Assembly (NCBI RefSeq): GCF_029223525.1
Contig: NZ_JARHTQ010000043.1
Location: 1-52,018 of the forward strand
Source of the DNA: Streptantibioticus ferralitis
GTDB taxonomy: Bacteria > Actinomycetota > Actinomycetes > Streptomycetales > Streptomycetaceae
Reading direction: 5' to 3'
DNA length: 52,018 nt
Position 1 is the stretch's first letter. Each line of letters opens with the position of its first letter. This document shows positions 1 through 52,018 of the stretch, piece after piece. The position numbers and the translations under genes are program-made. The notes under the pieces are model-generated. The model did no database searches and was not told the DNA's origin. It was given only the letters and a program-made list of their open reading frames with translations.

Positions 1-340
1 GCCCTAAAGGGCCTAAAAACGAATTCCTTTCGGAATTCTCGCCCCACCAGAATTCCCCTTCGGGGAATTCGTTGTGGTTTTTGTCGAGCCCCTTCGGGGC
101 TCTTTGTTGGCGGCTTTGAATTCCCGTTCCGGGAATTCTTGGTTGTTGTTTGTGATGGTTTTTCATCCCTTCGGGATGAGCTTCTAGTTTCTCTTTTTGG
201 ATTGATTGGTGGGGGCGGTCGCCTTCGGCGTCCGCTGGGGTTGGGCCCCTTCGGGGCTTCCTGCGTGACGGTGTATCACGGGGGTGGAGGCTTGGCGTCT
301 GCTGTAGATCCTAGCAGGTCAACGCCCCTGACGGGGCGTT
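1..340. other. Left telomere hairpin array
   Basis: The end holds nine short inverted repeats in a row: about 1-13 (GGCCC/GGGCC), 21-38, 50-70, 86-102, 118-138, 164-178, 220-230, 245-257 and 321-340. Six have the exact form arm-TTC-arm and one (21-38) has TTTC, so the complementary 3' strand would fold as C-GAA-G or C-GAAA-G mini-hairpins. Stems reach 9 bp at 50-70 and 118-138. The last repeat (321-340) has a different loop, TGAC. Streptomyces linear replicons end in 3' overhangs that fold into clustered hairpins and are patched by a terminal protein. This array fits that role, but the sequence is unlike the archetypal telomere. Confidence 0.85.
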
Positions 341-783
341 TATACGGGGTGCCGGGTGGCGGGTGGAGGGGCTGGCAGCTGGAGGGGGCGGGGGTGGTTC
401 TCGGGCTAAGGCATTTCGTGAAGATGGTTTTCCTTAGGTGCCGAGGTGCCTATTTGTCGCCTTTTTCGTGCTGGCCGTATGTGTGATACAAGAGCCTCTG
501 TTGCACGGGGCTAGTATCGGGCTTCCCTCTCCTGTCATTCCTGGTTTTACGACGTCCTCTAGGTTGCATTCCTCTCCCTCTTTCGCTCGCCGTAGACACG
601 ATGCCTGTTGAGGCCACTTTCATTCAAAAGCTGACTGTATTTTAGCTTGCTCAACTACGCACTTTAGTTGCCAGGAAATAGAGAGGGACCAAGCAGACTG
701 AGCGTCAAGAACAATGCGTCAGACGGGAATACGTAGACGTCCCATCAAATCCCGAAGACTCCAACGCAGTTAGCAAAGGATAA

Positions 784-799
784 GTTTGCAAACTAGAAA
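784..799 (+). promoter_or_regulatory. Subterminal 16-bp motif, copy 1
   Basis: The sequence GTTTGCAAACTAGAAA occurs four times in the window, twice near each end, always pointing inward. It consists of a perfect 10-bp palindrome (GTTTGCAAAC) followed by TAGAAA, which resembles an actinomycete -10 box. Copy 1 lies at the inner edge of the left TIR about 100 bp before the gene starting at 897. Its downstream flank (ACTCGTCAG) resembles that of copy 3 at the right end. It may be an operator/promoter or a recombination site. Confidence 0.6.
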
Positions 800-896
800 C
801 TCGTCAGTCTCGCCGCTGAGGTTGTCGGCGTGTACGCGCTCGTCGAAGTCGAAGGGGGCACCACGATGGAGCGCCACCAACCGAAGGGAGAAGACC

Positions 897-1184
897 ATGG
901 CGAGCATCAGCGCGCCGACGCCGGAGTACGGCGCTCCCTACCTGCCGATCACCACCGCCAGGAGCAAGCCCGTGTCAGCACACCTTGAACGCGTGGACAT
1001 CGCGGAGCTGGACGCCGAACAGCGGCGCTGGCTGCCGGACCCGATCCCGCCGGACCTGCGGATGGAACGCTGCACCGGATGCGGCCTGATCGCCGCCAAC
1101 ATCCCCGGACCAGGACTGGACCCCTGGAAGAAGCACTGGGACTACTGCCCCGGCGAACCAGAACCAGACGAAGACGAGGACTGA
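897..1184 (+). CDS. Hypothetical 95-aa subtelomeric protein with CxxC
   Basis: No family is recognised. The ATG at 897 is chosen because AGGGAGA sits 7-14 bp upstream and third-position GC becomes strong from there; the longer reading to 786 starts inside the 16-bp repeat and looks non-coding. The protein begins MASISAPTPEYG, has one CTGC cysteine pair in its second half (ERCTGCGLIAAN), a later WDYCPG, and ends in an acidic tail (EPEPDEDED). The cysteines could bind a metal, but only three are visible. It is the first convincing gene inside the left telomere, with a repeat copy on each side (784, 1231). A 21-codon frame (1189-1254) follows and overlaps the next ATG. Confidence 0.6.
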   Translation: MASISAPTPEYGAPYLPITTARSKPVSAHLERVDIAELDAEQRRWLPDPIPPDLRMERCTGCGLIAANIPGPGLDPWKKHWDYCPGEPEPDEDED

Positions 1185-1230
1185 CACCGTGCCGACACCC
1201 CGGCTGCGTCGCTTCGCCGCCTTGACGAAG

Positions 1231-1246
1231 GTTTGCAAACTAGAAA
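1231..1246 (+). promoter_or_regulatory. Subterminal 16-bp motif, copy 2
   Basis: Second left copy of GTTTGCAAACTAGAAA. The bases after it (TGCCATGATGGGCGC) nearly match those after copy 4 at the right end (TGCCATCATGGGCAC). Both are immediately followed by a start codon, so TAGAAA may be a -10 box giving a very short leader. Confidence 0.6.
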
Positions 1247-1250
1247 TGCC

Positions 1251-1460
1251 ATGATGGGCGCATCACAGCACACCCCCGTCGCGTTCCTCGTCTATCCGCA
1301 CTGCGTCGTGCCGGTCACGGCGCTGCCGCCCGGCGAGGACAAACGATGGGGCTGGACTCGCGGGAACTGGGAACTGCTGCCCCCCGGCCCCGAAGGGCCG
1401 AGAGGGGCTCCTGCATGCGACTCCGGTTTCTGTGCGAAGCCTGGCGGTGGTTCTAAGGAG
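1251..1460 (+). pseudogene. 5' fragment of a gene, probably truncated
   Basis: From the ATG at 1251 the frame has good coding character for about 55 codons (MMGASQHTPVAFLVYPHC, then a tryptophan-rich RWGWTRGNW stretch). Beyond about 1420 it loses third-position bias and runs antisense to the minus-strand gene at 1462-1818 without meeting a stop until 2426. I read this as the front of a gene joined to unrelated DNA, not as a 390-aa protein. The function is unknown. The alternative is a genuine small protein with an undetected frameshift. Confidence 0.4.
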
Positions 1461-1461
1461 G

Positions 1462-1818
1462 TCAGCCCAGGACGCGCCAGGGCTCGCGGCCGTTCTTGTC
1501 AGGTCCGGGCCGGGCATCCATCCCGGGGGCAAACCGTTCGTAGGCTTCTTTCAGGTACTCCGGCGACAGGTGCGATTCGGCGGCCAAGTCCTCAAAGGTC
1601 GTTGTCCCTTCCGCGAGGGCGAGGCCGATGGCCTCATACAGACACCCCTGAACCGAGCGGCTGGCCTGGACAAGATCGGCAACGGAGTCTGTCAGGCGGC
1701 CGTCGTGCAGGCTCTGGCGGGCGTTGTCATCGATCATGCTGGCTGCCACGGTCAACCCGGCGTCCAGCGACTTCCGCTCCTCGGGTAGCTGCCTGGCCGC
1801 TTTTCGGAGAATGCTCAT
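1462..1818 (-). CDS. Hypothetical 118-aa protein
   Basis: Starts at the ATG at 1818 (MSILRKAARQLPEER); a longer frame to 1905 has no coding character. The sequence is hydrophilic and probably all-helical. It contains a stretch resembling a helix-turn-helix (EDLAAESHLSPEYLKEAYERF), so it may be a small DNA-binding protein. No cysteines, membrane segments or signal peptide stand out. Together with the short gene at 1902-2063 it forms a minus-strand pair about 80 bp apart. No clear ribosome site is visible. Not recognised. Confidence 0.55.
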   Translation of the reverse strand: MSILRKAARQLPEERKSLDAGLTVAASMIDDNARQSLHDGRLTDSVADLVQASRSVQGCLYEAIGLALAEGTTTFEDLAAESHLSPEYLKEAYERFAPGMDARPGPDKNGREPWRVLG

Positions 1819-1901
1819 GGTGGCACGGTAAGGCCGGAACTCGGCGTCGGGTGGGCAACTTCCGAAAGCAAGCCCCGTACGGTGCGGAGCGGCCGTTCCC
1901 C

Positions 1902-2063
1902 TCACGACCGCTTGGCCAGGACCACCCCGGTCTCCTCACCGTCCGCCGCGGCATCCATGTCGTACGGCGGCAGGCCAGCCTGCAGCAGGGCCTCCACCAC
2001 CATCGTCGCCAGCTCAACCAGCCGCTCAGGCAGATCGTCGCCATCGATGACGGCCCGGCCCAC
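1902..2063 (-). CDS. Small hypothetical protein (53 aa)
   Basis: A short frame with strong third-position GC encodes VGRAVIDGDDLPERLVELA and ends GVVLAKRS. The coding signal continues a few codons upstream of the GTG at 2063 to an in-frame TAG near 2114, but no ATG/GTG lies in that part. The gene may start at this GTG or may be a 5'-truncated remnant. It is probably helical and acidic in the middle. Transcription would run into the 1462-1818 gene. Function unknown. Confidence 0.4.
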   Translation of the reverse strand: MGRAVIDGDDLPERLVELATMVVEALLQAGLPPYDMDAAADGEETGVVLAKRS

Positions 2064-2222
2064 GACATAAAGGCCGACCGGATCGCTCAGGCTGCTGGGC
2101 GAAGCCCATATCGGCGATTCCTAGCATGCGCCCTTCAGACACAGCTGATACACCAGTACCCAACGCCCGTAGGGGGCCCGCGCCTTCGCCGCCTCGCATC
2201 GCAGTGCGCCAGACTGCCACTC

Positions 2223-2426
2223 GTGACCGCACCACGACGCCCGCTGGGAACCGGCCCCCGCACCGACGATGCCCCGAACCAGGCGACCGCACTACGCGGG
2301 CGCACAGCCGCCGAACAGGCGGCGGAAGCGGTACGCATCAGTGCGGCGCACCACGCACCCGAGAACACGCCGAGGATGCCGTCGGCACTGCGCCGCACCC
2401 TGGGTACAGGCCCGCACGGCACCTGA
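2223..2426 (+). CDS. Possible small hypothetical protein (67 aa)
   Basis: From the GTG at 2223 the frame regains third-position GC bias and encodes a basic peptide in which RRPLGTGPRT near the start is echoed by RRTLGTGPHGT at the end, with a short alanine-rich helix (RTAAEQAAEAVR) between. No ribosome site is clear and no family is recognised. It could equally be a remnant of a longer gene, because the frame is open far upstream over non-coding-looking sequence. Confidence 0.25.
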   Translation: MTAPRRPLGTGPRTDDAPNQATALRGRTAAEQAAEAVRISAAHHAPENTPRMPSALRRTLGTGPHGT

Positions 2427-2556
2427 CCGCTAACGTCCCGCACCCTGCCGGTAGCGAAGGGACGGACGCGGACCACATCCCCGGCCGCGGCTCTTCCGGC
2501 GGCACCGTGCGCGAAGATGGGGCGGCGGCAACGAGACGCACCACGGAGGGGGATTC

Positions 2557-2961
2557 ATGGCTTCGGTCTGGGTAGCGACGAACACCACGCAGGAAGGGAC
2601 GTTCGCGCTGGTGCGGGACTGCGAGATCCGCAGCTTGCGCATGGACGGCAGCAAGCTACGCACCCTGACGGCGATGACCGCCGACCCCGAAGGGCCGCGT
2701 ACCGCCCTGGTCTACGCCCCGGAAACGGATGTGCCGTACCGGGGCATAGAGACGGCCCCGCCGTTGCCCCCGTGCTTCCACCTGGAATTGATCCACCACC
2801 TCGACAGCGCCCGCAACCTCGTCGCCAACGACCCCGAAGGACCGGTCCTCATCATCCGGGCCGGCCTAGAGGACGGCGAGTGGAAGTGGCGGACGTACAC
2901 CTACGACACGTTCCACGCCCACATGACCATGGAGGCGATCACTACCGCCGAGCAAGGCTGA
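2557..2961 (+). CDS. Hypothetical 134-aa protein
   Basis: The ATG at 2557 is preceded by GGAGGGGG at a good distance. The protein starts MASVWVATNTTQEGTFALVR and has alternating short hydrophobic strands suggestive of a small beta-rich domain, then an acidic, tryptophan-containing C-terminal part (DGEWKWRTYTYDTF). There is no signal peptide or membrane segment. Coding bias is good along the whole length. It is followed on the same strand by the Cys-rich gene at 2987. No function can be proposed. Confidence 0.65.
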   Translation: MASVWVATNTTQEGTFALVRDCEIRSLRMDGSKLRTLTAMTADPEGPRTALVYAPETDVPYRGIETAPPLPPCFHLELIHHLDSARNLVANDPEGPVLIIRAGLEDGEWKWRTYTYDTFHAHMTMEAITTAEQG

Positions 2962-2986
2962 TTCTCCTGCTCGGCCTTCGCATGAA

Positions 2987-3214
2987 GTGCGTGCCGAGCT
3001 GAAGAGGACCTGCGGGCGGTGCGGTCACAGCCTGCGGCTTCATGACAGACCCGCCCCTGAACGGGGCGTCGGGCACTCCCCGCCGGAGGCGTGTCACTCC
3101 AAGAGGGGCTGCGCGTGCATCGTCTTCATCCCTGCTGACGAGTGGTGTTCGTCGGAGATCGGCAACAGGTTGGGCGACACACCAGCCGCGCGGCGGGGCC
3201 GGACACGGACGTGA
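2987..3214 (+). CDS. Small Cys-rich (zinc-binding-like) protein
   Basis: The 75-aa frame starts at the GTG at 2987, 26 bp after the previous gene. It contains CGRCGHSLRLHD, then CHSKRGCACIVFIP. This spacing of CxxC, histidines and a second cysteine group resembles the very small zinc-ribbon-like proteins common in actinomycetes. The last 20 residues are basic and lower in complexity. The ribosome site is weak. The role is unknown, and the call rests on the cysteine pattern only. Confidence 0.5.
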   Translation: MRAELKRTCGRCGHSLRLHDRPAPERGVGHSPPEACHSKRGCACIVFIPADEWCSSEIGNRLGDTPAARRGRTRT

Positions 3215-3244
3215 GACCGAGGCCGAATCGAACGGGATACGTTT

Positions 3245-3505
3245 ATGGGATTCGCCGAGGGGCCGAAGGAGAAGAGCAGGTTGAAAAGTGCAGTTGTCGC
3301 TGTCGTCTTCGCGTCGCTTCTCACTGCTGCGGTCAGCGGTGGCCTGGTGATCGATGCGGGGGTGACCGGTGCCAGGGGCCTGATGTGGTCGGCACTGTTC
3401 GTCTTCCTGTGCTCGTTCGCCGCGTTCGCAGGATTGCTGGCCATCGAGTACCAGGTGATGCGGTCCGCCCAGCAGGCGCGCAACTACTGGACCCGGCGGT
3501 CGTGA
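3245..3505 (+). CDS. Small two-helix membrane protein
   Basis: The 86-aa protein begins with a charged stretch (MGFAEGPKEKSRLK). Two hydrophobic helices follow at about residues 16-38 (AVVAVVFASLLTAAVSGGLV) and 46-67 (MWSALFVFLCSFAAFAGLLA), then a basic tail ending NYWTRRS. Positive charges flank the helices, so both termini are probably cytoplasmic. No family is recognised. The ribosome site before the ATG is poor. It lies 95 bp before the coiled-coil gene at 3600. Confidence 0.6.
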   Translation: MGFAEGPKEKSRLKSAVVAVVFASLLTAAVSGGLVIDAGVTGARGLMWSALFVFLCSFAAFAGLLAIEYQVMRSAQQARNYWTRRS

Positions 3506-3599
3506 AGGAGCTCGACCGGCAGCCCGCAGATCGCACAGCACGCATGCTGGGAACTGCAGGGGTTCGGCGTCCGGGGGCGGGATATCGTGGAGGGGCCTG

Positions 3600-3899
3600 A
3601 TGTCCGTTTCGTTTCATGATCAAGCAGGAGTGTCCCGCGTGCCCGAGGACCCCATCGCCCACAACGAACTCGCTGCTCTGACCCGACGCTTCCAAGAGGT
3701 CGCGGAGAAGAACGATCGTGAGTTCGGGATCGTCAAGAGCGACTTGACGGCGGTGCGTCTTCAGGTGGGGAACCTTGATCAAAAGGTCGATCGGCTGGAT
3801 GCCCGCCTCGACGCGCTGGGCGAGCAGATGAACCGTAACCAGGCGCAGATCATCGAGCTGCTCTCGCGTCTGGTCGGTCGGGACCCTAGCGCCGGCTGA
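3600..3899 (+). CDS. Small coiled-coil protein
   Basis: The ATG at 3600 has GGAGGGG upstream. The 99-aa product has a predicted coiled coil over about residues 22-90, with heptad-like spacing in EVAEKNDREFGIVKSDL and LDQKVDRLDARLDALGEQM. It resembles the short coiled-coil proteins found beside many actinobacterial regulators and phage/plasmid genes, whose functions are mostly unknown. It ends just before a strong bidirectional terminator, so it is the last gene of the left plus-strand block. Confidence 0.65.
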   Translation: MSVSFHDQAGVSRVPEDPIAHNELAALTRRFQEVAEKNDREFGIVKSDLTAVRLQVGNLDQKVDRLDARLDALGEQMNRNQAQIIELLSRLVGRDPSAG

Positions 3900-3913
3900 A
3901 CCTGAATCTCCTC

Positions 3914-3960
3914 CAACGTCGACGGCCCGGCCTCCAGCGAGGTTCGGGCCGTCGACGTTG
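3914..3960. terminator. Bidirectional terminator hairpin
   Basis: A perfect 16-bp stem (3914-3929 with 3945-3960) and a 15-nt loop lie between two converging genes ending at 3899 and 3968. Confidence 0.8.
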
Positions 3961-3967
3961 CGTGCTT

Positions 3968-5062
3968 TCATGCCCTGGCGTTGGAGGCCTGTTGCCACTG
4001 GTTCGGCTGGCCAGCGGGGGTGAGGGCGTTGAGGTGTCGGTGGGCGACTGAGTTGGTGCCGAGGAGCAGGGCGGTGGGGGTGAAGTGCGGTTCGTTCAGG
4101 TGGCGTTCCAGTGCGCGTAGGCAGTTCCAGCGCAGGGAGGGGTGGGCGGAGTGGGCGTAGTGGTGGAGGTCGCCGTAGGGGAGCCAGGTGATGGCGGCGA
4201 GGTGGGCCAGGGCGTGGTTGTGCGGGTACAGCCGTAGGCAGCGTCCGGCTTCGACCCAGGCCCGGGTGCCGGTGCGGGGTTGGGGGTCGAACCAGGTGTG
4301 TTCCACCAGGAGGCTGAGGTGGGCGAGCTGCGGGTACAGCAGGAGCCGAGGGACGAGGACGCTGCAGATCACGGCTGGCCAGCCGCCGACCAGGTAGGCC
4401 GCGGCCAGGACGGCGGCAAGAGCGGCGACGCGGCCGGGGGCATGGCCGACGTTGGCGGCGATCCCGGCGGCGGTGGTGCGGATCCCGCGCCAGGTGAGCG
4501 GGTGGATGAAGGCGATGGCGGCCTGGCGGCGGGCGGCGCCAGGACGCAGCCCGGCCTGGTGGAGTTCTTCAAGGTTGGGGTCGACGCCGGTGACGGTGGC
4601 GTTGGGGTGGTGGTCGCGCACGTGCCGGGTGCGTCGGACGGTGGCGGGGGCCAGGCCGAGGGGGCGGTGGGCGAAGACCTCGGCGAGCAGCAGGTTGGCG
4701 CGCGGTGTGCGGGCGAGGACGCCGTGGATGGCGAAGTGGCTGATCTCCTGCAGGTGGCGGAAGTGGACGGCCACACCCGCGGCGGCCGCCGCGGCGGCGA
4801 GGGGGCCGTGGGCGGCGAGCAGCCACCAGCCGGTGATCTGTATCCACTGCCCGACCAGCAGCAGCGCGGGTGTCCAGTTGTTGGCACGGGCGCGCTGGAG
4901 GGCTATGAGCTGGGCGGCGTCGGCGGCGTGCGGTCGGCCGCGGGCGAACCATGCCCGGTCGATCTGGCGCAAGGCGATGCCGGTGGCGATGGCGGTTAAG
5001 CAGAGCAGCATGAGCGACCCCGAAGTGGCAGGAGGAAGCGGGAGATCCCCGCGCGAGATCAC
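3968..5062 (-). CDS. Membrane fatty-acid-desaturase-like protein
   Basis: The 364-aa protein has several hydrophobic helices (about residues 15-32, 65-100, 205-245) and the histidine clusters of the membrane di-iron desaturase superfamily: HFAIH at 109-113, HVRDHH at 147-152 and a third cluster around 295-305 (LHHYAHSAH). Enzymes of this family insert double bonds into, or hydroxylate, acyl chains or related lipids at the membrane, using O2 and an electron donor. The start may be the GTG at 5062, giving a nearly leaderless mRNA with TACTCT as -10, or the ATG at 5011. A GntR-type operator (5074-5084) lies directly upstream and is shared with the divergent acetyltransferase. The substrate is unknown. 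Confidence 0.75.
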   Translation of the reverse strand: MISRGDLPLPPATSGSLMLLCLTAIATGIALRQIDRAWFARGRPHAADAAQLIALQRARANNWTPALLLVGQWIQITGWWLLAAHGPLAAAAAAAGVAVHFRHLQEISHFAIHGVLARTPRANLLLAEVFAHRPLGLAPATVRRTRHVRDHHPNATVTGVDPNLEELHQAGLRPGAARRQAAIAFIHPLTWRGIRTTAAGIAANVGHAPGRVAALAAVLAAAYLVGGWPAVICSVLVPRLLLYPQLAHLSLLVEHTWFDPQPRTGTRAWVEAGRCLRLYPHNHALAHLAAITWLPYGDLHHYAHSAHPSLRWNCLRALERHLNEPHFTPTALLLGTNSVAHRHLNALTPAGQPNQWQQASNARA

Positions 5063-5073
5063 TTAGAGTACAT

Positions 5074-5084
5074 CTAGTGACTAG
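5074..5084. promoter_or_regulatory. GntR-type operator (CTAGTGACTAG)
   Basis: The 11-bp palindrome is identical to the one at 7839-7849 and differs only in the central base from 7820-7830, both in front of the gntR gene. Here it sits between the divergent desaturase and acetyltransferase genes, so the same regulator probably controls them. Confidence 0.6.
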
Positions 5085-5230
5085 CTTCTTTGCTGCTCGG
5101 CGCGGGGCTGCAGCTGCCCGGGGGCGAGTGGCCCCGTCAGATCGCCTGCGTGTACGTTCCCGGAGGCGCAGAGCCTCTTGTTGAAGCGGTAACTCGGTTG
5201 TCAGCCAAGCGGCATGGGGGGATTGAGTAC

Positions 5231-5815
5231 ATGATCGGCAACGCAGGTGAGACCCAGGTACTACTCGAGACGCCCCGGCTCGTCCTGCGCCGCTTCACGC
5301 TGGCCGACGTGCCCGTGTTCGCTGCCTACCGCTCGGACCCGGTGATCGCCCGCTACCAGGCCTGGACCGCACCGGTGCCGCTCGACGTCGCCGCCGCAAA
5401 GCTCCGCGAGTTCGCCGCTGCCGACCTCGGGCAGCCCGGATGGTTCCAGTACGCGGTCGAACTCAAGGCCGACGAGTGCCTGATAGGCGATGTCGGCGTG
5501 GACCTGCACGAGAACCTGGTGCAGGCCATGTTGGGTTTCACGGTCAAGGCTGACCGGCAACGGCACGGGTATGCCACCGAGGCGGTGCGCGCGGTGCTGC
5601 GGGACCTGTTCGAACGCCGCGGCCTGCACCGCGTCTCCGCGGAGTGCGACACCCGCAACCTGCGCTCCGCGCGGCTCCTGGAACGGGTGGGTTTCCAGCT
5701 TGAGGGGCCGAGCGACCAGTGGTTCAAGGACGAGTGGACCGAGGGCTTCCTCTACGGCCTGAACGGCGACCGATGGGGTCAACCGACCGCGGATCACCCG
5801 GCCGGAGCAAGCTGA
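5231..5815 (+). CDS. GNAT family N-acetyltransferase (RimJ/RimL type)
   Basis: The 194-aa protein opens with the typical LETPRLVLRRFTLADVP of RimJ/RimL-like acetyltransferases. It has the acetyl-CoA binding region RQRHGYATEAVRAVL at about residues 110-124 and the closing motif TRNLRSARLLERVGF near 145-160. It would transfer an acetyl group from acetyl-CoA to a protein N-terminus or small amine. The ATG at 5231 is preferred to the upstream start at 5090 because homologs begin just before the LETPRL block and a G-rich site (GGGGGGA) precedes it. It is divergent from the desaturase and probably under the GntR operator. The acceptor is unknown. Confidence 0.8.
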   Translation: MIGNAGETQVLLETPRLVLRRFTLADVPVFAAYRSDPVIARYQAWTAPVPLDVAAAKLREFAAADLGQPGWFQYAVELKADECLIGDVGVDLHENLVQAMLGFTVKADRQRHGYATEAVRAVLRDLFERRGLHRVSAECDTRNLRSARLLERVGFQLEGPSDQWFKDEWTEGFLYGLNGDRWGQPTADHPAGAS

Positions 5816-5863
5816 CCGGCCTGCAAGCCGGGCTCTCGGCTCACTCCAGCAGCGCTCCCCGCA

Positions 5864-5910
5864 TGACGAGGCCGCCCCTGAACCTGCACGGTTCAGGGGC
5901 GGCCTCGTCA
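5864..5910. terminator. Strong terminator hairpin
   Basis: A perfect 21-bp stem (5864-5884 with 5890-5910) and a 5-nt loop follow the acetyltransferase. About 150 bp of apparently empty sequence separates it from the converging gene ending at 6063. Confidence 0.85.
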
Positions 5911-6062
5911 CTTCCAGTGGTCGGCCGCTCCCCTGTTTCCGTGCTGTCGGCACGTTTGGACCATGCCCAGCGCGGTGGCAGCTGACCGTTTGATCGAGGT
6001 GTTACGGCCTCAGATGGAGACAGAAGCCGAAAGCGTGGGCGCCGGTGGGATCGGACGCCGGT

Positions 6063-6971
6063 CTACAGCGCGTCAACACCTTCCTTGACGCGGTCGCTGT
6101 CCCAGGTGTCGGCATCCAGCATGGGCCGGGCGAGGGTCTCGTATTTCTGCAGGACCAGCGGGGCGGAGTCGGCGCCTTGTCCCCATACCGATTCGAACCG
6201 CTGGCTCCAGCGGTCGACGCCCTTGAAGTACACGCTGGAGCGGCCCTTGGTGAAGTCCGCGTCGCCCTGTTCCTCTTCGACCAGAACGGCCGCGCCCGCG
6301 AAGACGATGTAGTCCACGGCCTGTTCCGCGCGCAGCCGGTCGCGGACGGCCAGGCCGCAGGTGACACCCAACTCCCGGTGGTGCGAAATGAGCTGGAGCA
6401 GGTCGCGGGTGTAGTCCTCGCGGGCCAGGTCGGCGGCGTGGGCGATGAACAGCCGGCTGATGGTGCCGCCGGACTCGATGAACTGCCGGTTGGCCGCGAG
6501 GTATTCGCGGCGCCGGGTGAGCAGGGACGGGTCGGTGGTCAGGTCGGCCGCCAGGATCCGCTGCGGCTCGGACTGGGAGCTGATGAGCGTCTTGACGAGC
6601 ATGACCGACAGACGGGGAACCTCGCTTGAGTACACCCGCAGGTGTCCATCCGCGATCTCCCCGTACTCGGCGACCAGGTCGCTCTCCAACTGCGCGCGGA
6701 TCAGGTCGTAGTAGTGCGCGTCATCCATGGCATTGAGGTTATTGGCGCGACGCAGCGTGATAAAGCGCCGACGCAGCCATATATGGGTGGCGACCAGAAC
6801 CAGGACGATCACGGTCTCCGCGACCAGCAGGATGTTCTTCACGCCCCGGCCCGAGTTGGCCCAGGCGACGATCGGGGTGACGATCCCGATCAGGCCGATG
6901 GCGTTGGTCAGCGCCGGTGACGCCAGTGCGCTGGCGGTCCGGGCCGCCGGAGTGCGGCGCGGTGCAGACAC
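6063..6971 (-). CDS. Membrane-anchored hypothetical protein
   Basis: The GTG at 6971 is chosen because GAGGAGGGGG lies 9 bp upstream; the ATG at 7007 gives 12 extra residues without such a site. The 302-aa product has two transmembrane helices near the N-terminus (about residues 20-37 and 42-62) and a long cytoplasmic domain. The C-terminal half (ESGGTISRLFIAHAADL, then AVDYIVFAGAAVLVEEE) recalls the ligand-binding-like or effector-like domains seen next to actinomycete HTH regulators, but I cannot name it. It follows gntR by 43 bp on the same strand and is probably co-transcribed. Confidence 0.6.
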   Translation of the reverse strand: MSAPRRTPAARTASALASPALTNAIGLIGIVTPIVAWANSGRGVKNILLVAETVIVLVLVATHIWLRRRFITLRRANNLNAMDDAHYYDLIRAQLESDLVAEYGEIADGHLRVYSSEVPRLSVMLVKTLISSQSEPQRILAADLTTDPSLLTRRREYLAANRQFIESGGTISRLFIAHAADLAREDYTRDLLQLISHHRELGVTCGLAVRDRLRAEQAVDYIVFAGAAVLVEEEQGDADFTKGRSSVYFKGVDRWSQRFESVWGQGADSAPLVLQKYETLARPMLDADTWDSDRVKEGVDAL

Positions 6972-7014
6972 GAGTCGTTTCCCCCTCCTCGGCCCGCAAG
7001 GGGCCATAAACCGT

Positions 7015-7776
7015 TCACGATGGCTGCCCGGCCGCGGGCACGGGGACGTCGTAGAGGACGTCCCAGCGCTCAGGGGGCACCACGATGTCCGCGGTCTCCA
7101 CCGCGCGCCCGCTGGTGTCGTAGTAGGTGCGGGCGATCAACAGCGCCTGCGATCCCGTGGGCAGCCCCAGCACCTGCGCCTGGTCCTCATCGAGATGGAT
7201 CGGCCGCGGCACTTCGACCACCCGGGCGACCGTGATGCCGATGTGCGCCATACGGGCCACCACCCCGCGTCCGGCCAGCGGTCCGCCCTCGGGCAGGACG
7301 ATGACGGTGCGGTCGGTGACGGCCATCGGCTCCCAGCTGGTGATCAGCATGACGGGCTGCCGGTTGGCCAGGACCTCGTAGGCGGTGCGGACGCACAGGT
7401 CGTCGGTGGCGATGCCCAGACGGGAGGCGATGTCCGATGGTGCCGGGACCTTGGCGATGCTGTTGGCCTCCCAGGTGCCGTCGAAACCGGCGGGGAGCAG
7501 GCCCGGGGTGCGGTGAGTCTCGGTGCGCAGCATGGTGCGGCGCTCGTAGGTGGCGCGCACGTAGGTGCCCGAGCCGGCCCGGCCTTCCAGCAGGCCCTCA
7601 GCGGTCAGGATCTCCTGAGCACGCCGGATGATGTTCTCCCCGACACCCAGCTCAGCACCCAGGGTTCCGCGCGAGGGGAGCCGGTACCCGGCGGGCCAGG
7701 TGCCGTCGGCGATCCGCTCACGGAACGTGCTGGCGACTCGCAGGTAGGCCGAGGATCGTGACGTGCCGTCAGCCAT
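7015..7776 (-). CDS. GntR family regulator with UTRA domain
   Basis: The N-terminal winged helix (about residues 8-75; LRVASTFRERIADGTW, then GTLGAELGVGENIIRRAQEIL) is followed by a UTRA ligand-binding domain (about 85-250) as in the HutC/KorSA subfamily. The ATG at 7776 has GAGGAGAGG just upstream; longer frames start inside the operator. Family members repress target promoters until a small ligand binds the UTRA domain. Two CTAGTSACTAG palindromes overlap its own promoter (TAGATT as -10) and the divergent promoter for 7884/8132. A third copy sits in the desaturase/acetyltransferase promoter, making it the likely regulator of the whole 4-9 kb block. Confidence 0.85.
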   Translation of the reverse strand: MADGTSRSSAYLRVASTFRERIADGTWPAGYRLPSRGTLGAELGVGENIIRRAQEILTAEGLLEGRAGSGTYVRATYERRTMLRTETHRTPGLLPAGFDGTWEANSIAKVPAPSDIASRLGIATDDLCVRTAYEVLANRQPVMLITSWEPMAVTDRTVIVLPEGGPLAGRGVVARMAHIGITVARVVEVPRPIHLDEDQAQVLGLPTGSQALLIARTYYDTSGRAVETADIVVPPERWDVLYDVPVPAAGQPS

Positions 7777-7811
7777 GCCTCTCCTCGCCCACGGGTGCTG
7801 ACCTGTACCGA

Positions 7812-7849
7812 TTGACAATCTAGTCACTAGGCTAAGATCTAGTGACTAG
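7812..7849. promoter_or_regulatory. Divergent promoter with paired GntR operators
   Basis: Two palindromes, CTAGTCACTAG (7820-7830) and CTAGTGACTAG (7839-7849), lie 19 bp apart centre to centre, about two helical turns, so dimers would bind the same face. TTGACA at 7812-7817 is a likely -35 for the rightward genes. TAGATT on the other strand is a likely -10 for gntR. Confidence 0.65.
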
Positions 7850-7883
7850 AACCACTGTCAGTAGCTAGGTCGATCGGGGTGCA

Positions 7884-8135
7884 GTGGCCTACGACCGCCA
7901 GATCGCCATCGCCCACTCGGCGACCGCGCAGCTCACCGCTCTGGGCGCTGAGCCCCGCGTCATCACCGAGGACGGCTCCATCCGGATCGAGGCCACCGTG
8001 ACCGCGGACCTCATCCGCCACTGGTCGAGCCTGCTCACGATCCTCTACATGGGCAGCGACTTCGGCCTGGCCGACACCGAGGACGGGCAAATCGCCTGGC
8101 TACGCGTTGAATTGGGAGACGGCACCCACCCATGA
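7884..8135 (+). CDS. Hypothetical 83-aa protein coupled to epimerase
   Basis: A short acidic protein starting at the GTG at 7884 (MAYDRQIAIAHSATAQL) with a compact alpha/beta look. Its stop overlaps the start of the next gene (ATGA at 8132), so the two are translated together. No motif is recognised. It is the first gene downstream of the GntR-controlled promoter. It could be a small partner of the epimerase or an unrelated plasmid protein. Confidence 0.6.
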   Translation: MAYDRQIAIAHSATAQLTALGAEPRVITEDGSIRIEATVTADLIRHWSSLLTILYMGSDFGLADTEDGQIAWLRVELGDGTHP

Positions 8136-9019
8136 CCCACCGCATCGAGCGCCGGATAGCCCAGCCCTTCGCCAAGGGCCACGGCGCCAAAAACGACTTC
8201 ATCATCCTGCCCGACCCCGACAGCCGCCTCGCGCTCTCCGCGGCCGACGTAGTACGCCTGTGCGACCGACGCGCGGGCATCGGCGCCGACGGCATCCTGC
8301 GCGCCGTGCGCTGCGCCGCCGACTCCGAAGCCGCAGCGGCGGGGACCAGCGCCGAGTGGTTCATGGACTACCGCAACGCCGACGGCAGCAAAGGCGCGAT
8401 GTGCGGCAACGGCCTGCGCGTTCTCGCCCGCTACCTGGTCGACAGCGGCCTGTGCCCACCCGGCCCCCTCACCATCGCAACCCGCGCCGGAACCCGCCAG
8501 ACCTATGTCCCCACCCGTAGCGATGAGTTCGAAGGCGATGTCACCGTCCTGATGGGCCGACCCAGCATGCCCGGCCCCGACACCATCGAGGTCGCCATCG
8601 CACAACGCCGCTGGCCCGCCGTGCACGTGGACATGGGCAACCCCCACGCCGTCGTCTTCGTCGACGACCTGGCCCACGCAGGCGACCTGCACACCTCTCC
8701 CACGGTGACACCCGCTGACGCCTACCCCGCAGGCGTCACCGTCGAGTTCGTCACCACCCACACGCCCCGCCACCTCGCACTGCGCGTCCACGAACGGGGC
8801 GTCGGAGAAACACGTGCATGCGGAACCGGCGCCTGCGCCGCCGTCGCCGCCGCTTTGCACGGAACACAACAAACTGGCACCACCTACTACACCGTGGACC
8901 TCCCCGGCGGCCGACTGCGCATAGCGGTGCGTGCTGACGGGACCATGGAACTGAATGGCCCTGCAGAGATCGTCGCTCAAGGCACCGTCCACCTCAGTGC
9001 CTGTGCGATGTCTGGGTGA
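8132..9019 (+). CDS. Diaminopimelate-epimerase family protein
   Basis: The 295-aa protein has the full DapF fold signature: AKGHGAKNDF near the N-terminus, MCGNGLRVLARYL with the first catalytic Cys at position 91, MGNPHAVVFVDD in the middle, and ETRACGTGACAA with the second catalytic Cys at about 230. The cofactor-independent two-base mechanism therefore looks intact. Housekeeping DapF converts LL- to meso-diaminopimelate for lysine and peptidoglycan. A plasmid copy beside a regulator, desaturase and acetyltransferase may be a specialised amino-acid epimerase instead. Translationally coupled to the 83-aa gene. Calling it dapF would overstate what can be seen. Confidence 0.85.
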   Translation: MTHRIERRIAQPFAKGHGAKNDFIILPDPDSRLALSAADVVRLCDRRAGIGADGILRAVRCAADSEAAAAGTSAEWFMDYRNADGSKGAMCGNGLRVLARYLVDSGLCPPGPLTIATRAGTRQTYVPTRSDEFEGDVTVLMGRPSMPGPDTIEVAIAQRRWPAVHVDMGNPHAVVFVDDLAHAGDLHTSPTVTPADAYPAGVTVEFVTTHTPRHLALRVHERGVGETRACGTGACAAVAAALHGTQQTGTTYYTVDLPGGRLRIAVRADGTMELNGPAEIVAQGTVHLSACAMSG

Positions 9020-9088
9020 TCGTGTGCGGTGCTGTGGTGCTGTGTCGGGCGTTCCGCTTGGCTCCGGTGCGGGCGCGGGGGAAGGACT

Positions 9089-10081
9089 TCAAGATTCGTC
9101 GTCTTCCGCGGCCAGCTCGTCTCCGGAGCGCCGAGCGATCTTCTTCACCGTCCCTTGCAAGGCCTGCAACAGCTCCCGCTCGGCCTCCTCGGTCCTGAAC
9201 GAGATGTTCCACTGCCGGACGTCGTCGACCAGGCCCTCGATCGCCTCGTCGAGCCGCTGGCGTAGCAGGCCGGGACTGAGGGCTTCGACCTCAACCGCGA
9301 TGTGCGGGTCGATGCCCTCGCGCAGGCACTCCTCCCGGTAGCGCCGGAAGTTGACGTCGGCCGTATTCACGTCGTGGGTGGTGAACTGGCCGGAGCGGAC
9401 ATCGTCTGCGGTAACCGCGATCTGCTGGAAGTCCAGGTCGACCCCGCCGTTGCCGTAGCGTCCGATGCGCTCAACCACCGATCGGGGTACGGCTCTCCCA
9501 GTCGGATCCCAATCACCAGCGAAGATGACAGTGACACCTCTGCCCTGCCGGGCGTACTCCTCCACGGCCTCGTAGACGAAGGTCTTCGAGGACTGTCCGC
9601 GGCACGAGTACAGGCCCACGCCCCAAGCGGAGGTGATCGGCTGGAGGACGCCGGCGACAGAGTCGCTCTCGCACCAGACCTCGACCCGCTGGCTCTGCGA
9701 GGCCCACAGATTCCGCCGGTAGCTCTCCGTCATGCGCGCCATGGCGTCCTCAAGCGAGTCGTACTGAACCTCCTGCCGCACCATGCGGGTGCCGTCGGTG
9801 ATCCACTCCCACGGCATCATCCCGTGCTCCCGCATGTAGCCGAGCTCACGGACGGGCACCGAGTAGTTCCGGCGCGAACCGGCGGTGTCCTTGGGCCACA
9901 GAACCCCGATCCCCAGGTAGTACACGTGGCGCACGCTGCACGGTTGGGCCGCTTCCGTGATCGAGTACAGCGCGGCACGCAAGGCTTCTACCTGTGCTTT
10001 CGTGCGCCGCGGCCGTTTTGTAGAGCTAGCGCCGTAACTCACATTCCCAGTGAACGCCTCGGCGAGCGTCTCCGTCACCAT
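9089..10081 (-). CDS. Topoisomerase VI A/Toprim-like protein
   Basis: The ATG at 10081 gives a 330-aa protein; the 82 residues upstream are Arg-rich noise. The N-terminal part (PCSVRHVYYLGIG) resembles the winged-helix region of Topo VI A/Spo11-like proteins, though the tyrosine assignment is uncertain. The middle has a Toprim-like acidic pattern: VWCESDSVAGVL (glutamate of strand 1) and FAGDWDPTGRAV (DxD-like pair) at about residues 165-225. Such domains bind Mg2+ and act in DNA cleavage, joining or primer synthesis. It is the last gene of the replication operon (9-16 kb). It might help resolve replication intermediates; no ATPase B subunit is present. Confidence 0.6.
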   Translation of the reverse strand: MVTETLAEAFTGNVSYGASSTKRPRRTKAQVEALRAALYSITEAAQPCSVRHVYYLGIGVLWPKDTAGSRRNYSVPVRELGYMREHGMMPWEWITDGTRMVRQEVQYDSLEDAMARMTESYRRNLWASQSQRVEVWCESDSVAGVLQPITSAWGVGLYSCRGQSSKTFVYEAVEEYARQGRGVTVIFAGDWDPTGRAVPRSVVERIGRYGNGGVDLDFQQIAVTADDVRSGQFTTHDVNTADVNFRRYREECLREGIDPHIAVEVEALSPGLLRQRLDEAIEGLVDDVRQWNISFRTEEAERELLQALQGTVKKIARRSGDELAAEDDES

Positions 10082-10164
10082 CGCCTTCGCGCTGCACCGG
10101 TATGCCGTCTGCGTACAGGGGGCTGGTGCCCGGCGGATGTGCTCCGGGCACCAGCGGCGAACGT

Positions 10165-10935
10165 TCAGCGGCGTCGGCCGCCTCGGGGCTCTTCCGGCGG
10201 TGGCTTCCAGCCGCGCACTTCTAGGTGGGTGATCTCGGCGCCGGGGCGTAGTCGTCCGGTCTGCACCATCCACCCTTGTACGGCGGCGGCGACGTCTCCG
10301 CCAGCGGCGTCCACTTTGCCCTGCCATTCGACGGCGTCGAATCCGCCGGGCCCCTGGCCTGCTCCGGGCGATTGGCCGTAGGAGCGTTCTTCGGTGTTGT
10401 CCTTGTCCCGTTGGACGACGTTGCGGCGTACACCGGGTGAGTCGACGCGGGCGCCGGCGGGGTGGATGAACGCTTCCTTCTTCGCGCGGACGGTGAACGC
10501 GACCTTGCCGTCGACCGCGGCGGTCTTGGCGATGACGGGCCGCAGCCGTGAGGCGCCGGACTTGATGTGTTGCTTGGCGGCACGGGCCATGGATGAGTGG
10601 CCGGGCGTCTCGGTGACGTCCTTGGTGCGGACCCGGGCCTTTTTTCCCTCCTTGGTAGTTCGGCGAGTCACATACGCCGCAGCAATTCCCTGCAATTCCT
10701 CGACATCTGCCGGGCCGCCTTCACGGACGCGTCGCGTCACATTCCGCAGTGCTTCTACATATGCCCCACCGGTGCCCCGACCGCGGGTGAAAAAGCGGGA
10801 GACGATGCTGGAGTTACGGCCGAGGATGTCGGCGACCTGCTTGCGGGAGTACCCGGCGGCGATGAGTTCGTTGGTCAACTGCGCTGCCTCGTTGAGCTGC
10901 TGCTCGCCGCCGCCTCGGCGCCTACGCGGGGTCAC
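10165..10935 (-). CDS. HTH protein of the replication module
   Basis: The 256-aa protein starts at a GTG that overlaps the stop of the preceding gene (GTGA). Residues 15-55 form a helix-turn-helix-like segment (LIAAGYSRKQVADILGRNSSIVSRFF). The rest is basic and low in recognised motifs (KKARVRTKDV, then AFTVRAKKEAF), with a disordered Pro/Arg-rich end. It is probably a DNA-binding replication accessory protein because of its place between the 725-aa protein and the Toprim protein. Partner and site are unknown. Confidence 0.6.
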   Translation of the reverse strand: MTPRRRRGGGEQQLNEAAQLTNELIAAGYSRKQVADILGRNSSIVSRFFTRGRGTGGAYVEALRNVTRRVREGGPADVEELQGIAAAYVTRRTTKEGKKARVRTKDVTETPGHSSMARAAKQHIKSGASRLRPVIAKTAAVDGKVAFTVRAKKEAFIHPAGARVDSPGVRRNVVQRDKDNTEERSYGQSPGAGQGPGGFDAVEWQGKVDAAGGDVAAAVQGWMVQTGRLRPGAEITHLEVRGWKPPPEEPRGGRRR

Positions 10936-13109
10936 TGGGTGGCCTCCTGTTCCTCAGCGAGGTGGGCGCGGCCGAGGGCCTGTAGCGCCAGCAGCTCCTC
11001 CTCGGTGCGCGGGCCGGTGATCGGGCCCGGCAGGCGTCCTTTGAGTAGGTAGTCGCCGGGCTCGCCGTGGTACGGCCACGCGGCGGCGTGGGTGGTGTAG
11101 ATGGCGTCCGTGCGTAGCGCCACCACCGTTCCCGGCGGGAGGTGGAGCGCGCCGACCGAGACATCGTCGTCGCGCATGCGCTGGGACAGCAGCGCCGCGC
11201 GAGCGCGGCCCCACAGGTCAACTGCCCATTCCGGGTGGGCGTTGGGGTCGCGGCTGAAGCCGGTGTTGCGCTGCCAGGTGATGGTCTCGCCGTCCACACC
11301 GATGATCTGGGCGCCGTCGGGAACGTCCTGCTCACGGCCGACCGGGGTGGAGCCGGTGGTGATGCGCGGGCGCTGGGCGAAGCCGCCGATCCCGTACAGG
11401 AGGATGGAGCGCACGGCGCGGGATGCCAGGTGCGCGGCGGTGCGCTGCCGGGGGTCGGCGTGCATCTGCGCGAGGCTCTGCAGGGAGTTCCAGGCCTCCC
11501 TCAGCCTGCTCGACCAGTCCCGCAGCGGCTGGCCGCTCTCCCACAGCAGCCCGTCGAGGATCTCGATCCGCCAGGGGCGGATGTGGTTACGCAGTGCCAG
11601 ATTGATCTCCGCGCCGCTCGCCCAGGTCACGAAGGTATGCCGGGGCTCATTCGGGTAGCGCCACGCGCGGTCTCCGGCCACGGGCGCCGGGAGGATGCCG
11701 ACGTGCTCCCAGCCGTCGGGGACGGTCACCCGCACCTGCCAGTGGCTGGGCGCGAACAGGGCGTTGGTCTGCTCCTTGGCCGACATCGCCGCGAAGGCCT
11801 GCGCGGTGACCCGGCGCGGCACGCCCACGCCGCTGGACCAGGTGTGTTTGGCGTAGGCGAAGGTCCGGTCGTACTCCAGCAGTTGCGGCAGCTTCTCCGG
11901 TACGCGCGGCGGGGTGAGCAGTTCAACGCGGCCCTGGCCGCCGGTCGCGTGCAGCAGCCCCCTGATCTCCTCCGACATCACCGGGTACCCCTCGGCCCAC
12001 CGTGAGCCGGGCTTCGCCGGGATCGTGCGCGTCCACAGGTCCCGGCCGGTCTGGCTCGGGGAGCCCATCAGCACCACGTCGCTCCAGTGGTGGTGTAGCG
12101 CCTTCCACAGCAGCACGAATGCGTCGCGGACCATGGCCGGGTCGGCTCCGGCCGGGTCGAACCACTCCCCGACTGAGCGGATTTCGACGTGCTGGCTGCC
12201 GCGTTGCCACCGGCCGACCGGGCGGCGCTCATGGACGAAGTGCCCGGCGAGCCGGTCCTTGCCCCGGCTCGATTCGGCCTGCCAGCCCGGCACCGGGGCG
12301 TTGAGCCATGCGCTGACAGCGTCTCGCAGGAACGCGTGCCGGGCGGCATCGCGGTGCCAGGGGTCGCCCGCGGTGATGTAGAGCCGCTCCACGCTGTCAG
12401 GTACCTCGGCGAACACGGCGGTCAAGATCTCCGCCACACTCGCGCTGCCGAGGTCCAACCGCACCGTCTGGTCCCGGTACACCAGAACACCGGTAGCCGT
12501 GTCCAGGAACGCCATCTGCCGAGGCTGCTGGGTGAAGTTCGGCCGGGTCGAGACCAGGCCCGGTGTCGCCGCGAACCACGCATCCCCCGGGTCCCCAGCC
12601 GGGATCGACGGCAGCTCGCGTGCCTGTCCCTCGTCGACGGCCGTGTCTGCAGCCGGGGTTCCGTCCTGCGCCGCTGTCTGCGGGGCGGGCTCCTGGTCGG
12701 GCTCGTCGTCAGGTGAAGCAGTGTCGGCGGATTCCAGGTTCGAATCGGCGGCCGGGGTTTCGGTGCGGCGCAGGTCCGGTGCGAGCGCACCATCCTGCCG
12801 CGGAATCGCCTGAACGGCTTCTTCCGGCCTGTCGTGATCTTCTGCGGGCAATGAGATCAGCGGAGGCCTGTCAGGCCCTGTGGCGGTCGCTGAGGGCCCC
12901 AGGTGAGGCACGAGAGCCACCACGTCCCCCACGCTCACCCCGGCGGCCGGAGCGATCCGGTCAGCCTTGGCCTTGTCGTAGGCGCCGAGCGCGCGGATCC
13001 GCTTGTCCCGGTCTGCCTCCAGTTGCGCCAGTTGCTTGCGGACCGCCTTGATGTCATCGCGTACGCCGCGCACTTCGGCGAGGGCTGCGGTGAATTCCTT
13101 GCTGTTCAT
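10932..13109 (-). CDS. Large replication-module protein, possibly PolB-related
   Basis: The 725-aa protein starts best at the ATG at 13109 with GAGGAGG five bases upstream; a GTG at 13130 would overlap the dnaB stop. A coiled coil occupies residues 5-40, followed by a disordered acidic linker to about 165 and a globular C-terminal 550 residues. Two short stretches recall family B DNA polymerases: RSILLYGIGGFA, placed like the NSLYG helix, and VVALRTDAIY, placed like the YxDTDS strand. The first catalytic aspartate is not preserved, so it is either a degenerate polymerase or the resemblance is accidental. Its position among initiator, DnaB and Toprim genes supports a replication role. Not an obvious Tap. 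Confidence 0.55.
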   Translation of the reverse strand: MNSKEFTAALAEVRGVRDDIKAVRKQLAQLEADRDKRIRALGAYDKAKADRIAPAAGVSVGDVVALVPHLGPSATATGPDRPPLISLPAEDHDRPEEAVQAIPRQDGALAPDLRRTETPAADSNLESADTASPDDEPDQEPAPQTAAQDGTPAADTAVDEGQARELPSIPAGDPGDAWFAATPGLVSTRPNFTQQPRQMAFLDTATGVLVYRDQTVRLDLGSASVAEILTAVFAEVPDSVERLYITAGDPWHRDAARHAFLRDAVSAWLNAPVPGWQAESSRGKDRLAGHFVHERRPVGRWQRGSQHVEIRSVGEWFDPAGADPAMVRDAFVLLWKALHHHWSDVVLMGSPSQTGRDLWTRTIPAKPGSRWAEGYPVMSEEIRGLLHATGGQGRVELLTPPRVPEKLPQLLEYDRTFAYAKHTWSSGVGVPRRVTAQAFAAMSAKEQTNALFAPSHWQVRVTVPDGWEHVGILPAPVAGDRAWRYPNEPRHTFVTWASGAEINLALRNHIRPWRIEILDGLLWESGQPLRDWSSRLREAWNSLQSLAQMHADPRQRTAAHLASRAVRSILLYGIGGFAQRPRITTGSTPVGREQDVPDGAQIIGVDGETITWQRNTGFSRDPNAHPEWAVDLWGRARAALLSQRMRDDDVSVGALHLPPGTVVALRTDAIYTTHAAAWPYHGEPGDYLLKGRLPGPITGPRTEEELLALQALGRAHLAEEQEATQ

Positions 13110-13126
13110 CACGTCCTCCTCTGCGC

Positions 13127-14509
13127 TCACGCAGTCATGGCCATGTCGGCGAACATCGAATAGTGCAACAACGCCGCAGCTGTGATCGTGGTCGTCGGAC
13201 CGTTGCGGTGCTTGGCGACGATCAGGTCGGCTTCGCCGGAGCGGGCGGACTCCTTGTCGTAGGCGTCTTCACGATGCAAAAGGATCACCAGGTCGGCGTC
13301 CTGCTCGATGCTGCCGCTCTCGCGCAGGTCAGAGAGCATCGGCCGTTTGTCCGCGCGCTGTTCGGGGCCGCGGTTGAGCTGCGAGAGCACCACGACAGGG
13401 ACGTTGAGTTCCTTGGCCAGCAGCTTCAACGAGCGGGACATCTCTGAGACTTCGACCTGCCGGTTTTCCGTCTTGCGTCCGGTGGTCATCAGCTGGAGGT
13501 AGTCGATGACGACCAGGTCCAGGCCGCTGCGCTGCTGCAACCTCCGGCACTTGGCCTTGATCTCCATGACCGTGGTGTTCGCCGTGGTGTCCAGATACAG
13601 CGGCGCGTCGGCGATGCGGTGGGTGACCTTGGCAATGCGCTGCCAGTCGTCCGGGCTGGGGTTGCCGGACGTCAGGTGATGCAGTCCGACCCGAGCCTCG
13701 GCCGAGGTGAGCCGGTTCATCAGCTCGGCCTCGCCCATCTCCAGCGAGAAGACCGCCGCAGGGCGGTCGTGCTTGATGGCGCAGGCGCGGGCGAAGTCGA
13801 GGGCGAGTGTGGACTTGCCCATGGCGGGGCGGGCCGCGACGACGATCATCTGGCCGGGGTGGAGCCCGTTGGTAAGCGTGTCCAGGTCGCTCAGGCCAGT
13901 CGGGACCCCCTTGGCCGCGCCGTGCTTTTGCAGGTACTCCAGCCGGTCGATGTAGTCGGCGTACCGGTCGCCGACGCGCACGGTGGCCGAGTCCTCGCGC
14001 AGCTGGATGGCGTTGTGCAGCTCGGCGCCAGCGGCGTCGAGGATCTCGCTCACCTCGCCGTCGGCGGCGTATCCCATCTGGGTGATCCGGGTGCCAGCCT
14101 CCACCAGGCGGCGCAGCTTGGCCCGGTCGGCGACGATCTCGGCGTAGTACTCGGCGTTCGCGGCGGTGGGCACCGCGTTCACGAGGGTGTGCAGGTAGGC
14201 AGCGCCACCGACGCGGTTGATCTGACCGCGCTTGGTCAGCTCGGCCGCGGCCGTGATCGGGTCAGCTGGCTCGCCCTGGGCGTACAGGTCGAGGATCGTG
14301 TCGAAGATGGTCTCGTGGGCGGGCCGGTAGAAGTCACTGCTCTGCAGGACCTCGACGACGTCGCCGATGACGTCCTTGCTCAGCAACATCCCGCCCAGGA
14401 CCGACTGTTCGGCGTCCAGGTCCTGCGGTGGGATCCGCTGGAAAGTGGCGGGACCCTTCGGCTCTTCACCGTCGAACGGCGGGGTCGGGGTCGGTACGGT
14501 GGTGCTCAT
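13127..14509 (-). CDS. dnaB: Replicative DNA helicase DnaB
   Basis: A full-length 460-aa DnaB. The N-terminal primase-interaction domain (PPQDLDAEQSVLGGMLLSKD) is followed by a RecA-like domain with Walker A (ARPAMGKSTLALDFARA, about residues 235-251), Walker B (DLVVIDYLQLM), and the later motifs SQLNRGPEQR and DLRESGSIEQDAD. It forms the hexameric ring that unwinds DNA 5' to 3' ahead of the fork. In Streptomyces linear plasmids such as pSLA2 and pSCL1 a DnaB-like protein (Rep2) is encoded just after the initiator, the arrangement seen here. It is separated from the initiator by a hairpin (14546-14577). A plasmid-borne copy may be loaded by the initiator at the internal origin. Confidence 0.93.
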   Translation of the reverse strand: MSTTVPTPTPPFDGEEPKGPATFQRIPPQDLDAEQSVLGGMLLSKDVIGDVVEVLQSSDFYRPAHETIFDTILDLYAQGEPADPITAAAELTKRGQINRVGGAAYLHTLVNAVPTAANAEYYAEIVADRAKLRRLVEAGTRITQMGYAADGEVSEILDAAGAELHNAIQLREDSATVRVGDRYADYIDRLEYLQKHGAAKGVPTGLSDLDTLTNGLHPGQMIVVAARPAMGKSTLALDFARACAIKHDRPAAVFSLEMGEAELMNRLTSAEARVGLHHLTSGNPSPDDWQRIAKVTHRIADAPLYLDTTANTTVMEIKAKCRRLQQRSGLDLVVIDYLQLMTTGRKTENRQVEVSEMSRSLKLLAKELNVPVVVLSQLNRGPEQRADKRPMLSDLRESGSIEQDADLVILLHREDAYDKESARSGEADLIVAKHRNGPTTTITAAALLHYSMFADMAMTA

Positions 14510-14545
14510 CGGTCTCCATTTCCGGATGCATCGGATCGGGGATCG

Positions 14546-14577
14546 GCGGGTCGCCCCTCGCTACAGGGGCGACCCGC
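14546..14577 (-). terminator. Hairpin between rep and dnaB
   Basis: A perfect 13-bp stem (14546-14558/14565-14577) with a 6-nt loop and no T-run lies in the 85-bp gap. Within an operon it probably attenuates dnaB expression relative to the initiator or marks mRNA processing. Confidence 0.6.
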
Positions 14578-14594
14578 AGTCGTGAGCGGGGCCA

Positions 14595-15947
14595 TCAGGC
14601 CCCGTCGCCAGGCAAGTTGTTCTCCAGCGCTTCGAGGCCTGTCAGCGCCTGGGCGCGCCTGCGCTCGAACTCTTCCGCGTCGAGCTGCTGGGCAGCGGCG
14701 CGCCCGGACTTCGTCCGCGAGCGGCGCCGTGCGGACTTCCCGCCGGGAGTCGAGTTGACGATGCTCTGCCGGATCTGGGCCATCGCGGCCTCGCCTGCGC
14801 GGACATGTTCGGGGTCAGGTTCACCGGTCACGGCGGTCGGCGGCTCATCGTCCGGGAGCGGTGGCACTGACGCACAGACCGGGCACGTCGCGGCGTCTCG
14901 TGTCGGGTGGTACCGGCAGGCCTCGCCCGCCACATGCTCCCCGGGACCGGCAGCGGCTCGCCGGTAGCGAGGCAGGTCCTCGATCCGGCTCTTGAGCGTG
15001 CCCATGTAGCTGTACTTGATCCCACCGGGGTTCTGGGTCAGGTGCTGTGCCAACTCCGGTCCCAGCGGCCAGCCCTGCTCAGCAGCAGCCTGGGCCAGCA
15101 GCGGAGCCATCTCGCGCACGCTCTTGCGGCCACAGGTCCACGGTGCCGACAGATCAGCGAGGAGTTCTGCGGCGGTCGCAACGCGAGCCGGGTCGATTTG
15201 CTGCTGCGCAGCGTCCTGCCCTTCCTCCTTCTGTGACGGCTGTGCCGCGTTGCGGTCAGTGAGGGGGTAGGGGGAGGAGGTTTCCACCTCCTCCTGGGGG
15301 GGTGTGGGGGGGGAAACGGGACCGCTTCCCGGAACGCCGTAAGCGGTCCGACCTGCGGGAATGCGCGGGCGACCGCTTCCCGGAACGCCGTATCCGGCGT
15401 TCCCGTATCCGGCGTTCCGGGAAGCGGTCCGACCTGCGGTTTTACCTTCGCTTGACGAATCGGCGGTGCCCGCTTCCGGTGTTCCGGGAAGCGGTCCGAC
15501 CTGCGGTTTTGCATGCGGGAAATCCGGGTCGTCCTGCGGCTCCCACGGCTCCCGCGGAGAGACGAACTCCGGGTGGTAGGCCGGCTGGCGGTACACCAGG
15601 TACCGCACCGACCCGAACTTCCCCGGAGCAGCGCCCTCCTCCACGCGGTACACGAACTTCGCCGCGATGAGACGCTTCACCGACTGGTACACCGCGTCCC
15701 GGCCCACCAACTCGTTCGCGTTCTTCGCTGACCGGATCCCCTCAGCCTGTAGGCGCTCCCATAGGTCTTTCACGGTGACCGGCCGGTCCTCCTCCAGCAT
15801 GAACAGCAGGTGCAGCAGCACCACGTAGTCCAGCGCGTGGACCAGGCCAGAGCCGTAGACCATGTGACGCAACACGGTCGTTGCGGGAGCGGGCTCCGTA
15901 CCCCGGCCGAAGGTCGCCGTCCCGTCGATGTCCTGCTTTGAGGTCAC
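14595..15947 (-). CDS. Replication initiator (Rep1-like) with internal origin
   Basis: The 450-aa protein starts at the GTG at 15947 with GGAGGTG upstream. The N-terminal 130 residues look like a winged-helix domain (VVLLHLLFMLEED, then VKDLWERLQAEGI and AVYQSVKRLIAAKFV). The middle, residues 140-240, is a low-complexity linker whose DNA carries iterons (15321-15506). A second folded region (CGRKSVREMAPLLAQAA) is followed by a possible Cys/His site (CRYHPTRDAATCPVC) and a basic tail. In pSLA2- and pSCL1-type plasmids the initiator binds iterons inside its own gene and recruits the helicase; the same layout occurs here. Autoregulation is likely because the operator-like inverted repeat at 15951-15979 abuts the start. 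Confidence 0.8.
   Translation of the reverse strand: MTSKQDIDGTATFGRGTEPAPATTVLRHMVYGSGLVHALDYVVLLHLLFMLEEDRPVTVKDLWERLQAEGIRSAKNANELVGRDAVYQSVKRLIAAKFVYRVEEGAAPGKFGSVRYLVYRQPAYHPEFVSPREPWEPQDDPDFPHAKPQVGPLPGTPEAGTADSSSEGKTAGRTASRNAGYGNAGYGVPGSGRPRIPAGRTAYGVPGSGPVSPPTPPQEEVETSSPYPLTDRNAAQPSQKEEGQDAAQQQIDPARVATAAELLADLSAPWTCGRKSVREMAPLLAQAAAEQGWPLGPELAQHLTQNPGGIKYSYMGTLKSRIEDLPRYRRAAAGPGEHVAGEACRYHPTRDAATCPVCASVPPLPDDEPPTAVTGEPDPEHVRAGEAAMAQIRQSIVNSTPGGKSARRRSRTKSGRAAAQQLDAEEFERRRAQALTGLEALENNLPGDGA
15321..15506. repeat. Iterons: probable replication origin inside rep
   Basis: Four copies of a 19-bp element occur in two orientations: ACCGCTTCCCGGAACGCCG at 15321 and 15372, and its complement at 15410-15428 and, with one change, 15477-15495. 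An 18-bp direct repeat, AAGCGGTCCGACCTGCGG, occurs three times (15341, 15422, 15489). A 15-bp tandem (GTATCCGGCGTTCC) lies at 15390 and 15405. All fall in the linker-coding part of the initiator gene. Direct and inverted iterons inside a rep gene are the hallmark of internal origins of Streptomyces linear plasmids. Confidence 0.8.
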
Positions 15948-16442
15948 TGCTGCACCTCCACGGGGTGAAGGTGCAGCAGCGTGACGGTGGGCATCGGGGC
16001 CGCGAGCGGCTGCTGATGGAGCAGGGGGATGCCGCCCCGGCGGGATCGGTTACTTGGCCAAGGCGCCGCCGAGGGAGCCAATCCCGTGAGCCGTCCATGC
16101 CGCTGTCGTTCGTACATGCGGCCGATGATTTCCGGCCTGAGTTGTGGACAGAGTTCGTCGCCCGCGCTCCATGGCTGTGTAAGGCCGACGGGGGATCGAT
16201 AGGTTGGAAGGTTGCAAAACATCCGGCCAACGAGCAGCGCGGACTCTACATGCGGGGACGCCATTGGTACTCTCAAGCGTGTTGGGCGGACAGCCACCAC
16301 GCCGCCGTTGGGCGGTGAAGCAGTATCCGCGGGATCACAGGTGAACGTTGTTGGGCGAACAACCTGGGCAGCCGTGGGGTGTGCGGTCAGCTTTTGCGGG
16401 ACTCTCCGGGTGGTGCCGGGGGGTCCCGCAGCGTTTAGGGGC
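15948..16442. promoter_or_regulatory. Rep upstream region with repeated motifs
   Basis: No coding bias is seen in this 495-bp gap. An inverted repeat with arms CTGCACCT/AGGTGCAG (about 15951-15979) abuts the rep start. Farther up, TGTTGGGCGGACA (16280-16292), GTTGGGCGGTGA (16307-16318) and TGTTGGGCGAACA (16349-16361) form a three-copy cluster. The third copy is itself a small hairpin (TTGTT/AACAA). The region probably holds the rep promoter and binding sites for a plasmid regulator. Confidence 0.5.
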
Positions 16443-16751
16443 TCATGCAGCAGCCCCTTCCTTCTCGTCGGTGTGCTCCTGGAGCCGTTCGGCCATGTCG
16501 CGGGACTTCTCTGCCAACCGCTCGATCTTCATCTTCAGGATTTCTGCGGTGACCCTGCGAGACAGCTCGGGATCGTCGGCGTGCAGACGGATCAGCGCTC
16601 GCGCTATGTCGGTGGTCGACGCGTCGTGGAGCTTGCGCGCGGCCTTCAAGAGCGCGAACTCCCTTTTGGGCAGGTCCGCAGTGACCCGCACGGGTTTGAG
16701 TAGATCCCTGTCCGCGTTCGCAGCGACTGGCACGGGCTTCTTCTGCGCCAT
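16443..16751 (-). CDS. Small basic/helical protein, possible RHH type
   Basis: The 102-aa protein starts at the ATG at 16751 preceded by GAGGTGAG. It has a short strand (KPVRVTADLPKREFALL) followed by two helices (AARKLHDASTTDIARALIRL), a pattern reminiscent of ribbon-helix-helix DNA-binding proteins with an extended opening. A long charged helix (MKIERLAEKSRDMAERLQEH) completes it. It may be a copy-control or partition-type regulator. The motif cluster at 16280-16361 lies just downstream and could be its target. The assignment is tentative. Confidence 0.55.
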   Translation of the reverse strand: MAQKKPVPVAANADRDLLKPVRVTADLPKREFALLKAARKLHDASTTDIARALIRLHADDPELSRRVTAEILKMKIERLAEKSRDMAERLQEHTDEKEGAAA

Positions 16752-17023
16752 CTCACCTCACCATCCCTCTTGTTACTGAACCGAGGTACTGACCCTATCG
16801 CCGTAGAGGCGATCTTAGGAAGGACCGGAATCCGTGTCTCCTACGTTTCTTGAGCGTTCGTCAGCCTCCCACCTGCAGCGGACACCGCCGTGCCGAGTAC
16901 GGTCCGTCGCGTCGCGGTGTCCGAGGCACGTGGTCAGATAGGTGCCAGCAGGACGGAACGGACGTCCGTCAACGTCCCGTGTGGCAGGCCGCACGCGGCT
17001 TTACTTCGCTGAGGGGGTGTGCA

Positions 17024-17734
17024 GTGACTGCACGACCGATCACGACGGTCACCTTGACCGCTGACGGCCGCGGTTGGGTTGACGACGCCGAGGTACCGGT
17101 GCCGCCCGGCAGCACCCTGGAGCAGGCCCGCGTAGCCGTGCTGCAGGTCGTCACCGGCATCGCGGAGTACGAACAACGGTCGGTGTGGGTGAGGGCCACA
17201 GGCCCCGACGGACGGTATGAGGTGGTCGTCCATCCCGACGGCCGAATCGACGACGCTCGAACCAGCCGTGAGATGACCGAGAACCCGGACGCCCAGCGAG
17301 CCCCCGAGGCCTACCGCGAGCAGATGGCGGCGATCGCAACCGCAGCCGCGACCGGCCAACACCCCATTGCGGCCCACCTCGCGCAGCAACTGCTCGACCA
17401 GGCCATGCAGGACTACAAGGAGGACGGGCACCCCTACGTCCTGCGCGTTCAGGAGCTGCGCGCACACACCCTGCTCGAAGGCGGGAACGCCGCCGAGGCC
17501 GTTGAGGCTTACCTCGCGGTCGCCCGCGGCTGGGCGCAGCGAGGCAGCGCCTCGTATTGGGGGGCGGCGCAGCGCGCATACGCCTGCTGGCACCGGATCA
17601 GTGAACCCGCACAAGCGATCTGGCTGGGTGACCAACTCGTCGGCGTCCTCCGGATCGGCGGCGAAGACGCCAGCGCCACACTCCGGCAGGTCCTGCGCCG
17701 CCTGGACGAACTGCGCACCGGCCTCGTCGGCTGA
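17024..17734 (+). CDS. Hypothetical protein with helical-repeat C-terminus
   Basis: The GTG at 17024 has GAGGGGG upstream; the 58 codons before it look non-coding. The 236-aa product has an N-terminal small alpha/beta domain (TLTADGRGWVDDAEVPVPPG) of the type often found in actinomycete plasmid and phage proteins. From about residue 85 a helical, TPR-like region follows (HLAQQLLDQAMQDYK, EGGNAAEAVEAYLAVARGW, YWGAAQRAYACW). It is probably cytoplasmic and mediates protein contacts. The 270-bp gap before it contains a short hairpin (about 16796-16814) between divergent genes. Function unknown. Confidence 0.65.
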   Translation: MTARPITTVTLTADGRGWVDDAEVPVPPGSTLEQARVAVLQVVTGIAEYEQRSVWVRATGPDGRYEVVVHPDGRIDDARTSREMTENPDAQRAPEAYREQMAAIATAAATGQHPIAAHLAQQLLDQAMQDYKEDGHPYVLRVQELRAHTLLEGGNAAEAVEAYLAVARGWAQRGSASYWGAAQRAYACWHRISEPAQAIWLGDQLVGVLRIGGEDASATLRQVLRRLDELRTGLVG

Positions 17735-17770
17735 CGTCGCACCCGGCACGTTCGCGCTTCGCATGGGTAA

Positions 17771-17814
17771 CCCCCGGCTCCAGGTCAGTTGTTGGGCGGA
17801 CACGGAGCCGGGGG
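17771..17814 (+). terminator. Terminator hairpin carrying the TGTTGGGC motif
   Basis: An 11-bp perfect stem (CCCCCGGCTCC with GGAGCCGGGGG) has a 22-nt loop that contains TGTTGGGCGGACA (17790-17802). The same 13-mer occupies the loop of the hairpin at 33492-33540. Confidence 0.7.
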
Positions 17815-17966
17815 CGTTCCCCGGAGACGGCCCCCGTGCGGTGGAAGGGGCCGACGGGTGGAGCGGGGAATCTGCGCAGTGATGACCGGATGGCGCAAGC
17901 TCCCCGCTTCCCGCAACTCCCGCCCGCAGTCGGCGCGCTGGATGCCGACAGGCGGGAGTGGTCACA

Positions 17967-18542
17967 TCAGCCGAGCAACTCGGCCAGGGGCGTGTCGTCC
18001 TCCTCGTGGTGGAGGAAGCGTTCTCGCGCGGCGCTGTCGACCTTTCGCATGGTGGATCGGGCCGCGCCTAAGGCGCTGTACAAGCCGTCCAACACCGCGT
18101 CTCCTTCGTCGAGTTGGGCTGTGACGCCGCGCGAACTCGTTCGCCAGGAGCCGTCGAGGGCGTGCTTGACGGCCATGTCGTGCAGCACGGCGGCGAGGTC
18201 ATCGAGCGCGGTGCGCACTGCCTTGACCTCGGCAGAGGTGTAGTGGGCGTCCGCGAGATACGGCCTGGTCATGACGTTCCTCGGTGGTGTGATGTCGTTG
18301 GGAGATGTTTTGCTCAGGTCCTCCAGCAAGGGGTTCCATTCGCGGCCACCGGTGGGCGGTCGTAGCCAGGCACGTTGCCGTTGACGGGGGTCGTCGCCGG
18401 GGAACCGGAGCGCCATCACCTCGCCCCATTGACCGAGCCGGCAGTCGTAGACGACGGCATAGAGCCGAAGCCATCCAGCAGCGTCGAACGCGCGGCACGT
18501 CGCGGTGCTCACCGGTCCCACCTGGTCGTGTTCGGCCGTCAT
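17967..18542 (-). CDS. Hypothetical 191-aa protein
   Basis: The ATG at 18542 is used; the frame opens two codons earlier at a TTG. The N-terminal half (RAFDAAGWLRLYAVVYDC, then WLRPPTGGREWNPL) looks like a small beta-rich domain. The second half (SAEVKAVRTALDDLAAVLHDM) is helical and ends acidic. A possible internal restart at 18273 (MTRPYLADAHY) has GAGGAA upstream, so two proteins or two overlapping products are conceivable. It converges with the gene at 17024. No family recognised. Confidence 0.6.
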   Translation of the reverse strand: MTAEHDQVGPVSTATCRAFDAAGWLRLYAVVYDCRLGQWGEVMALRFPGDDPRQRQRAWLRPPTGGREWNPLLEDLSKTSPNDITPPRNVMTRPYLADAHYTSAEVKAVRTALDDLAAVLHDMAVKHALDGSWRTSSRGVTAQLDEGDAVLDGLYSALGAARSTMRKVDSAARERFLHHEEDDTPLAELLG

Positions 18543-18711
18543 CTTCAATCCAGCAGCTCAGGGGCAATTCAGGGCACTATCAGCCTGGTCGACGGGGCAC
18601 TTTGGCGGAATGTCCTACCCCCGCCCCAGTACTGAACTTTCACTGAACTACGCGGCCTCACCTGGGCCTCTGCCCGGTTCGGGGCTCCCAGCAGATGCCA
18701 GACTGGCCCGC

Positions 18712-19488
18712 ATGGCGACTTTGAATGGCGCGCCGGTCGAACTCGAAGACCTCAAGGCGCTGGCACTGGTCAATTACGGGCATTTCACTTCCATGCGCAT
18801 CGATGACGGCCACGTACGCGGGCTGTCGCTCCACATGGACCGACTTGTTCGGGACTGCCGAGCGGTCTTCGATGTCGGTCTGGACCCGGATCGTGTCCTC
18901 CGATTCGCCCGGCAGGCCGTCGGCGGGAAGACCGGATCGTTCGTGGTGCGCGTCACGATCTTCGACCCGGCACTAGAGATGGGACACCCGGGATCCGACG
19001 CCGAGCCGCAGATCCTGGTGACCACCCGCCCGGCCGGGGCGATGCCGCCTCCCCCGATGCGGGTGCGCTCCTTCCCGTTCGCCCGCGACTCGGCAGCCAT
19101 CAAGCACACCGGTCTGTTCTCCCAGTTGCGATTGCGGCGGCAGGCGCAGCGTGAAGGCTTCGACGATGCGCTGTTTGCCGATACTCACGGCGTGATCTCA
19201 GAGGGGGGCACCTGGAACGTCGCCTTCTATGACGGCACCGATGTCATCTGGCCCACGGCGGATGTCCTTCCCGGGGTGACGATGCATCTCCTCCAGCAGG
19301 CTCACGAGTCGGTAACCGCCCCGGTGACCCTGGACATGCTGCCCCGGATGCAGGCGGCGTTCGCCACCAACACCTCTATCGGAGTCCGACCTATCAGCGC
19401 CATCGACGGCCAGGCGCTCAACGCTGGCCACTACATCCTCACCGAACTCCAGCAGCAGTATCTGCAGATCCCCGGCGAGGAGCTCTAG
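18712..19488 (+). CDS. Class IV aminotransferase-like protein
   Basis: The 258-aa protein matches the fold-type IV PLP enzymes (branched-chain aminotransferase, D-amino-acid aminotransferase, aminodeoxychorismate lyase). AAIKHTGLFSQL contains the likely PLP-binding lysine. ALFADTHGVISEGGTWNVAF has the conserved glutamate of the ExGTxN-type motif. GVTMHLLQQAH and TNTSIGVRPISAIDG follow in the usual order. The ATG at 18712 gives a normal N-terminus. It starts a plus-strand block with the HTH-FGE gene, next to the biosynthetic-looking operon at 22-27.7 kb, and may supply an amine precursor there. That link is inference. Confidence 0.8.
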   Translation: MATLNGAPVELEDLKALALVNYGHFTSMRIDDGHVRGLSLHMDRLVRDCRAVFDVGLDPDRVLRFARQAVGGKTGSFVVRVTIFDPALEMGHPGSDAEPQILVTTRPAGAMPPPPMRVRSFPFARDSAAIKHTGLFSQLRLRRQAQREGFDDALFADTHGVISEGGTWNVAFYDGTDVIWPTADVLPGVTMHLLQQAHESVTAPVTLDMLPRMQAAFATNTSIGVRPISAIDGQALNAGHYILTELQQQYLQIPGEEL

Positions 19489-19564
19489 CCCCGGCGGGCG
19501 GCGAAGACCGGCTCCGCAGACGACTAGGCTGACCTGTGGAATCCAGCGCTGGAGGAGACCACAA

Positions 19565-20518
19565 GTGGCCCTGGTAGTCCGGTGGACCGGTCGCGAGATC
19601 AAAGCGCTTCGCGAGGCGAAACGCATGACTCTCGTTGATTTTGCAGAACAAATGTGTGTCAGCCCACGAATGGTGTCGAAGTGGGAAGCAGGCGGCCAGA
19701 AGATCGAACCCCGCGCCGTCAATCAGCAGGCGCTTGACACCCTGCTCGCCTGCTCCCCCGCTGACGTGCAAGGCCGGTTCGCTGCGCTGACTACCCCGCC
19801 CCCAGTTGACATCCCCGGCCAGCGCCCCGATACCGATGCCGTGCCAGCAGAAGCGCAGCACGTGCGGCACCCCGCCGACGGGAAGATGACGGCCAAGATC
19901 CCTGCCGGGATCTACCTCAGCGGCACCGAGAACGAACCGCTGTGGGTCGAGGCCTACTACATCGATGTGTTCCCAACCACCAACGCCGACTACGCCCGAT
20001 TCACGGCGGCAACAGGACACCCGGCACCCCGCCACTGGGAGAACGGTCGCTGCCCATCCAACCTCTACGACCATCCCGTGGTCTGGGTCATGCACGACGA
20101 CGCAGCCGCCTACGCGGCCTGGGCCGGCAAGCAACTGCCGACCACGCAGCAATGGGAGAAGGCAGCCAGGGGCACCAACGGCGCCGTCTACCCGTGGGGA
20201 GACGGCGCAACGGTTGCCAAGGGAAACTTCCGCGAGTCCGGAATCCGTGCCACGACACCAGTCGGCCGCTACCACAGCGGCGTCAGCCCCTACGGCGTCT
20301 ACGACCTGTGTGGCAACGCCTGGGAATGGTGCTCCACCGAAACCACGCCTGGCCGCTACGAACTCAAGGGGTCGGCATTTACCAGTCCCTTCTTCCGCTC
20401 CGCGCCATCCACGTTTAACGACGCCGACCGGCGCATGTACGACGACGACACCGGCTTCCGCTGCGTCGCCACCGTCGAGGACGTTGAGAAGCTGGTAGGG
20501 GAAGCCGCAGGGCGCTGA
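19565..20518 (+). CDS. HTH-regulator fused to FGE-like (sulfatase-modifying) domain
   Basis: The 317-aa protein starts at the GTG at 19565 with GGAGGAG upstream. Residues 6-55 form an XRE-type helix-turn-helix (ALREAKRMTLVDFAEQM, then VSPRMVSKWEAGG). From about residue 110 there is a formylglycine-generating-enzyme-type domain: IPAGIYLSGTENEP, PTTNADYARFTAATG, QLPTTQQWEKAARG, VYDLCGNAWEW and DDTGFRC. FGE-fold domains oxidise cysteines, or in relatives such as EgtB make C-S bonds, or serve only for binding. The DNA-binding fusion suggests a sensor-regulator instead of a stand-alone enzyme. Just downstream of the aminotransferase and convergent with the regulator at 20589. Confidence 0.8.
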   Translation: MALVVRWTGREIKALREAKRMTLVDFAEQMCVSPRMVSKWEAGGQKIEPRAVNQQALDTLLACSPADVQGRFAALTTPPPVDIPGQRPDTDAVPAEAQHVRHPADGKMTAKIPAGIYLSGTENEPLWVEAYYIDVFPTTNADYARFTAATGHPAPRHWENGRCPSNLYDHPVVWVMHDDAAAYAAWAGKQLPTTQQWEKAARGTNGAVYPWGDGATVAKGNFRESGIRATTPVGRYHSGVSPYGVYDLCGNAWEWCSTETTPGRYELKGSAFTSPFFRSAPSTFNDADRRMYDDDTGFRCVATVEDVEKLVGEAAGR

Positions 20519-20588
20519 CTGGGGCAGCCGAGATCGGCCCAACAGCCCGCAACATCAGGGGCACTGGGGGCCCCGGGGTGTTCCGGCG

Positions 20589-21758
20589 TCACCTGCTCCC
20601 GTACCGGGCGGTGTTGTCCAGGCGGGTGGTGAAGCCGCCCGCGCTGTCGCGGGTGAGCAGCAGCAGCGGCTCGGCGGAGGTGAGGTCAGGGGTGTCGGTG
20701 ATGCCGCCGATCTTGCGGGTAGCGGTGACGGCGATGAGGTCGCCGACGGGGGCGAGGTCGCCCAGGTAGGCGGTGTTGCGCTGGCCGCGTTCGCCGTTGA
20801 GGAGGCATTTGGCGGCGCCGAGGACGCCGAGGGTCAGGCAGCCGCCGAGCAGGACGACGGTGGTGCCCTGGTCGAGGGTGAGGCGAGTGATGACGGTCAG
20901 ATCCGCCAGCAACTCGCCCTCCGGTGCCCAGCTCGGGGCCAGACGGACGTCGCCGTGGCCGGGGAAGGTGATGGCGGCGTCCGGGGGCGGGGTGAAGCGA
21001 CAGGGCAGGTGCGGGCCGAACTCGGCATAGACGGCGTTGCGGTGCGGGGCGCCGAGCACGATCAGGCAGTCGGGGTCGGCGTTGTAGTACTCGCCGGGGT
21101 AGAAGTCGCGGATGATCGCGGCGGGGAACGCCTGGGCGAGCCGGACGCGAACGTAGAACAGGGCGTCGAGGTCGGCGAAGCCGGCGTACCTGGCGTACAG
21201 CGGTTCCGCTGGCCGCTGCCGGTCGGCGCCCTTGGGGAGGGTGGAGCAGACCACGTGCACGTTGGCGGTGCCGGTGATGCCGAAGAACCGAACCGCCCCG
21301 TCGGTCGGGGCCAAGGTGGCAGGGGCGGGTGCGTCGTCGGCCGACAGGGGCCGTTCGGTCAGGTAGCTGCCGTCGGAGATGAGCAGGGCGAGGGTGTCCA
21401 GAGCTTGTCCAGCGTGGCGGCGCACGGTCTTGGCCGAGCAGACCAGCACCCGGGCGAGGGATTCCTGCCGTTCGGTGAGGGTGGGCCAGGAGTGCTCCGG
21501 CAGCAGGTTGAAGTCGGCGGCGGCGTAGTGGCGTTCGTGCGGGCTTAACGCGTCGATCGCTCGGCGCAGAGCCGCTACCAGGCGCGTTGTCTCGCTTGCC
21601 GCGTGGGACAGCGGCGGCTGGCGGGCCAGCAGCAGCGCGCGGAGCTGGTCGCTCAGAGCCGTCACGGCTCCGGGGTGGCCGAGGGCGGGGCCCTGGCGCA
21701 GCCGCAGCAGCTCGGTGCGTACGTCCTCGGGCGCGAGCCGGGGTGGGGGGATGGCCAT
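20589..21758 (-). CDS. Regulator-like protein divergent from the polyproline operon
   Basis: The ATG at 21758 (MAIPPPRLAPEDV) gives 389 aa; the 99 codons before it are Arg/Pro-rich noise crossing the divergent promoter. The first 160 residues are helical and contain an HTH-like stretch (ERQESLARVLVCSAKTVRRHAG). The C-terminal domain has strands and loops with motifs FADLDALFYVRVRLAQAFP, RDFYPGEYYNADPDCLIVLG and TTVVLLGGCLTLGVLGA. These look like a small-molecule (possibly nucleotide) binding fold, but I cannot name it. Its head-to-head position, 117 bp from the 21876 peptide gene, suggests that it senses a metabolite and controls the operon. Confidence 0.6.
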   Translation of the reverse strand: MAIPPPRLAPEDVRTELLRLRQGPALGHPGAVTALSDQLRALLLARQPPLSHAASETTRLVAALRRAIDALSPHERHYAAADFNLLPEHSWPTLTERQESLARVLVCSAKTVRRHAGQALDTLALLISDGSYLTERPLSADDAPAPATLAPTDGAVRFFGITGTANVHVVCSTLPKGADRQRPAEPLYARYAGFADLDALFYVRVRLAQAFPAAIIRDFYPGEYYNADPDCLIVLGAPHRNAVYAEFGPHLPCRFTPPPDAAITFPGHGDVRLAPSWAPEGELLADLTVITRLTLDQGTTVVLLGGCLTLGVLGAAKCLLNGERGQRNTAYLGDLAPVGDLIAVTATRKIGGITDTPDLTSAEPLLLLTRDSAGGFTTRLDNTARYGSR

Positions 21759-21875
21759 ATGTCCAAGCGTTGTCCACCGGGCGGGATCTGTCCGGGTTTT
21801 GGGGCGGCTGACGGGATGTCGTCCCGGTGGCGACGGCGGCGATGGTGGCAGTCCCTTCTCGCCTTGGAGGTACAG

Positions 21876-21992
21876 ATGCCCGCCGCAGTCGTACCGGCTC
21901 CCAGTTGGGGGCCGCAGCCCCCGCCCCCTCCTCCGCCGCCTCCTCCGGCCCCGCCGGTCCCCCAGCCGCCTCCCCCTGGCGGCGGCTCCTGA
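21876..21992 (+). CDS. 38-aa polyproline peptide heading the operon
   Basis: The ATG at 21876 has a textbook ribosome site (TTGGAGG, 6 bp spacing). The peptide starts MPAAVVPAPSWGPQ, continues with ten consecutive prolines, then APPVPQ, four more prolines and GGGS before TGA. Ten prolines in a row strongly stall ribosomes unless EF-P assists. Two readings are open: a leader peptide for attenuation, since a strong hairpin follows 11 bp after the stop, or a precursor/scaffold peptide for the enzymes encoded downstream. The Pro codons are mixed (CCC, CCG, CCT), so selection is on the peptide, not on a simple DNA repeat. It is too short to be called with certainty, but start, frame and context are convincing. 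Confidence 0.65.
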   Translation: MPAAVVPAPSWGPQPPPPPPPPPPAPPVPQPPPPGGGS

Positions 21993-22003
21993 CCGCCGCC
22001 CCC

Positions 22004-22029
22004 GGTGCCGGACCCCTCGGTCCGGCGCC
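22004..22029 (+). promoter_or_regulatory. Hairpin between polyproline ORF and operon (attenuator candidate)
   Basis: An 11-bp GC-rich stem (22004-22014 with 22019-22029, one G-T pair) and a 4-nt loop begin 11 bp after the peptide stop and end 24 bp before the ribosome site of the first enzyme gene. There is no T-run, so it could act through Rho or by hiding the ribosome site region, relieved by ribosome stalling upstream. Confidence 0.5.
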
Positions 22030-22069
22030 GGGACCCGTCGCACACGCTTCGCCAAAGGAGAGATGGACT

Positions 22070-22927
22070 GTGAACGTACGCCCGGCCGCCGCGCTGGTGC
22101 TCAACCCCGATGAGCTCGGCCCCGATCCGGTGCCGGGGATGGACCTGGCGGTGAAGCTGGGGATCGGGCAGCTGGAGATCCGCTCGGCCGAGGGCGCCAA
22201 CGCGCTGATGCTGCCTGATGACCGGCTGAAGCACATCCGGGCCCTGGCCGACGAGCGTGGCCTTCAAGTGACGGCGCTGGCCTCGCCGTTGTGGAAGTGG
22301 TGCCGCCCCGAGGCTCGACCCGGGAGGGTGGACAGCTTCGCCTTCTCCACCCAGGTCCTGCCGGAGAAGCGGCTGGGGTGGGTGGAGCGGGCGATCAACG
22401 TCGCCGGGATCCTCGGCGCACCGATCGTGCGGGTCTTCTCCCACCTGCGGGTCGAGGAGGACCTGACGGAGCGGTTCGCCGGTGACCCGCTGCTGGCGAA
22501 GGCTCTGGAGGTGGCGAATCGGGCCGGGGTGCGGCTGCTGCTGGAGAACGAGCCAGTGTGCACCGTCGCGCACGCCGAACCGCTGCTGGAAGTCCTGGAG
22601 CGGTACCACGGGCAGGGACTTGGGCTGTGGCTGGATGTGGCGAACCTTCACGAGGTTGGCCAGGCCACACCCGAGGTGGTGCGGGCCCTGGCCCCGTACG
22701 TGGGATACGTGCATGTCAAGGACTACCGCCCCGTTGGGGGCGGGGGCCGGGCGTTCTGCCCGGCTGGGACGGGTGTTGTTCCGTACGGCGAGGTGCTGCC
22801 GCTGCTGCGCGCCGCGTGCCCTGTCCTGCCGTACGCGCTGGAGACCCACGTGCGCGTCACCCCAGCCGATGCGCTCGCCGCGGGGGCAGCCTTCCTGCGC
22901 TCGGCCGTGCCCGGGGGGCTGGCGTGA
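22070..22927 (+). CDS. TIM-barrel sugar isomerase/epimerase-like protein
   Basis: The 285-aa protein starts at the GTG at 22070 (AAAGGAGAG upstream). It is a xylose-isomerase-like TIM barrel (AP endonuclease family 2): MDLAVKLGIGQLEIR at strand 1, LLLENEPVCTV with a metal-binding Glu near residue 157, LWLDVANLHEVG with Asp near 187, YVHVKDYRP with His near 213, and YALETHVRV with Glu near 257. All four typical metal ligands are therefore present. Relatives isomerise or epimerise sugars, inositols or hydroxy-keto acids. It is the first enzyme of the coupled operon and overlaps the next gene (GTGA), so it probably forms a pathway with the Gfo/Idh oxidoreductase, a common pairing. Confidence 0.85.
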   Translation: MNVRPAAALVLNPDELGPDPVPGMDLAVKLGIGQLEIRSAEGANALMLPDDRLKHIRALADERGLQVTALASPLWKWCRPEARPGRVDSFAFSTQVLPEKRLGWVERAINVAGILGAPIVRVFSHLRVEEDLTERFAGDPLLAKALEVANRAGVRLLLENEPVCTVAHAEPLLEVLERYHGQGLGLWLDVANLHEVGQATPEVVRALAPYVGYVHVKDYRPVGGGGRAFCPAGTGVVPYGEVLPLLRAACPVLPYALETHVRVTPADALAAGAAFLRSAVPGGLA

Positions 22928-23859
22928 GGCGGGCGCTGCTGGTCGGAGCCGGGGAGGTCGGCGCCAAGCACGTGGCCGCCCTCGCGGGTGCCGACGCGCT
23001 GACCGTGGCCGGTATCGCCGATCCCTGCCCGCTCGCCGAACTGCCGCCGGGCATCCCGCTGTTCGCCTCATGGCGCTCGGCGCTGACCGCCCTGTGCCCG
23101 GACCTGGTGGTGGTGGCCGCCCCGCCCGGCACCGCGCTCACCGCTGCCCGGGACGCCGCCGCGGCCGGGGCCGCGGTACTGGTGGAGAAGCCCGCCACCA
23201 CCGAACCCGCCGCCCTGGCACCGCAGCCGGGCGATGAGCGGATCTTCGTGGCCTTCCAGCCGCACTTCGCCCCCGGCCTGGACGAGTTGCTCACATGGCC
23301 CCCGGTCATCGAGCGGGCGGAGGTGGTACTGGCAGTGCGGCGTGATGCGGGCTACTTCCGCGACTGGCGTCGCACCTACGCCACCGCTGGCGGGGTGCTG
23401 CACCAGCAGGCCATTCACGGCCTGTCCTTGGCTCTGCGGTTGATGCCCGGCGACGCCCGGACCGTGGACGCCACGGTCGTCCACCGGCGGGGCTTGGCCG
23501 AGACCGAGGACCACGTCACTGCCGAGCTGCTGCTGACCGGCGGGCGGACGGTGCGCATCGACGCCCGCGTCGACCACCCCGGGCCGCCCCGCCACCACCT
23601 CGTGCTCCACCTCGCCGACGGGCGGCGGCTGCCGGTGCGCGGCCGGAACCTCGAAGCCGGACTCGGCGACCCCGGCGACGCCCCAACGCACGAGCGGCTG
23701 CGGCGCCGGATGTACGCGGCGGTGCTCGACGCCGTCGCCGAAGGCCCCATTCATCCTTGCCTGTTCCCGCTGTCGGCGCTGCGGCGCCCGCTGGAGGTGA
23801 TCGACCGTGTCTACCGCGACGCACGCCGCATCCGGGCAGCGCACCCCGCTGCCGCATGA
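22924..23859 (+). CDS. Gfo/Idh/MocA-type oxidoreductase
   Basis: The 311-aa protein starts at a GTG overlapping the previous stop. It has an N-terminal Rossmann fold (LLVGAGEVGAKHVAAL, residues 5-20), the family's EKP motif (VEKPATT near 86) and a catalytic-type segment GGVLHQQAIHGLSLAL near residue 160, where His/Gln replace the more usual Asp-Gly-His set. Such enzymes oxidise or reduce sugar or inositol hydroxyls with NAD(P). The C-terminal end overlaps the next gene by 53 bp. The TIM-barrel/Gfo-Idh pair suggests a cyclitol or sugar-acid substrate. Confidence 0.85.
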   Translation: MRRALLVGAGEVGAKHVAALAGADALTVAGIADPCPLAELPPGIPLFASWRSALTALCPDLVVVAAPPGTALTAARDAAAAGAAVLVEKPATTEPAALAPQPGDERIFVAFQPHFAPGLDELLTWPPVIERAEVVLAVRRDAGYFRDWRRTYATAGGVLHQQAIHGLSLALRLMPGDARTVDATVVHRRGLAETEDHVTAELLLTGGRTVRIDARVDHPGPPRHHLVLHLADGRRLPVRGRNLEAGLGDPGDAPTHERLRRRMYAAVLDAVAEGPIHPCLFPLSALRRPLEVIDRVYRDARRIRAAHPAAA

Positions 23860-25033
23860 ACTGGCCGTCGAGGTCGTCGAGCGCAAGGGCGTCGGCCATC
23901 CCGACACCCTCGCCGATGGCATCGCCGAGCTCGCCTCCATCCGCTACAGCCGGCACTGCCTGGACGTGGCGGGGGCGGTGCTGCACCACAACCTGGACAA
24001 GGTCGCCGTCCTGGGCGGCCGGGCCGCCTTCACCGACACCGACGGCGTCTACGACCGGCCGCTGCGCGTCATCTTCGGCGGCCGGATCTCCACATCGTTC
24101 GCCGGACGGCCGCTGCTGGTGCGGGAGATCCTTGAGCAGGCCGCCGTCGACCACCTGCGCGCCGCCCTGCCCGGGTTCGACCGGGTCCGGCTGGAGATCC
24201 GGCACCAGACCACCGACTCCAGCAAGTTTCCCCACTGGTTCGCCCCACGCTCGCTCGACGATCTTCCCGAGCGATCCCGGGCCTTCTCCAACGACACCGC
24301 CTACCTCGTCGGCTCCGCCCCGCGCACGGCCGCGGAGACCATGGTGCTGCTGGCTGAAGCCTGGTTCCGCCGCCAGGCGTGGGCGGGCAGCGACATCAAG
24401 GCCCTCGCCGTCCGAGACGGCAAGGACTGGACAGTGACAGTGTGCGTGCCCGCGCTCGCCGGGCACCTGGCCACCTCGGCCGCGTTCGACGACGTGGTCA
24501 CCGCCTCCGCCCGCGAGCTGACCAGCGTGCTTGCCCACCGGCTGCCGGGCCGGGTTCAGATGGTGTGCAACACCCGGGGCAGCCGCACCGGCCCCATCTC
24601 CGCGCAGTACTTCACGCTGTCCGGATCCGCCGTCGACTACGGCGAGGACGGCCTGGTCGGGCGGGGCAACGCCCGCATCGGGGTGATCAACGGCGCCCAT
24701 CTGGCGGGCAACGAGGCGACGTTCGGGAAGAACCCGGCCTACCACGTCGGCAAGGTCGGCGGCTGGCTCGCCGACATGGCAGCCCGCGCGGTCGCCGAAG
24801 AGTTTGGACCCTGCCGGGTCGGGTTGCTGTGGCGCAACGGCGCGGCGTACGACCAGCCCGCCTCCATCGAGATCACCACCGCGAACGAGGCGCCGACCGG
24901 TCAGGCCGAGGAGCTGGTGCGTGCCACCCTGGCCCGCACCGACTGGCTCGATGATCTGCTCAGCGGCCGGTACCTGCCCAAGGTCGAGGCGGTCGAGGAT
25001 CTGCTGGCCGACCTCGACCAGGTGCCCAGATGA
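23807..25033 (+). CDS. Archaeal-type S-adenosylmethionine synthetase
   Basis: The 408-aa protein starts at the GTG at 23807 (GGAGGTG upstream). It is the archaeal methionine adenosyltransferase family, not bacterial MetK: VVERKGVGHPDTLADGIAE near residue 25, GAVLHHNLDKVAVLGGR, FSNDTAYLVG, DYGEDGLVGRGNARIG and NEATFGKNPAYHVGK follow in the archaeal order. The reaction is ATP plus methionine to S-adenosylmethionine, PPi and Pi, or the same on an analogue. The host must have its own MetK, so this copy is dedicated to the operon, perhaps for a modified substrate. No methyltransferase is visible in the operon, which raises the question of how the SAM is used. ATGA-coupled to the next gene. Confidence 0.88.
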   Translation: MSTATHAASGQRTPLPHELAVEVVERKGVGHPDTLADGIAELASIRYSRHCLDVAGAVLHHNLDKVAVLGGRAAFTDTDGVYDRPLRVIFGGRISTSFAGRPLLVREILEQAAVDHLRAALPGFDRVRLEIRHQTTDSSKFPHWFAPRSLDDLPERSRAFSNDTAYLVGSAPRTAAETMVLLAEAWFRRQAWAGSDIKALAVRDGKDWTVTVCVPALAGHLATSAAFDDVVTASARELTSVLAHRLPGRVQMVCNTRGSRTGPISAQYFTLSGSAVDYGEDGLVGRGNARIGVINGAHLAGNEATFGKNPAYHVGKVGGWLADMAARAVAEEFGPCRVGLLWRNGAAYDQPASIEITTANEAPTGQAEELVRATLARTDWLDDLLSGRYLPKVEAVEDLLADLDQVPR

Positions 25034-25914
25034 CGGCGCACAGGATCGTCACCGGCCATATCTCGGCTGTCCTCGCCCTGCTGCCTGAAGAGCTGGACAC
25101 CACGGCCGCCCGGACGGCTGGCCGGGCCCTGCCCGGCGGCTGGCACCTGGAGCCGTCCGGCACCGGCCTGGAGAGGGCGGCTGTCGAGATCACCGTCGGG
25201 GCGGCGGGCGTTAGCGCCGACGCGCACACGGTGCGCGTCCGGCTGCCCCGCACCGCCGCAAGTTCGGACACCCTGGCGTACGTCACCTACACCGCGCTGG
25301 AACGCGCCCGCCAGCAGCAGCGCAAGGCCACCGTCCACGCCACCGCCTTGCACGCGCCCGGCGGGCGGGCGGTGCTGCTGCTCGGCACTAAGGGCGCGGG
25401 CAAGACCAGTACCGCGCTCGCGCTCGCCGAGCGCGGCTGGGTCCACGCCGGGGACGACCTGGTGGTCCTCGAAGGCGACGAAGTCCAGGCGGTGACGGTG
25501 TGGCCGGGCAAGCCCACCGCCGCCATCCGGGACCCGCTCCGGCCGCTGGCCCCCAAGCCCCAGCGTGACCTTGAGCCCTTCGCCGCAGGCCCGGCCCGGC
25601 TGGTGTGGGTCGTGCGCATCGCCATCCATCCCAGCCTGGCCACGGCGTCGTTGACGCCCGCGAAGCCGCTGTCGGTGAACGAACGGCTGCGGCTGCACGA
25701 GAACCTGGGCCGCTACATCTCCGGCCTGCCCACCCCGCTGAGCGGTGAGGGCTCGGTGCCGTACGGGCCGGTGTGGCCACTGGACACGCCCGCCTTGGCT
25801 CGCTGGCGCAGCCACCTCATCACCGCGCTCGGCGGCTGCCGGTTCGACTACCTGTACGCCTCCAGCCCCGAGACGGCCGCTGACCTGCTGGCCAAGGAGG
25901 CTGATGCTCGATGA
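25030..25914 (+). CDS. HprK-like P-loop kinase
   Basis: The 294-aa protein has a poorly conserved N-terminal domain and a C-terminal P-loop: LLGTKGAGKTSTALALAERG at about residues 116-135, followed by GWVHAGDDLVVLEGDE. The GDDxV pattern after the P-loop is typical of HPr kinase-related proteins. True HprK phosphorylates a serine of HPr; related proteins in secondary-metabolite and RiPP loci phosphorylate peptides or small molecules. No HPr is nearby, so the substrate may be the polyproline peptide's Ser, a sugar or an intermediate. It is coupled on both sides (ATGA at 25030 and 25911). Confidence 0.78.
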   Translation: MTAHRIVTGHISAVLALLPEELDTTAARTAGRALPGGWHLEPSGTGLERAAVEITVGAAGVSADAHTVRVRLPRTAASSDTLAYVTYTALERARQQQRKATVHATALHAPGGRAVLLLGTKGAGKTSTALALAERGWVHAGDDLVVLEGDEVQAVTVWPGKPTAAIRDPLRPLAPKPQRDLEPFAAGPARLVWVVRIAIHPSLATASLTPAKPLSVNERLRLHENLGRYISGLPTPLSGEGSVPYGPVWPLDTPALARWRSHLITALGGCRFDYLYASSPETAADLLAKEADAR

Positions 25915-26966
25915 ACCTCGCCGTGATCCTCCCCAGCCGCAACGAGCCGGCCACCATCTCCGCCGTCGCCGCCGCGGTGGGCTCCGCCCTGGACAGTGCA
26001 CGGGCGGTCATCGTCCACGCCGACTCCTCCGACACCCCGGACACCGCCAAGCACTTCGCCGCCACAGTCACCCGCGCGGCGAAGCTCTCGCTGACTCATC
26101 TGGTGCGGGGCAAGGGCGCCCAGATCCTGGCGGCCGCCCGCCGCCCCGAGGTCGCCCGTGCCGAGGCAGTGCTGATCGCCGACACCGACACCCGCAACCC
26201 CGACCCGGCTGTCTACCGCGCGCTGCTGGACTCCGTACGGGCCGGGGCGGCCCTGGCGATCGCCGACTACCCGCGCCACTGGGACGAAGCCAACCTCACC
26301 AACCACCTCGCCCGGCCGCTGATCGCCGCGATCACCGGCCACGACGTGCCCCAGCCCCTGGCCGGAGACCTCGCCGTATCCCACGAGACCATGACCGCCG
26401 CCCTCCGGGCCGTCGAGACGCTGCCCACCGAGCTGCCGGGGTGCGTGGACGGCTACGGCATCGACGTCTTCCTGCTACTGACCGCCGCCCGCCTCGGCCC
26501 CGTGGCCTCCGTACGGCTGGAGAAGCCCAAGCTGCACGCCGGGTCCTTCCCCCACCTGCCGGCCATCTACCACCAAGCCGTCCCCGTGCTGCTGCACCTG
26601 ACCGCCGCCTGGAGCCCGCCGCCCGCACCGCGCGGCCTCGGTCCGGCGCTCTACCGGGTCGCCGACCGCGAGCTTGACCCTGCCCGTCATCAGGCCATGC
26701 TGACTACGCTGTACGACCTCACCGGGCCCCCTGGCGGATACGATGAACGTTCCTGGCCGCTACCCGCCGCGGACGCCTGGCACGCCGTCAACTCCGGTAC
26801 CCCGGCACCCGATGCGGCCCGCCAGCTGTGGCCGCACTACACCCGCCGCGTCCTCGACTGGCTCACCAGCGGACAGCACGCCACCACACGGCAGCGGGCC
26901 CAGGTGCTCGCCGCCGCACACGCCCACCTGCACACCGCCGTTCTCACCCCCGCAGGAGCCCCGTGA
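25911..26966 (+). CDS. GpgS-like glycosyltransferase
   Basis: The 351-aa protein begins with a GT-A fold (LAVILPSRNEPATISAVAAA). It has a DxD-type metal site (LIADTDTRNPDPAVY near residue 90) and GDLAVSHETM plus GYGIDVFLLLTAARLG, the order seen in glucosyl-3-phosphoglycerate synthases (GT81) and related GT2 enzymes. These transfer a sugar from an NDP-sugar to a small acid such as 3-phosphoglycerate. The last 100 residues are helical and unassigned. It overlaps its neighbours by 4 and 1 bp. A small phospho-acid acceptor would fit the CofE-like ligase that follows, but this is inference. Confidence 0.8.
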   Translation: MNLAVILPSRNEPATISAVAAAVGSALDSARAVIVHADSSDTPDTAKHFAATVTRAAKLSLTHLVRGKGAQILAAARRPEVARAEAVLIADTDTRNPDPAVYRALLDSVRAGAALAIADYPRHWDEANLTNHLARPLIAAITGHDVPQPLAGDLAVSHETMTAALRAVETLPTELPGCVDGYGIDVFLLLTAARLGPVASVRLEKPKLHAGSFPHLPAIYHQAVPVLLHLTAAWSPPPAPRGLGPALYRVADRELDPARHQAMLTTLYDLTGPPGGYDERSWPLPAADAWHAVNSGTPAPDAARQLWPHYTRRVLDWLTSGQHATTRQRAQVLAAAHAHLHTAVLTPAGAP

Positions 26967-27694
26967 TGACCGCCGCCTCCACCTCCGGATTCTCCGCCTT
27001 CGCCCTGGAACCCTTCCCTGAGCTCCATATGGGCGACGACCTGGGCGGCACCATCACCGACATCCTCACGAACACGGGCACCGAACTACAGGACGGCGAC
27101 ATCATCGTTGTCGCGAGCAAGCTGGTGTCCATCGCGGAGAAGCGCTACGTCGACCTGGCCAGCGTCACCCCCACCCCCGAGGCCGTGGAGATCTCGGCCC
27201 GCACCGGCAAGCCTGCCGAGGTGGTGCAGCTGATCCTCGACCACTCGATCTCACACTTCCTAGCCACCGAGCGGGGCCCCATCATCGCCCGGCACACCCT
27301 CGGCTACCAGCTGACTTCCGCAGGGATCGACCGCGCTGGGACCGAGGGCGCGTGGCTGCTGCCCGTGGACCCGGATGCCTCCGCCCGGGCGCTGCGCGAC
27401 GCCCTGATCACCTACACCGGCGCGAACGTGGCCGTGGTCATCGCGGACTCCGACGGCCGTGCCGACCGGCGCGGGGCGACCGTCATCTCCATCGGCGCGG
27501 CAGGGGTAGCCCCGCTGCGGATCACAGAGCACGGTGGCAAGCGGCAGGAGGAGACCTTCACCGACCTGATCGCCGCCGCCGCCGGGATCATCCTGGGCCA
27601 GCGTGGACGCGGCGCCCCCGTCGCTGTGCTGCGCGGCATCAACTACACAGCCAGCGACGGGGGCGTGGGCGCGATGCTTCACCACCGGCCGTGA
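26966..27694 (+). CDS. CofE-like (F420-0:glutamyl ligase family) protein
   Basis: The 242-aa protein is the CofE family: DILTNTGTELQDGDIIVVASKLVS near the N-terminus, ERGPIIARHTLGYQLTSAGID, VVIADSDGRADRRGATVISIG and GAPVAVLRGINYTAS in order. CofE joins L-glutamate to the lactate carboxylate of F420-0 using GTP. No CofC, CofD or FbiC genes accompany it, so it probably joins glutamate or another amine to a different acid made by this operon. The ATG at 26966 shares a base with the previous stop; a GTG one codon upstream is also possible. It is the last gene of the operon. Confidence 0.82.
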   Translation: MTAASTSGFSAFALEPFPELHMGDDLGGTITDILTNTGTELQDGDIIVVASKLVSIAEKRYVDLASVTPTPEAVEISARTGKPAEVVQLILDHSISHFLATERGPIIARHTLGYQLTSAGIDRAGTEGAWLLPVDPDASARALRDALITYTGANVAVVIADSDGRADRRGATVISIGAAGVAPLRITEHGGKRQEETFTDLIAAAAGIILGQRGRGAPVAVLRGINYTASDGGVGAMLHHRP

Positions 27695-27779
27695 CCTGGC
27701 TGATCACCGGGGGCGCGGACGGTGCGGGCCCGACCCCGTGCCCGGGAGGGGGTTCAACCGAGCACGGGGAGACAGAGAG

Positions 27780-27965
27780 TTAGCCGTTGTCGGGCGGTGC
27801 GGTGTCGGGCACCGTGACGGGCGCGGGCTGGTGGGCCTGTGGAGGCGGCTGCGGGCTGGTGACCAGCGCGGCGAGCATCCCCATCGTGACCGCGCTGCCC
27901 GCCGCCCACGCGGCTGATAACAGGACGCCGATCGGGTCACGGTCGGCCGCGTGCCGGGCACTCAC
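27780..27965 (-). CDS. Small single-span membrane protein
   Basis: The 61-aa frame starts at the GTG at 27965, overlapping the previous gene's stop (GTGA). One hydrophobic helix (VLLSAAWAAGSAVTMGMLAALV, about residues 15-36) is followed by a Pro/Gln-rich tail (PQPPPQAHQPAPV). It is the last of a three-gene coupled minus-strand unit with 27962 and 28144. Function unknown. Confidence 0.55.
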   Translation of the reverse strand: MSARHAADRDPIGVLLSAAWAAGSAVTMGMLAALVTSPQPPPQAHQPAPVTVPDTAPPDNG

Positions 27966-28147
27966 TGCCGGGCCGCCACGTAGCCGCTTTCGCGGATCTC
28001 CACACGGCCGGACGGCTCCCACTCCTGGCGCGACCCGGCAACCGGCCGAAGGATCAACCGACCACCACGGATGTCCGTCACGACCCCCTGACAGCCGCGT
28101 TCCTCGTCGTGCACGAGGTCGCCGATCTGGGCCCGCGAGTTGCTCAT
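27962..28147 (-). CDS. Small hypothetical beta-rich protein (61 aa)
   Basis: The ATG at 28147 overlaps the stop of the upstream gene. The sequence (SRAQIGDLVHDEERGCQG, then GGRLILRPVAGSRQEWEP) resembles the very small SH3- or KOW-like barrel proteins that are frequent in actinomycete accessory DNA. It is coupled to the genes on both sides. No function can be given. Confidence 0.6.
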   Translation of the reverse strand: MSNSRAQIGDLVHDEERGCQGVVTDIRGGRLILRPVAGSRQEWEPSGRVEIRESGYVAARQ

Positions 28148-28755
28148 CGTCCTGCCTCCCCGGACCCTGCGAGCTTGAGCACCTGCGCGAGATGCGGGCG
28201 TACGCGCTCGCCTGTGGGCAGCACATCGCAGGTGGGCGGCGTGTCCCAGCGGATGCCGTAGGAGGGCGGCAGGGCGATCCAGTCGGCACCGCCGCGCCGT
28301 ACGGTGCACGGGCCGCCGCACAGACCGTAGGCGGTCTGTGGGGCGACGAGGACGGTTGCGGTGGTGTGATCGACCGTCAGGCACGGCGCCGGTACGTGGT
28401 AGTGGTCGAGGAGCACCATGAGCGCCATGCCGAGGGCACGGGGCATGACCACCGCGTCGAACGCGGTGCATGAGGTGATCAGCGCAGCGCCCGGCGCGGC
28501 TTCGAGCGCGGCCGGGATCTGGTCGGCCGTCAGCGGGACGGACGGCTGGGCGATGGGGTGAGCGCCGGGCGTGGGGCAGGCGGGTCCTTGACCGCAGGTA
28601 CAGCCTGGGCCGCGTCGCCAGCGATGGCCGATCATCACTGGCCAGCCGAGGGCGTTGTATGCCTGGGCTGATGCGATGGGGTCACGTCCGTGCAATGCGC
28701 GGGTCATGTGCACACCCCCGCTAGTGATCACGTCATGGCTGTGAGTAGCGGTCAT
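28144..28755 (-). CDS. Primase-polymerase (N-terminal)-like protein
   Basis: About 203 aa if started at the ATG at 28755 (MTATHSHDVITSGG); an ATG at 28707 has a slightly better ribosome site. The sequence resembles the prim-pol-type bifunctional primase/polymerase N-terminal domains common in Streptomyces: AQAYNALGWPVMIGHRW, CTCGQGPACPTPGAHPI, GVRWD-like PSYGIRWDTPP near the end. The protein is short for an active enzyme and the catalytic acidic residues are not obvious, so it may be a binding domain. It is the first gene of a coupled three-gene unit, preceded by a terminator after the XRE gene. Confidence 0.6.
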   Translation of the reverse strand: MTATHSHDVITSGGVHMTRALHGRDPIASAQAYNALGWPVMIGHRWRRGPGCTCGQGPACPTPGAHPIAQPSVPLTADQIPAALEAAPGAALITSCTAFDAVVMPRALGMALMVLLDHYHVPAPCLTVDHTTATVLVAPQTAYGLCGGPCTVRRGGADWIALPPSYGIRWDTPPTCDVLPTGERVRPHLAQVLKLAGSGEAGR

Positions 28756-28782
28756 GGGGTGAGCGTCCCGCCGCATGAAGAA

Positions 28783-28811
28783 GGCGACCCACAGCCCGAC
28801 TGTGGGTCGCC
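28783..28811 (-). terminator. Terminator after the XRE regulator gene
   Basis: A perfect 12-bp stem (28783-28794/28800-28811) and a 5-nt loop lie 25 bp after the stop of the 28836-30071 gene. Confidence 0.75.
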
Positions 28812-28835
28812 CAACTGGCATATGCCACACGGTGG

Positions 28836-30071
28836 TTAGCCGACGAGTTCCATGTTCCGCACCAGGCCGGACAGCGCGGCGGCCTGCGACGGTACACCCG
28901 TACGGGTCAGGTCCATCACCAAGGCTCGGGCCATGGGGTCGCCATAGACCTGATACGGGGCGCCTGCGCCGGCCTGCCGCAGCGCTGCGACCGCCGCCGC
29001 GCTACGCCCCATGCGGTGCCAGGAGCGGGCCTGGTCAATCCGGTAGTGCGTGATCCGCTCCCGAGAGGGGATGACCGCAACCGACTGCGGCGGGGCGTAC
29101 TCCAGCCCCCTATCCGGCTGGTCTATCTCCACTCCGACCTCTGCCGCGTGCACGGCGACGTTCGCCACGCCGAATACAGTTTGTTGCGCAAGGTCGTGCC
29201 AGTCTTCGCCGAGCCGGTTCGCGTCGACACGGGCGGCGTCGATGTGGGCCCACGCATCATCCGGGCGTCCGGCGCGGGCCGAGGCGACCGCGCACCGCAG
29301 GATTAGCGCGCCGCGCAGCGAGATCGCCTCTCGGGCCCCGGTGGCCACGGCAGGGGCGAGATCCGACAGAGCGGCGTCAGCGACGGCCAGGACCTCGCGC
29401 AGCGACGCTTGGTGCAACAGCGCCCCGCACCGGTCCCATGCCACGCGGGCCTTGCTGATCGGATCGTCAAGCCGGGTTGCCGCACCGGCCGCTACCTCTG
29501 CCGCGACCCATGCGAGATCCGGATAGCCGAGCTGGTTCAACGTGACGCGGGCGGTACGGGCGGCGTCCACAAGCAGGTGAAGGGCGGGAATGGTCTCGGC
29601 CCCGCGGAGAAGGATCGCGGTATTGAGGTCCTCGATCATGCCCGGAAGCATCGACGCCACCTGTGGGAGAGCCGCGCCCTGCCGGGCACGGTTGGCGGCT
29701 TGCGACTGCTGCCGCATCCGGTCGACGGCCGCCACAGGAGCGGCCGGAACAAGCCCCGGGTGCCCGGACAGGATCAGCCCGGAACGGCGCAGGACGGCCC
29801 GCAGCGCGGGCACGTAAGAGTGCGCTGTCGGCCCGCTGTCGGCGGCCAGCCGGTAGGGAAGGCCAAGGAGATACGTCACGTCCACCGCGCATGTCTCGGC
29901 AATGGCCGCGATCAGGCTGTACCGGTCGAGAGTGAGGCGCCCGGCCTCTACGTCCTCCAGCCAGCGGGTAGATCGTCCTACGAGCCCGGCGAGTTCGGTT
30001 TGCGTCAGTCCAGCAGCGATACGGGCAACGCGGACGCGCGCACCGATGCCGCTGTCAGTGTGGTCGGGCAT
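28836..30071 (-). CDS. XRE-family regulator with helical repeat domain
   Basis: The ATG at 30071 (MPDHTDSG) has GAAGGAC upstream; the longer frame is not coding. The 411-aa protein has an HTH at residues 10-65 (VRVARIAAGLTQTELAGLV, then STRWLEDVEAGR) and a long TPR-like helical domain, the architecture of many Streptomyces plasmid or signalling-associated XRE proteins. It probably binds a peptide or small ligand through the repeats. The gap of 280 bp upstream holds only short motifs such as TACGGGACGGTACC near 30110, likely its own promoter/operator. Target genes unknown. Confidence 0.8.
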   Translation of the reverse strand: MPDHTDSGIGARVRVARIAAGLTQTELAGLVGRSTRWLEDVEAGRLTLDRYSLIAAIAETCAVDVTYLLGLPYRLAADSGPTAHSYVPALRAVLRRSGLILSGHPGLVPAAPVAAVDRMRQQSQAANRARQGAALPQVASMLPGMIEDLNTAILLRGAETIPALHLLVDAARTARVTLNQLGYPDLAWVAAEVAAGAATRLDDPISKARVAWDRCGALLHQASLREVLAVADAALSDLAPAVATGAREAISLRGALILRCAVASARAGRPDDAWAHIDAARVDANRLGEDWHDLAQQTVFGVANVAVHAAEVGVEIDQPDRGLEYAPPQSVAVIPSRERITHYRIDQARSWHRMGRSAAAVAALRQAGAGAPYQVYGDPMARALVMDLTRTGVPSQAAALSGLVRNMELVG

Positions 30072-30351
30072 GATGTCCTTCGTCCTGGCGCTCGTTGAAG
30101 TCGAGTTGTACGGGACGGTACCCCTCACCCGCCGGGCCCGATACATGAACGCCCAGCCAGTGCCTGACGGAGACATTCGTGTACCCCGGCCTGACAGGCG
30201 AGGCTGCTGTCACGCTCGCCGAGCTGCACGGGCCGACGAGCGGATATCGCGGCCGTCGGCCGGAAGGGCACCTGCGTTCCCCCCTCCTGAACCAGCAATC
30301 CAAGACCGCATGCTGGGTTGGAGCCGTACGTACGAGACCGCCTCGCCGCGC

Positions 30352-31368
30352 TTAAGAACGTGGCCTGCCCCTCTTGCGAGCTGGCTGGAGCTGCTGACGC
30401 GCTCGGTTGGCGGCCTTGACCGCTGTGTCCTCGGCATCGGCCAGGAGCTCGGCGGCCTCCTCTGGTGCCTCTTCGAGTGCCTGCTTGACCTTTGCCGGGG
30501 CAAGGGCGAGGTGCGCCGCTTTGAGCTGTGAGAGGGCTGTGTGGAGGCTGGCCATGGCGGTGCCGGGCGCACCGTCGGCCTGGCGTTCTTGCTCACCGTT
30601 CCTCAGGGAGGCTTGGGCCTGGGCGGTCGCGAGTTCGTGGGCCCGAGCCGTCAGTTCCTCCTGCGTCAGCTCCTGCTCCTTCTTGCGGGGGAGCTTCTGC
30701 ACGACGCCGGTGATGACCTTGACTGGCACCTTCTTGCCAGCGGCGTCCCGGATCGTCTCGACGACGGCCACCGAGACATCGGCCCCATAGTCCTGTGTGA
30801 TCGTGTTCACCGCGGCAGCGGCCTTCTTGCTGATAGCGGGGTCTGCACGCGCAGACACTCCGTTCGAATTCCCTTCGAACGATCTGTCTGCACGCGCAGA
30901 CACTCCGTTCGAATTCCCTTCGAACGATCTGTCTGCACGCGCAGAGACCAGCTCCCCAACCGCGTACGCGGTCATCTCCTCATACGCGGTGGCACGGGAC
31001 TTCCTGAAGTTGTCCCAACAGAAGGCCTCGAAGCTGTCGTGTGTCTTGCGGTAGAGACGCCGGGCCTTGATGTTCGCCAGAGACTTGCCCATGACCCACC
31101 AGGCGTTCTCGAACTGCTCGATGCCGCGCATGCAGAGCTGGAGAAGGCTCTCCTCCTCTGCGGTGAGCGGGCCGATGGCCTCGGTCTCTTCCGGTTCCGG
31201 CAGATCAGCCAGCGTCAGGGCCGGCCGGGGTCGTCCCTGAGCCACCTTCACGGGTTCCAGCACGGCGGGAACGTTCTCTGGGCTGCTGCCCTGGCTGGGG
31301 ACGTCGCTGGCCCCGGCGCCCTCTTCGAGGTCGTCATCATCGAGGTCGGCGATACCGGGACGGCTCAC
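30352..31368 (-). CDS. ParB-like partition partner with internal repeats
   Basis: The GTG at 31368 overlaps the stop of the ParA gene (GTGA), giving 338 aa. The N-terminal 75 residues are acidic and disordered. A helical domain (EEESLLQLCMRGIEQFENAWWVMG, about 95-118) is followed by a repeat region in which a 15-residue unit (RSFEGNSNGVSARAD) occurs twice plus a part. A helical DNA-binding-like domain (KKAAAAVNTITQDYGAD) and a basic tail (ARKRGRPRS) complete it. It lacks the classic ParB box. Coupling to a ParA ATPase is the main evidence for a partition role. The repeats in its DNA may be the centromere. Confidence 0.6.
   Translation of the reverse strand: MSRPGIADLDDDDLEEGAGASDVPSQGSSPENVPAVLEPVKVAQGRPRPALTLADLPEPEETEAIGPLTAEEESLLQLCMRGIEQFENAWWVMGKSLANIKARRLYRKTHDSFEAFCWDNFRKSRATAYEEMTAYAVGELVSARADRSFEGNSNGVSARADRSFEGNSNGVSARADPAISKKAAAAVNTITQDYGADVSVAVVETIRDAAGKKVPVKVITGVVQKLPRKKEQELTQEELTARAHELATAQAQASLRNGEQERQADGAPGTAMASLHTALSQLKAAHLALAPAKVKQALEEAPEEAAELLADAEDTAVKAANRARQQLQPARKRGRPRS
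30842..30945. repeat. 45-bp direct repeats with inverted repeats (parS candidate)
   Basis: A 45-bp unit starts at 30842, 30887 and 30932 (the third copy is partial). Each unit contains TCTGCACGCGCAGA, a 5-4-5 hairpin, and the first two contain CGTTCGAATTCCCTTCGAACG, a perfect 8-bp inverted repeat around TTCCC (30861-30881 and 30906-30926). The unit length keeps the reading frame of the parB-like gene. Confidence 0.75.
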
Positions 31369-31994
31369 GGGATCAGCCCCCTGTCCTTCATCTCGGTGAC
31401 CAACTCGTCCAGGTGCGAGCCCGCTCCCTTCACAGCGAACGGAATCGCCTGGGAGTACTGCTGGAGGAAGGGAACCGTGGTGGTGAAGACATTCCACCCA
31501 CGCTTGGCGAACCATTTACGGGCGTCGGGCACCGCCTTGGAGTTGGACTGGGGCGGGCAGCGATTGAGCAGCACCCACGTTTCCGGTGGCTTTGAGTCCA
31601 GGCGCAGCGGGGCGACATCGTCGAGAACCTTCCGCATGGGGAGATCACGGATGCGGTAGAGGTCGGCTGTCGACGGAGACGAGTTGAGGATCGCGAGGTC
31701 TGCGCAGCGCAGCACCGACGAGGTGACGCCCACGTGGTCTTCGGCGTGGCCGCAGTCGATCATGCCAATGGTGTCGGGCGGGAGGGTCTTCGGGACGTTC
31801 ATGTGGAAGGTCTCGGACGCTGCGCCCAGCACGGGGAAGGGGAACTTGGCCTTCGCGTCCCACCTCGTGAGCTGTTGGGAGTGGTCGGCGTCGTAGCCGA
31901 TCATCGGGTAGCCGCGCTCGTGCATGGCGTGTGCCAGGAATGCGGCGTTGGTCGTCTTGCCCATGGTCCTGGGACTTACGTGCGCGATGAGCAT
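31365..31994 (-). CDS. ParA-family ATPase
   Basis: The ATG at 31994 (MLIAHVSPRTMGKTTNAAFL) places the deviant Walker A at residues 7-16; the upstream part of the frame is not coding. The 209-aa protein continues with YDADHSQQLTRW (ParA D-box-like) and IGMIDCGHAED as Walker B-like. Plasmid ParA ATPases move a ParB-centromere complex over the nucleoid to segregate copies. It is translationally coupled to the ParB-like gene at 30352. The signature lysine of the KGGxGKT form is not at its usual place (PRTMGKTT), a variation seen in actinomycete plasmid proteins. Confidence 0.8.
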   Translation of the reverse strand: MLIAHVSPRTMGKTTNAAFLAHAMHERGYPMIGYDADHSQQLTRWDAKAKFPFPVLGAASETFHMNVPKTLPPDTIGMIDCGHAEDHVGVTSSVLRCADLAILNSSPSTADLYRIRDLPMRKVLDDVAPLRLDSKPPETWVLLNRCPPQSNSKAVPDARKWFAKRGWNVFTTTVPFLQQYSQAIPFAVKGAGSHLDELVTEMKDRGLIP

Positions 31995-32204
31995 GCCGCG
32001 AGCGTACCGAGACCCGGCTCTTTCGCTGTCTCCCCGGTCGGGCTTTCCTCGTCTCGGCTTGAACAGCGCTGGCGGCACCGCCGCTTGGACCTGGGCGTAT
32101 CTCATCACGACGTTTCGGCAATGGGGGATCGGGCGCTTCCTTCGGCCGCGGGCGCTGGTGGCGCGGCGTCACAGTGTCTGGTCTGAGACAGCGGCCTCGC
32201 AGAA

Positions 32205-32843
32205 CTACTCCGTCCAGAGCAAGTACAGCGCGATGGGAGTCGGGTCGGGCGCCTTCCCGGTGATGACCCAGCGGTAGTAGTCGTGTGCGCTGACCACGTT
32301 GACCGTGATCTCGCCGTCCAGGTCGTACGGCTCAGAGACCGCACGCAAGTTCCAGGCGAACCCGAGGGGGTTGACCTGGATGATGCGCCGGCCGTGGAGG
32401 TGGGGAACAGTGCGGGCTGGTAGCGGGGTTCGACCGCCGGGGGTGCCGGGGCCCGGCGCGAGTCGACGTAGGAGGGCGTTCGGGTCGCTGGCGGGGACGG
32501 CCGCCGTAAAGGGACGCTCTGCAGATGCTTCGTAGGGCAGGCGGTGTTCGACCCATACCTGGTCGAGGGGGACTCGGCGTGCGGGGGCGGAAGTGCCGGG
32601 GGTGATGTGGGTGCGCCAGTAGTCGAGTTCTGGCACGACGTTGACCCAGCGGCCGGTTTGGTCCTGGTGGGCGTCGCCGAGGATGCGCAGGTCGTGGAGG
32701 GCTCCTAGGCCGTCGATGACGGCGAGAGCAGGCTTGCCGTGGAGTTCCGGAGGCATGTGGCGTGCGGGCACGGGGACGGCGGGGGGCGGTACGGCGCGGT
32801 ACCACTCGCCTCCCTCGATCTCCAGGTCCGGCAGTTCCTCCAT
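32205..32843 (-). CDS. Hypothetical 212-aa protein
   Basis: The ATG at 32843 (MEELPDLEIEGGEWYRAVPP) is preferred; an ATG at 32921 gives a basic extension of low coding quality. The protein is beta-rich, with repeated short motifs around HxPxLP and an ending HDYYRWVITGKAPDP. No membrane segment or catalytic motif is recognised. It lies 210 bp upstream of parA on the same strand. That gap is without obvious features. Function unknown. Confidence 0.6.
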   Translation of the reverse strand: MEELPDLEIEGGEWYRAVPPPAVPVPARHMPPELHGKPALAVIDGLGALHDLRILGDAHQDQTGRWVNVVPELDYWRTHITPGTSAPARRVPLDQVWVEHRLPYEASAERPFTAAVPASDPNALLRRLAPGPGTPGGRTPLPARTVPHLHGRRIIQVNPLGFAWNLRAVSEPYDLDGEITVNVVSAHDYYRWVITGKAPDPTPIALYLLWTE

Positions 32844-32925
32844 GTCCGCAGTATCCCGTGGGGCGTGCTTGGGCGGCAGCGGGCGCGGGGCGTATCTGCG
32901 CCGACGATGGTGGGACGGCATGCAA

Positions 32926-32967
32926 ACAGGCCCGCGTCGGTACGGGGGAGAACCGGCGCGGGCCTGT
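32926..32967 (-). terminator. Terminator of the transfer-accessory operon
   Basis: An 11-bp perfect stem (ACAGGCCCGCG with CGCGGGCCTGT) lies about 120 bp after the stop of the 33085 gene. Between them, 33014-33100 contains an unstarted coding-like tail (see findings). Confidence 0.75.
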
Positions 32968-33084
32968 GGTCACTGTGTCACGTTGCGGGGCGAGCCTGGC
33001 TGTCTTGGGCGTTATGCGTGTCGGTAGTGCTCGTAGGTGTCGATGCCGTCGCGATAGGCGGCAGGACCTCTCCCACAGCGGGGA

Positions 33085-33441
33085 TCACTGTTCGTTGGGC
33101 AGCGGGCAGGTGCTCATCGCGGCGTCGATCAGTGGTGCGAGGGTTTCCTGGCAGGCGGCGGACGCGTCGAACAGCGCGGACAGGGTGTGGTCGGGGACGG
33201 CCGAGGCCTTGGCGGCGTCGGCCAGTTCGGCGATCTGCCGGGTGGTGGCGAGGGCCTGGTCGAAGAGGGTGAGCACGCGGGCCTGGATCTGGCGCGGGGT
33301 GACCGGCTCGGGGTCGGTGCGAAAACTGCGCGGATCGAGGGTGGTGTCGATCTGTCCGGCCAACCTTGTGCCGAGGGCGTGCACGTCGCCGGTGGTTTCG
33401 GGCTCCGGCGGGCGAGGCCTGCGCAAGGGGATACGGATCAC
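33085..33441 (-). CDS. Hypothetical 118-aa protein of transfer-accessory operon
   Basis: The GTG at 33441 has GGAGGAA nine bases upstream. The start overlaps the end of a 26-codon Pro/His-rich frame beginning at the ATG within 33504-33518, which could act as a leader. The protein is helical (RQIQARVLTLFDQALATTRQ, then FDASAACQETLAPLIDAAM). No family is recognised. It is the last gene of the minus-strand series that starts at the 35.3-kb promoter. Confidence 0.6.
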   Translation of the reverse strand: MIRIPLRRPRPPEPETTGDVHALGTRLAGQIDTTLDPRSFRTDPEPVTPRQIQARVLTLFDQALATTRQIAELADAAKASAVPDHTLSALFDASAACQETLAPLIDAAMSTCPLPNEQ

Positions 33442-33491
33442 GGTGGATTCCTCCGGTGGTGCGAAGGGGGTGGGGAGGGGGTGGGGAGGGG

Positions 33492-33540
33492 CCGGAGCAC
33501 GGGGTGTTGGGCAGACATGCGGTCGTCTCCCGTGCTCCGG
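33492..33540 (-). terminator. Hairpin with TGTTGGGC motif in its loop
   Basis: A 12-bp perfect stem (CCGGAGCACGGG with CCCGTGCTCCGG) has a 25-nt loop containing TGTTGGGCAGACA (33505-33517). It lies 18 bp after the stop of the 33559 gene. Confidence 0.75.
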
Positions 33541-33558
33541 CGGTCGGTGGGGTTCAGG

Positions 33559-33882
33559 TCAGCGTGTGGAGGCAAGCCAGAGCTCGAACCGGTGTTGTTT
33601 CCAGGTGAAACGCGCGCTGAGGTAGCGACGGCCGCCGGGGCGCTGTCGGACGGCGAGGGTGCCGCCGCACAGCCGGTGCGTCTGGCGCAGGATGCTGACG
33701 GCGGAGTCGCCGCGGTCACCGAACTGTCCGCGGACGAGGCCGTCTTCGATCTCCCAGCGGGCCATGGGCGGCAGTTGAGCGCCGTAGGTGTCGAGGAGGT
33801 CTGTGAGGGCGCGGACGGCGGCGATGGTGCGGGCGATGTCCTGATCAGCGTGCGGGCTGCAGGTGGTGTCCATGGCGGTCAC
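33559..33882 (-). CDS. Hypothetical 107-aa protein
   Basis: The GTG at 33882 overlaps the stop of the preceding gene; an ATG lies three codons later. The sequence is helical at first (DIARTIAAVRALTDLLD) and then beta-rich (GGTLAVRQRPGGRRYLSARF). Only one short Cys-containing segment (RLCGGTL) is seen. It is part of the coupled minus-strand series 35224 to 33085. Not recognised. Confidence 0.6.
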   Translation of the reverse strand: MTAMDTTCSPHADQDIARTIAAVRALTDLLDTYGAQLPPMARWEIEDGLVRGQFGDRGDSAVSILRQTHRLCGGTLAVRQRPGGRRYLSARFTWKQHRFELWLASTR

Positions 33883-34478
33883 CGCGTCGTGGTGGGCTGG
33901 CTGAGGTCGCACAGCCGTAGCCACAGCTTCCGGGCTGCGGCGTCGGCGAAGTGGTGCCATGCCTCGGCGCGACCTGCCCAATCGTCGAAGGAGCGGCCGC
34001 CGCCGATGCCGCCGTCGGCGGGTGTCCGTTCGGCTGCGGCTGCTTTCTCGTAGGCCTCGGCCAGTGCGGGGACGACAGTGGCTGGGGAGGGCACGAAGTC
34101 GGTGACGGAGACGGCCGCTTGGCGGGGTGTTTGCCCGGCGTGGAGGGCGAGGAGGGAGGAGGCGGTTCCGTAGGCGTAGGCGTAGGCCGCACGGTTCCAC
34201 ACGCGGCTCAGGCTCATCGCGAGACCGTGATGGGAGAAGGCGACCTCGGCCAGCGTGCCGGCGTAGGGATGGTGCGGCGCGCCGCCCTGCAGCACGATGG
34301 CGGAGAACAGCGTGTGGTGGTCGGCGTTGATGTGGATGGCGTCGGTCTCGGAGCGCAGCGCGGTGGCCGTGCGCAGTGCGGTGCGGAAGGCGCTGCGAGA
34401 GCGGATGGTCGCCGCTTTGAGGGATTCGATGCTGCCTGCGAGTTCGGCAGGCCAGCGGGGGGTGTCGGACATGAGCAT
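33879..34478 (-). CDS. Hypothetical 199-aa helical protein
   Basis: The ATG at 34478 (MLMSDTPRWPAEL) has AGGGAG upstream; the 150 codons before it are noise from the antisense of other genes. The protein is strongly helical (SIESLKAATIRSRSAFRTAL, then AVSVTDFVPSPATVVPALAE) and has a Gly-rich turn (DGGIGGGRSFDDWAGR). It may be a cytoplasmic transfer-accessory protein. Just upstream lies CCCTG-GTGTTGGG-CAGGG, a small hairpin of the GTTGGGC family. Confidence 0.6.
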   Translation of the reverse strand: MLMSDTPRWPAELAGSIESLKAATIRSRSAFRTALRTATALRSETDAIHINADHHTLFSAIVLQGGAPHHPYAGTLAEVAFSHHGLAMSLSRVWNRAAYAYAYGTASSLLALHAGQTPRQAAVSVTDFVPSPATVVPALAEAYEKAAAAERTPADGGIGGGRSFDDWAGRAEAWHHFADAAARKLWLRLCDLSQPTTTR

Positions 34479-34578
34479 TGCTCCCTGGTGTTGGGCAGGG
34501 TGTGCGGGTGGATCGGTCAGCTCGGCGGGCGTCCGGTGGTGAGTCGGGCGTGGTGTTCCCGGTCGAGCCGTTTGAGGG

Positions 34579-34983
34579 TCAGCCGCTCTTGGCGGTGAGC
34601 GTGGAGACGGTCGAGCCGCTGATGCCGAGGAGAGTGCCTGCGTCCCGGACGGACATGTTGCGGTCGACCATGATGCGCGCGAGCGGCCCGGCGGCCGTGC
34701 GCGCCTCCTCGGCCAGACGGTCAGCGGCATCGCGCAGTTCGCGGGCCTTGGTGACCCGCGCGTCCAGGTCGGGGTCGCCGAGAGAGCGGGTGACCTCCAG
34801 CCGCAGAGCCTCGACTGCGAGCCCCTGCGACTGGGCGATGGCATCGGCCACGTGCCGCTCCAACTGACTGAGCGAGCGGTTGACGGCGTTGACCTGCGGC
34901 AACTCGTCAACCTTTGCGCTCCACCTGCCCGTCGGCCCGAAGACCAGACGGACATGGAAGGTGGTGTTGGATGCGGCGGTCAT
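34579..34983 (-). CDS. HTH protein with HicB-like N-terminus
   Basis: The 134-aa protein starts MTAASNTTFHVRLVF and its first 50 residues (GRWSAKVDELPQVNAVNRSL) resemble the partial RNase-H-like fold of HicB antitoxins. The C-terminal part (RNMSVRDAGTLLGISGSTVS) is a helix-turn-helix. No HicA-like toxin is adjacent, so it is more probably a regulator, perhaps of the transfer genes, than half of a toxin-antitoxin pair. It sits 4 bp after the stop of the 34988 gene. Confidence 0.65.
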   Translation of the reverse strand: MTAASNTTFHVRLVFGPTGRWSAKVDELPQVNAVNRSLSQLERHVADAIAQSQGLAVEALRLEVTRSLGDPDLDARVTKARELRDAADRLAEEARTAAGPLARIMVDRNMSVRDAGTLLGISGSTVSTLTAKSG

Positions 34984-34987
34984 GGGA

Positions 34988-35224
34988 TCAGGCGGTCCTC
35001 TCGATGAGTACCCCGGCGACGCGGGCGACTTCGAGCAAGTCGTCGTCCTCGGTGCCGGGGGCGGCGGTGAGGCGGCGGACCCGGTCGGACAAGGCGGGCA
35101 GAACGTCGGCAGCGGCGGTCAGCACCGAGATGTCGTCGGGGGCGGTGGCCAACTCCGCGAGGATCATCGCGCAGTCCTTGGCCTGTTGGGGCTCGATTCC
35201 GGCCTCAGGGGTGATGGTGGACAA
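34988..35224 (-). CDS. Small hypothetical protein, first gene after the 35.3-kb promoter
   Basis: The 78-aa product starts at the TTG at 35224 with AGAGGTG upstream; frames reaching 35362 run through the promoter. It is acidic and helical (QQAKDCAMILAELATAPDD, then VLTAAADVLPALSDRVRRL). It heads the coupled series that leads through 34579, 33879, 33559 and 33085. Function unknown. Confidence 0.6.
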   Translation of the reverse strand: MSTITPEAGIEPQQAKDCAMILAELATAPDDISVLTAAADVLPALSDRVRRLTAAPGTEDDDLLEVARVAGVLIERTA

Positions 35225-35294
35225 TGGGGCACCTCTTTGTTGAGGGCGGGGCGCGGCGATCGTTGGGAAGCGGGAGCCGCGCCCTGCGTGGTGA

Positions 35295-35364
35295 GGGGGT
35301 GTCGGAGAAACCGACACCCCCATACTGTTTAGCGGCTGGACACTTGTCAATCGCCTGGACACTT
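35295..35364 (-). promoter_or_regulatory. Promoter with operator repeats and leader hairpin
   Basis: On the minus strand TTGACA (35345-35350) is followed after exactly 17 bp by CAGTAT (35322-35327). The -35 box lies between two direct repeats AAGTGTCCAG (35336-35345 and 35355-35364), 19 bp apart, which look like repressor sites. An 11-bp perfect hairpin (35295-35305/35311-35321, loop AGAAA) begins near the start of transcription and may also terminate the upstream 35450 gene. Confidence 0.65.
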
Positions 35365-35449
35365 CCGTGTCGGTGTGTCGGCCACGCCATCCAGTCAGCG
35401 GTCTTCACCGGTTCACCGGCAGGCATCCGGCTTCTCGTTGTTCGGGGCT

Positions 35450-36496
35450 CTATCCCCCCAGGGGGAGGGGCTTGAGGGCGTTCTGCGGCAACCGGCCGAA
35501 TTTCAGCCCCTCTTGAGTGGCGTTGTAGGGCCGCACCCGCACATCCAGCCCTGTGTGCGGTGCCTCGACCAGAGTGCCCGGGGCCACCACCATCATGACG
35601 TGACCAGGTCCGGGCCCTTGTTCGTTCCAACCCGAGAAAACAAGGTCGCCGGGCTGTTCCTGACCGCTGGGTACCGGCAGGGCGATGCTGTACATCTCTT
35701 GGCTGGTGCGGACGTTGAGCTGGTATCCGGCCTTACGCCAGGCGTAGATGACCAGTCCTGAGCAGTCGAAGGAGTCAGGGCCGGTCGCGCCCCACTCATA
35801 CGGCTTGCCCACCTGTTGTAGTGCGGTGTTGAGGACCTGATTGACCGCGGCCGAGCTGGTGGCGCCGACGGGTGCGCACCCGTCGCTGCTGATCTGCTGG
35901 GTGCCGGACGGGGCGACCGCGCCGACGATCTGCACGGCCTGCTGCTCGTGCGCGGCGTAGGCGTTGGGGAACCCGGAGGCCTGCACCGCCTGGGCCGCCT
36001 GCGTCACGGACATGTCCTGCCAGTTGGGGACTTTGAGCAGATGGGCGTAGAAGTTCCTGCTCGCGTACTGCGGGTCCATGATCTGGTCGCGGGATCCCCA
36101 GCCGGCGGACGGCCGCTGCTGGAACAGCCCAAGCGAGTCCAGGTCGCCGTGATCCAAGTTGTGCAGATCGCTTTCCTGCAGGGCGGTAGCTATGGCGACG
36201 ATCTGACCCTTCAGAGGCACGCCCATACCTACTCCGACACCGACAATGATCTGGGAATTGCGGACCTGATCGGTGTCGAGTCCGAGGCCTCCGGTGTTCT
36301 TGTCGCCAGTCAGAGAGACGCCGTTCACCGCGCAGTCGACGTTCGACATGCCCGTGGTGGCGTTGCTGGAGGAAAGCCAGCCTCCGGCGGCCACGACGGC
36401 CACCAGGACGGCGGATGCCGCCCCGGTGGCCGCTATCGCCAGCATCCGGCGACCGACCGGTGAGGTGGCCGCCCAGGCGGCGGGAGCTGCCATCAC
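35450..36496 (-). CDS. NlpC/P60 cell-wall hydrolase of the conjugation system
   Basis: The 348-aa protein has an N-terminal membrane anchor (about residues 17-40), then a lysozyme-like region (ATALQESDLHNLDHG; DSLGLFQQRPSAGWG) at about 105-160. A C-terminal NlpC/P60 domain has its Cys in DSFDCSGLVIYAW near 250 and His in GPGHVMMVV. Two-domain muramidase-peptidase proteins of this kind (TcpG/PrgK-like) open the cell wall for Gram-positive conjugation. The start (GTG 36496 or ATG 36493) overlaps the previous stop. It is the last gene of the Mpf operon. Confidence 0.85.
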   Translation of the reverse strand: MMAAPAAWAATSPVGRRMLAIAATGAASAVLVAVVAAGGWLSSSNATTGMSNVDCAVNGVSLTGDKNTGGLGLDTDQVRNSQIIVGVGVGMGVPLKGQIVAIATALQESDLHNLDHGDLDSLGLFQQRPSAGWGSRDQIMDPQYASRNFYAHLLKVPNWQDMSVTQAAQAVQASGFPNAYAAHEQQAVQIVGAVAPSGTQQISSDGCAPVGATSSAAVNQVLNTALQQVGKPYEWGATGPDSFDCSGLVIYAWRKAGYQLNVRTSQEMYSIALPVPSGQEQPGDLVFSGWNEQGPGPGHVMMVVAPGTLVEAPHTGLDVRVRPYNATQEGLKFGRLPQNALKPLPLGG

Positions 36497-37032
36497 TCCG
36501 CCGCCTGGGCACCCGGCCGCAGGTCACTGACCTGCCATCCGCCGGTGCCGTCTGCGGTCAGCGTGACCGAGACGGTGCCGCCGTCGGTGGGCACCGCGAC
36601 CGAGGTCTGGTCGCTGCTGCCGGTGTCGGTGAGCTTCAGTGTTCCGGTGATCTTTGTGGCGTGGACGTTGGAGGGATCGACGCTGCCCAGGGAGTTGGCG
36701 AAGTCGGTGGTGGCGTACCGGGTGACGCCAGCCAGCCACTCGTCCTTCTGGGCGGGGTGGGATGCCCAGGCGGTCACGAACGCCCGCGCGGTGTCGATGG
36801 CTTGTGAGTAGTTGGTCGCGGTCGACGAGGGGGAGGCCGAGGTGTCCGGTGATGTGCTGGCCGGTGCGGAGGTGGGGGAGGACCCGGCGGGGGCGGCGTG
36901 CCGGTGCCCTGTCCCGGAGTGGTTGATCGCGCTGACCGCGATGAGGACCGCGATGACGGCGATGGTGCTGACGAGCAGCCGCTTGGCGCTGTAGAGGGGC
37001 CAACGCCAGGCCTGTCCGAGCAGATCACGCAC
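36493..37032 (-). CDS. Membrane-anchored VirB8/TcpC-like conjugation protein
   Basis: The 179-aa protein has one transmembrane helix at about 20-38 (LLVSTIAVIAVLIAVSA), a Ser/Thr/Pro-rich extracellular linker and a C-terminal domain (FVTAWASHPAQKDEWLAGV, then GGTVSVTLTADGTGGWQVSD) with the NTF2-like pattern of VirB8/TcpC proteins. It would form part of the envelope channel. The GTG at 37032 overlaps the preceding stop (TAGTG). The assignment rests on topology and operon place more than on sequence. Confidence 0.65.
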   Translation of the reverse strand: MRDLLGQAWRWPLYSAKRLLVSTIAVIAVLIAVSAINHSGTGHRHAAPAGSSPTSAPASTSPDTSASPSSTATNYSQAIDTARAFVTAWASHPAQKDEWLAGVTRYATTDFANSLGSVDPSNVHATKITGTLKLTDTGSSDQTSVAVPTDGGTVSVTLTADGTGGWQVSDLRPGAQAAE

Positions 37033-39497
37033 TATCGGTCTCCCTCGGGTTCACCCAGGCCGAGGCTGGGGTGCTGGCGCTGGCTGGGGTCGGGGGTGCG
37101 GTCGTCGCGGACGACGTATCCGCGGTCGTCGGGGTTGTACAGGACGTAGACCTGGTGGCCGTCCGGGTCCGCCTGGGGCTGGACCACGCGCGGGTGCGAT
37201 ACGGGCTGCACCGCGTCATCGGTTTGCTGTGGCTCGGCGGTAGCGGAGCCGGAGGGCAGTTGGGGCGCCCTGGCGGGCGCGGGAATGGCGGGCGCCGGAC
37301 GGGGGCTGGGCAGCGGGGCGTTGCCGACCGGGCCGGTGGGCGCGCCGCTGCTTCGGTGGCCGTTTGCGGTCGGTGCTGAGGTGTTGGCGGGTGGCAGGGA
37401 GTTGCCGCTGCGTACGGGGTCGGCCTCCCAGACCTCCCAGCCGTCGACGTCCCAGATGCCGTCGCCGAGGGGCTGGTGGCGTCCGGTGCCGTGGGGGGCG
37501 CTGGGGATGGTGTCGGTCTCGTAATCCCCGTACAAGTCCGGGCTGCCGCCGCCGTTGTTCCTGGGGCCGCCGGGCGGCGGGGTGGGGTTGTTGCCGGAGG
37601 TGCTGGCGCCGGTGCTGGAGTCCCACCAGTCGCCCCAGTTGGGCTGACGGCCGCCGCCGTAGCCGGTCTCCTCTGGGCGAGTTTGGGATTCGACGGTGTC
37701 GTTGAGATCGTCGATCGCGCCGGTGTTGCGGCGCATGAGTTTGCGCATGTAACGGGTGGTCAGGTAGTGCTGGGCGGCCGACTTGGCGAACCGGCCCGGC
37801 GCGCCGAGCGGGCTGACGCTTTCAGTGGCCCAGTCGCGGTTCGGGTTGACCATCACCATGAAGCGCCGGAAGGGCTTGGACAGCGCCCACAGGACCACGT
37901 CGATGATCAGGAGTAGGACGATCTGCATCCAGCCGGGGATACCGCTGTTGGACGCCATGATCTTCTCGGTGGCCAGGACGGACAGCCCCCCGCACAAGCT
38001 GAACAGGGGCACGTTGATGACGGCGGCCATGATGGAGGTGAAGGCGTTGCGGACGACGCCGGAGGTGCGCTCGTGCGCGCCGACGACGCAGGCCGCGGGC
38101 AGCAGGATGATCACAAATCGGATCAGCAGCAGACCACCGAAGATGATCAGATCGGCGAGCAAAGAGTAGGTGTTGGCCGCGATCGATCCGAAGCAGCTCA
38201 TCACGGCGGCACCGAGCCGTCCGGGGGTGTGGCCGGTCAGGTGCCCGTAGGCGGCCGGATCCTCCTTTTGGATGGTGGCGGCGATCGCCTGGAACTGCTT
38301 GTTCTTGGTGGCGACGACCTTCTGCCGGTCCGCTTGCGGGAGCCGGTCCTCAGCCCAGGTCAGCGCCTGGGAGTCGAACAGAGCCATGCCGTACTTCTGG
38401 GCGGTGGGGCTGGTGGAGCTGCCCAACTCGCCGCGTAGCCACTGCTCATACAGCACGCTGCGCACCAACATGTTGCCGTGTGCGGTGGCCGGGGCCTGGT
38501 CGCCGCTGCCGTCGCCGTTGCCGCTTTGGGCCAGGTGCTGGTCGATCTGCCCGACCGTGCTCTTGATCGTGGAGTCGGCGAAGTGCGAGGCCTGGATGGG
38601 GTACGAGAAAACGCCGGCCGCGACCGTCATGACGATCAACGCCCATCCGGCGCCCGACAGGGCGCGCGGCAGGTCGCGCTTGCGGGCCTGGAAGACCAGG
38701 ATTCCGCCGAGCAGGACGAGCGAGGGACCGATCCAGGGGTCGAAGATGGCCTCGTGAACGGCCTTGGTGGCCTGCTCGATCATCGGGTCGAGGCTGCCGA
38801 GGAAGGAAGGGTCGGTGACCTTCTGGCGCATCTGGACGGTCAACGCGGTCCACGTCTTCGCCCACGTGAACACGTCATTGGCCATCCAGTTCTCGAACGC
38901 CCCGTTGGGATCGCGGACGGAGCCGCCGCACCCCAGGTCATAGGTGTTCCAATGCAATCCCGCATAGCCGTACTGCTCGTACAGGTGAGAGGTGGCGTCC
39001 TTGGCGCCGGGATCTCGTGGGGTGGGGGTGCGGGCCGGGCCGGAGTCGATCCCGCCGAGGATGCCGTCGCCGGGTGCCTCAAGCGGTGGCGGGGACTTGC
39101 AGTCGCCCGTGATGTTGTCCAGCAGGCCACCGCCGCCGTTGTCACCACCGCCGATCCCCTTGCAGTACGCGCTGATCGGGCCGGCATCCGCGCACGGCTT
39201 GCCGTTGCTGTCGGTGCCCTGCGGTGGTTTGCAGAACTGCTTGGCGACCCCGGACAGCTGGTCGCAAGGGTTGTTGCTCCCGCCGCCCTTGTTGGCGTCC
39301 TTTTGGGCCTGCTTCTCGCAGGCCTGCTTGAGTGCCGGGCTGATCACGTCGACACACGGGTCAGGCTTGGGGTCGGCATGGGTCGTGGGTGCCATCGGCC
39401 CCATGACCATCAACAAAGGCGCGGCGAGCATCATCACGATGCTCATCACGACGCCGATGCGCCCGACGCGCAGCCGCCTTGTCACGGAACGGAGCAT
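37032..39497 (-). CDS. Polytopic VirB6/TrbL-like conjugation protein
   Basis: The ATG at 39497 shares a base with the previous stop, giving 821 aa. A signal-like helix (about 12-38) is followed by a Cys-containing extracellular segment (PCVDVISPALKQACEKQ). Several membrane helices lie between about 240 and 560 (SLVLLGGILVFQARKR, LIIFGGLLLIRFVIILL, MQIVLLLIIDVVLWAL), and a long disordered Pro/Gly-rich cytoplasmic tail follows. This is the layout of VirB6-type channel proteins in actinomycete transfer loci. It is coupled to the VirB4-like ATPase gene. Confidence 0.8.
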   Translation of the reverse strand: MLRSVTRRLRVGRIGVVMSIVMMLAAPLLMVMGPMAPTTHADPKPDPCVDVISPALKQACEKQAQKDANKGGGSNNPCDQLSGVAKQFCKPPQGTDSNGKPCADAGPISAYCKGIGGGDNGGGGLLDNITGDCKSPPPLEAPGDGILGGIDSGPARTPTPRDPGAKDATSHLYEQYGYAGLHWNTYDLGCGGSVRDPNGAFENWMANDVFTWAKTWTALTVQMRQKVTDPSFLGSLDPMIEQATKAVHEAIFDPWIGPSLVLLGGILVFQARKRDLPRALSGAGWALIVMTVAAGVFSYPIQASHFADSTIKSTVGQIDQHLAQSGNGDGSGDQAPATAHGNMLVRSVLYEQWLRGELGSSTSPTAQKYGMALFDSQALTWAEDRLPQADRQKVVATKNKQFQAIAATIQKEDPAAYGHLTGHTPGRLGAAVMSCFGSIAANTYSLLADLIIFGGLLLIRFVIILLPAACVVGAHERTSGVVRNAFTSIMAAVINVPLFSLCGGLSVLATEKIMASNSGIPGWMQIVLLLIIDVVLWALSKPFRRFMVMVNPNRDWATESVSPLGAPGRFAKSAAQHYLTTRYMRKLMRRNTGAIDDLNDTVESQTRPEETGYGGGRQPNWGDWWDSSTGASTSGNNPTPPPGGPRNNGGGSPDLYGDYETDTIPSAPHGTGRHQPLGDGIWDVDGWEVWEADPVRSGNSLPPANTSAPTANGHRSSGAPTGPVGNAPLPSPRPAPAIPAPARAPQLPSGSATAEPQQTDDAVQPVSHPRVVQPQADPDGHQVYVLYNPDDRGYVVRDDRTPDPSQRQHPSLGLGEPEGDR

Positions 39498-42193
39498 CAC
39501 CGTGCCCCCTTGACCAGAGACTGCACCGTGCTGTTTGTCCACGGGTTGGCCTCACCCGATGCGGAGTGGCTCTTGTGGGGGTCGGCGGTGGAGTCCAGGG
39601 CGTTCAGCAACGCGGGACGGTTGATGGTGACGGTGATCCGTTCAATGCCGCCCGCGCCGTCGGCGTAGATGAACTCCCGGTTACGGCGGCGGTCTTTTGC
39701 GTCATGGGCCTGGGCGGACAGCTCGGCCAGCATCGCCTCGTATCCGTTGTCCGGCTCAACACCGAGCAGTTTGAGCGCGGAACGCTGGGCGGCCTGTCCG
39801 GTGGTGCGGCCGACGAAGACGGAGTCGACCCAGTTGGTGATGCCGGAGGCGTAGACGTCCTCACCGTCCTGCGTGCTGAGCAGAACGCGGGCGTTGTGCT
39901 TGCGCGAGTCCCGGCCGCTCTTGCGCATCAGTTCACGGCCCGAGGAGACGCGTTGCATCTCGTGGCACTCGTCCAGCCACAGGCCCTTGCGTTCGTGCAG
40001 GTCCCGGGCGTAGATCGAGCGCTGGGCGTACCAGCCGGCCAGGTAGAGCAGCGGGACGGAGTACCGCTCCTCCATCGACCAGTCCTCGCGCGCGGTCTCC
40101 GCGTTGGGCAGGCTCAGGCCCTTCAGGCTCATCACCACCAAGCGCCAGTGCCGGGTCTGGTACTGGTCGTCCCCGGCGTCGACCGCCGGGAAGATGAGCT
40201 GTCCTTGCGGCAGGGCCGCGGCCGAGTCGAGCAGGTCAGCGATGTTGCGCGCATGCTCTTCGTAACTGCCCTCGATCCGGCGCAGTTCGGCGATGATGTC
40301 GCGCGGAGAAGCGTGCGCGGTGGCCGCTGCCCGCTCAGCGGCCTTGAGCACCACCATGTACGTCTCGGGGGTCGCGGCGATCTGCGCGGGCAGCAGCCCG
40401 AGCAACACATCGACGGCGAGGGTGCGCCGGTGACCGGCCGCACGCTGGAGCTCACGCCGGTAGGCAGCCTCAGCGGCGGCCTCGCGGTCGGCCTCCTGCC
40501 AAAACTGGTCGGTGGTGTAGTGGCTGCGCTCCGGGTCCGGCACGATCCGGAACGGGTTGAGGGTGCCCGGCTCCGCGTTCATCAAGTCGATCGCCTTGGA
40601 GTAGGGCCGCAGCTCCGGCAGTTCACAGATCCGGCCCACCGGCCCGGACGGGTCGAGAACGACCCACGGCACGCCCATCAGGCTGGTGTTGTAGACGGTG
40701 TCCCCGCCCAGTGCGGTCTTGCCGCTGCCGAGGGTGCCCACGATGGGGGTGAGGCCGGAGGACTCTCGCACCTCCTGAGCGTGCCAGGGATGCCACATGA
40801 CCGGCCGCCGAGAAGTACCGGAGGTGAAGCCCAGATTGAAGCCCCTCCGATCGCCGACGGCCGCCGAGACCGCCGGGAGGGAACCAGCGAGGGTGGTGAT
40901 CGGCATCCGGCGCTTGTAGGCCTCGGTGCTCAACGGCTCGCCGGGGATGAACTCGCGGGCGAGTGCGTACTGCCCGGCCGGGCGCACCACCGTGATGTGC
41001 TCCCCGTACAGGTCGCTCACCTTCTTGATCCGGTCGCGCAGCCGCTCTTCGTCAGTGGCGGCGATGGCGACCCGGAACCAGCCGCGGATACGGGTGTTAA
41101 GCCCGGACGGCCCGGAACGGGTCTCGTCCTCGATCACCTGGCCCTGGGCGGACTGGCGGGCCAGCGAGATCGGCACCTCGACGCCGTGCTCCTGGTGGTG
41201 CCTGACCTGGTGACGGATCTGGGCGAGCTGGCCGCGGATCTCATCGCCCGCCTCAGCACTGACGCGCACATCGATGGTCGCGGCCAGCTCGTAGGGAAAG
41301 GGGAGTTGGTCCAGGCGCTGCAGCCAGGGTCCGGAGACCTCCGGGATGGGGGGCAGTTCCATCCGTCCGAGGGTGAGCACCGAGACGTACCGGCTGACCG
41401 GCTGGCCCTCTCGCTCGCCTGAGACCACGATGTGCGGCGCGTACGGCGAGGGGGCTGCCCACTCGATGCCTGAGGTCCATTCCGCCAGGTCGGTCGGCTC
41501 CCACATGTCGGTGGGCTGTTGCCGGAGGTCCAGTGGTGCGGGCAGGCACAGGCCGAGCGAGCGGGTCATGAGCCAGTCCATGTCACTGGCGGTGGCCGGG
41601 GTGGCGTCCATGCCGTGCCCAGCCATGATCCGGTCGACGTCCCCGATGTCGCGCTGCAGTCCTGCGATCTCGCGCTCGATGGCGGTGCCGATCAACTTCC
41701 GGGCGGTGCGCCCGAGTTGGGTCAATTTCCCCACGCGCACCCCGTAGTAGACGATTTTGTCGTCCAGCGGCAGGCGGGCGACTTTGACCTGCTCCTCGGC
41801 GAGGTACTGCCGCCAGCTCGGCAGGGGATTGATGACGGAGTTATCGAGTTCCTGCGCCCAGCGGGCGACGGGGTAGGGGCGGTGGGTGACCCGGATGTGC
41901 AGGCGACGCCCGGTCAGCTCGGACAGTCGGCTGGCGTGGGCGGTGATCAGGGCGTTGCGGTCGGCGATGGTACGGAAGGACCACCGCTGTGGGCTGGCGA
42001 CGTACCAGGCGGTGACGTGTCCGGACCGTGTGATGGTCAGGTTGCCGATGATGTCGGACAGCAGAAGGCCGGTCGGTTCGCTGCGGACCTCGGCGGTGGC
42101 GTCCTGGCGTGTGGTCAGGCGCTGGATCAGGGTGCGGCGCTTGCGGTCTTCAGTGGTGGGCGCGGTGGGTGCGGTGGGTGCGGTGCGCTTCAA
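39497..42193 (-). CDS. VirB4-like conjugation ATPase
   Basis: The 898-aa protein starts at a TTG at 42193 with GAGGGAG upstream. The N-terminal 440 residues correspond to the VirB4 N-domain (GHVTAWYVASPQRWSF). The ATPase core has Walker A GTLGSGKTALGGD at about 480-492, Walker B GLWLDECHEMQ near 735 and LLSTQDGEDVYAS after it. VirB4-type ATPases power assembly of a type IV secretion channel. It is preceded by a small hairpin of the GTTGGGC family (42214-42230). It is the largest gene of the window. Confidence 0.88.
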   Translation of the reverse strand: MKRTAPTAPTAPTTEDRKRRTLIQRLTTRQDATAEVRSEPTGLLLSDIIGNLTITRSGHVTAWYVASPQRWSFRTIADRNALITAHASRLSELTGRRLHIRVTHRPYPVARWAQELDNSVINPLPSWRQYLAEEQVKVARLPLDDKIVYYGVRVGKLTQLGRTARKLIGTAIEREIAGLQRDIGDVDRIMAGHGMDATPATASDMDWLMTRSLGLCLPAPLDLRQQPTDMWEPTDLAEWTSGIEWAAPSPYAPHIVVSGEREGQPVSRYVSVLTLGRMELPPIPEVSGPWLQRLDQLPFPYELAATIDVRVSAEAGDEIRGQLAQIRHQVRHHQEHGVEVPISLARQSAQGQVIEDETRSGPSGLNTRIRGWFRVAIAATDEERLRDRIKKVSDLYGEHITVVRPAGQYALAREFIPGEPLSTEAYKRRMPITTLAGSLPAVSAAVGDRRGFNLGFTSGTSRRPVMWHPWHAQEVRESSGLTPIVGTLGSGKTALGGDTVYNTSLMGVPWVVLDPSGPVGRICELPELRPYSKAIDLMNAEPGTLNPFRIVPDPERSHYTTDQFWQEADREAAAEAAYRRELQRAAGHRRTLAVDVLLGLLPAQIAATPETYMVVLKAAERAAATAHASPRDIIAELRRIEGSYEEHARNIADLLDSAAALPQGQLIFPAVDAGDDQYQTRHWRLVVMSLKGLSLPNAETAREDWSMEERYSVPLLYLAGWYAQRSIYARDLHERKGLWLDECHEMQRVSSGRELMRKSGRDSRKHNARVLLSTQDGEDVYASGITNWVDSVFVGRTTGQAAQRSALKLLGVEPDNGYEAMLAELSAQAHDAKDRRRNREFIYADGAGGIERITVTINRPALLNALDSTADPHKSHSASGEANPWTNSTVQSLVKGAR

Positions 42194-42251
42194 CGAGGGG
42201 CTCCCTCGGTCGACCTGTGTTGGGCAGGTAGCGGTAGGGCAGGTGGTGCGG

Positions 42252-42611
42252 TCAGTGGCCGGGCGTGCGGCGGACGGATGTCAGGGACATCTGGGTCGTG
42301 GTGGCCGGGCGTGCGGCGGGGCGGTGGGCGCGGACCTCGTGCCAGAAGGTCTGGATCAGCGCTTTGACGGTGTGCTCATGGGTGACGTGGCGCATGACGT
42401 ATCGGGTGGTGCCGATGACGGCGATGAGCCCGTAGACCGCCGGCCAGAAGCCGATGATGCCCAGCTTCTTCTCGGTGATCAGCATGAGTAGCAGCAGGAC
42501 GCCGCCGACGGCGTAAGCCTGGTAGCGGGCGCGCCAGGGCAGAGTTCCGCGCGGTGGGCCGAGGAAGACGTCGTCGACCTCGTACACGGCGTCGTCTGTG
42601 GGCATGCGCAT
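42252..42611 (-). CDS. Small two-span membrane protein (PrgI/TcpE-like)
   Basis: The 119-aa protein has two adjacent hydrophobic helices (AVGGVLLLLMLITEKKLG and FWPAVYGLIAVIGTTRYVM; about residues 33-75) between charged ends. In Gram-positive and actinomycete transfer operons a protein of this size and topology (PrgI/VirB3-like) is placed just before VirB4, as here. The name is therefore based on position and topology. Confidence 0.65.
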   Translation of the reverse strand: MRMPTDDAVYEVDDVFLGPPRGTLPWRARYQAYAVGGVLLLLMLITEKKLGIIGFWPAVYGLIAVIGTTRYVMRHVTHEHTVKALIQTFWHEVRAHRPAARPATTTQMSLTSVRRTPGH

Positions 42612-42614
42612 GGG

Positions 42615-42875
42615 TCAGCTCCAGATCAGGCCGAGTAGCCAGCCGCCGATGTTCTGCGCGTTGTTACCGGCGCCCATCGCCATCACGCCGAGGCCGAGCA
42701 GGACGACGGAGAGCGTCACCAAGCTGCCCGCCCAGTCCTTGGCTTTCGCCCGGAAAACGATGATCAGGCCTGCGATGACGCAGGCGATTTGGACGACGTT
42801 CGCCTTGATCCAGTTGTTGAGGCCGGTGGTGGATGCGGCGGCCAGGTCCACGAGATGGGGGTGGAGGGGGTGCAC
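42615..42875 (-). CDS. VirB2/TrbC-pilin-like small membrane protein
   Basis: The GTG at 42875 has GAGGAGA upstream. The 86-aa protein has a short N-terminal part (LVDLAAASTTGLNNWIKAN) and two hydrophobic helices (VVQIACVIAGLIIVF; LVTLSVVLLGLGVMAMGAG). This is the topology of VirB2-type pilins and related subunits in transfer operons. It is the first gene of the Mpf operon, behind the promoter at 42939-42967. Confidence 0.65.
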   Translation of the reverse strand: MHPLHPHLVDLAAASTTGLNNWIKANVVQIACVIAGLIIVFRAKAKDWAGSLVTLSVVLLGLGVMAMGAGNNAQNIGGWLLGLIWS

Positions 42876-42938
42876 AGCTGTCTCCTCGATGCGCTGCGGG
42901 AATCCAGGTCACGCGCGTCAAATCGCGTGTGACTTACG

Positions 42939-42967
42939 GGATATGGGTAACCAGGATAGGCTGTCAA
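42939..42967 (-). promoter_or_regulatory. Promoter of the conjugation operon
   Basis: TTGACA on the minus strand (42962-42967) and ATATCC (42939-42944) are exactly 17 bp apart. An imperfect inverted repeat with GGTTAC and GTAAGTC half-sites overlaps the -10 box and recalls the palindrome at 48329. A further GTGTAACC lies near 43046 on the divergent side. Confidence 0.5.
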
Positions 42968-43100
42968 GCGCCTTCTGCGAACCCCAAATACCCACCATTA
43001 CGAGGGATGTTCGCAGCTCAGAGACTCAGCCCTACCATGTCGCGTGTAACCAAAACCGGGTGGTCGGTCAGATATGGCGGCCGGAACAGGTGGAACAGGC

Positions 43101-43904
43101 ATGTGGATTGGCGTGGGCAAGCACAAGGGCGGGGTCGGCTGCACCGTCAGCGCACTGGAGCTGGCGTATGCGGCGACCAGACGCACGATCCATGGCCGAC
43201 CGCGCCGCGTCGCCATCCTCGACCTCGACCCGCAGGGCAACGCCACCGACGTGCTGGAGCCCAAACAGCGCCGCATCGGCATCAAGGACGTCCTCGCCCC
43301 GCCCGACCCGGCGACCGCCCGACCGCTGGCCCTGCGAGACGTCCTGATCCCAACGGCCTGGGACAACGTCCTCCTGGCACCCGCCGACCGCCACCTGGCC
43401 AACAGAGAAACAGACTTGACGCCGCATGGAATTGCGACGCTGCGCCGTGCCCGGCTCTCTGGGGAAATCGCCGACATGGTGGACGACGTGGTCATCGACC
43501 TGCCTCGTGATATCGGACGGCTTGCCGCGACCGGACTCCTCGGCATGGAACATCTCTTCATCTGCGCGCAGGCATCCATCTGGGGCGCACAAGGGGCGGA
43601 AGAGATGCGCTACACCGTCAGGCGGATCAGTGAGAAAGGAAACCCGGAACTGGCCATAGCGGGCATTGTCGTTGCGGCTTATGACGACGCTCGCGACTCC
43701 CGGCGAGTTCTGGAGTCCATGAAAAGCAGATTCGGGAATCTACTACTGGACCCACCCGTACCCCGGAAAGTTCGGGTGCGGGAAGCGGTCGAAAGCTACC
43801 ACACGCCATGCCGTGAATTCGGCGGACGGGATCTGGAGGAAGTCGCCGATGTCTACCAGAAGTTCTATGACAGCCTTCTCGCGCAGGACGGGAGCGCGCG
43901 GTGA
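43101..43904 (+). CDS. ParA-family ATPase (second copy)
   Basis: The ATG at 43101 (MWIGVGKHKGGVGCTVSALEL) puts the deviant Walker A at residues 6-14; an ATG at 43074 is possible but has a weaker site. In the usual KGGxGKT motif the last lysine is replaced (KGGVGCT), which is unusual because that lysine contacts ATP. Other motifs are present: ILDLDPQGNATDVL and VVIDLPRDIGRL. The 267-aa protein is unlike the ParA at 31365 and has its own partner gene, overlapping at 43901. It may serve partition or, given its place beside traB, transfer. Altered Walker A is the main oddity. Confidence 0.78.
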   Translation: MWIGVGKHKGGVGCTVSALELAYAATRRTIHGRPRRVAILDLDPQGNATDVLEPKQRRIGIKDVLAPPDPATARPLALRDVLIPTAWDNVLLAPADRHLANRETDLTPHGIATLRRARLSGEIADMVDDVVIDLPRDIGRLAATGLLGMEHLFICAQASIWGAQGAEEMRYTVRRISEKGNPELAIAGIVVAAYDDARDSRRVLESMKSRFGNLLLDPPVPRKVRVREAVESYHTPCREFGGRDLEEVADVYQKFYDSLLAQDGSAR

Positions 43905-44662
43905 CGGATGAGGCGAAGGAGCAGAGCCGAGCGGGAAAACGCACCGGAAAGCGAGTACGGAACGAGCCCGCCGAAATCTACGAGCGGATCGAGCCGGACC
44001 CGGTTGACGTCATCCTCGCTCCCGACACGACAGCGCCCCCGTCACCGCGACCCGACACGGGCGGCGTCCCCGGACCCCGCGACGTCACCGGTTCGCGACA
44101 CGACAGCCAGGCGACGACACGCCAAGGCGACGAGCCAGCCGCCGCTGACGCGTCAGCCGAGGGCGACATGTCGCCACCGAAGGCGGCGCCCTCTCATGAC
44201 GCGTCAGGCCCCGAAGAAGGGGAGAGCGTGACGCCGACACCCGTACCGAAGGCGCGGCTCCGCACAGCGAAGAAGACCCCCGCTGTACCGGGCCGCAGCC
44301 GCCGCGAGAAGACTGCGCCGGACCCAGCCCCAGAGCCAGCCGACTCGCCAGAGCAGGATCCCGTGAAGCCCCAGACCTACTCGATGACCGAACCCCTCAT
44401 CGAGCGGCTGAAGTCCGCGGTATGGCACACGATCCAGAAGCCGGACGGCTACCACAACGTCTCCCAGCTCGTCCGAGCCGCCGTCGATCAAGAGGTCACG
44501 CGGCTGGAAGCCAAGTACAACCATGGCCGCCCTTTCCCGAAGGTGACCACCCGCCTGCCGACCGGCCCAAGCCCGGAAGGCGCGATGCGGGGAGCCCAGA
44601 TCCGGGCCCGCAACCGCCGACGGGCCTCCGAACAAGACCCGGATCACGATGACAGCCCGTGA
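43901..44662 (+). CDS. ParA partner protein with C-terminal RHH-like domain
   Basis: The 253-aa protein starts at a GTG overlapping the ParA stop (GTGA). Residues 1-155 are disordered and rich in Pro, Ser, Glu and Arg (KARLRTAKKTPAVPGRSRR). About 60 residues near 160-215 (MTEPLIERLKSAVWHTIQKPD, then NVSQLVRAAVDQEVTRLEA) look like a ribbon-helix-helix or similar small DNA-binding dimer domain. The tail is basic. This is the usual shape of actinomycete plasmid centromere-binding partners. A small-RNA terminator follows its stop immediately. Confidence 0.7.
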   Translation: MTDEAKEQSRAGKRTGKRVRNEPAEIYERIEPDPVDVILAPDTTAPPSPRPDTGGVPGPRDVTGSRHDSQATTRQGDEPAAADASAEGDMSPPKAAPSHDASGPEEGESVTPTPVPKARLRTAKKTPAVPGRSRREKTAPDPAPEPADSPEQDPVKPQTYSMTEPLIERLKSAVWHTIQKPDGYHNVSQLVRAAVDQEVTRLEAKYNHGRPFPKVTTRLPTGPSPEGAMRGAQIRARNRRRASEQDPDHDDSP

Positions 44663-44663
44663 C

Positions 44664-44733
44664 GAAAAAATCCCGCCTCAAGGGGCGGGTAGCGCCTGCA
44701 AGCTGAGCCCTCATTAGCTTGCTTTGCGGCGCT
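44664..44733 (-). ncRNA. Probable small (antisense) RNA upstream of traB
   Basis: On the minus strand the sequence folds as a long hairpin: AGCGCC (44733-44728) with GGCGCT (44696-44691), and GCAAGCT (44722-44716) with AGCTTGC (44704-44698) around the loop AATGAGGGCTC. A Rho-independent terminator follows: stem 44672-44677/44684-44689 and then six T (44670-44665). The promoter upstream reads TTGACA (44758-44763), 17 bp, CTGATT (44735-44740). No gene on the minus strand ends here, so the terminator must serve this RNA. It is complementary to the leader of traB or to the 3' end of the parB-like message, as plasmid antisense regulators often are. Confidence 0.65.
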
Positions 44734-44734
44734 A

Positions 44735-44763
44735 AATCAGCCTCAGCTTAGCAGCGCTGTCAA
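44735..44763 (-). promoter_or_regulatory. Promoter of the small RNA
   Basis: Perfect TTGACA (44758-44763) with a 17-bp spacer and a weaker -10 (CTGATT, 44735-44740) on the minus strand. Transcription would start near 44728-44730. Confidence 0.55.
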
Positions 44764-44816
44764 GCCCTGCAGAGAAGGGGCGCGCATCACCTCAGGTCAC
44801 CACAGGAGGGGACACC

Positions 44817-46901
44817 ATGGCACCACCCAGCCCCACCCCCAGCACGGCGGAACGCTCACCCGTGATCTCCGCCCTCATGTACGGCCTCGGCATTGCCCTC
44901 ATCGGCGGCGCCGCGACCAACATGCTCCACCAGCCGCAGCTCTTGATCCCCGTCCTTGCTGCTGCCATCGCCGTCGCTGTGATCGGCTCCCTCATCGGCA
45001 CCTGGCACCGCCAACGCCGCCGGCCCGTCCGCGATCTGACCACAGCACTCGCCCCGGTACTGCGCGTGGACTCGACCGACGGAATGCTCAAGGCACGCCG
45101 TCGGCGGCACGGTGTTCCCACCCGGCTGACGATCAAGTACCCGGCCGTCTTCGACGAGCGAGACGAGAAGGCACGAGCCGAGATCCGCGACATCATCGCC
45201 ACCCGCCTCGGCGGCGACGTCGAGGCGACATGGCAGCCCCCGAAACGACGCGTCATCGTCACTATCGACCCCACCCCTGGCGCGACGGACATCCACGACA
45301 GCAGCAAGGCCACCGCCCCCGTCGCGTCAAGCGACACCGAAGCCCAAGCTCTCGTCCGCGCCCGAGCGACAGAGGTCGTCCAAGCCATCATGGGCGCGAC
45401 ATCCCGCATCACGCAGATCGACTTCGACGGCGGCACTGACGCCCCTGTCGCCCTCCACGTCAGCTACGCCACCACCTCACGCGACCTCAATGCGGTTTAC
45501 CGGCAGAAAGTCCTGCTGCAGGTAGACAGCAAAACCCCCGGAACCTGGCGCGATATCTGGGACTTCGAGAACAGCAGGGTCCGGTTCGAACTCCGGCCTC
45601 CCTTCCCCCGGAACGTCCCCTACCCAGTGCAACACCCCCGCGAATACGGAGTCCTGCCGTATGCGGCAGGTGCAAACGGTGAGATCATCTCCTGGAAGCT
45701 GGGGGCCAAGCGCCCGCACTTCCTCGTTGTCGGCCCGACCGGTAGCGGTAAGACGGTGCTGATCCGCGACATCGTACTGAGCGCCGTGCTTCAGGGAATT
45801 CCCGTCATCCTGTGCGATCCGAAGCGCACCGAGTACCTGGACTTCGCACACTTCCCGGGTGTGATCCTGGTGACCGACATCGCCGATATCGCCGATGCCA
45901 TTCAGCGCTTCCACGACCTGATGGAAGAGCGCTACGCGGAGATCGAAGCGGGACTCATCGCATCCGGGGCCCACAGCAAGTTCCTGTTCATTCTTGACGA
46001 ATACGCTGTGTTCAAGAAGCTCGTGAACAAGCTGTGGGAAGACAAGAAGAAGGAGCAGGAGAAGCCGCCCAAGAGGACCACGCACCCCTGCCTGGACGAC
46101 TGGAGCAACCTGGTGCTGATGGTCCGCGGCGCCGGAGGGCACCTCGTCCAGGGCCTGCAACGGCCCGACGCGGACGTGACGGGCGGCGCCGAACGCGACT
46201 CCTTCCGGCAGCGCCTCGCCCTCGACCAGCACACCCCCGAGACCGCCAAGATGATGTGGAACAACTCCCGCATCGGCACTGACCTGCCCAGCGTCCAGGG
46301 ACGCGCGATGGCGGACACCGGCCGGACCAACCACCCCGAAGAGGTCCAGGTGCTGCGGATGATCCCGCCGTCCGTCGACGGGCACACCGAAGAGGACGCA
46401 TGGATCTGGGAACACGCCCGTGAGCAGGCATCCAACCCGGAACTGTGGAAGGAGGTCTACATCCCTGACGCCCTGCTGGAACTCAAGGCCCGCCGCGAGC
46501 AGCGAATGGCGGTGCAGCGCGCCCGCCTCGGCATCCGGCCCGGAGCAGAAGCACCTGCCGAACCGGTCTCGCTGGCCAAGGCCTCGACGTCAGCCGACGC
46601 CTCCGAGCCGGCCGACGCCCCTGACGACGCAACGCCGCCCAGCCCGGGGCGGAGCGAAGAGGACCAGGACGTACAGCGCCTGGAGGACGTTGGACTGTAC
46701 GAGCTCGAAGTTGGCGACGTGGTGATGCTGGAGGACGAGACCGGGATCCCCTGCATCTGCACCATCGATGACATCGACTACAGCGAGGGCGACGACGGCG
46801 AAGAACTGGTCGACCTCACCTACACCACGGAAGAAGGCGAGCAGGAGGTTCGCACCTTCAGCACCGATCAGAGTCTCACCCGCAGGACCAAGACGGGCTG
46901 A
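44817..46901 (+). CDS. traB: TraB/FtsK-type DNA translocase
   Basis: The 694-aa protein starts at the ATG at 44817 with CAGGAGGGG upstream. It has two N-terminal membrane helices (about 18-58), a linker domain and an FtsK/SpoIIIE motor: Walker A VVGPTGSGKTVLIRD at about 303-317, CDPKRTEYLDFAHF, and Walker B FLFILDEYAVF near 389. The C-terminal part has an acidic stretch and a small beta-rich domain (LEVGDVVMLEDETG). Streptomyces TraB alone forms a hexamer that moves double-stranded plasmid DNA between hyphae by recognising 8-bp repeats. Here it is found with a VirB4-type apparatus, so it may act as the coupling ATPase. The symbol is by similarity. Confidence 0.82.
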   Translation: MAPPSPTPSTAERSPVISALMYGLGIALIGGAATNMLHQPQLLIPVLAAAIAVAVIGSLIGTWHRQRRRPVRDLTTALAPVLRVDSTDGMLKARRRRHGVPTRLTIKYPAVFDERDEKARAEIRDIIATRLGGDVEATWQPPKRRVIVTIDPTPGATDIHDSSKATAPVASSDTEAQALVRARATEVVQAIMGATSRITQIDFDGGTDAPVALHVSYATTSRDLNAVYRQKVLLQVDSKTPGTWRDIWDFENSRVRFELRPPFPRNVPYPVQHPREYGVLPYAAGANGEIISWKLGAKRPHFLVVGPTGSGKTVLIRDIVLSAVLQGIPVILCDPKRTEYLDFAHFPGVILVTDIADIADAIQRFHDLMEERYAEIEAGLIASGAHSKFLFILDEYAVFKKLVNKLWEDKKKEQEKPPKRTTHPCLDDWSNLVLMVRGAGGHLVQGLQRPDADVTGGAERDSFRQRLALDQHTPETAKMMWNNSRIGTDLPSVQGRAMADTGRTNHPEEVQVLRMIPPSVDGHTEEDAWIWEHAREQASNPELWKEVYIPDALLELKARREQRMAVQRARLGIRPGAEAPAEPVSLAKASTSADASEPADAPDDATPPSPGRSEEDQDVQRLEDVGLYELEVGDVVMLEDETGIPCICTIDDIDYSEGDDGEELVDLTYTTEEGEQEVRTFSTDQSLTRRTKTG

Positions 46902-47024
46902 CAACGGACGGCTGGCACGGCAGCGAGGCCGGAAGCCGTGTGATGGCCGTGTCGGTTCAGAACGGTAGCGGCTGGCATCGGCAGCCCGCCGAGCCACAGC
47001 GATCCGCAGACCGCTCTCCGGGGA

Positions 47025-47071
47025 TGGCGAAGGCCCGGAACCCCCGATCGGCTGGTTCCGGGCCTTCGCCA
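47025..47071. terminator. Bidirectional terminator hairpin
   Basis: A perfect 18-bp stem (47025-47042 with 47054-47071) and an 11-nt loop lie between the convergent traB and the DUF2637 gene. Confidence 0.85.
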
Positions 47072-47077
47072 CATGTC

Positions 47078-48253
47078 CTACCGCTTGTCGGCCGCTTCGG
47101 GGATGATCCCCTCCTTCTTCATCCGGCTCACGTGGCGCTGCATCGTGCGCGCCCCGAACGGAGCTCTCTCCGCCAACTTCTGTGCTGCCGGAACGGGGCG
47201 ACCTTCCCGGAGGTATTCCATGACGATCTCGATCGCCTTCTCGTAGTTGTCGTCCCGACGCTGGGCAGCCTCAGCCTCCTCACGCTGCTCCCGCTCGTCC
47301 GCCGTCTCCAAGGAAGGCGGTTCGGGGAGCACTGTGCTGGACACGACGAGCGCGGTCATCGGCTGGGGCGCGTCGCCCTCAGGCGGCATCTCCGCCCGCC
47401 GGATACCGACCGGAAGCGCGGTCTGCTCCTCCGGCAACTCCAGCTCCCTCTGCGCCGGGATAGAGGCCGGGATCGCGTCGAGCTGCTCGACGGAGACACC
47501 GCCAGTCGTAGGGACCGGGTGGGGAGTGGGGCGCGTTCCGTCACGCACCATGTCGGCGGTGAGCTTGCCCAGCAGCAGGTACATGCGCAGGTCGAGCGGA
47601 GCCTTCCGGCGCCATCCGCGGCCGTACTCCTTGCGCAGGGCGGTCATTGCCAGAATCCGCTGCTCTTCCAGGCCCAAGGCCACCGTGTACGACCTGATGT
47701 CCCACAGACGCATACGCCGGTACATCGCTGCCGTGGACGGGAGGGCGAGCAGCCAGCGGGAGAGCGGGATGGAGTCGACGAGCTCCCCAGAGGCGGCGCC
47801 GATGCGCACTCGGTAGGCGTGGGCAGCGATCTCGGTTGCTGCGACCCACAGCGACGGCAGCACCCCATGGGCGACCTTCGCTTCCACGGACGCCGACGTC
47901 TGCGCGTTGAGGTAGATAGTGATGCCGGTCAGACCGTACGGCACCCACCGCACCCACCACAGCGGCATCTTGAGCCGGACCAGCAGCAGATACGCCAGAC
48001 CAAACACCGGGATGGCGATGTCGATGGCCACAGGCACGATCCACGGATGCGAGAAGCCCCGCGACTGCATGTACCTACTCACCGCGTCGAACGAGGAGTA
48101 CAGCCCCAACGCGCCCACACCCAGGGCTCCAAGAACGATCGCCCCCAGGACAACCCACTCGAAGCGGCTGAGCTGCGGAAGCTCCCAGGCCCCCGCACCG
48201 GAGGCAGTCTCCTCGCTTCCGCTAGGGGCTTGTACAGCCTCGATCTCTTCCAT
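47078..48253 (-). CDS. DUF2637/SpdB-like transfer-associated membrane protein
   Basis: The ATG at 48253 (MEEIEAVQAPSG) has GAGGAGG nine bases upstream; the frame to 48331 runs through the operator. The 391-aa product has four membrane helices at about 35-150 (VVLGAIVLGALGVGALGLY, PVAIDIAIPVFGLAYLLLV, VPYGLTGITIYL, HGVLPSLWVAATEIAA). This is the DUF2637 pattern found in Streptomyces spread (Spd) proteins, and a long cytoplasmic part ends in an HTH-like segment (PFGARTMQRHVSRMKKEG). Spd proteins help plasmids spread inside the mycelium after TraB transfer. Its palindromic operator (48329) suggests repression by a plasmid regulator. Confidence 0.78.
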   Translation of the reverse strand: MEEIEAVQAPSGSEETASGAGAWELPQLSRFEWVVLGAIVLGALGVGALGLYSSFDAVSRYMQSRGFSHPWIVPVAIDIAIPVFGLAYLLLVRLKMPLWWVRWVPYGLTGITIYLNAQTSASVEAKVAHGVLPSLWVAATEIAAHAYRVRIGAASGELVDSIPLSRWLLALPSTAAMYRRMRLWDIRSYTVALGLEEQRILAMTALRKEYGRGWRRKAPLDLRMYLLLGKLTADMVRDGTRPTPHPVPTTGGVSVEQLDAIPASIPAQRELELPEEQTALPVGIRRAEMPPEGDAPQPMTALVVSSTVLPEPPSLETADEREQREEAEAAQRRDDNYEKAIEIVMEYLREGRPVPAAQKLAERAPFGARTMQRHVSRMKKEGIIPEAADKR

Positions 48254-48328
48254 CCTCCCCAACCTCCTCTGTGGCGGCCTGGCATGACCGTATGCGACAA
48301 GCGGAACCATCATAACGGCCATGTCGCA

Positions 48329-48346
48329 CAAGTTACATGTAACTTG
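48329..48346. promoter_or_regulatory. 18-bp palindromic operator
   Basis: CAAGTTACATGTAACTTG is a perfect palindrome 76 bp before the DUF2637 gene start. Its GTTAC/GTAAC half-sites recur in the conjugation promoter near 42930-42950. A GntR- or TetR-type repressor is likely. Confidence 0.6.
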
Positions 48347-48792
48347 ACGCCGGATCAGCGGTGGGGACGTCGCTGCGAGGCCTCAAGTGGTGAACCCCTG
48401 CGCAGAGGACACCGGTCGAGGCCTCGCGATGCCGCTTCGATGGGGCAGGCAGCCATGCCCCATCGGGCAACTACCAGGTCGGCCCCTCCGTTCGCCGTTC
48501 AGAGTGCGGAATAGGCGGCAAGGCATAAGCGCAGCGAAGCATGATGAATTCAAGCTGACGGAAATTGACCAGCCTGCCGTTCGGGACAACGCCGAGGATT
48601 TCCACTCTGCCGGTTGACGCTGGTCAAGGCGAAGGCAGTTAGTCGGGTTCTACTCGCCGTACGGTTGAGCGTTGACGCGATTGCGGACGGGTTGGAGGCC
48701 GGAGTGGATGACGAGCGCGAGGCAGAAGAGGTCTGGGTCCTCGCTCGCGGTGCCCCGGCCGGTCGGGGCACCGCCGTAGGCGGCCGACCGGA
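48347..48792. other. Intergenic region with a coding-like remnant
   Basis: No complete gene is seen in this 446-bp gap. On the minus strand 48650-48760 has strong third-position GC in the frame ending HSGLQPVRNRVNAQPYGE, but no start codon precedes it after the 48793 stop. A 9-bp stem (CGGTGCCCC with GGGGCACCG near 48750-48775) may terminate the 48793 gene. The remainder looks empty. Confidence 0.4.
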
Positions 48793-49230
48793 TCAGGGAG
48801 AGAACACGTCGTGGCCGAACGGGTGCTTCGCCAGCGCGGCCTGCGCCGCCTCGGCGCCGTGCCAGCGGCGATCGGACGCGGGGGAGGGGATCGTTTCCGG
48901 TCCGTGCGCCAGCAGGTGCCGGGCCAGGAGGGCGACGTCGCCGGGATCGGCCCACGGGGCGAGGGGCAGCGCCCGGTGCCGCTCTGGGACGCCGGAGTAC
49001 GGCACGTCGGTGTACACCCAGCCGTCGGGGAACCGGGCGAGCGTCAGACCGATGGGCCAAGGGTGGGTGTTGGCCGGGTTGTTGTCGGACCATTCGATGA
49101 TGCCGATGTGCTGGCGCGTCCCGCCGTGGTGGCGGGCGGCGCAGTGCCAGACGTCGGTCCGCACGCCATCGGCCTCCAGGGACCGCTCGATGGCGTGCAG
49201 GTAGCCACACAGCGGCGATTCCATTGGCAT
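48793..49230 (-). CDS. Hypothetical 145-aa protein
   Basis: The ATG at 49230 has GGAGGG upstream; it begins 5 bp after the previous gene's stop. The protein has helical and strand segments with PLCGYLHAIERSLEADGVR, then HIGIIEWSDNNPANTHPWP and DGWVYTDVPYSG. The middle motif resembles small actinomycete proteins of unknown function that occur beside plasmid and ICE genes. No catalytic pattern is seen. The coding-like tail at 48650 might be its displaced end after a frameshift. Confidence 0.6.
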   Translation of the reverse strand: MPMESPLCGYLHAIERSLEADGVRTDVWHCAARHHGGTRQHIGIIEWSDNNPANTHPWPIGLTLARFPDGWVYTDVPYSGVPERHRALPLAPWADPGDVALLARHLLAHGPETIPSPASDRRWHGAEAAQAALAKHPFGHDVFSP

Positions 49231-49235
49231 CGAGT

Positions 49236-50444
49236 TCAGCCCTCCCGCACCGTGCCGCCAGCACTCGCGGGGACCAGGACGTCACCGCGGCCAGCCATGT
49301 ACGTCACCACCGCGCCCGGCACCTCCCGCGACGGCACCGGCCCCACCAACGAGGCGGGCAGCACCGCTTCCTGCGCGGCCAGCAGCTCCGCCAGACGCTC
49401 CCCGGCACCCGCCGGGCCCGTCACAGCCACCCGCACGCCGTACGCACCCACAAGGCCGTACGGTGGCTGTTCTTCCGCCTGTCGGCGCCTGCCCCGGCTC
49501 TCGCCGGGGCGACCCACGTCCACGGTCTCCGCCATGCGCTTCAGGCACAGCCACAGCCGGTCCGCGGTTCCCGGCGGCCACGGGGTCCGCAGCTCGCTGG
49601 TGGCGGGGTCCAGCTCGCCGCGCCACTGCGCGTACCGGTCCGCCACCCCGTCCGGCCAGTTGCGCCCGTACCGGTGCCATACGCCCGGCTCCCGCGGCGG
49701 GTTCGGCTCCAGCTCCACCGGGTGCCCCAGCTCGCTCAGGCGCTCCAGGACCGTCTGCAGCGGCCCCCAGACGACCCGGCGTCGCCCGGCGAACACTTTG
49801 CCCAGCTTCGTGCCACCGACCTCCGGCGGCACGGCGTCGGCGGGCGCGCCCTTGGTGCGGGGACCGGCCAGCCGCACCAGCAGGTCCAACAGCCGCTTCC
49901 CGTTCTCATCGACGACGTGCACCCGGGCCGCGAGCGGTGGGCGCTTCCGGCCCGATGGCGTCGGCTCGGCGTCCACCAGCTCCACCCACACAACCGCCAG
50001 CGACCCGGACGCGAACAACGAGCGTGCCCACGCGGCGTTCGCCACGCGCCGCTCGCGCAGCTCGATCTGGGTGTCCACCACCATCGCGATCCGCCAGCAC
50101 ATCGCACACAGGTACCGGCCCTGCCGCTCCGACAGCGGCAGCTGGCACTGCGCCCCGCAGTCCGTGCACACCCGAACCGTCGCCGACCGTCGCACCTCGG
50201 CAGACGCCAGCTGCACGCCGGAGGCCTTCGTCGGCTTCGACTCCCGCACGTCGTACAGCTCGACGTCCATCTCCTTGTCGCGGAAGTCCCGGCCCGCCAC
50301 GTAGCCCCGGACCGCTCCGGCTGGCTCTCGGGGAAGATCGGCCCGAGCCATCTGGCTCTTCGACGCCAGGGTCCACGGGACCTCGCTCCACCGGCTGTAC
50401 CAGGGCGGTGCGGGCTGCTCGTGCGCCATCTGCTGCTCCGTCAC
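49236..50444 (-). CDS. Zinc-ribbon protein next to the right telomere
   Basis: The GTG at 50444 has TTGGAGG upstream, giving 402 aa; an ATG six codons later is possible. Residues 75-110 hold VRVCTDCGAQCQLP followed by YLCAMCWR, a CxxC-CxxC zinc-ribbon-like pair. The rest is an alpha/beta region rich in Trp, Pro and Arg without recognised motifs. It lies between the 50561 gene and the 48793 gene, and the 16-bp motif copy 3 precedes it. Location and a DNA-binding-type zinc site make it a possible partner in telomere maintenance, as Tap is for Tpg, but no similarity to Tap is apparent. Confidence 0.6.
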   Translation of the reverse strand: MTEQQMAHEQPAPPWYSRWSEVPWTLASKSQMARADLPREPAGAVRGYVAGRDFRDKEMDVELYDVRESKPTKASGVQLASAEVRRSATVRVCTDCGAQCQLPLSERQGRYLCAMCWRIAMVVDTQIELRERRVANAAWARSLFASGSLAVVWVELVDAEPTPSGRKRPPLAARVHVVDENGKRLLDLLVRLAGPRTKGAPADAVPPEVGGTKLGKVFAGRRRVVWGPLQTVLERLSELGHPVELEPNPPREPGVWHRYGRNWPDGVADRYAQWRGELDPATSELRTPWPPGTADRLWLCLKRMAETVDVGRPGESRGRRRQAEEQPPYGLVGAYGVRVAVTGPAGAGERLAELLAAQEAVLPASLVGPVPSREVPGAVVTYMAGRGDVLVPASAGGTVREG

Positions 50445-50557
50445 GTTGCGTCGCCTCCAAGGGTGTTGGACGGCGTCCTCGGCAACGCCGGCTCCTAGGG
50501 GGAAGATAGACGCTTCTGACGGCGCCACGCAACTCATACAACGCTCTGACCAGTAGT

Positions 50558-50573
50558 TTTCTAGTTTGCAAAC
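50558..50573 (-). promoter_or_regulatory. Subterminal 16-bp motif, copy 3
   Basis: GTTTGCAAACTAGAAA on the minus strand. Its TTTGCAAACTAG part encodes the last residues (Phe-Ala-Asn) and the stop of the 50561-51199 gene. Its downstream flank resembles that of copy 1 at the left end. Confidence 0.6.
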
Positions 50574-51199
50574 TGTGCTCGCAGTGTGGCTCCGGCTTCG
50601 ATCCCGCGCTTCAGGCCGCCCCTCCACACGTCACCGACTGTGGTTACCCCGCTTGCCAGCCGGGCGTACTCCTCCAGTGGCCCCTTGACGTCATCCGGGT
50701 CGGTGAGCCAACGCGGCGGCACGATCCCGGGGTGCCGGTCCCGCCAGGCCCGCAGCGCCTCGATGTTCTTGACCGACGTGTGCCAGCAGGCCGCGTACAC
50801 CTTTCGCGCCAATGGCTGGGGCAGTCGCAGTGGCACAGCCTTGGGGTACCCGCCATCCCGCGATCCGGGCCACCGCCCCGGGTCCATGGCCTCCTCCGGC
50901 ACCGCAGGCCAGCGCCGGTTCCACCAGCCGCGGGTCCTCAACTCCAGTTCGATACCGTGTGTGGCGAGGACGTCGATGGTGTCGAGCAGTTCGCCGGCCT
51001 GCCTCAGTCGCGTGAGTTCCCGCCGCCTCGCCGCACGCGCCTTCGCTGCCTCCTGACGGCTCAGGCCCGACACGCTCCACCGCTCATCGCCCGCAAGCTC
51101 CGTCCGCAGCTCCCTCTGTGCCTTGATCTCCTCGCTGAGCCGCTCACGTGTACGCAGCGAGACCTTCGCGGTCACCGCCTTCTTCCCCAACTTATCCAT
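50561..51199 (-). CDS. Basic telomere-proximal protein, candidate terminal protein
   Basis: The 212-aa protein starts at the ATG at 51199 (MDKLGKKAVTAKVSLRTRER), 16 bp after motif copy 4, so its mRNA may have a very short leader. The N-terminal 75 residues are strongly basic and helical (SRQEAAKARAARRRELTRL). The remainder is mixed, with Trp-rich RTRGWWNRRWPAVPEE and an HTH-like segment (VKNIEALRAWRDRH). Size, basic charge and outermost position resemble terminal proteins (Tpg is about 185 aa), but no clear similarity to Tpg or Tpc can be seen. Because no known tap/tpg is in the window and the telomere is unusual, a new terminal protein is plausible. Confidence 0.6.
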   Translation of the reverse strand: MDKLGKKAVTAKVSLRTRERLSEEIKAQRELRTELAGDERWSVSGLSRQEAAKARAARRRELTRLRQAGELLDTIDVLATHGIELELRTRGWWNRRWPAVPEEAMDPGRWPGSRDGGYPKAVPLRLPQPLARKVYAACWHTSVKNIEALRAWRDRHPGIVPPRWLTDPDDVKGPLEEYARLASGVTTVGDVWRGGLKRGIEAGATLRAQFAN

Positions 51200-51214
51200 G
51201 TGCCCATGATGGCA

Positions 51215-51230
51215 TTTCTAGTTTGCAAAC
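51215..51230 (-). promoter_or_regulatory. Subterminal 16-bp motif, copy 4
   Basis: GTTTGCAAACTAGAAA on the minus strand at the inner edge of the right TIR. It is directly before the 51199 gene, with TAGAAA at the distance of a -10 box from the start codon. Confidence 0.65.
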
Positions 51231-51678
51231 TTAGCTGCTTCGCCAACAGTGTTGGAGCCGTCGGGATTTGGTAGAGCGTCGACGTATTCCCATCTGACGC
51301 ATTGTTCTTGAGGCTCAGTCCGCTTGACCCCTCCCTATTTCCTGACAACTAAAGTAGATAGTTGAGGAAGCTAAAATATAGTCAGATTCTGAATGAAAGT
51401 GGCTGATCCAGGCATCATGTCTACGGCGAGTGAAAGAGGGGGAGGAATGCAACCTAGAGGACGCCGTAAAACCAGGAATAACAGGAAAGGGAAGCCCGAT
51501 ACTCGCCACATACAACAGAGCTCCTTGTATCACAGGTACAGCCAGCACGAAAAAGGTGCCCAACGGGCACATCGGCACCACCCACGGAAAACCACCTTCA
51601 CGAAACGCCTTAACCCGAGAACCACCCCCGCCCCCTCAAGCCGCCAGCCTCTCCACCCGCCACCCTGTACCCCTTACA

Positions 51679-52018
51679 AACGCCCCGTCAGGGGCGTTGA
51701 CCTGCTAGGATCTACAGCAGACGCCAAGCCTCCACCCCCGTGATACACCGTCACACAGGAGGCCCCGAAGGGGCCCAACCCCAGCGGACGCCGAAGGCGA
51801 CCGCCCCCACAACCAACCAAAAAAGAGAAATAGAAGCTCATCCCGAAGGGATGAAAAACCATCACAAACAACAACCAAGAATTCCCGGAACGGGAATTCA
51901 AAGCCGCCAACCAAGAGCCCCGAAAGGGGCTCGACAAAAACCACAACGAATTCACCGAAGGTGAATTCTGGTGGGCGAGAATTCCGAAAGGAATTCGTTT
52001 TTAGGCCCTTTAGGGCCC
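51679..52018. other. Right telomere hairpin array
   Basis: Hairpins mirror the left ones: 51679-51698 (loop GTCA), 51762-51774, 51789-51799, 51839-51853, 51879-51899 (all loop GAA), 51915-51932 (loop GAAA), 51948-51968 (GAA), 51979-51996 (GAAA), and the terminal GGCCC-TTTA-GGGCC at 52004-52017. This strand is the 3' strand of the right end, so the C-GAA-G mini-hairpins can be read directly. The 51948-51968 stem has paired changes relative to the left end. Confidence 0.85.

Follow-up and report, generated by a model that had tools for sequence, protein, structure and literature searches.

Our analysis revealed that six genes in the window, the 52,018-nucleotide stretch of Streptantibioticus ferralitis DNA that was analysed, constitute a conserved unit, gene order included. 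They encode, in this order, a TIM-barrel enzyme, a Gfo/Idh oxidoreductase, an archaeal-type methionine adenosyltransferase (MAT), an HprK-like kinase, a glycosyltransferase and a CofE-like protein; they lie 3' of an open reading frame (ORF) for a 38-aa polyproline peptide, and their ends overlap by 4, 53, 4, 4 and 1 bases along the series (Table 1). As a joint explanation, we lean slightly towards an operon that is horizontally mobile and biosynthetic, controlled by a polyproline leader and carrying out the chemistry proposed below. The features described in the initial annotation, that is, the divergent gene, the polyproline peptide and six enzyme genes each overlapping its neighbour, were all found again. 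The SDR and AroE-like genes, the hairpins after the peptide and the occurrence on plasmids were absent from that description.

Table 1. Features of the operon region, in positions of the window
Feature	Position	Strand	Evidence or remark
Divergent regulator-like gene, 389 aa	20589..21758	-	ORF; kept in few loci
Polyproline short ORF, 38 aa, 21 Pro, run of 10	21876..21992	+	GGAGG ribosome site at 21866
Short hairpin across the polyproline stop codon	21978..22000	+	ViennaRNA fold
14-bp hairpin, 8 nt past the polyproline stop, no T-run after	22001..22032	+	Fold; z = -3.0 vs 200 shuffles
TIM-barrel sugar isomerase/epimerase-like enzyme	22070..22927	+	PF01261
Gfo/Idh/MocA oxidoreductase	22924..23859	+	PF01408, PF22725
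Archaeal-type methionine adenosyltransferase	23807..25033	+	PF01941
HprK/PEPCK-like P-loop kinase	25030..25914	+	Invariant P-loop; HprK 1jb1 profile
GT-A glycosyltransferase, GpgS-like	25911..26966	+	3ckj profile; DTD motif
CofE-like (F420-0:glutamate ligase family) enzyme	26966..27694	+	PF01996; 7uld profile
Stub of seventh gene (SDR), 8 codons VTWLITGG, then unlike sequence	27691..27714	+	Compared with VTWLITGASGEIG in L031

Conserved synteny, set beforehand as the refutation test for a coherent gene unit, was found. All six genes occurred in order in 15 of the 22 named loci (L034 was counted though only kinase residues 67-294 matched); of the remainder, four were cut by contig ends, one was split by an insertion and two had part of the set. 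Because the order recurs in other genera and families at protein identities of 51-88%, it is beyond chance. The occurrence was patchy, with the operon in 8 of 394 genomes of the family, the window's genome counted in, and in 1 of 391 in an order-wide draw, that one being the window's own. Nine plasmid records matched CofE at E up to 1e-40, and three of them carried all six genes; the plasmid version in L081 has eight genes. For the alignments, L032 (the same as L031) and the near-copies L038 and L043 were omitted: A1 comprised 19 of 22 kinase loci (partial L034 also omitted), A2 21 of 23, A3 20 of 22, A4 23 of 25, A5 19 of 23 (cut L035 and L045 also omitted), A6, for Gfo/Idh, 20 of 23 (split L046 and the L058 gene also omitted) and A7 7 of 9 AroE loci, L043 and L056 (stop in called frame) being omitted. 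The six-enzyme set of the initial annotation stood for the window but not for loci elsewhere, where SDR and AroE-like genes lengthen the operon. An SDR match was present in 10 and an AroE match in 9 of the 25 loci searched; the SDR genes of L040 and L046 were broken, and that of L051 was a distant copy at another place in the locus. The window copy retains only the SDR stub of these two accessory genes. The AroE-like proteins of L031 and L048 scored 287.1 and 286.7 against the NF001311 equivalog cut-off of 235. SxS is the shikimate-binding motif of shikimate dehydrogenase; its first Ser was replaced by Ala in all seven aligned AroE-like proteins and was Ser in the other AroE of the window's genome. 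Matches to the divergent gene were confined, among the compared loci L031-L064, to L031, L032 and L053 (85%, the same or a near-identical locus) and L048 (74%), and neither Pfam nor NCBIfam matched it at E up to 0.1. In L042 the divergent gene contained HTH_31, and in L041 it had no Pfam match.

The family assignments of the initial annotation held in outline by Pfam and NCBIfam profile scores. The TIM-barrel protein matched PF01261 with 80.7 bits (cut-off 31.1), its E161, D189, H215 and E258 were invariant in 19 of 19 aligned sequences, and its structure model (pLDDT 93) had the UlaE 3-epimerase 3cqj as best Foldseek match. Art22 was the nearest solved TIM barrel by sequence, and it was not found among the literature matches listed. 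The Gfo/Idh protein was above the cut-off for both PF01408 and PF22725. The MAT scored 199.4 bits for PF01941 (cut-off 27), aligned over positions 14-369 with the profile of structure 6s81 (E 2.5e-70) and fell just under the NF003362 equivalog (472.2 vs 481); it belongs by its scores to the archaeal-type methionine adenosyltransferase family and is predicted to synthesize SAM from methionine and ATP. It was the sole match to its own query in the window's genome at E up to 0.001, and a normal MetK is carried elsewhere in the same genome, which agrees with the earlier proposal of a dedicated enzyme. As also stated earlier, neither a methyltransferase nor a transporter was found among the six genes with Pfam and NCBIfam.

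The last three proteins matched their families more distantly. All P-loop matches of the kinase were sub-threshold, the PF07475 (Hpr_kinase_C) score of 21.9 lying below the gathering score of 33.3. G124, K125 and T126 of the P-loop and H103 were invariant in 19 of 19 aligned sequences, and the profile of HprK structure 1jb1 matched at 6.2e-5. Foldseek gave PEPCK and HprK with probability 1.00 but, among the 50 matches listed, TM-scores of no more than 0.27-0.50 by query and 0.28-0.57 by target. The glycosyltransferase resembles GpgS in its GT-A domain and DTD motif (D91 and T92 were invariant in all 21 aligned sequences) and matched the GpgS-family structure 3ckj at positions 3-191 (E 2.7e-9). 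It differs from GpgS in a C-terminal half that matches little and in scores of 42.7 bits against 262 for the equivalog model PRK13915 and 18 against 23.3 for PF00535. Similarly, the CofE-like protein shares with CofE the PF01996 domain (170.5 bits, cut-off 25) and the profile matches to the CofE structures 7uld (1.6e-40), 2phn and 2g9i, but it stayed under the TIGR01916 equivalog score (166.1 vs 180.65) and no F420 genes were seen adjoining it. The earlier expectation that GpgS- and CofE-like activities could be read from the families was therefore not borne out, both proteins being under curated equivalog cut-offs; since the kinase too is below a curated cut-off, substrates cannot be named for any of the three.

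The 'glycosylated, amino-acid-linked product' of the initial annotation is a putative one. In the chemistry that we propose, the TIM barrel and Gfo/Idh proteins, with SDR and AroE where present, would isomerise and oxidise or reduce a sugar- or cyclitol-derived acid, which the kinase and the GpgS-like transferase might phosphorylate or glycosylate. The CofE-like ligase would form an amide on its carboxylate, and the MAT would provide SAM, or a nucleoside resembling it, to a step that has no recognised enzyme. Judged from the protein families, the product would thus be a phosphorylated or glycosylated, and amidated, sugar or cyclitol acid. Another possibility is a stress or supply operon in which the MAT raises SAM and a primary metabolite resembling F420 or glucosylglycerate is made or turned over by the remaining enzymes. 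The CofE and GpgS families do come from cofactor and osmolyte pathways, and with a normal MetK in the genome the operon MAT would be an extra supply. However, the patchy distribution and the location on plasmids argue against it, no F420 synthesis genes were annotated around the three full plasmid operons (L081, L083 and L087) in an incomplete gene table, and the window's genome has a second PF01996 gene at another place that may already serve F420; we consider this alternative decidedly unlikely. For defence, PADLOC gave a single weak match of the kinase (mad8, E 7e-4, residues 101-139) and none for the other six proteins, and a defence system was rejected. In three other actinobacterial clusters (L058, L059 and L064), a 37-44% identical MAT has genes for a TIM barrel, for an oxidoreductase and for a P-loop or kinase-like protein in its vicinity; L059 and L064 are without CofE, L064 has an inositol-phosphate synthase, and no polyproline ORF was found in the three. 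A published cluster with the same six genes did not appear among the literature matches listed (titles and abstract beginnings), as the initial annotation had held, but several queries returned nothing and carry little weight.

The polyproline ORF is a real short ORF. Of 24 loci, 13 had it upstream of the operon, among them all three full plasmid operons examined later, whereas neither of two further genomes did; the count omits L033, L035, L043 and L045 (too little DNA before the TIM gene) and L047 and L049 (no TIM gene found). The label 'none' given to L033 in the TIM tree was based on only 156 bases before TIM, and L078 is missing from the tree, the pattern having required ATG. The initial annotation treated a Pro-rich ORF as part of the conserved set, which did not apply everywhere: 11 of 24 loci and 5 of 5 outside Streptomycetaceae have none, and thus the enzyme sets persist without it. 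Across 452,866 bases (25 loci) there were 10 polyproline ORFs with ribosome sites, every one directly before the TIM gene. The peptides are 13 to 38 aa long with Pro runs of 5-13. Third codon positions vary with Pro kept, and amino-acid changes were below expectation in two of four pairs: nonsynonymous codons numbered 6 against 11.0 and 5 against 11.9 expected (2 and 0 of 2000 simulations) in two pairs that have L050 in common, and 4 against 5.9 and 1 against 2.8 (0.12 and 0.07) in the other two. The reading frame is accordingly under selection in two of four pairs, and its translation is predicted.

A long stem was folded at or past the end of the ORF in 12 of 13 loci, with z <= -3 in 10 of 13. 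These include L083 and L052, the latter only with the stop codon inside the fold, a choice made after sequence inspection (z -4.4 across the stop codon, -0.9 after it). The stems of L056 and L081 had 13 and 15 pairs and z of only -1.6, and L087 had the ORF and no clear hairpin. The 14-bp hairpin of the window has counterparts in other loci, with compensatory changes in three; 4 of 16 stem pairs were changed on both sides among three sequences, which 11 of 500 shuffles equalled. The absence of a T-run after the hairpins sets them apart from textbook intrinsic terminators. Rfam gave no match in positions 21500-22300 of the window at E up to 1 and none in five whole loci at the gathering score, and a SAM riboswitch was rejected. 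It is also conceivable that the ORF and hairpin act as RNA only, as a Rho loading site or mRNA processing element, the peptide having no role. The run is C-rich, L041 has only 13 codons, and L076 and L078 keep a hairpin (z -4.8 and -3.8) yet no polyproline ORF. The retention of Pro and the deficit of amino-acid changes speak against this, as do the start codon and ribosome site recognised by pattern in 12 of 13 ORFs (the L087 site failed the pattern), and we regard an RNA-only role as unlikely.

We infer instead that the ORF encodes a leader peptide, on which ribosome stalling, dependent on EF-P and proline tRNA, controls the operon, and that it is no RiPP precursor. As a cis-acting leader in Streptomycetaceae, it would let a fast ribosome pass the Pro run as far as the stop codon, which lies next to or within the hairpin, and hold the hairpin open, and a ribosome stalled in the run would allow the hairpin to form (or the reverse). 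Operon expression would then track how easily polyproline is made (EF-P, charged and m1G37-modified tRNA-Pro). To our knowledge, control of read-through by stalling in a polyproline run is known only from a built construct, and no natural polyproline leader of such kind appeared among the literature matches listed. In that construct, a PPPPPP run followed by a terminator hairpin made downstream expression in E. coli EF-P-dependent, with ribosome stalling setting read-through (available part of PMC5021804). The window leader likewise has a Pro run followed by a hairpin, but it is natural, has no T-run and its attenuation is predicted, whereas the construct is described in that part of the source as artificial, with the pyrL intrinsic terminator (PMC5021804). 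The mgtL leader of Salmonella mgtA, with Pro codons at 3, 5 and 7 that need m1G37, the product of SAM-using TrmD, acts through Rho (PMC6335274, in part). It is likewise a short Pro-bearing leader ORF ahead of a gene, putatively regulated in our case; unlike mgtL, as presented in that part, the window ORF belongs to a family with runs of 5-13 Pro, precedes another operon and its sensing is putative (PMC6335274). A further step, which we hold to be highly improbable, would make the leader a natural polyproline gauge of SAM: low SAM would lessen TrmD-made m1G37 on proline tRNA, ribosomes would slow in the run of 5-13 Pro, the hairpin would switch and the MAT operon would respond, the product being made from SAM or a SAM-like nucleoside and then phosphorylated, glycosylated and amidated.

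Several polyproline peptides, that of L087 among them, have P-x-P-x-PPPP at the C-terminal end. This recurrence suggests that the peptide itself could have a function, which counts against the leader reading. One such function would be that of a RiPP precursor modified by the kinase, the glycosyltransferase and the CofE-like ligase. A hairpin frequently separates precursor from enzymes in RiPP operons, and here too a short peptide stands immediately 5' of the enzymes with a hairpin between; an M16 peptidase gene is upstream in the divergent cluster L058. HprK-like kinases occur in small clusters for linear polyphosphorylated (LPP) and paeninodin-like lasso peptides, where they phosphorylate peptide Ser (PMC13381572, in part). 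Those clusters, as far as that part of the source describes them, have an RRE and a peptidase (PMC13381572), whereas no RRE, peptidase or exporter was recognised among the six genes with Pfam and NCBIfam. A precursor should be found wherever its enzymes are, and the peptide is missing in 11 of 24 loci; its length is not fixed and it has no common leader region. At the C-terminus the residue varies (S, A, R, L, V, H, D or G), which leaves the kinase no conserved Ser, and the TIM, Gfo/Idh, AroE and MAT genes would have no evident role. A RiPP precursor was therefore ruled out as first choice and is, in our judgement, very improbable.

If the leader reading is true, the operon would offer a natural example of a control element otherwise found as a built construct, and a ready reporter of EF-P and proline-tRNA state in Streptomyces. 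If the pathway reading is true, an unknown small molecule would be made by strains from five or more actinobacterial families, and archaeal-type SAM synthetases would have a use in bacteria that already have MetK.

The initial annotation had described six overlapping genes behind a proline-rich ORF and a divergent gene, and all of them were located in the window.

Features of the operon region in the window
Feature	Position	Strand	Remarks
Six-gene operon	22070-27694	+	every gene overlaps its neighbour
Polyproline ORF	21876-21992	+	38 codons, 21 Pro; ahead of the six genes
Divergent gene	20589-21758	opposite to operon	

The TIM barrel, Gfo/Idh, archaeal-type MAT and CofE-like domains exceeded the Pfam gathering scores, and the kinase and glycosyltransferase were recognised only below the cut-offs of Pfam and equivalog models. 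Profile searches of solved structures matched the MAT to 6s81 (E 2.5e-70), the CofE-like protein to CofE 7uld (1.6e-40), the TIM barrel to Art22 8z1i (4e-10), the glycosyltransferase to GpgS-family 3ckj (2.7e-9) and the kinase to HprK 1jb1 (6.2e-5). The predicted TIM model (pLDDT 93) had the UlaE 3-epimerase as its closest structure, and its residues E161, D189, H215 and E258, presumably the metal site, were conserved across the aligned loci, as were the P-loop of the kinase and the DTD motif of the transferase. The kinase model (pLDDT 88.8) matched PEPCK and HprK at probability 1.00, with TM-scores of at most 0.50 by query and 0.57 by target among the matches listed. Elsewhere in the window, a class IV aminotransferase gene (18505-19488; NF006734, 323.9 bits against a cut-off of 202) directly precedes a gene (19565-20518) for a single 317-aa protein that joins an HTH domain to one resembling formylglycine-generating enzyme (FGE/EgtB-type).

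With the MAT as query, 22 loci were found across 84,980 species genomes, from Streptomyces, Actinacidiphila, Salinispora, Sphaerimonospora, Nocardia, Pseudonocardia, a Frankia bin and Saccharopolyspora. The conserved synteny anticipated for other genomes was borne out: 15 of the 22 loci, spanning five families, have the complete six-gene set in order (L031, L032, L034, L036-L044, L048, L050 and L052), the kinase match in L034 covering residues 67-294 only. Independent cases are fewer than 15, because L031 and L032 match alike and L036/L038 and L042/L043 are near-copies. Four loci run into a contig end (L033, L035, L045, L051), two hold part of the set (L047, L049), and in L046 of Streptomyces griseofuscus Gfo/Idh is split into two pieces about 5.6 kb apart (L046:3530-10053). 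Within the family of the window, a MAT of the operon kind occurred in 37 of 297 genomes (E up to 0.001), six of these, the window counted, at 67% identity or more. The TIM gene occurred in 8 of 394 genomes of this family and, in an order-wide draw of 391 genomes, in the window's genome only.

Co-occurrence of a Pro-rich ORF with the six families held in part. Among 24 loci with DNA before TIM (L031/L032 taken as one), the ORF was present in 13 (the window, L031, L041, L042, L044, L048, L050, L052, L055, L056, L081, L083 and L087) and absent upstream of TIM in 11 (L034, L036-L040, L046, L051, L058, L076 and L078); L046 retains a degraded Pro-rich remnant with no start codon seen. The full plasmid operons, looked at once the pattern was fixed, had it in 3/3 cases, and both further later genomes (L076, L078) lacked it. 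Mapped on a 24-row TIM tree, its presence or absence requires three changes against a shuffle mean of 8.2, most inner branches being weak (6/21 starred) and L033 being labelled with too little upstream DNA. A scan of 45 sequences (888,696 bases, duplicates included, ribosome site not required) recovered the ORF before TIM in the loci counted positive, and five weaker Pro-rich ORFs at other sites. A 31-aa Pro-rich short ORF with a GTG start also lies in the window's genome (L070:17054, minus strand), apart from the operon copies examined. Compared codon by codon, two pairs that share L050 had 6 nonsynonymous changes vs 11.0 expected (2/2000 simulations as low) and 5 vs 11.9 (0/2000); the other two pairs gave 4 vs 5.9 (0.12) and 1 vs 2.8 (0.07).

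A GC-rich hairpin sits at or 3' of the end of the ORF. When only the bases from stop to TIM were folded, z against shuffled sequences was -3.0 to -5.7 in 8/10 loci and -0.9 in L052 and L056. Folding across the stop codon gave -4.4 (L052), -3.4 (L083), -1.6 (L056) and -1.6 (L081), the last two having stems of 13 and 15 pairs, respectively; L087 had no clear hairpin by this fold (z -1.4). Altogether z was -3 or lower in 10 of 13 loci with the ORF, and hairpins also occur without it in L076 (z -4.8) and L078 (z -3.8). Both sides had changed in 4 of 16 stem pairs among L042, L044 and L050, which 11/500 shuffles equalled. None of the hairpins inspected was followed by a T-run.

Ribosomes stall at polyproline runs without EF-P, and both MetK and EF-P are encoded in the window's genome. 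The Pro run, followed by a hairpin near the stop codon, would serve as a ribosome-stalling leader of the operon. In E. coli, expression comes to depend on EF-P downstream of a PPPPPP run that stands ahead of a terminator or rut site (PMC5021804), and Pro codons of Salmonella mgtL report tRNA m1G37, the product of the SAM enzyme TrmD (PMC6335274). The order of elements in the window is consistent with a leader of this type. We put leader-peptide control at slightly better than an even chance.

As to the chemistry, we infer that the operon acts on a sugar or cyclitol acid, which would be isomerised, oxidised, phosphorylated or glycosylated, and amidated. Two more distant clusters, with MATs about 40% identical to that of the window, support sugar or cyclitol chemistry around such MATs. 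L059:8185-13450 has GT2, MAT, TIM barrel, Gfo/Idh and P-loop protein (just below cut-off) in a row that lacks CofE. L064:8204-16518 combines inositol-phosphate synthase, MAT, a weakly matching TIM barrel, APH and HprK-like genes and then, by eye, SDR and aminotransferase in one run, and looks like an aminocyclitol pathway. A divergent version, L058:910-13193, is 74% identical in CofE, 65% in AroE and 31-38% in TIM, kinase, GT and MAT, with additional cyclase, M16 peptidase and GNAT-like (below cut-off) genes. The incomplete gene table for the parts of L081, L083 and L087 viewed lists no methyltransferase.

Other loci have an SDR gene that overlaps the stop of cofE and, downstream of cofE or of the SDR, an AroE-like gene; NBC_01601 has all eight genes in one row. 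The window keeps the first eight SDR codons (27691-27714), beyond which the sequence diverges. By score the AroE of the cluster is a shikimate dehydrogenase (287 vs cut-off 235). The SxS motif takes part in shikimate binding. Its first Ser is Ala in 7/7 aligned cluster AroEs and Ser in the other AroE of the window's genome, so a changed substrate is plausible from the sequence. That genome also holds a second, decayed cofE-aroE pair on contig C28 (L070:9149-9848), with cofE codons 1-34 joined directly to codons 208-240 and a frameshifted aroE whose pieces are 55-79% identical to the L031 gene.

Related CofE was found on 9 of 72,556 plasmid records, all Streptomyces. The six-gene set is complete on three (NBC_01601, NBC_00708 plasmid 1 and NBC_01304); the remaining plasmids have CofE alone, in two unannotated pieces, or amid other genes. 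In one, L082:7205-19753, CofE adjoins peptide deformylase, glutamate--tRNA ligase, Gfo/Idh, phosphotransferase and AP-endonuclease-like genes, of which the deformylase or the tRNA ligase might confer self-protection. In another, an unannotated two-piece cofE match (L084:10001-10685) directly follows a lasso-peptide cluster with asparagine synthase, B2 protein and ABC transporter. The window itself contains DnaB-like helicase and FtsK/SpoIIIE-type genes (13127-14509 and 44817-46901), which flank the operon region and suggest that its DNA is a plasmid or integrative element.

Among the papers listed by literature searches, with most subscription journals outside coverage, no title or abstract opening described the gene set or a natural polyproline-hairpin leader before a biosynthetic operon. 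We rate the operon as an undescribed orphan pathway and the proposed polyproline leader as a previously undescribed form of leader-peptide control, and we conclude that the operon spreads horizontally, in part via plasmids.
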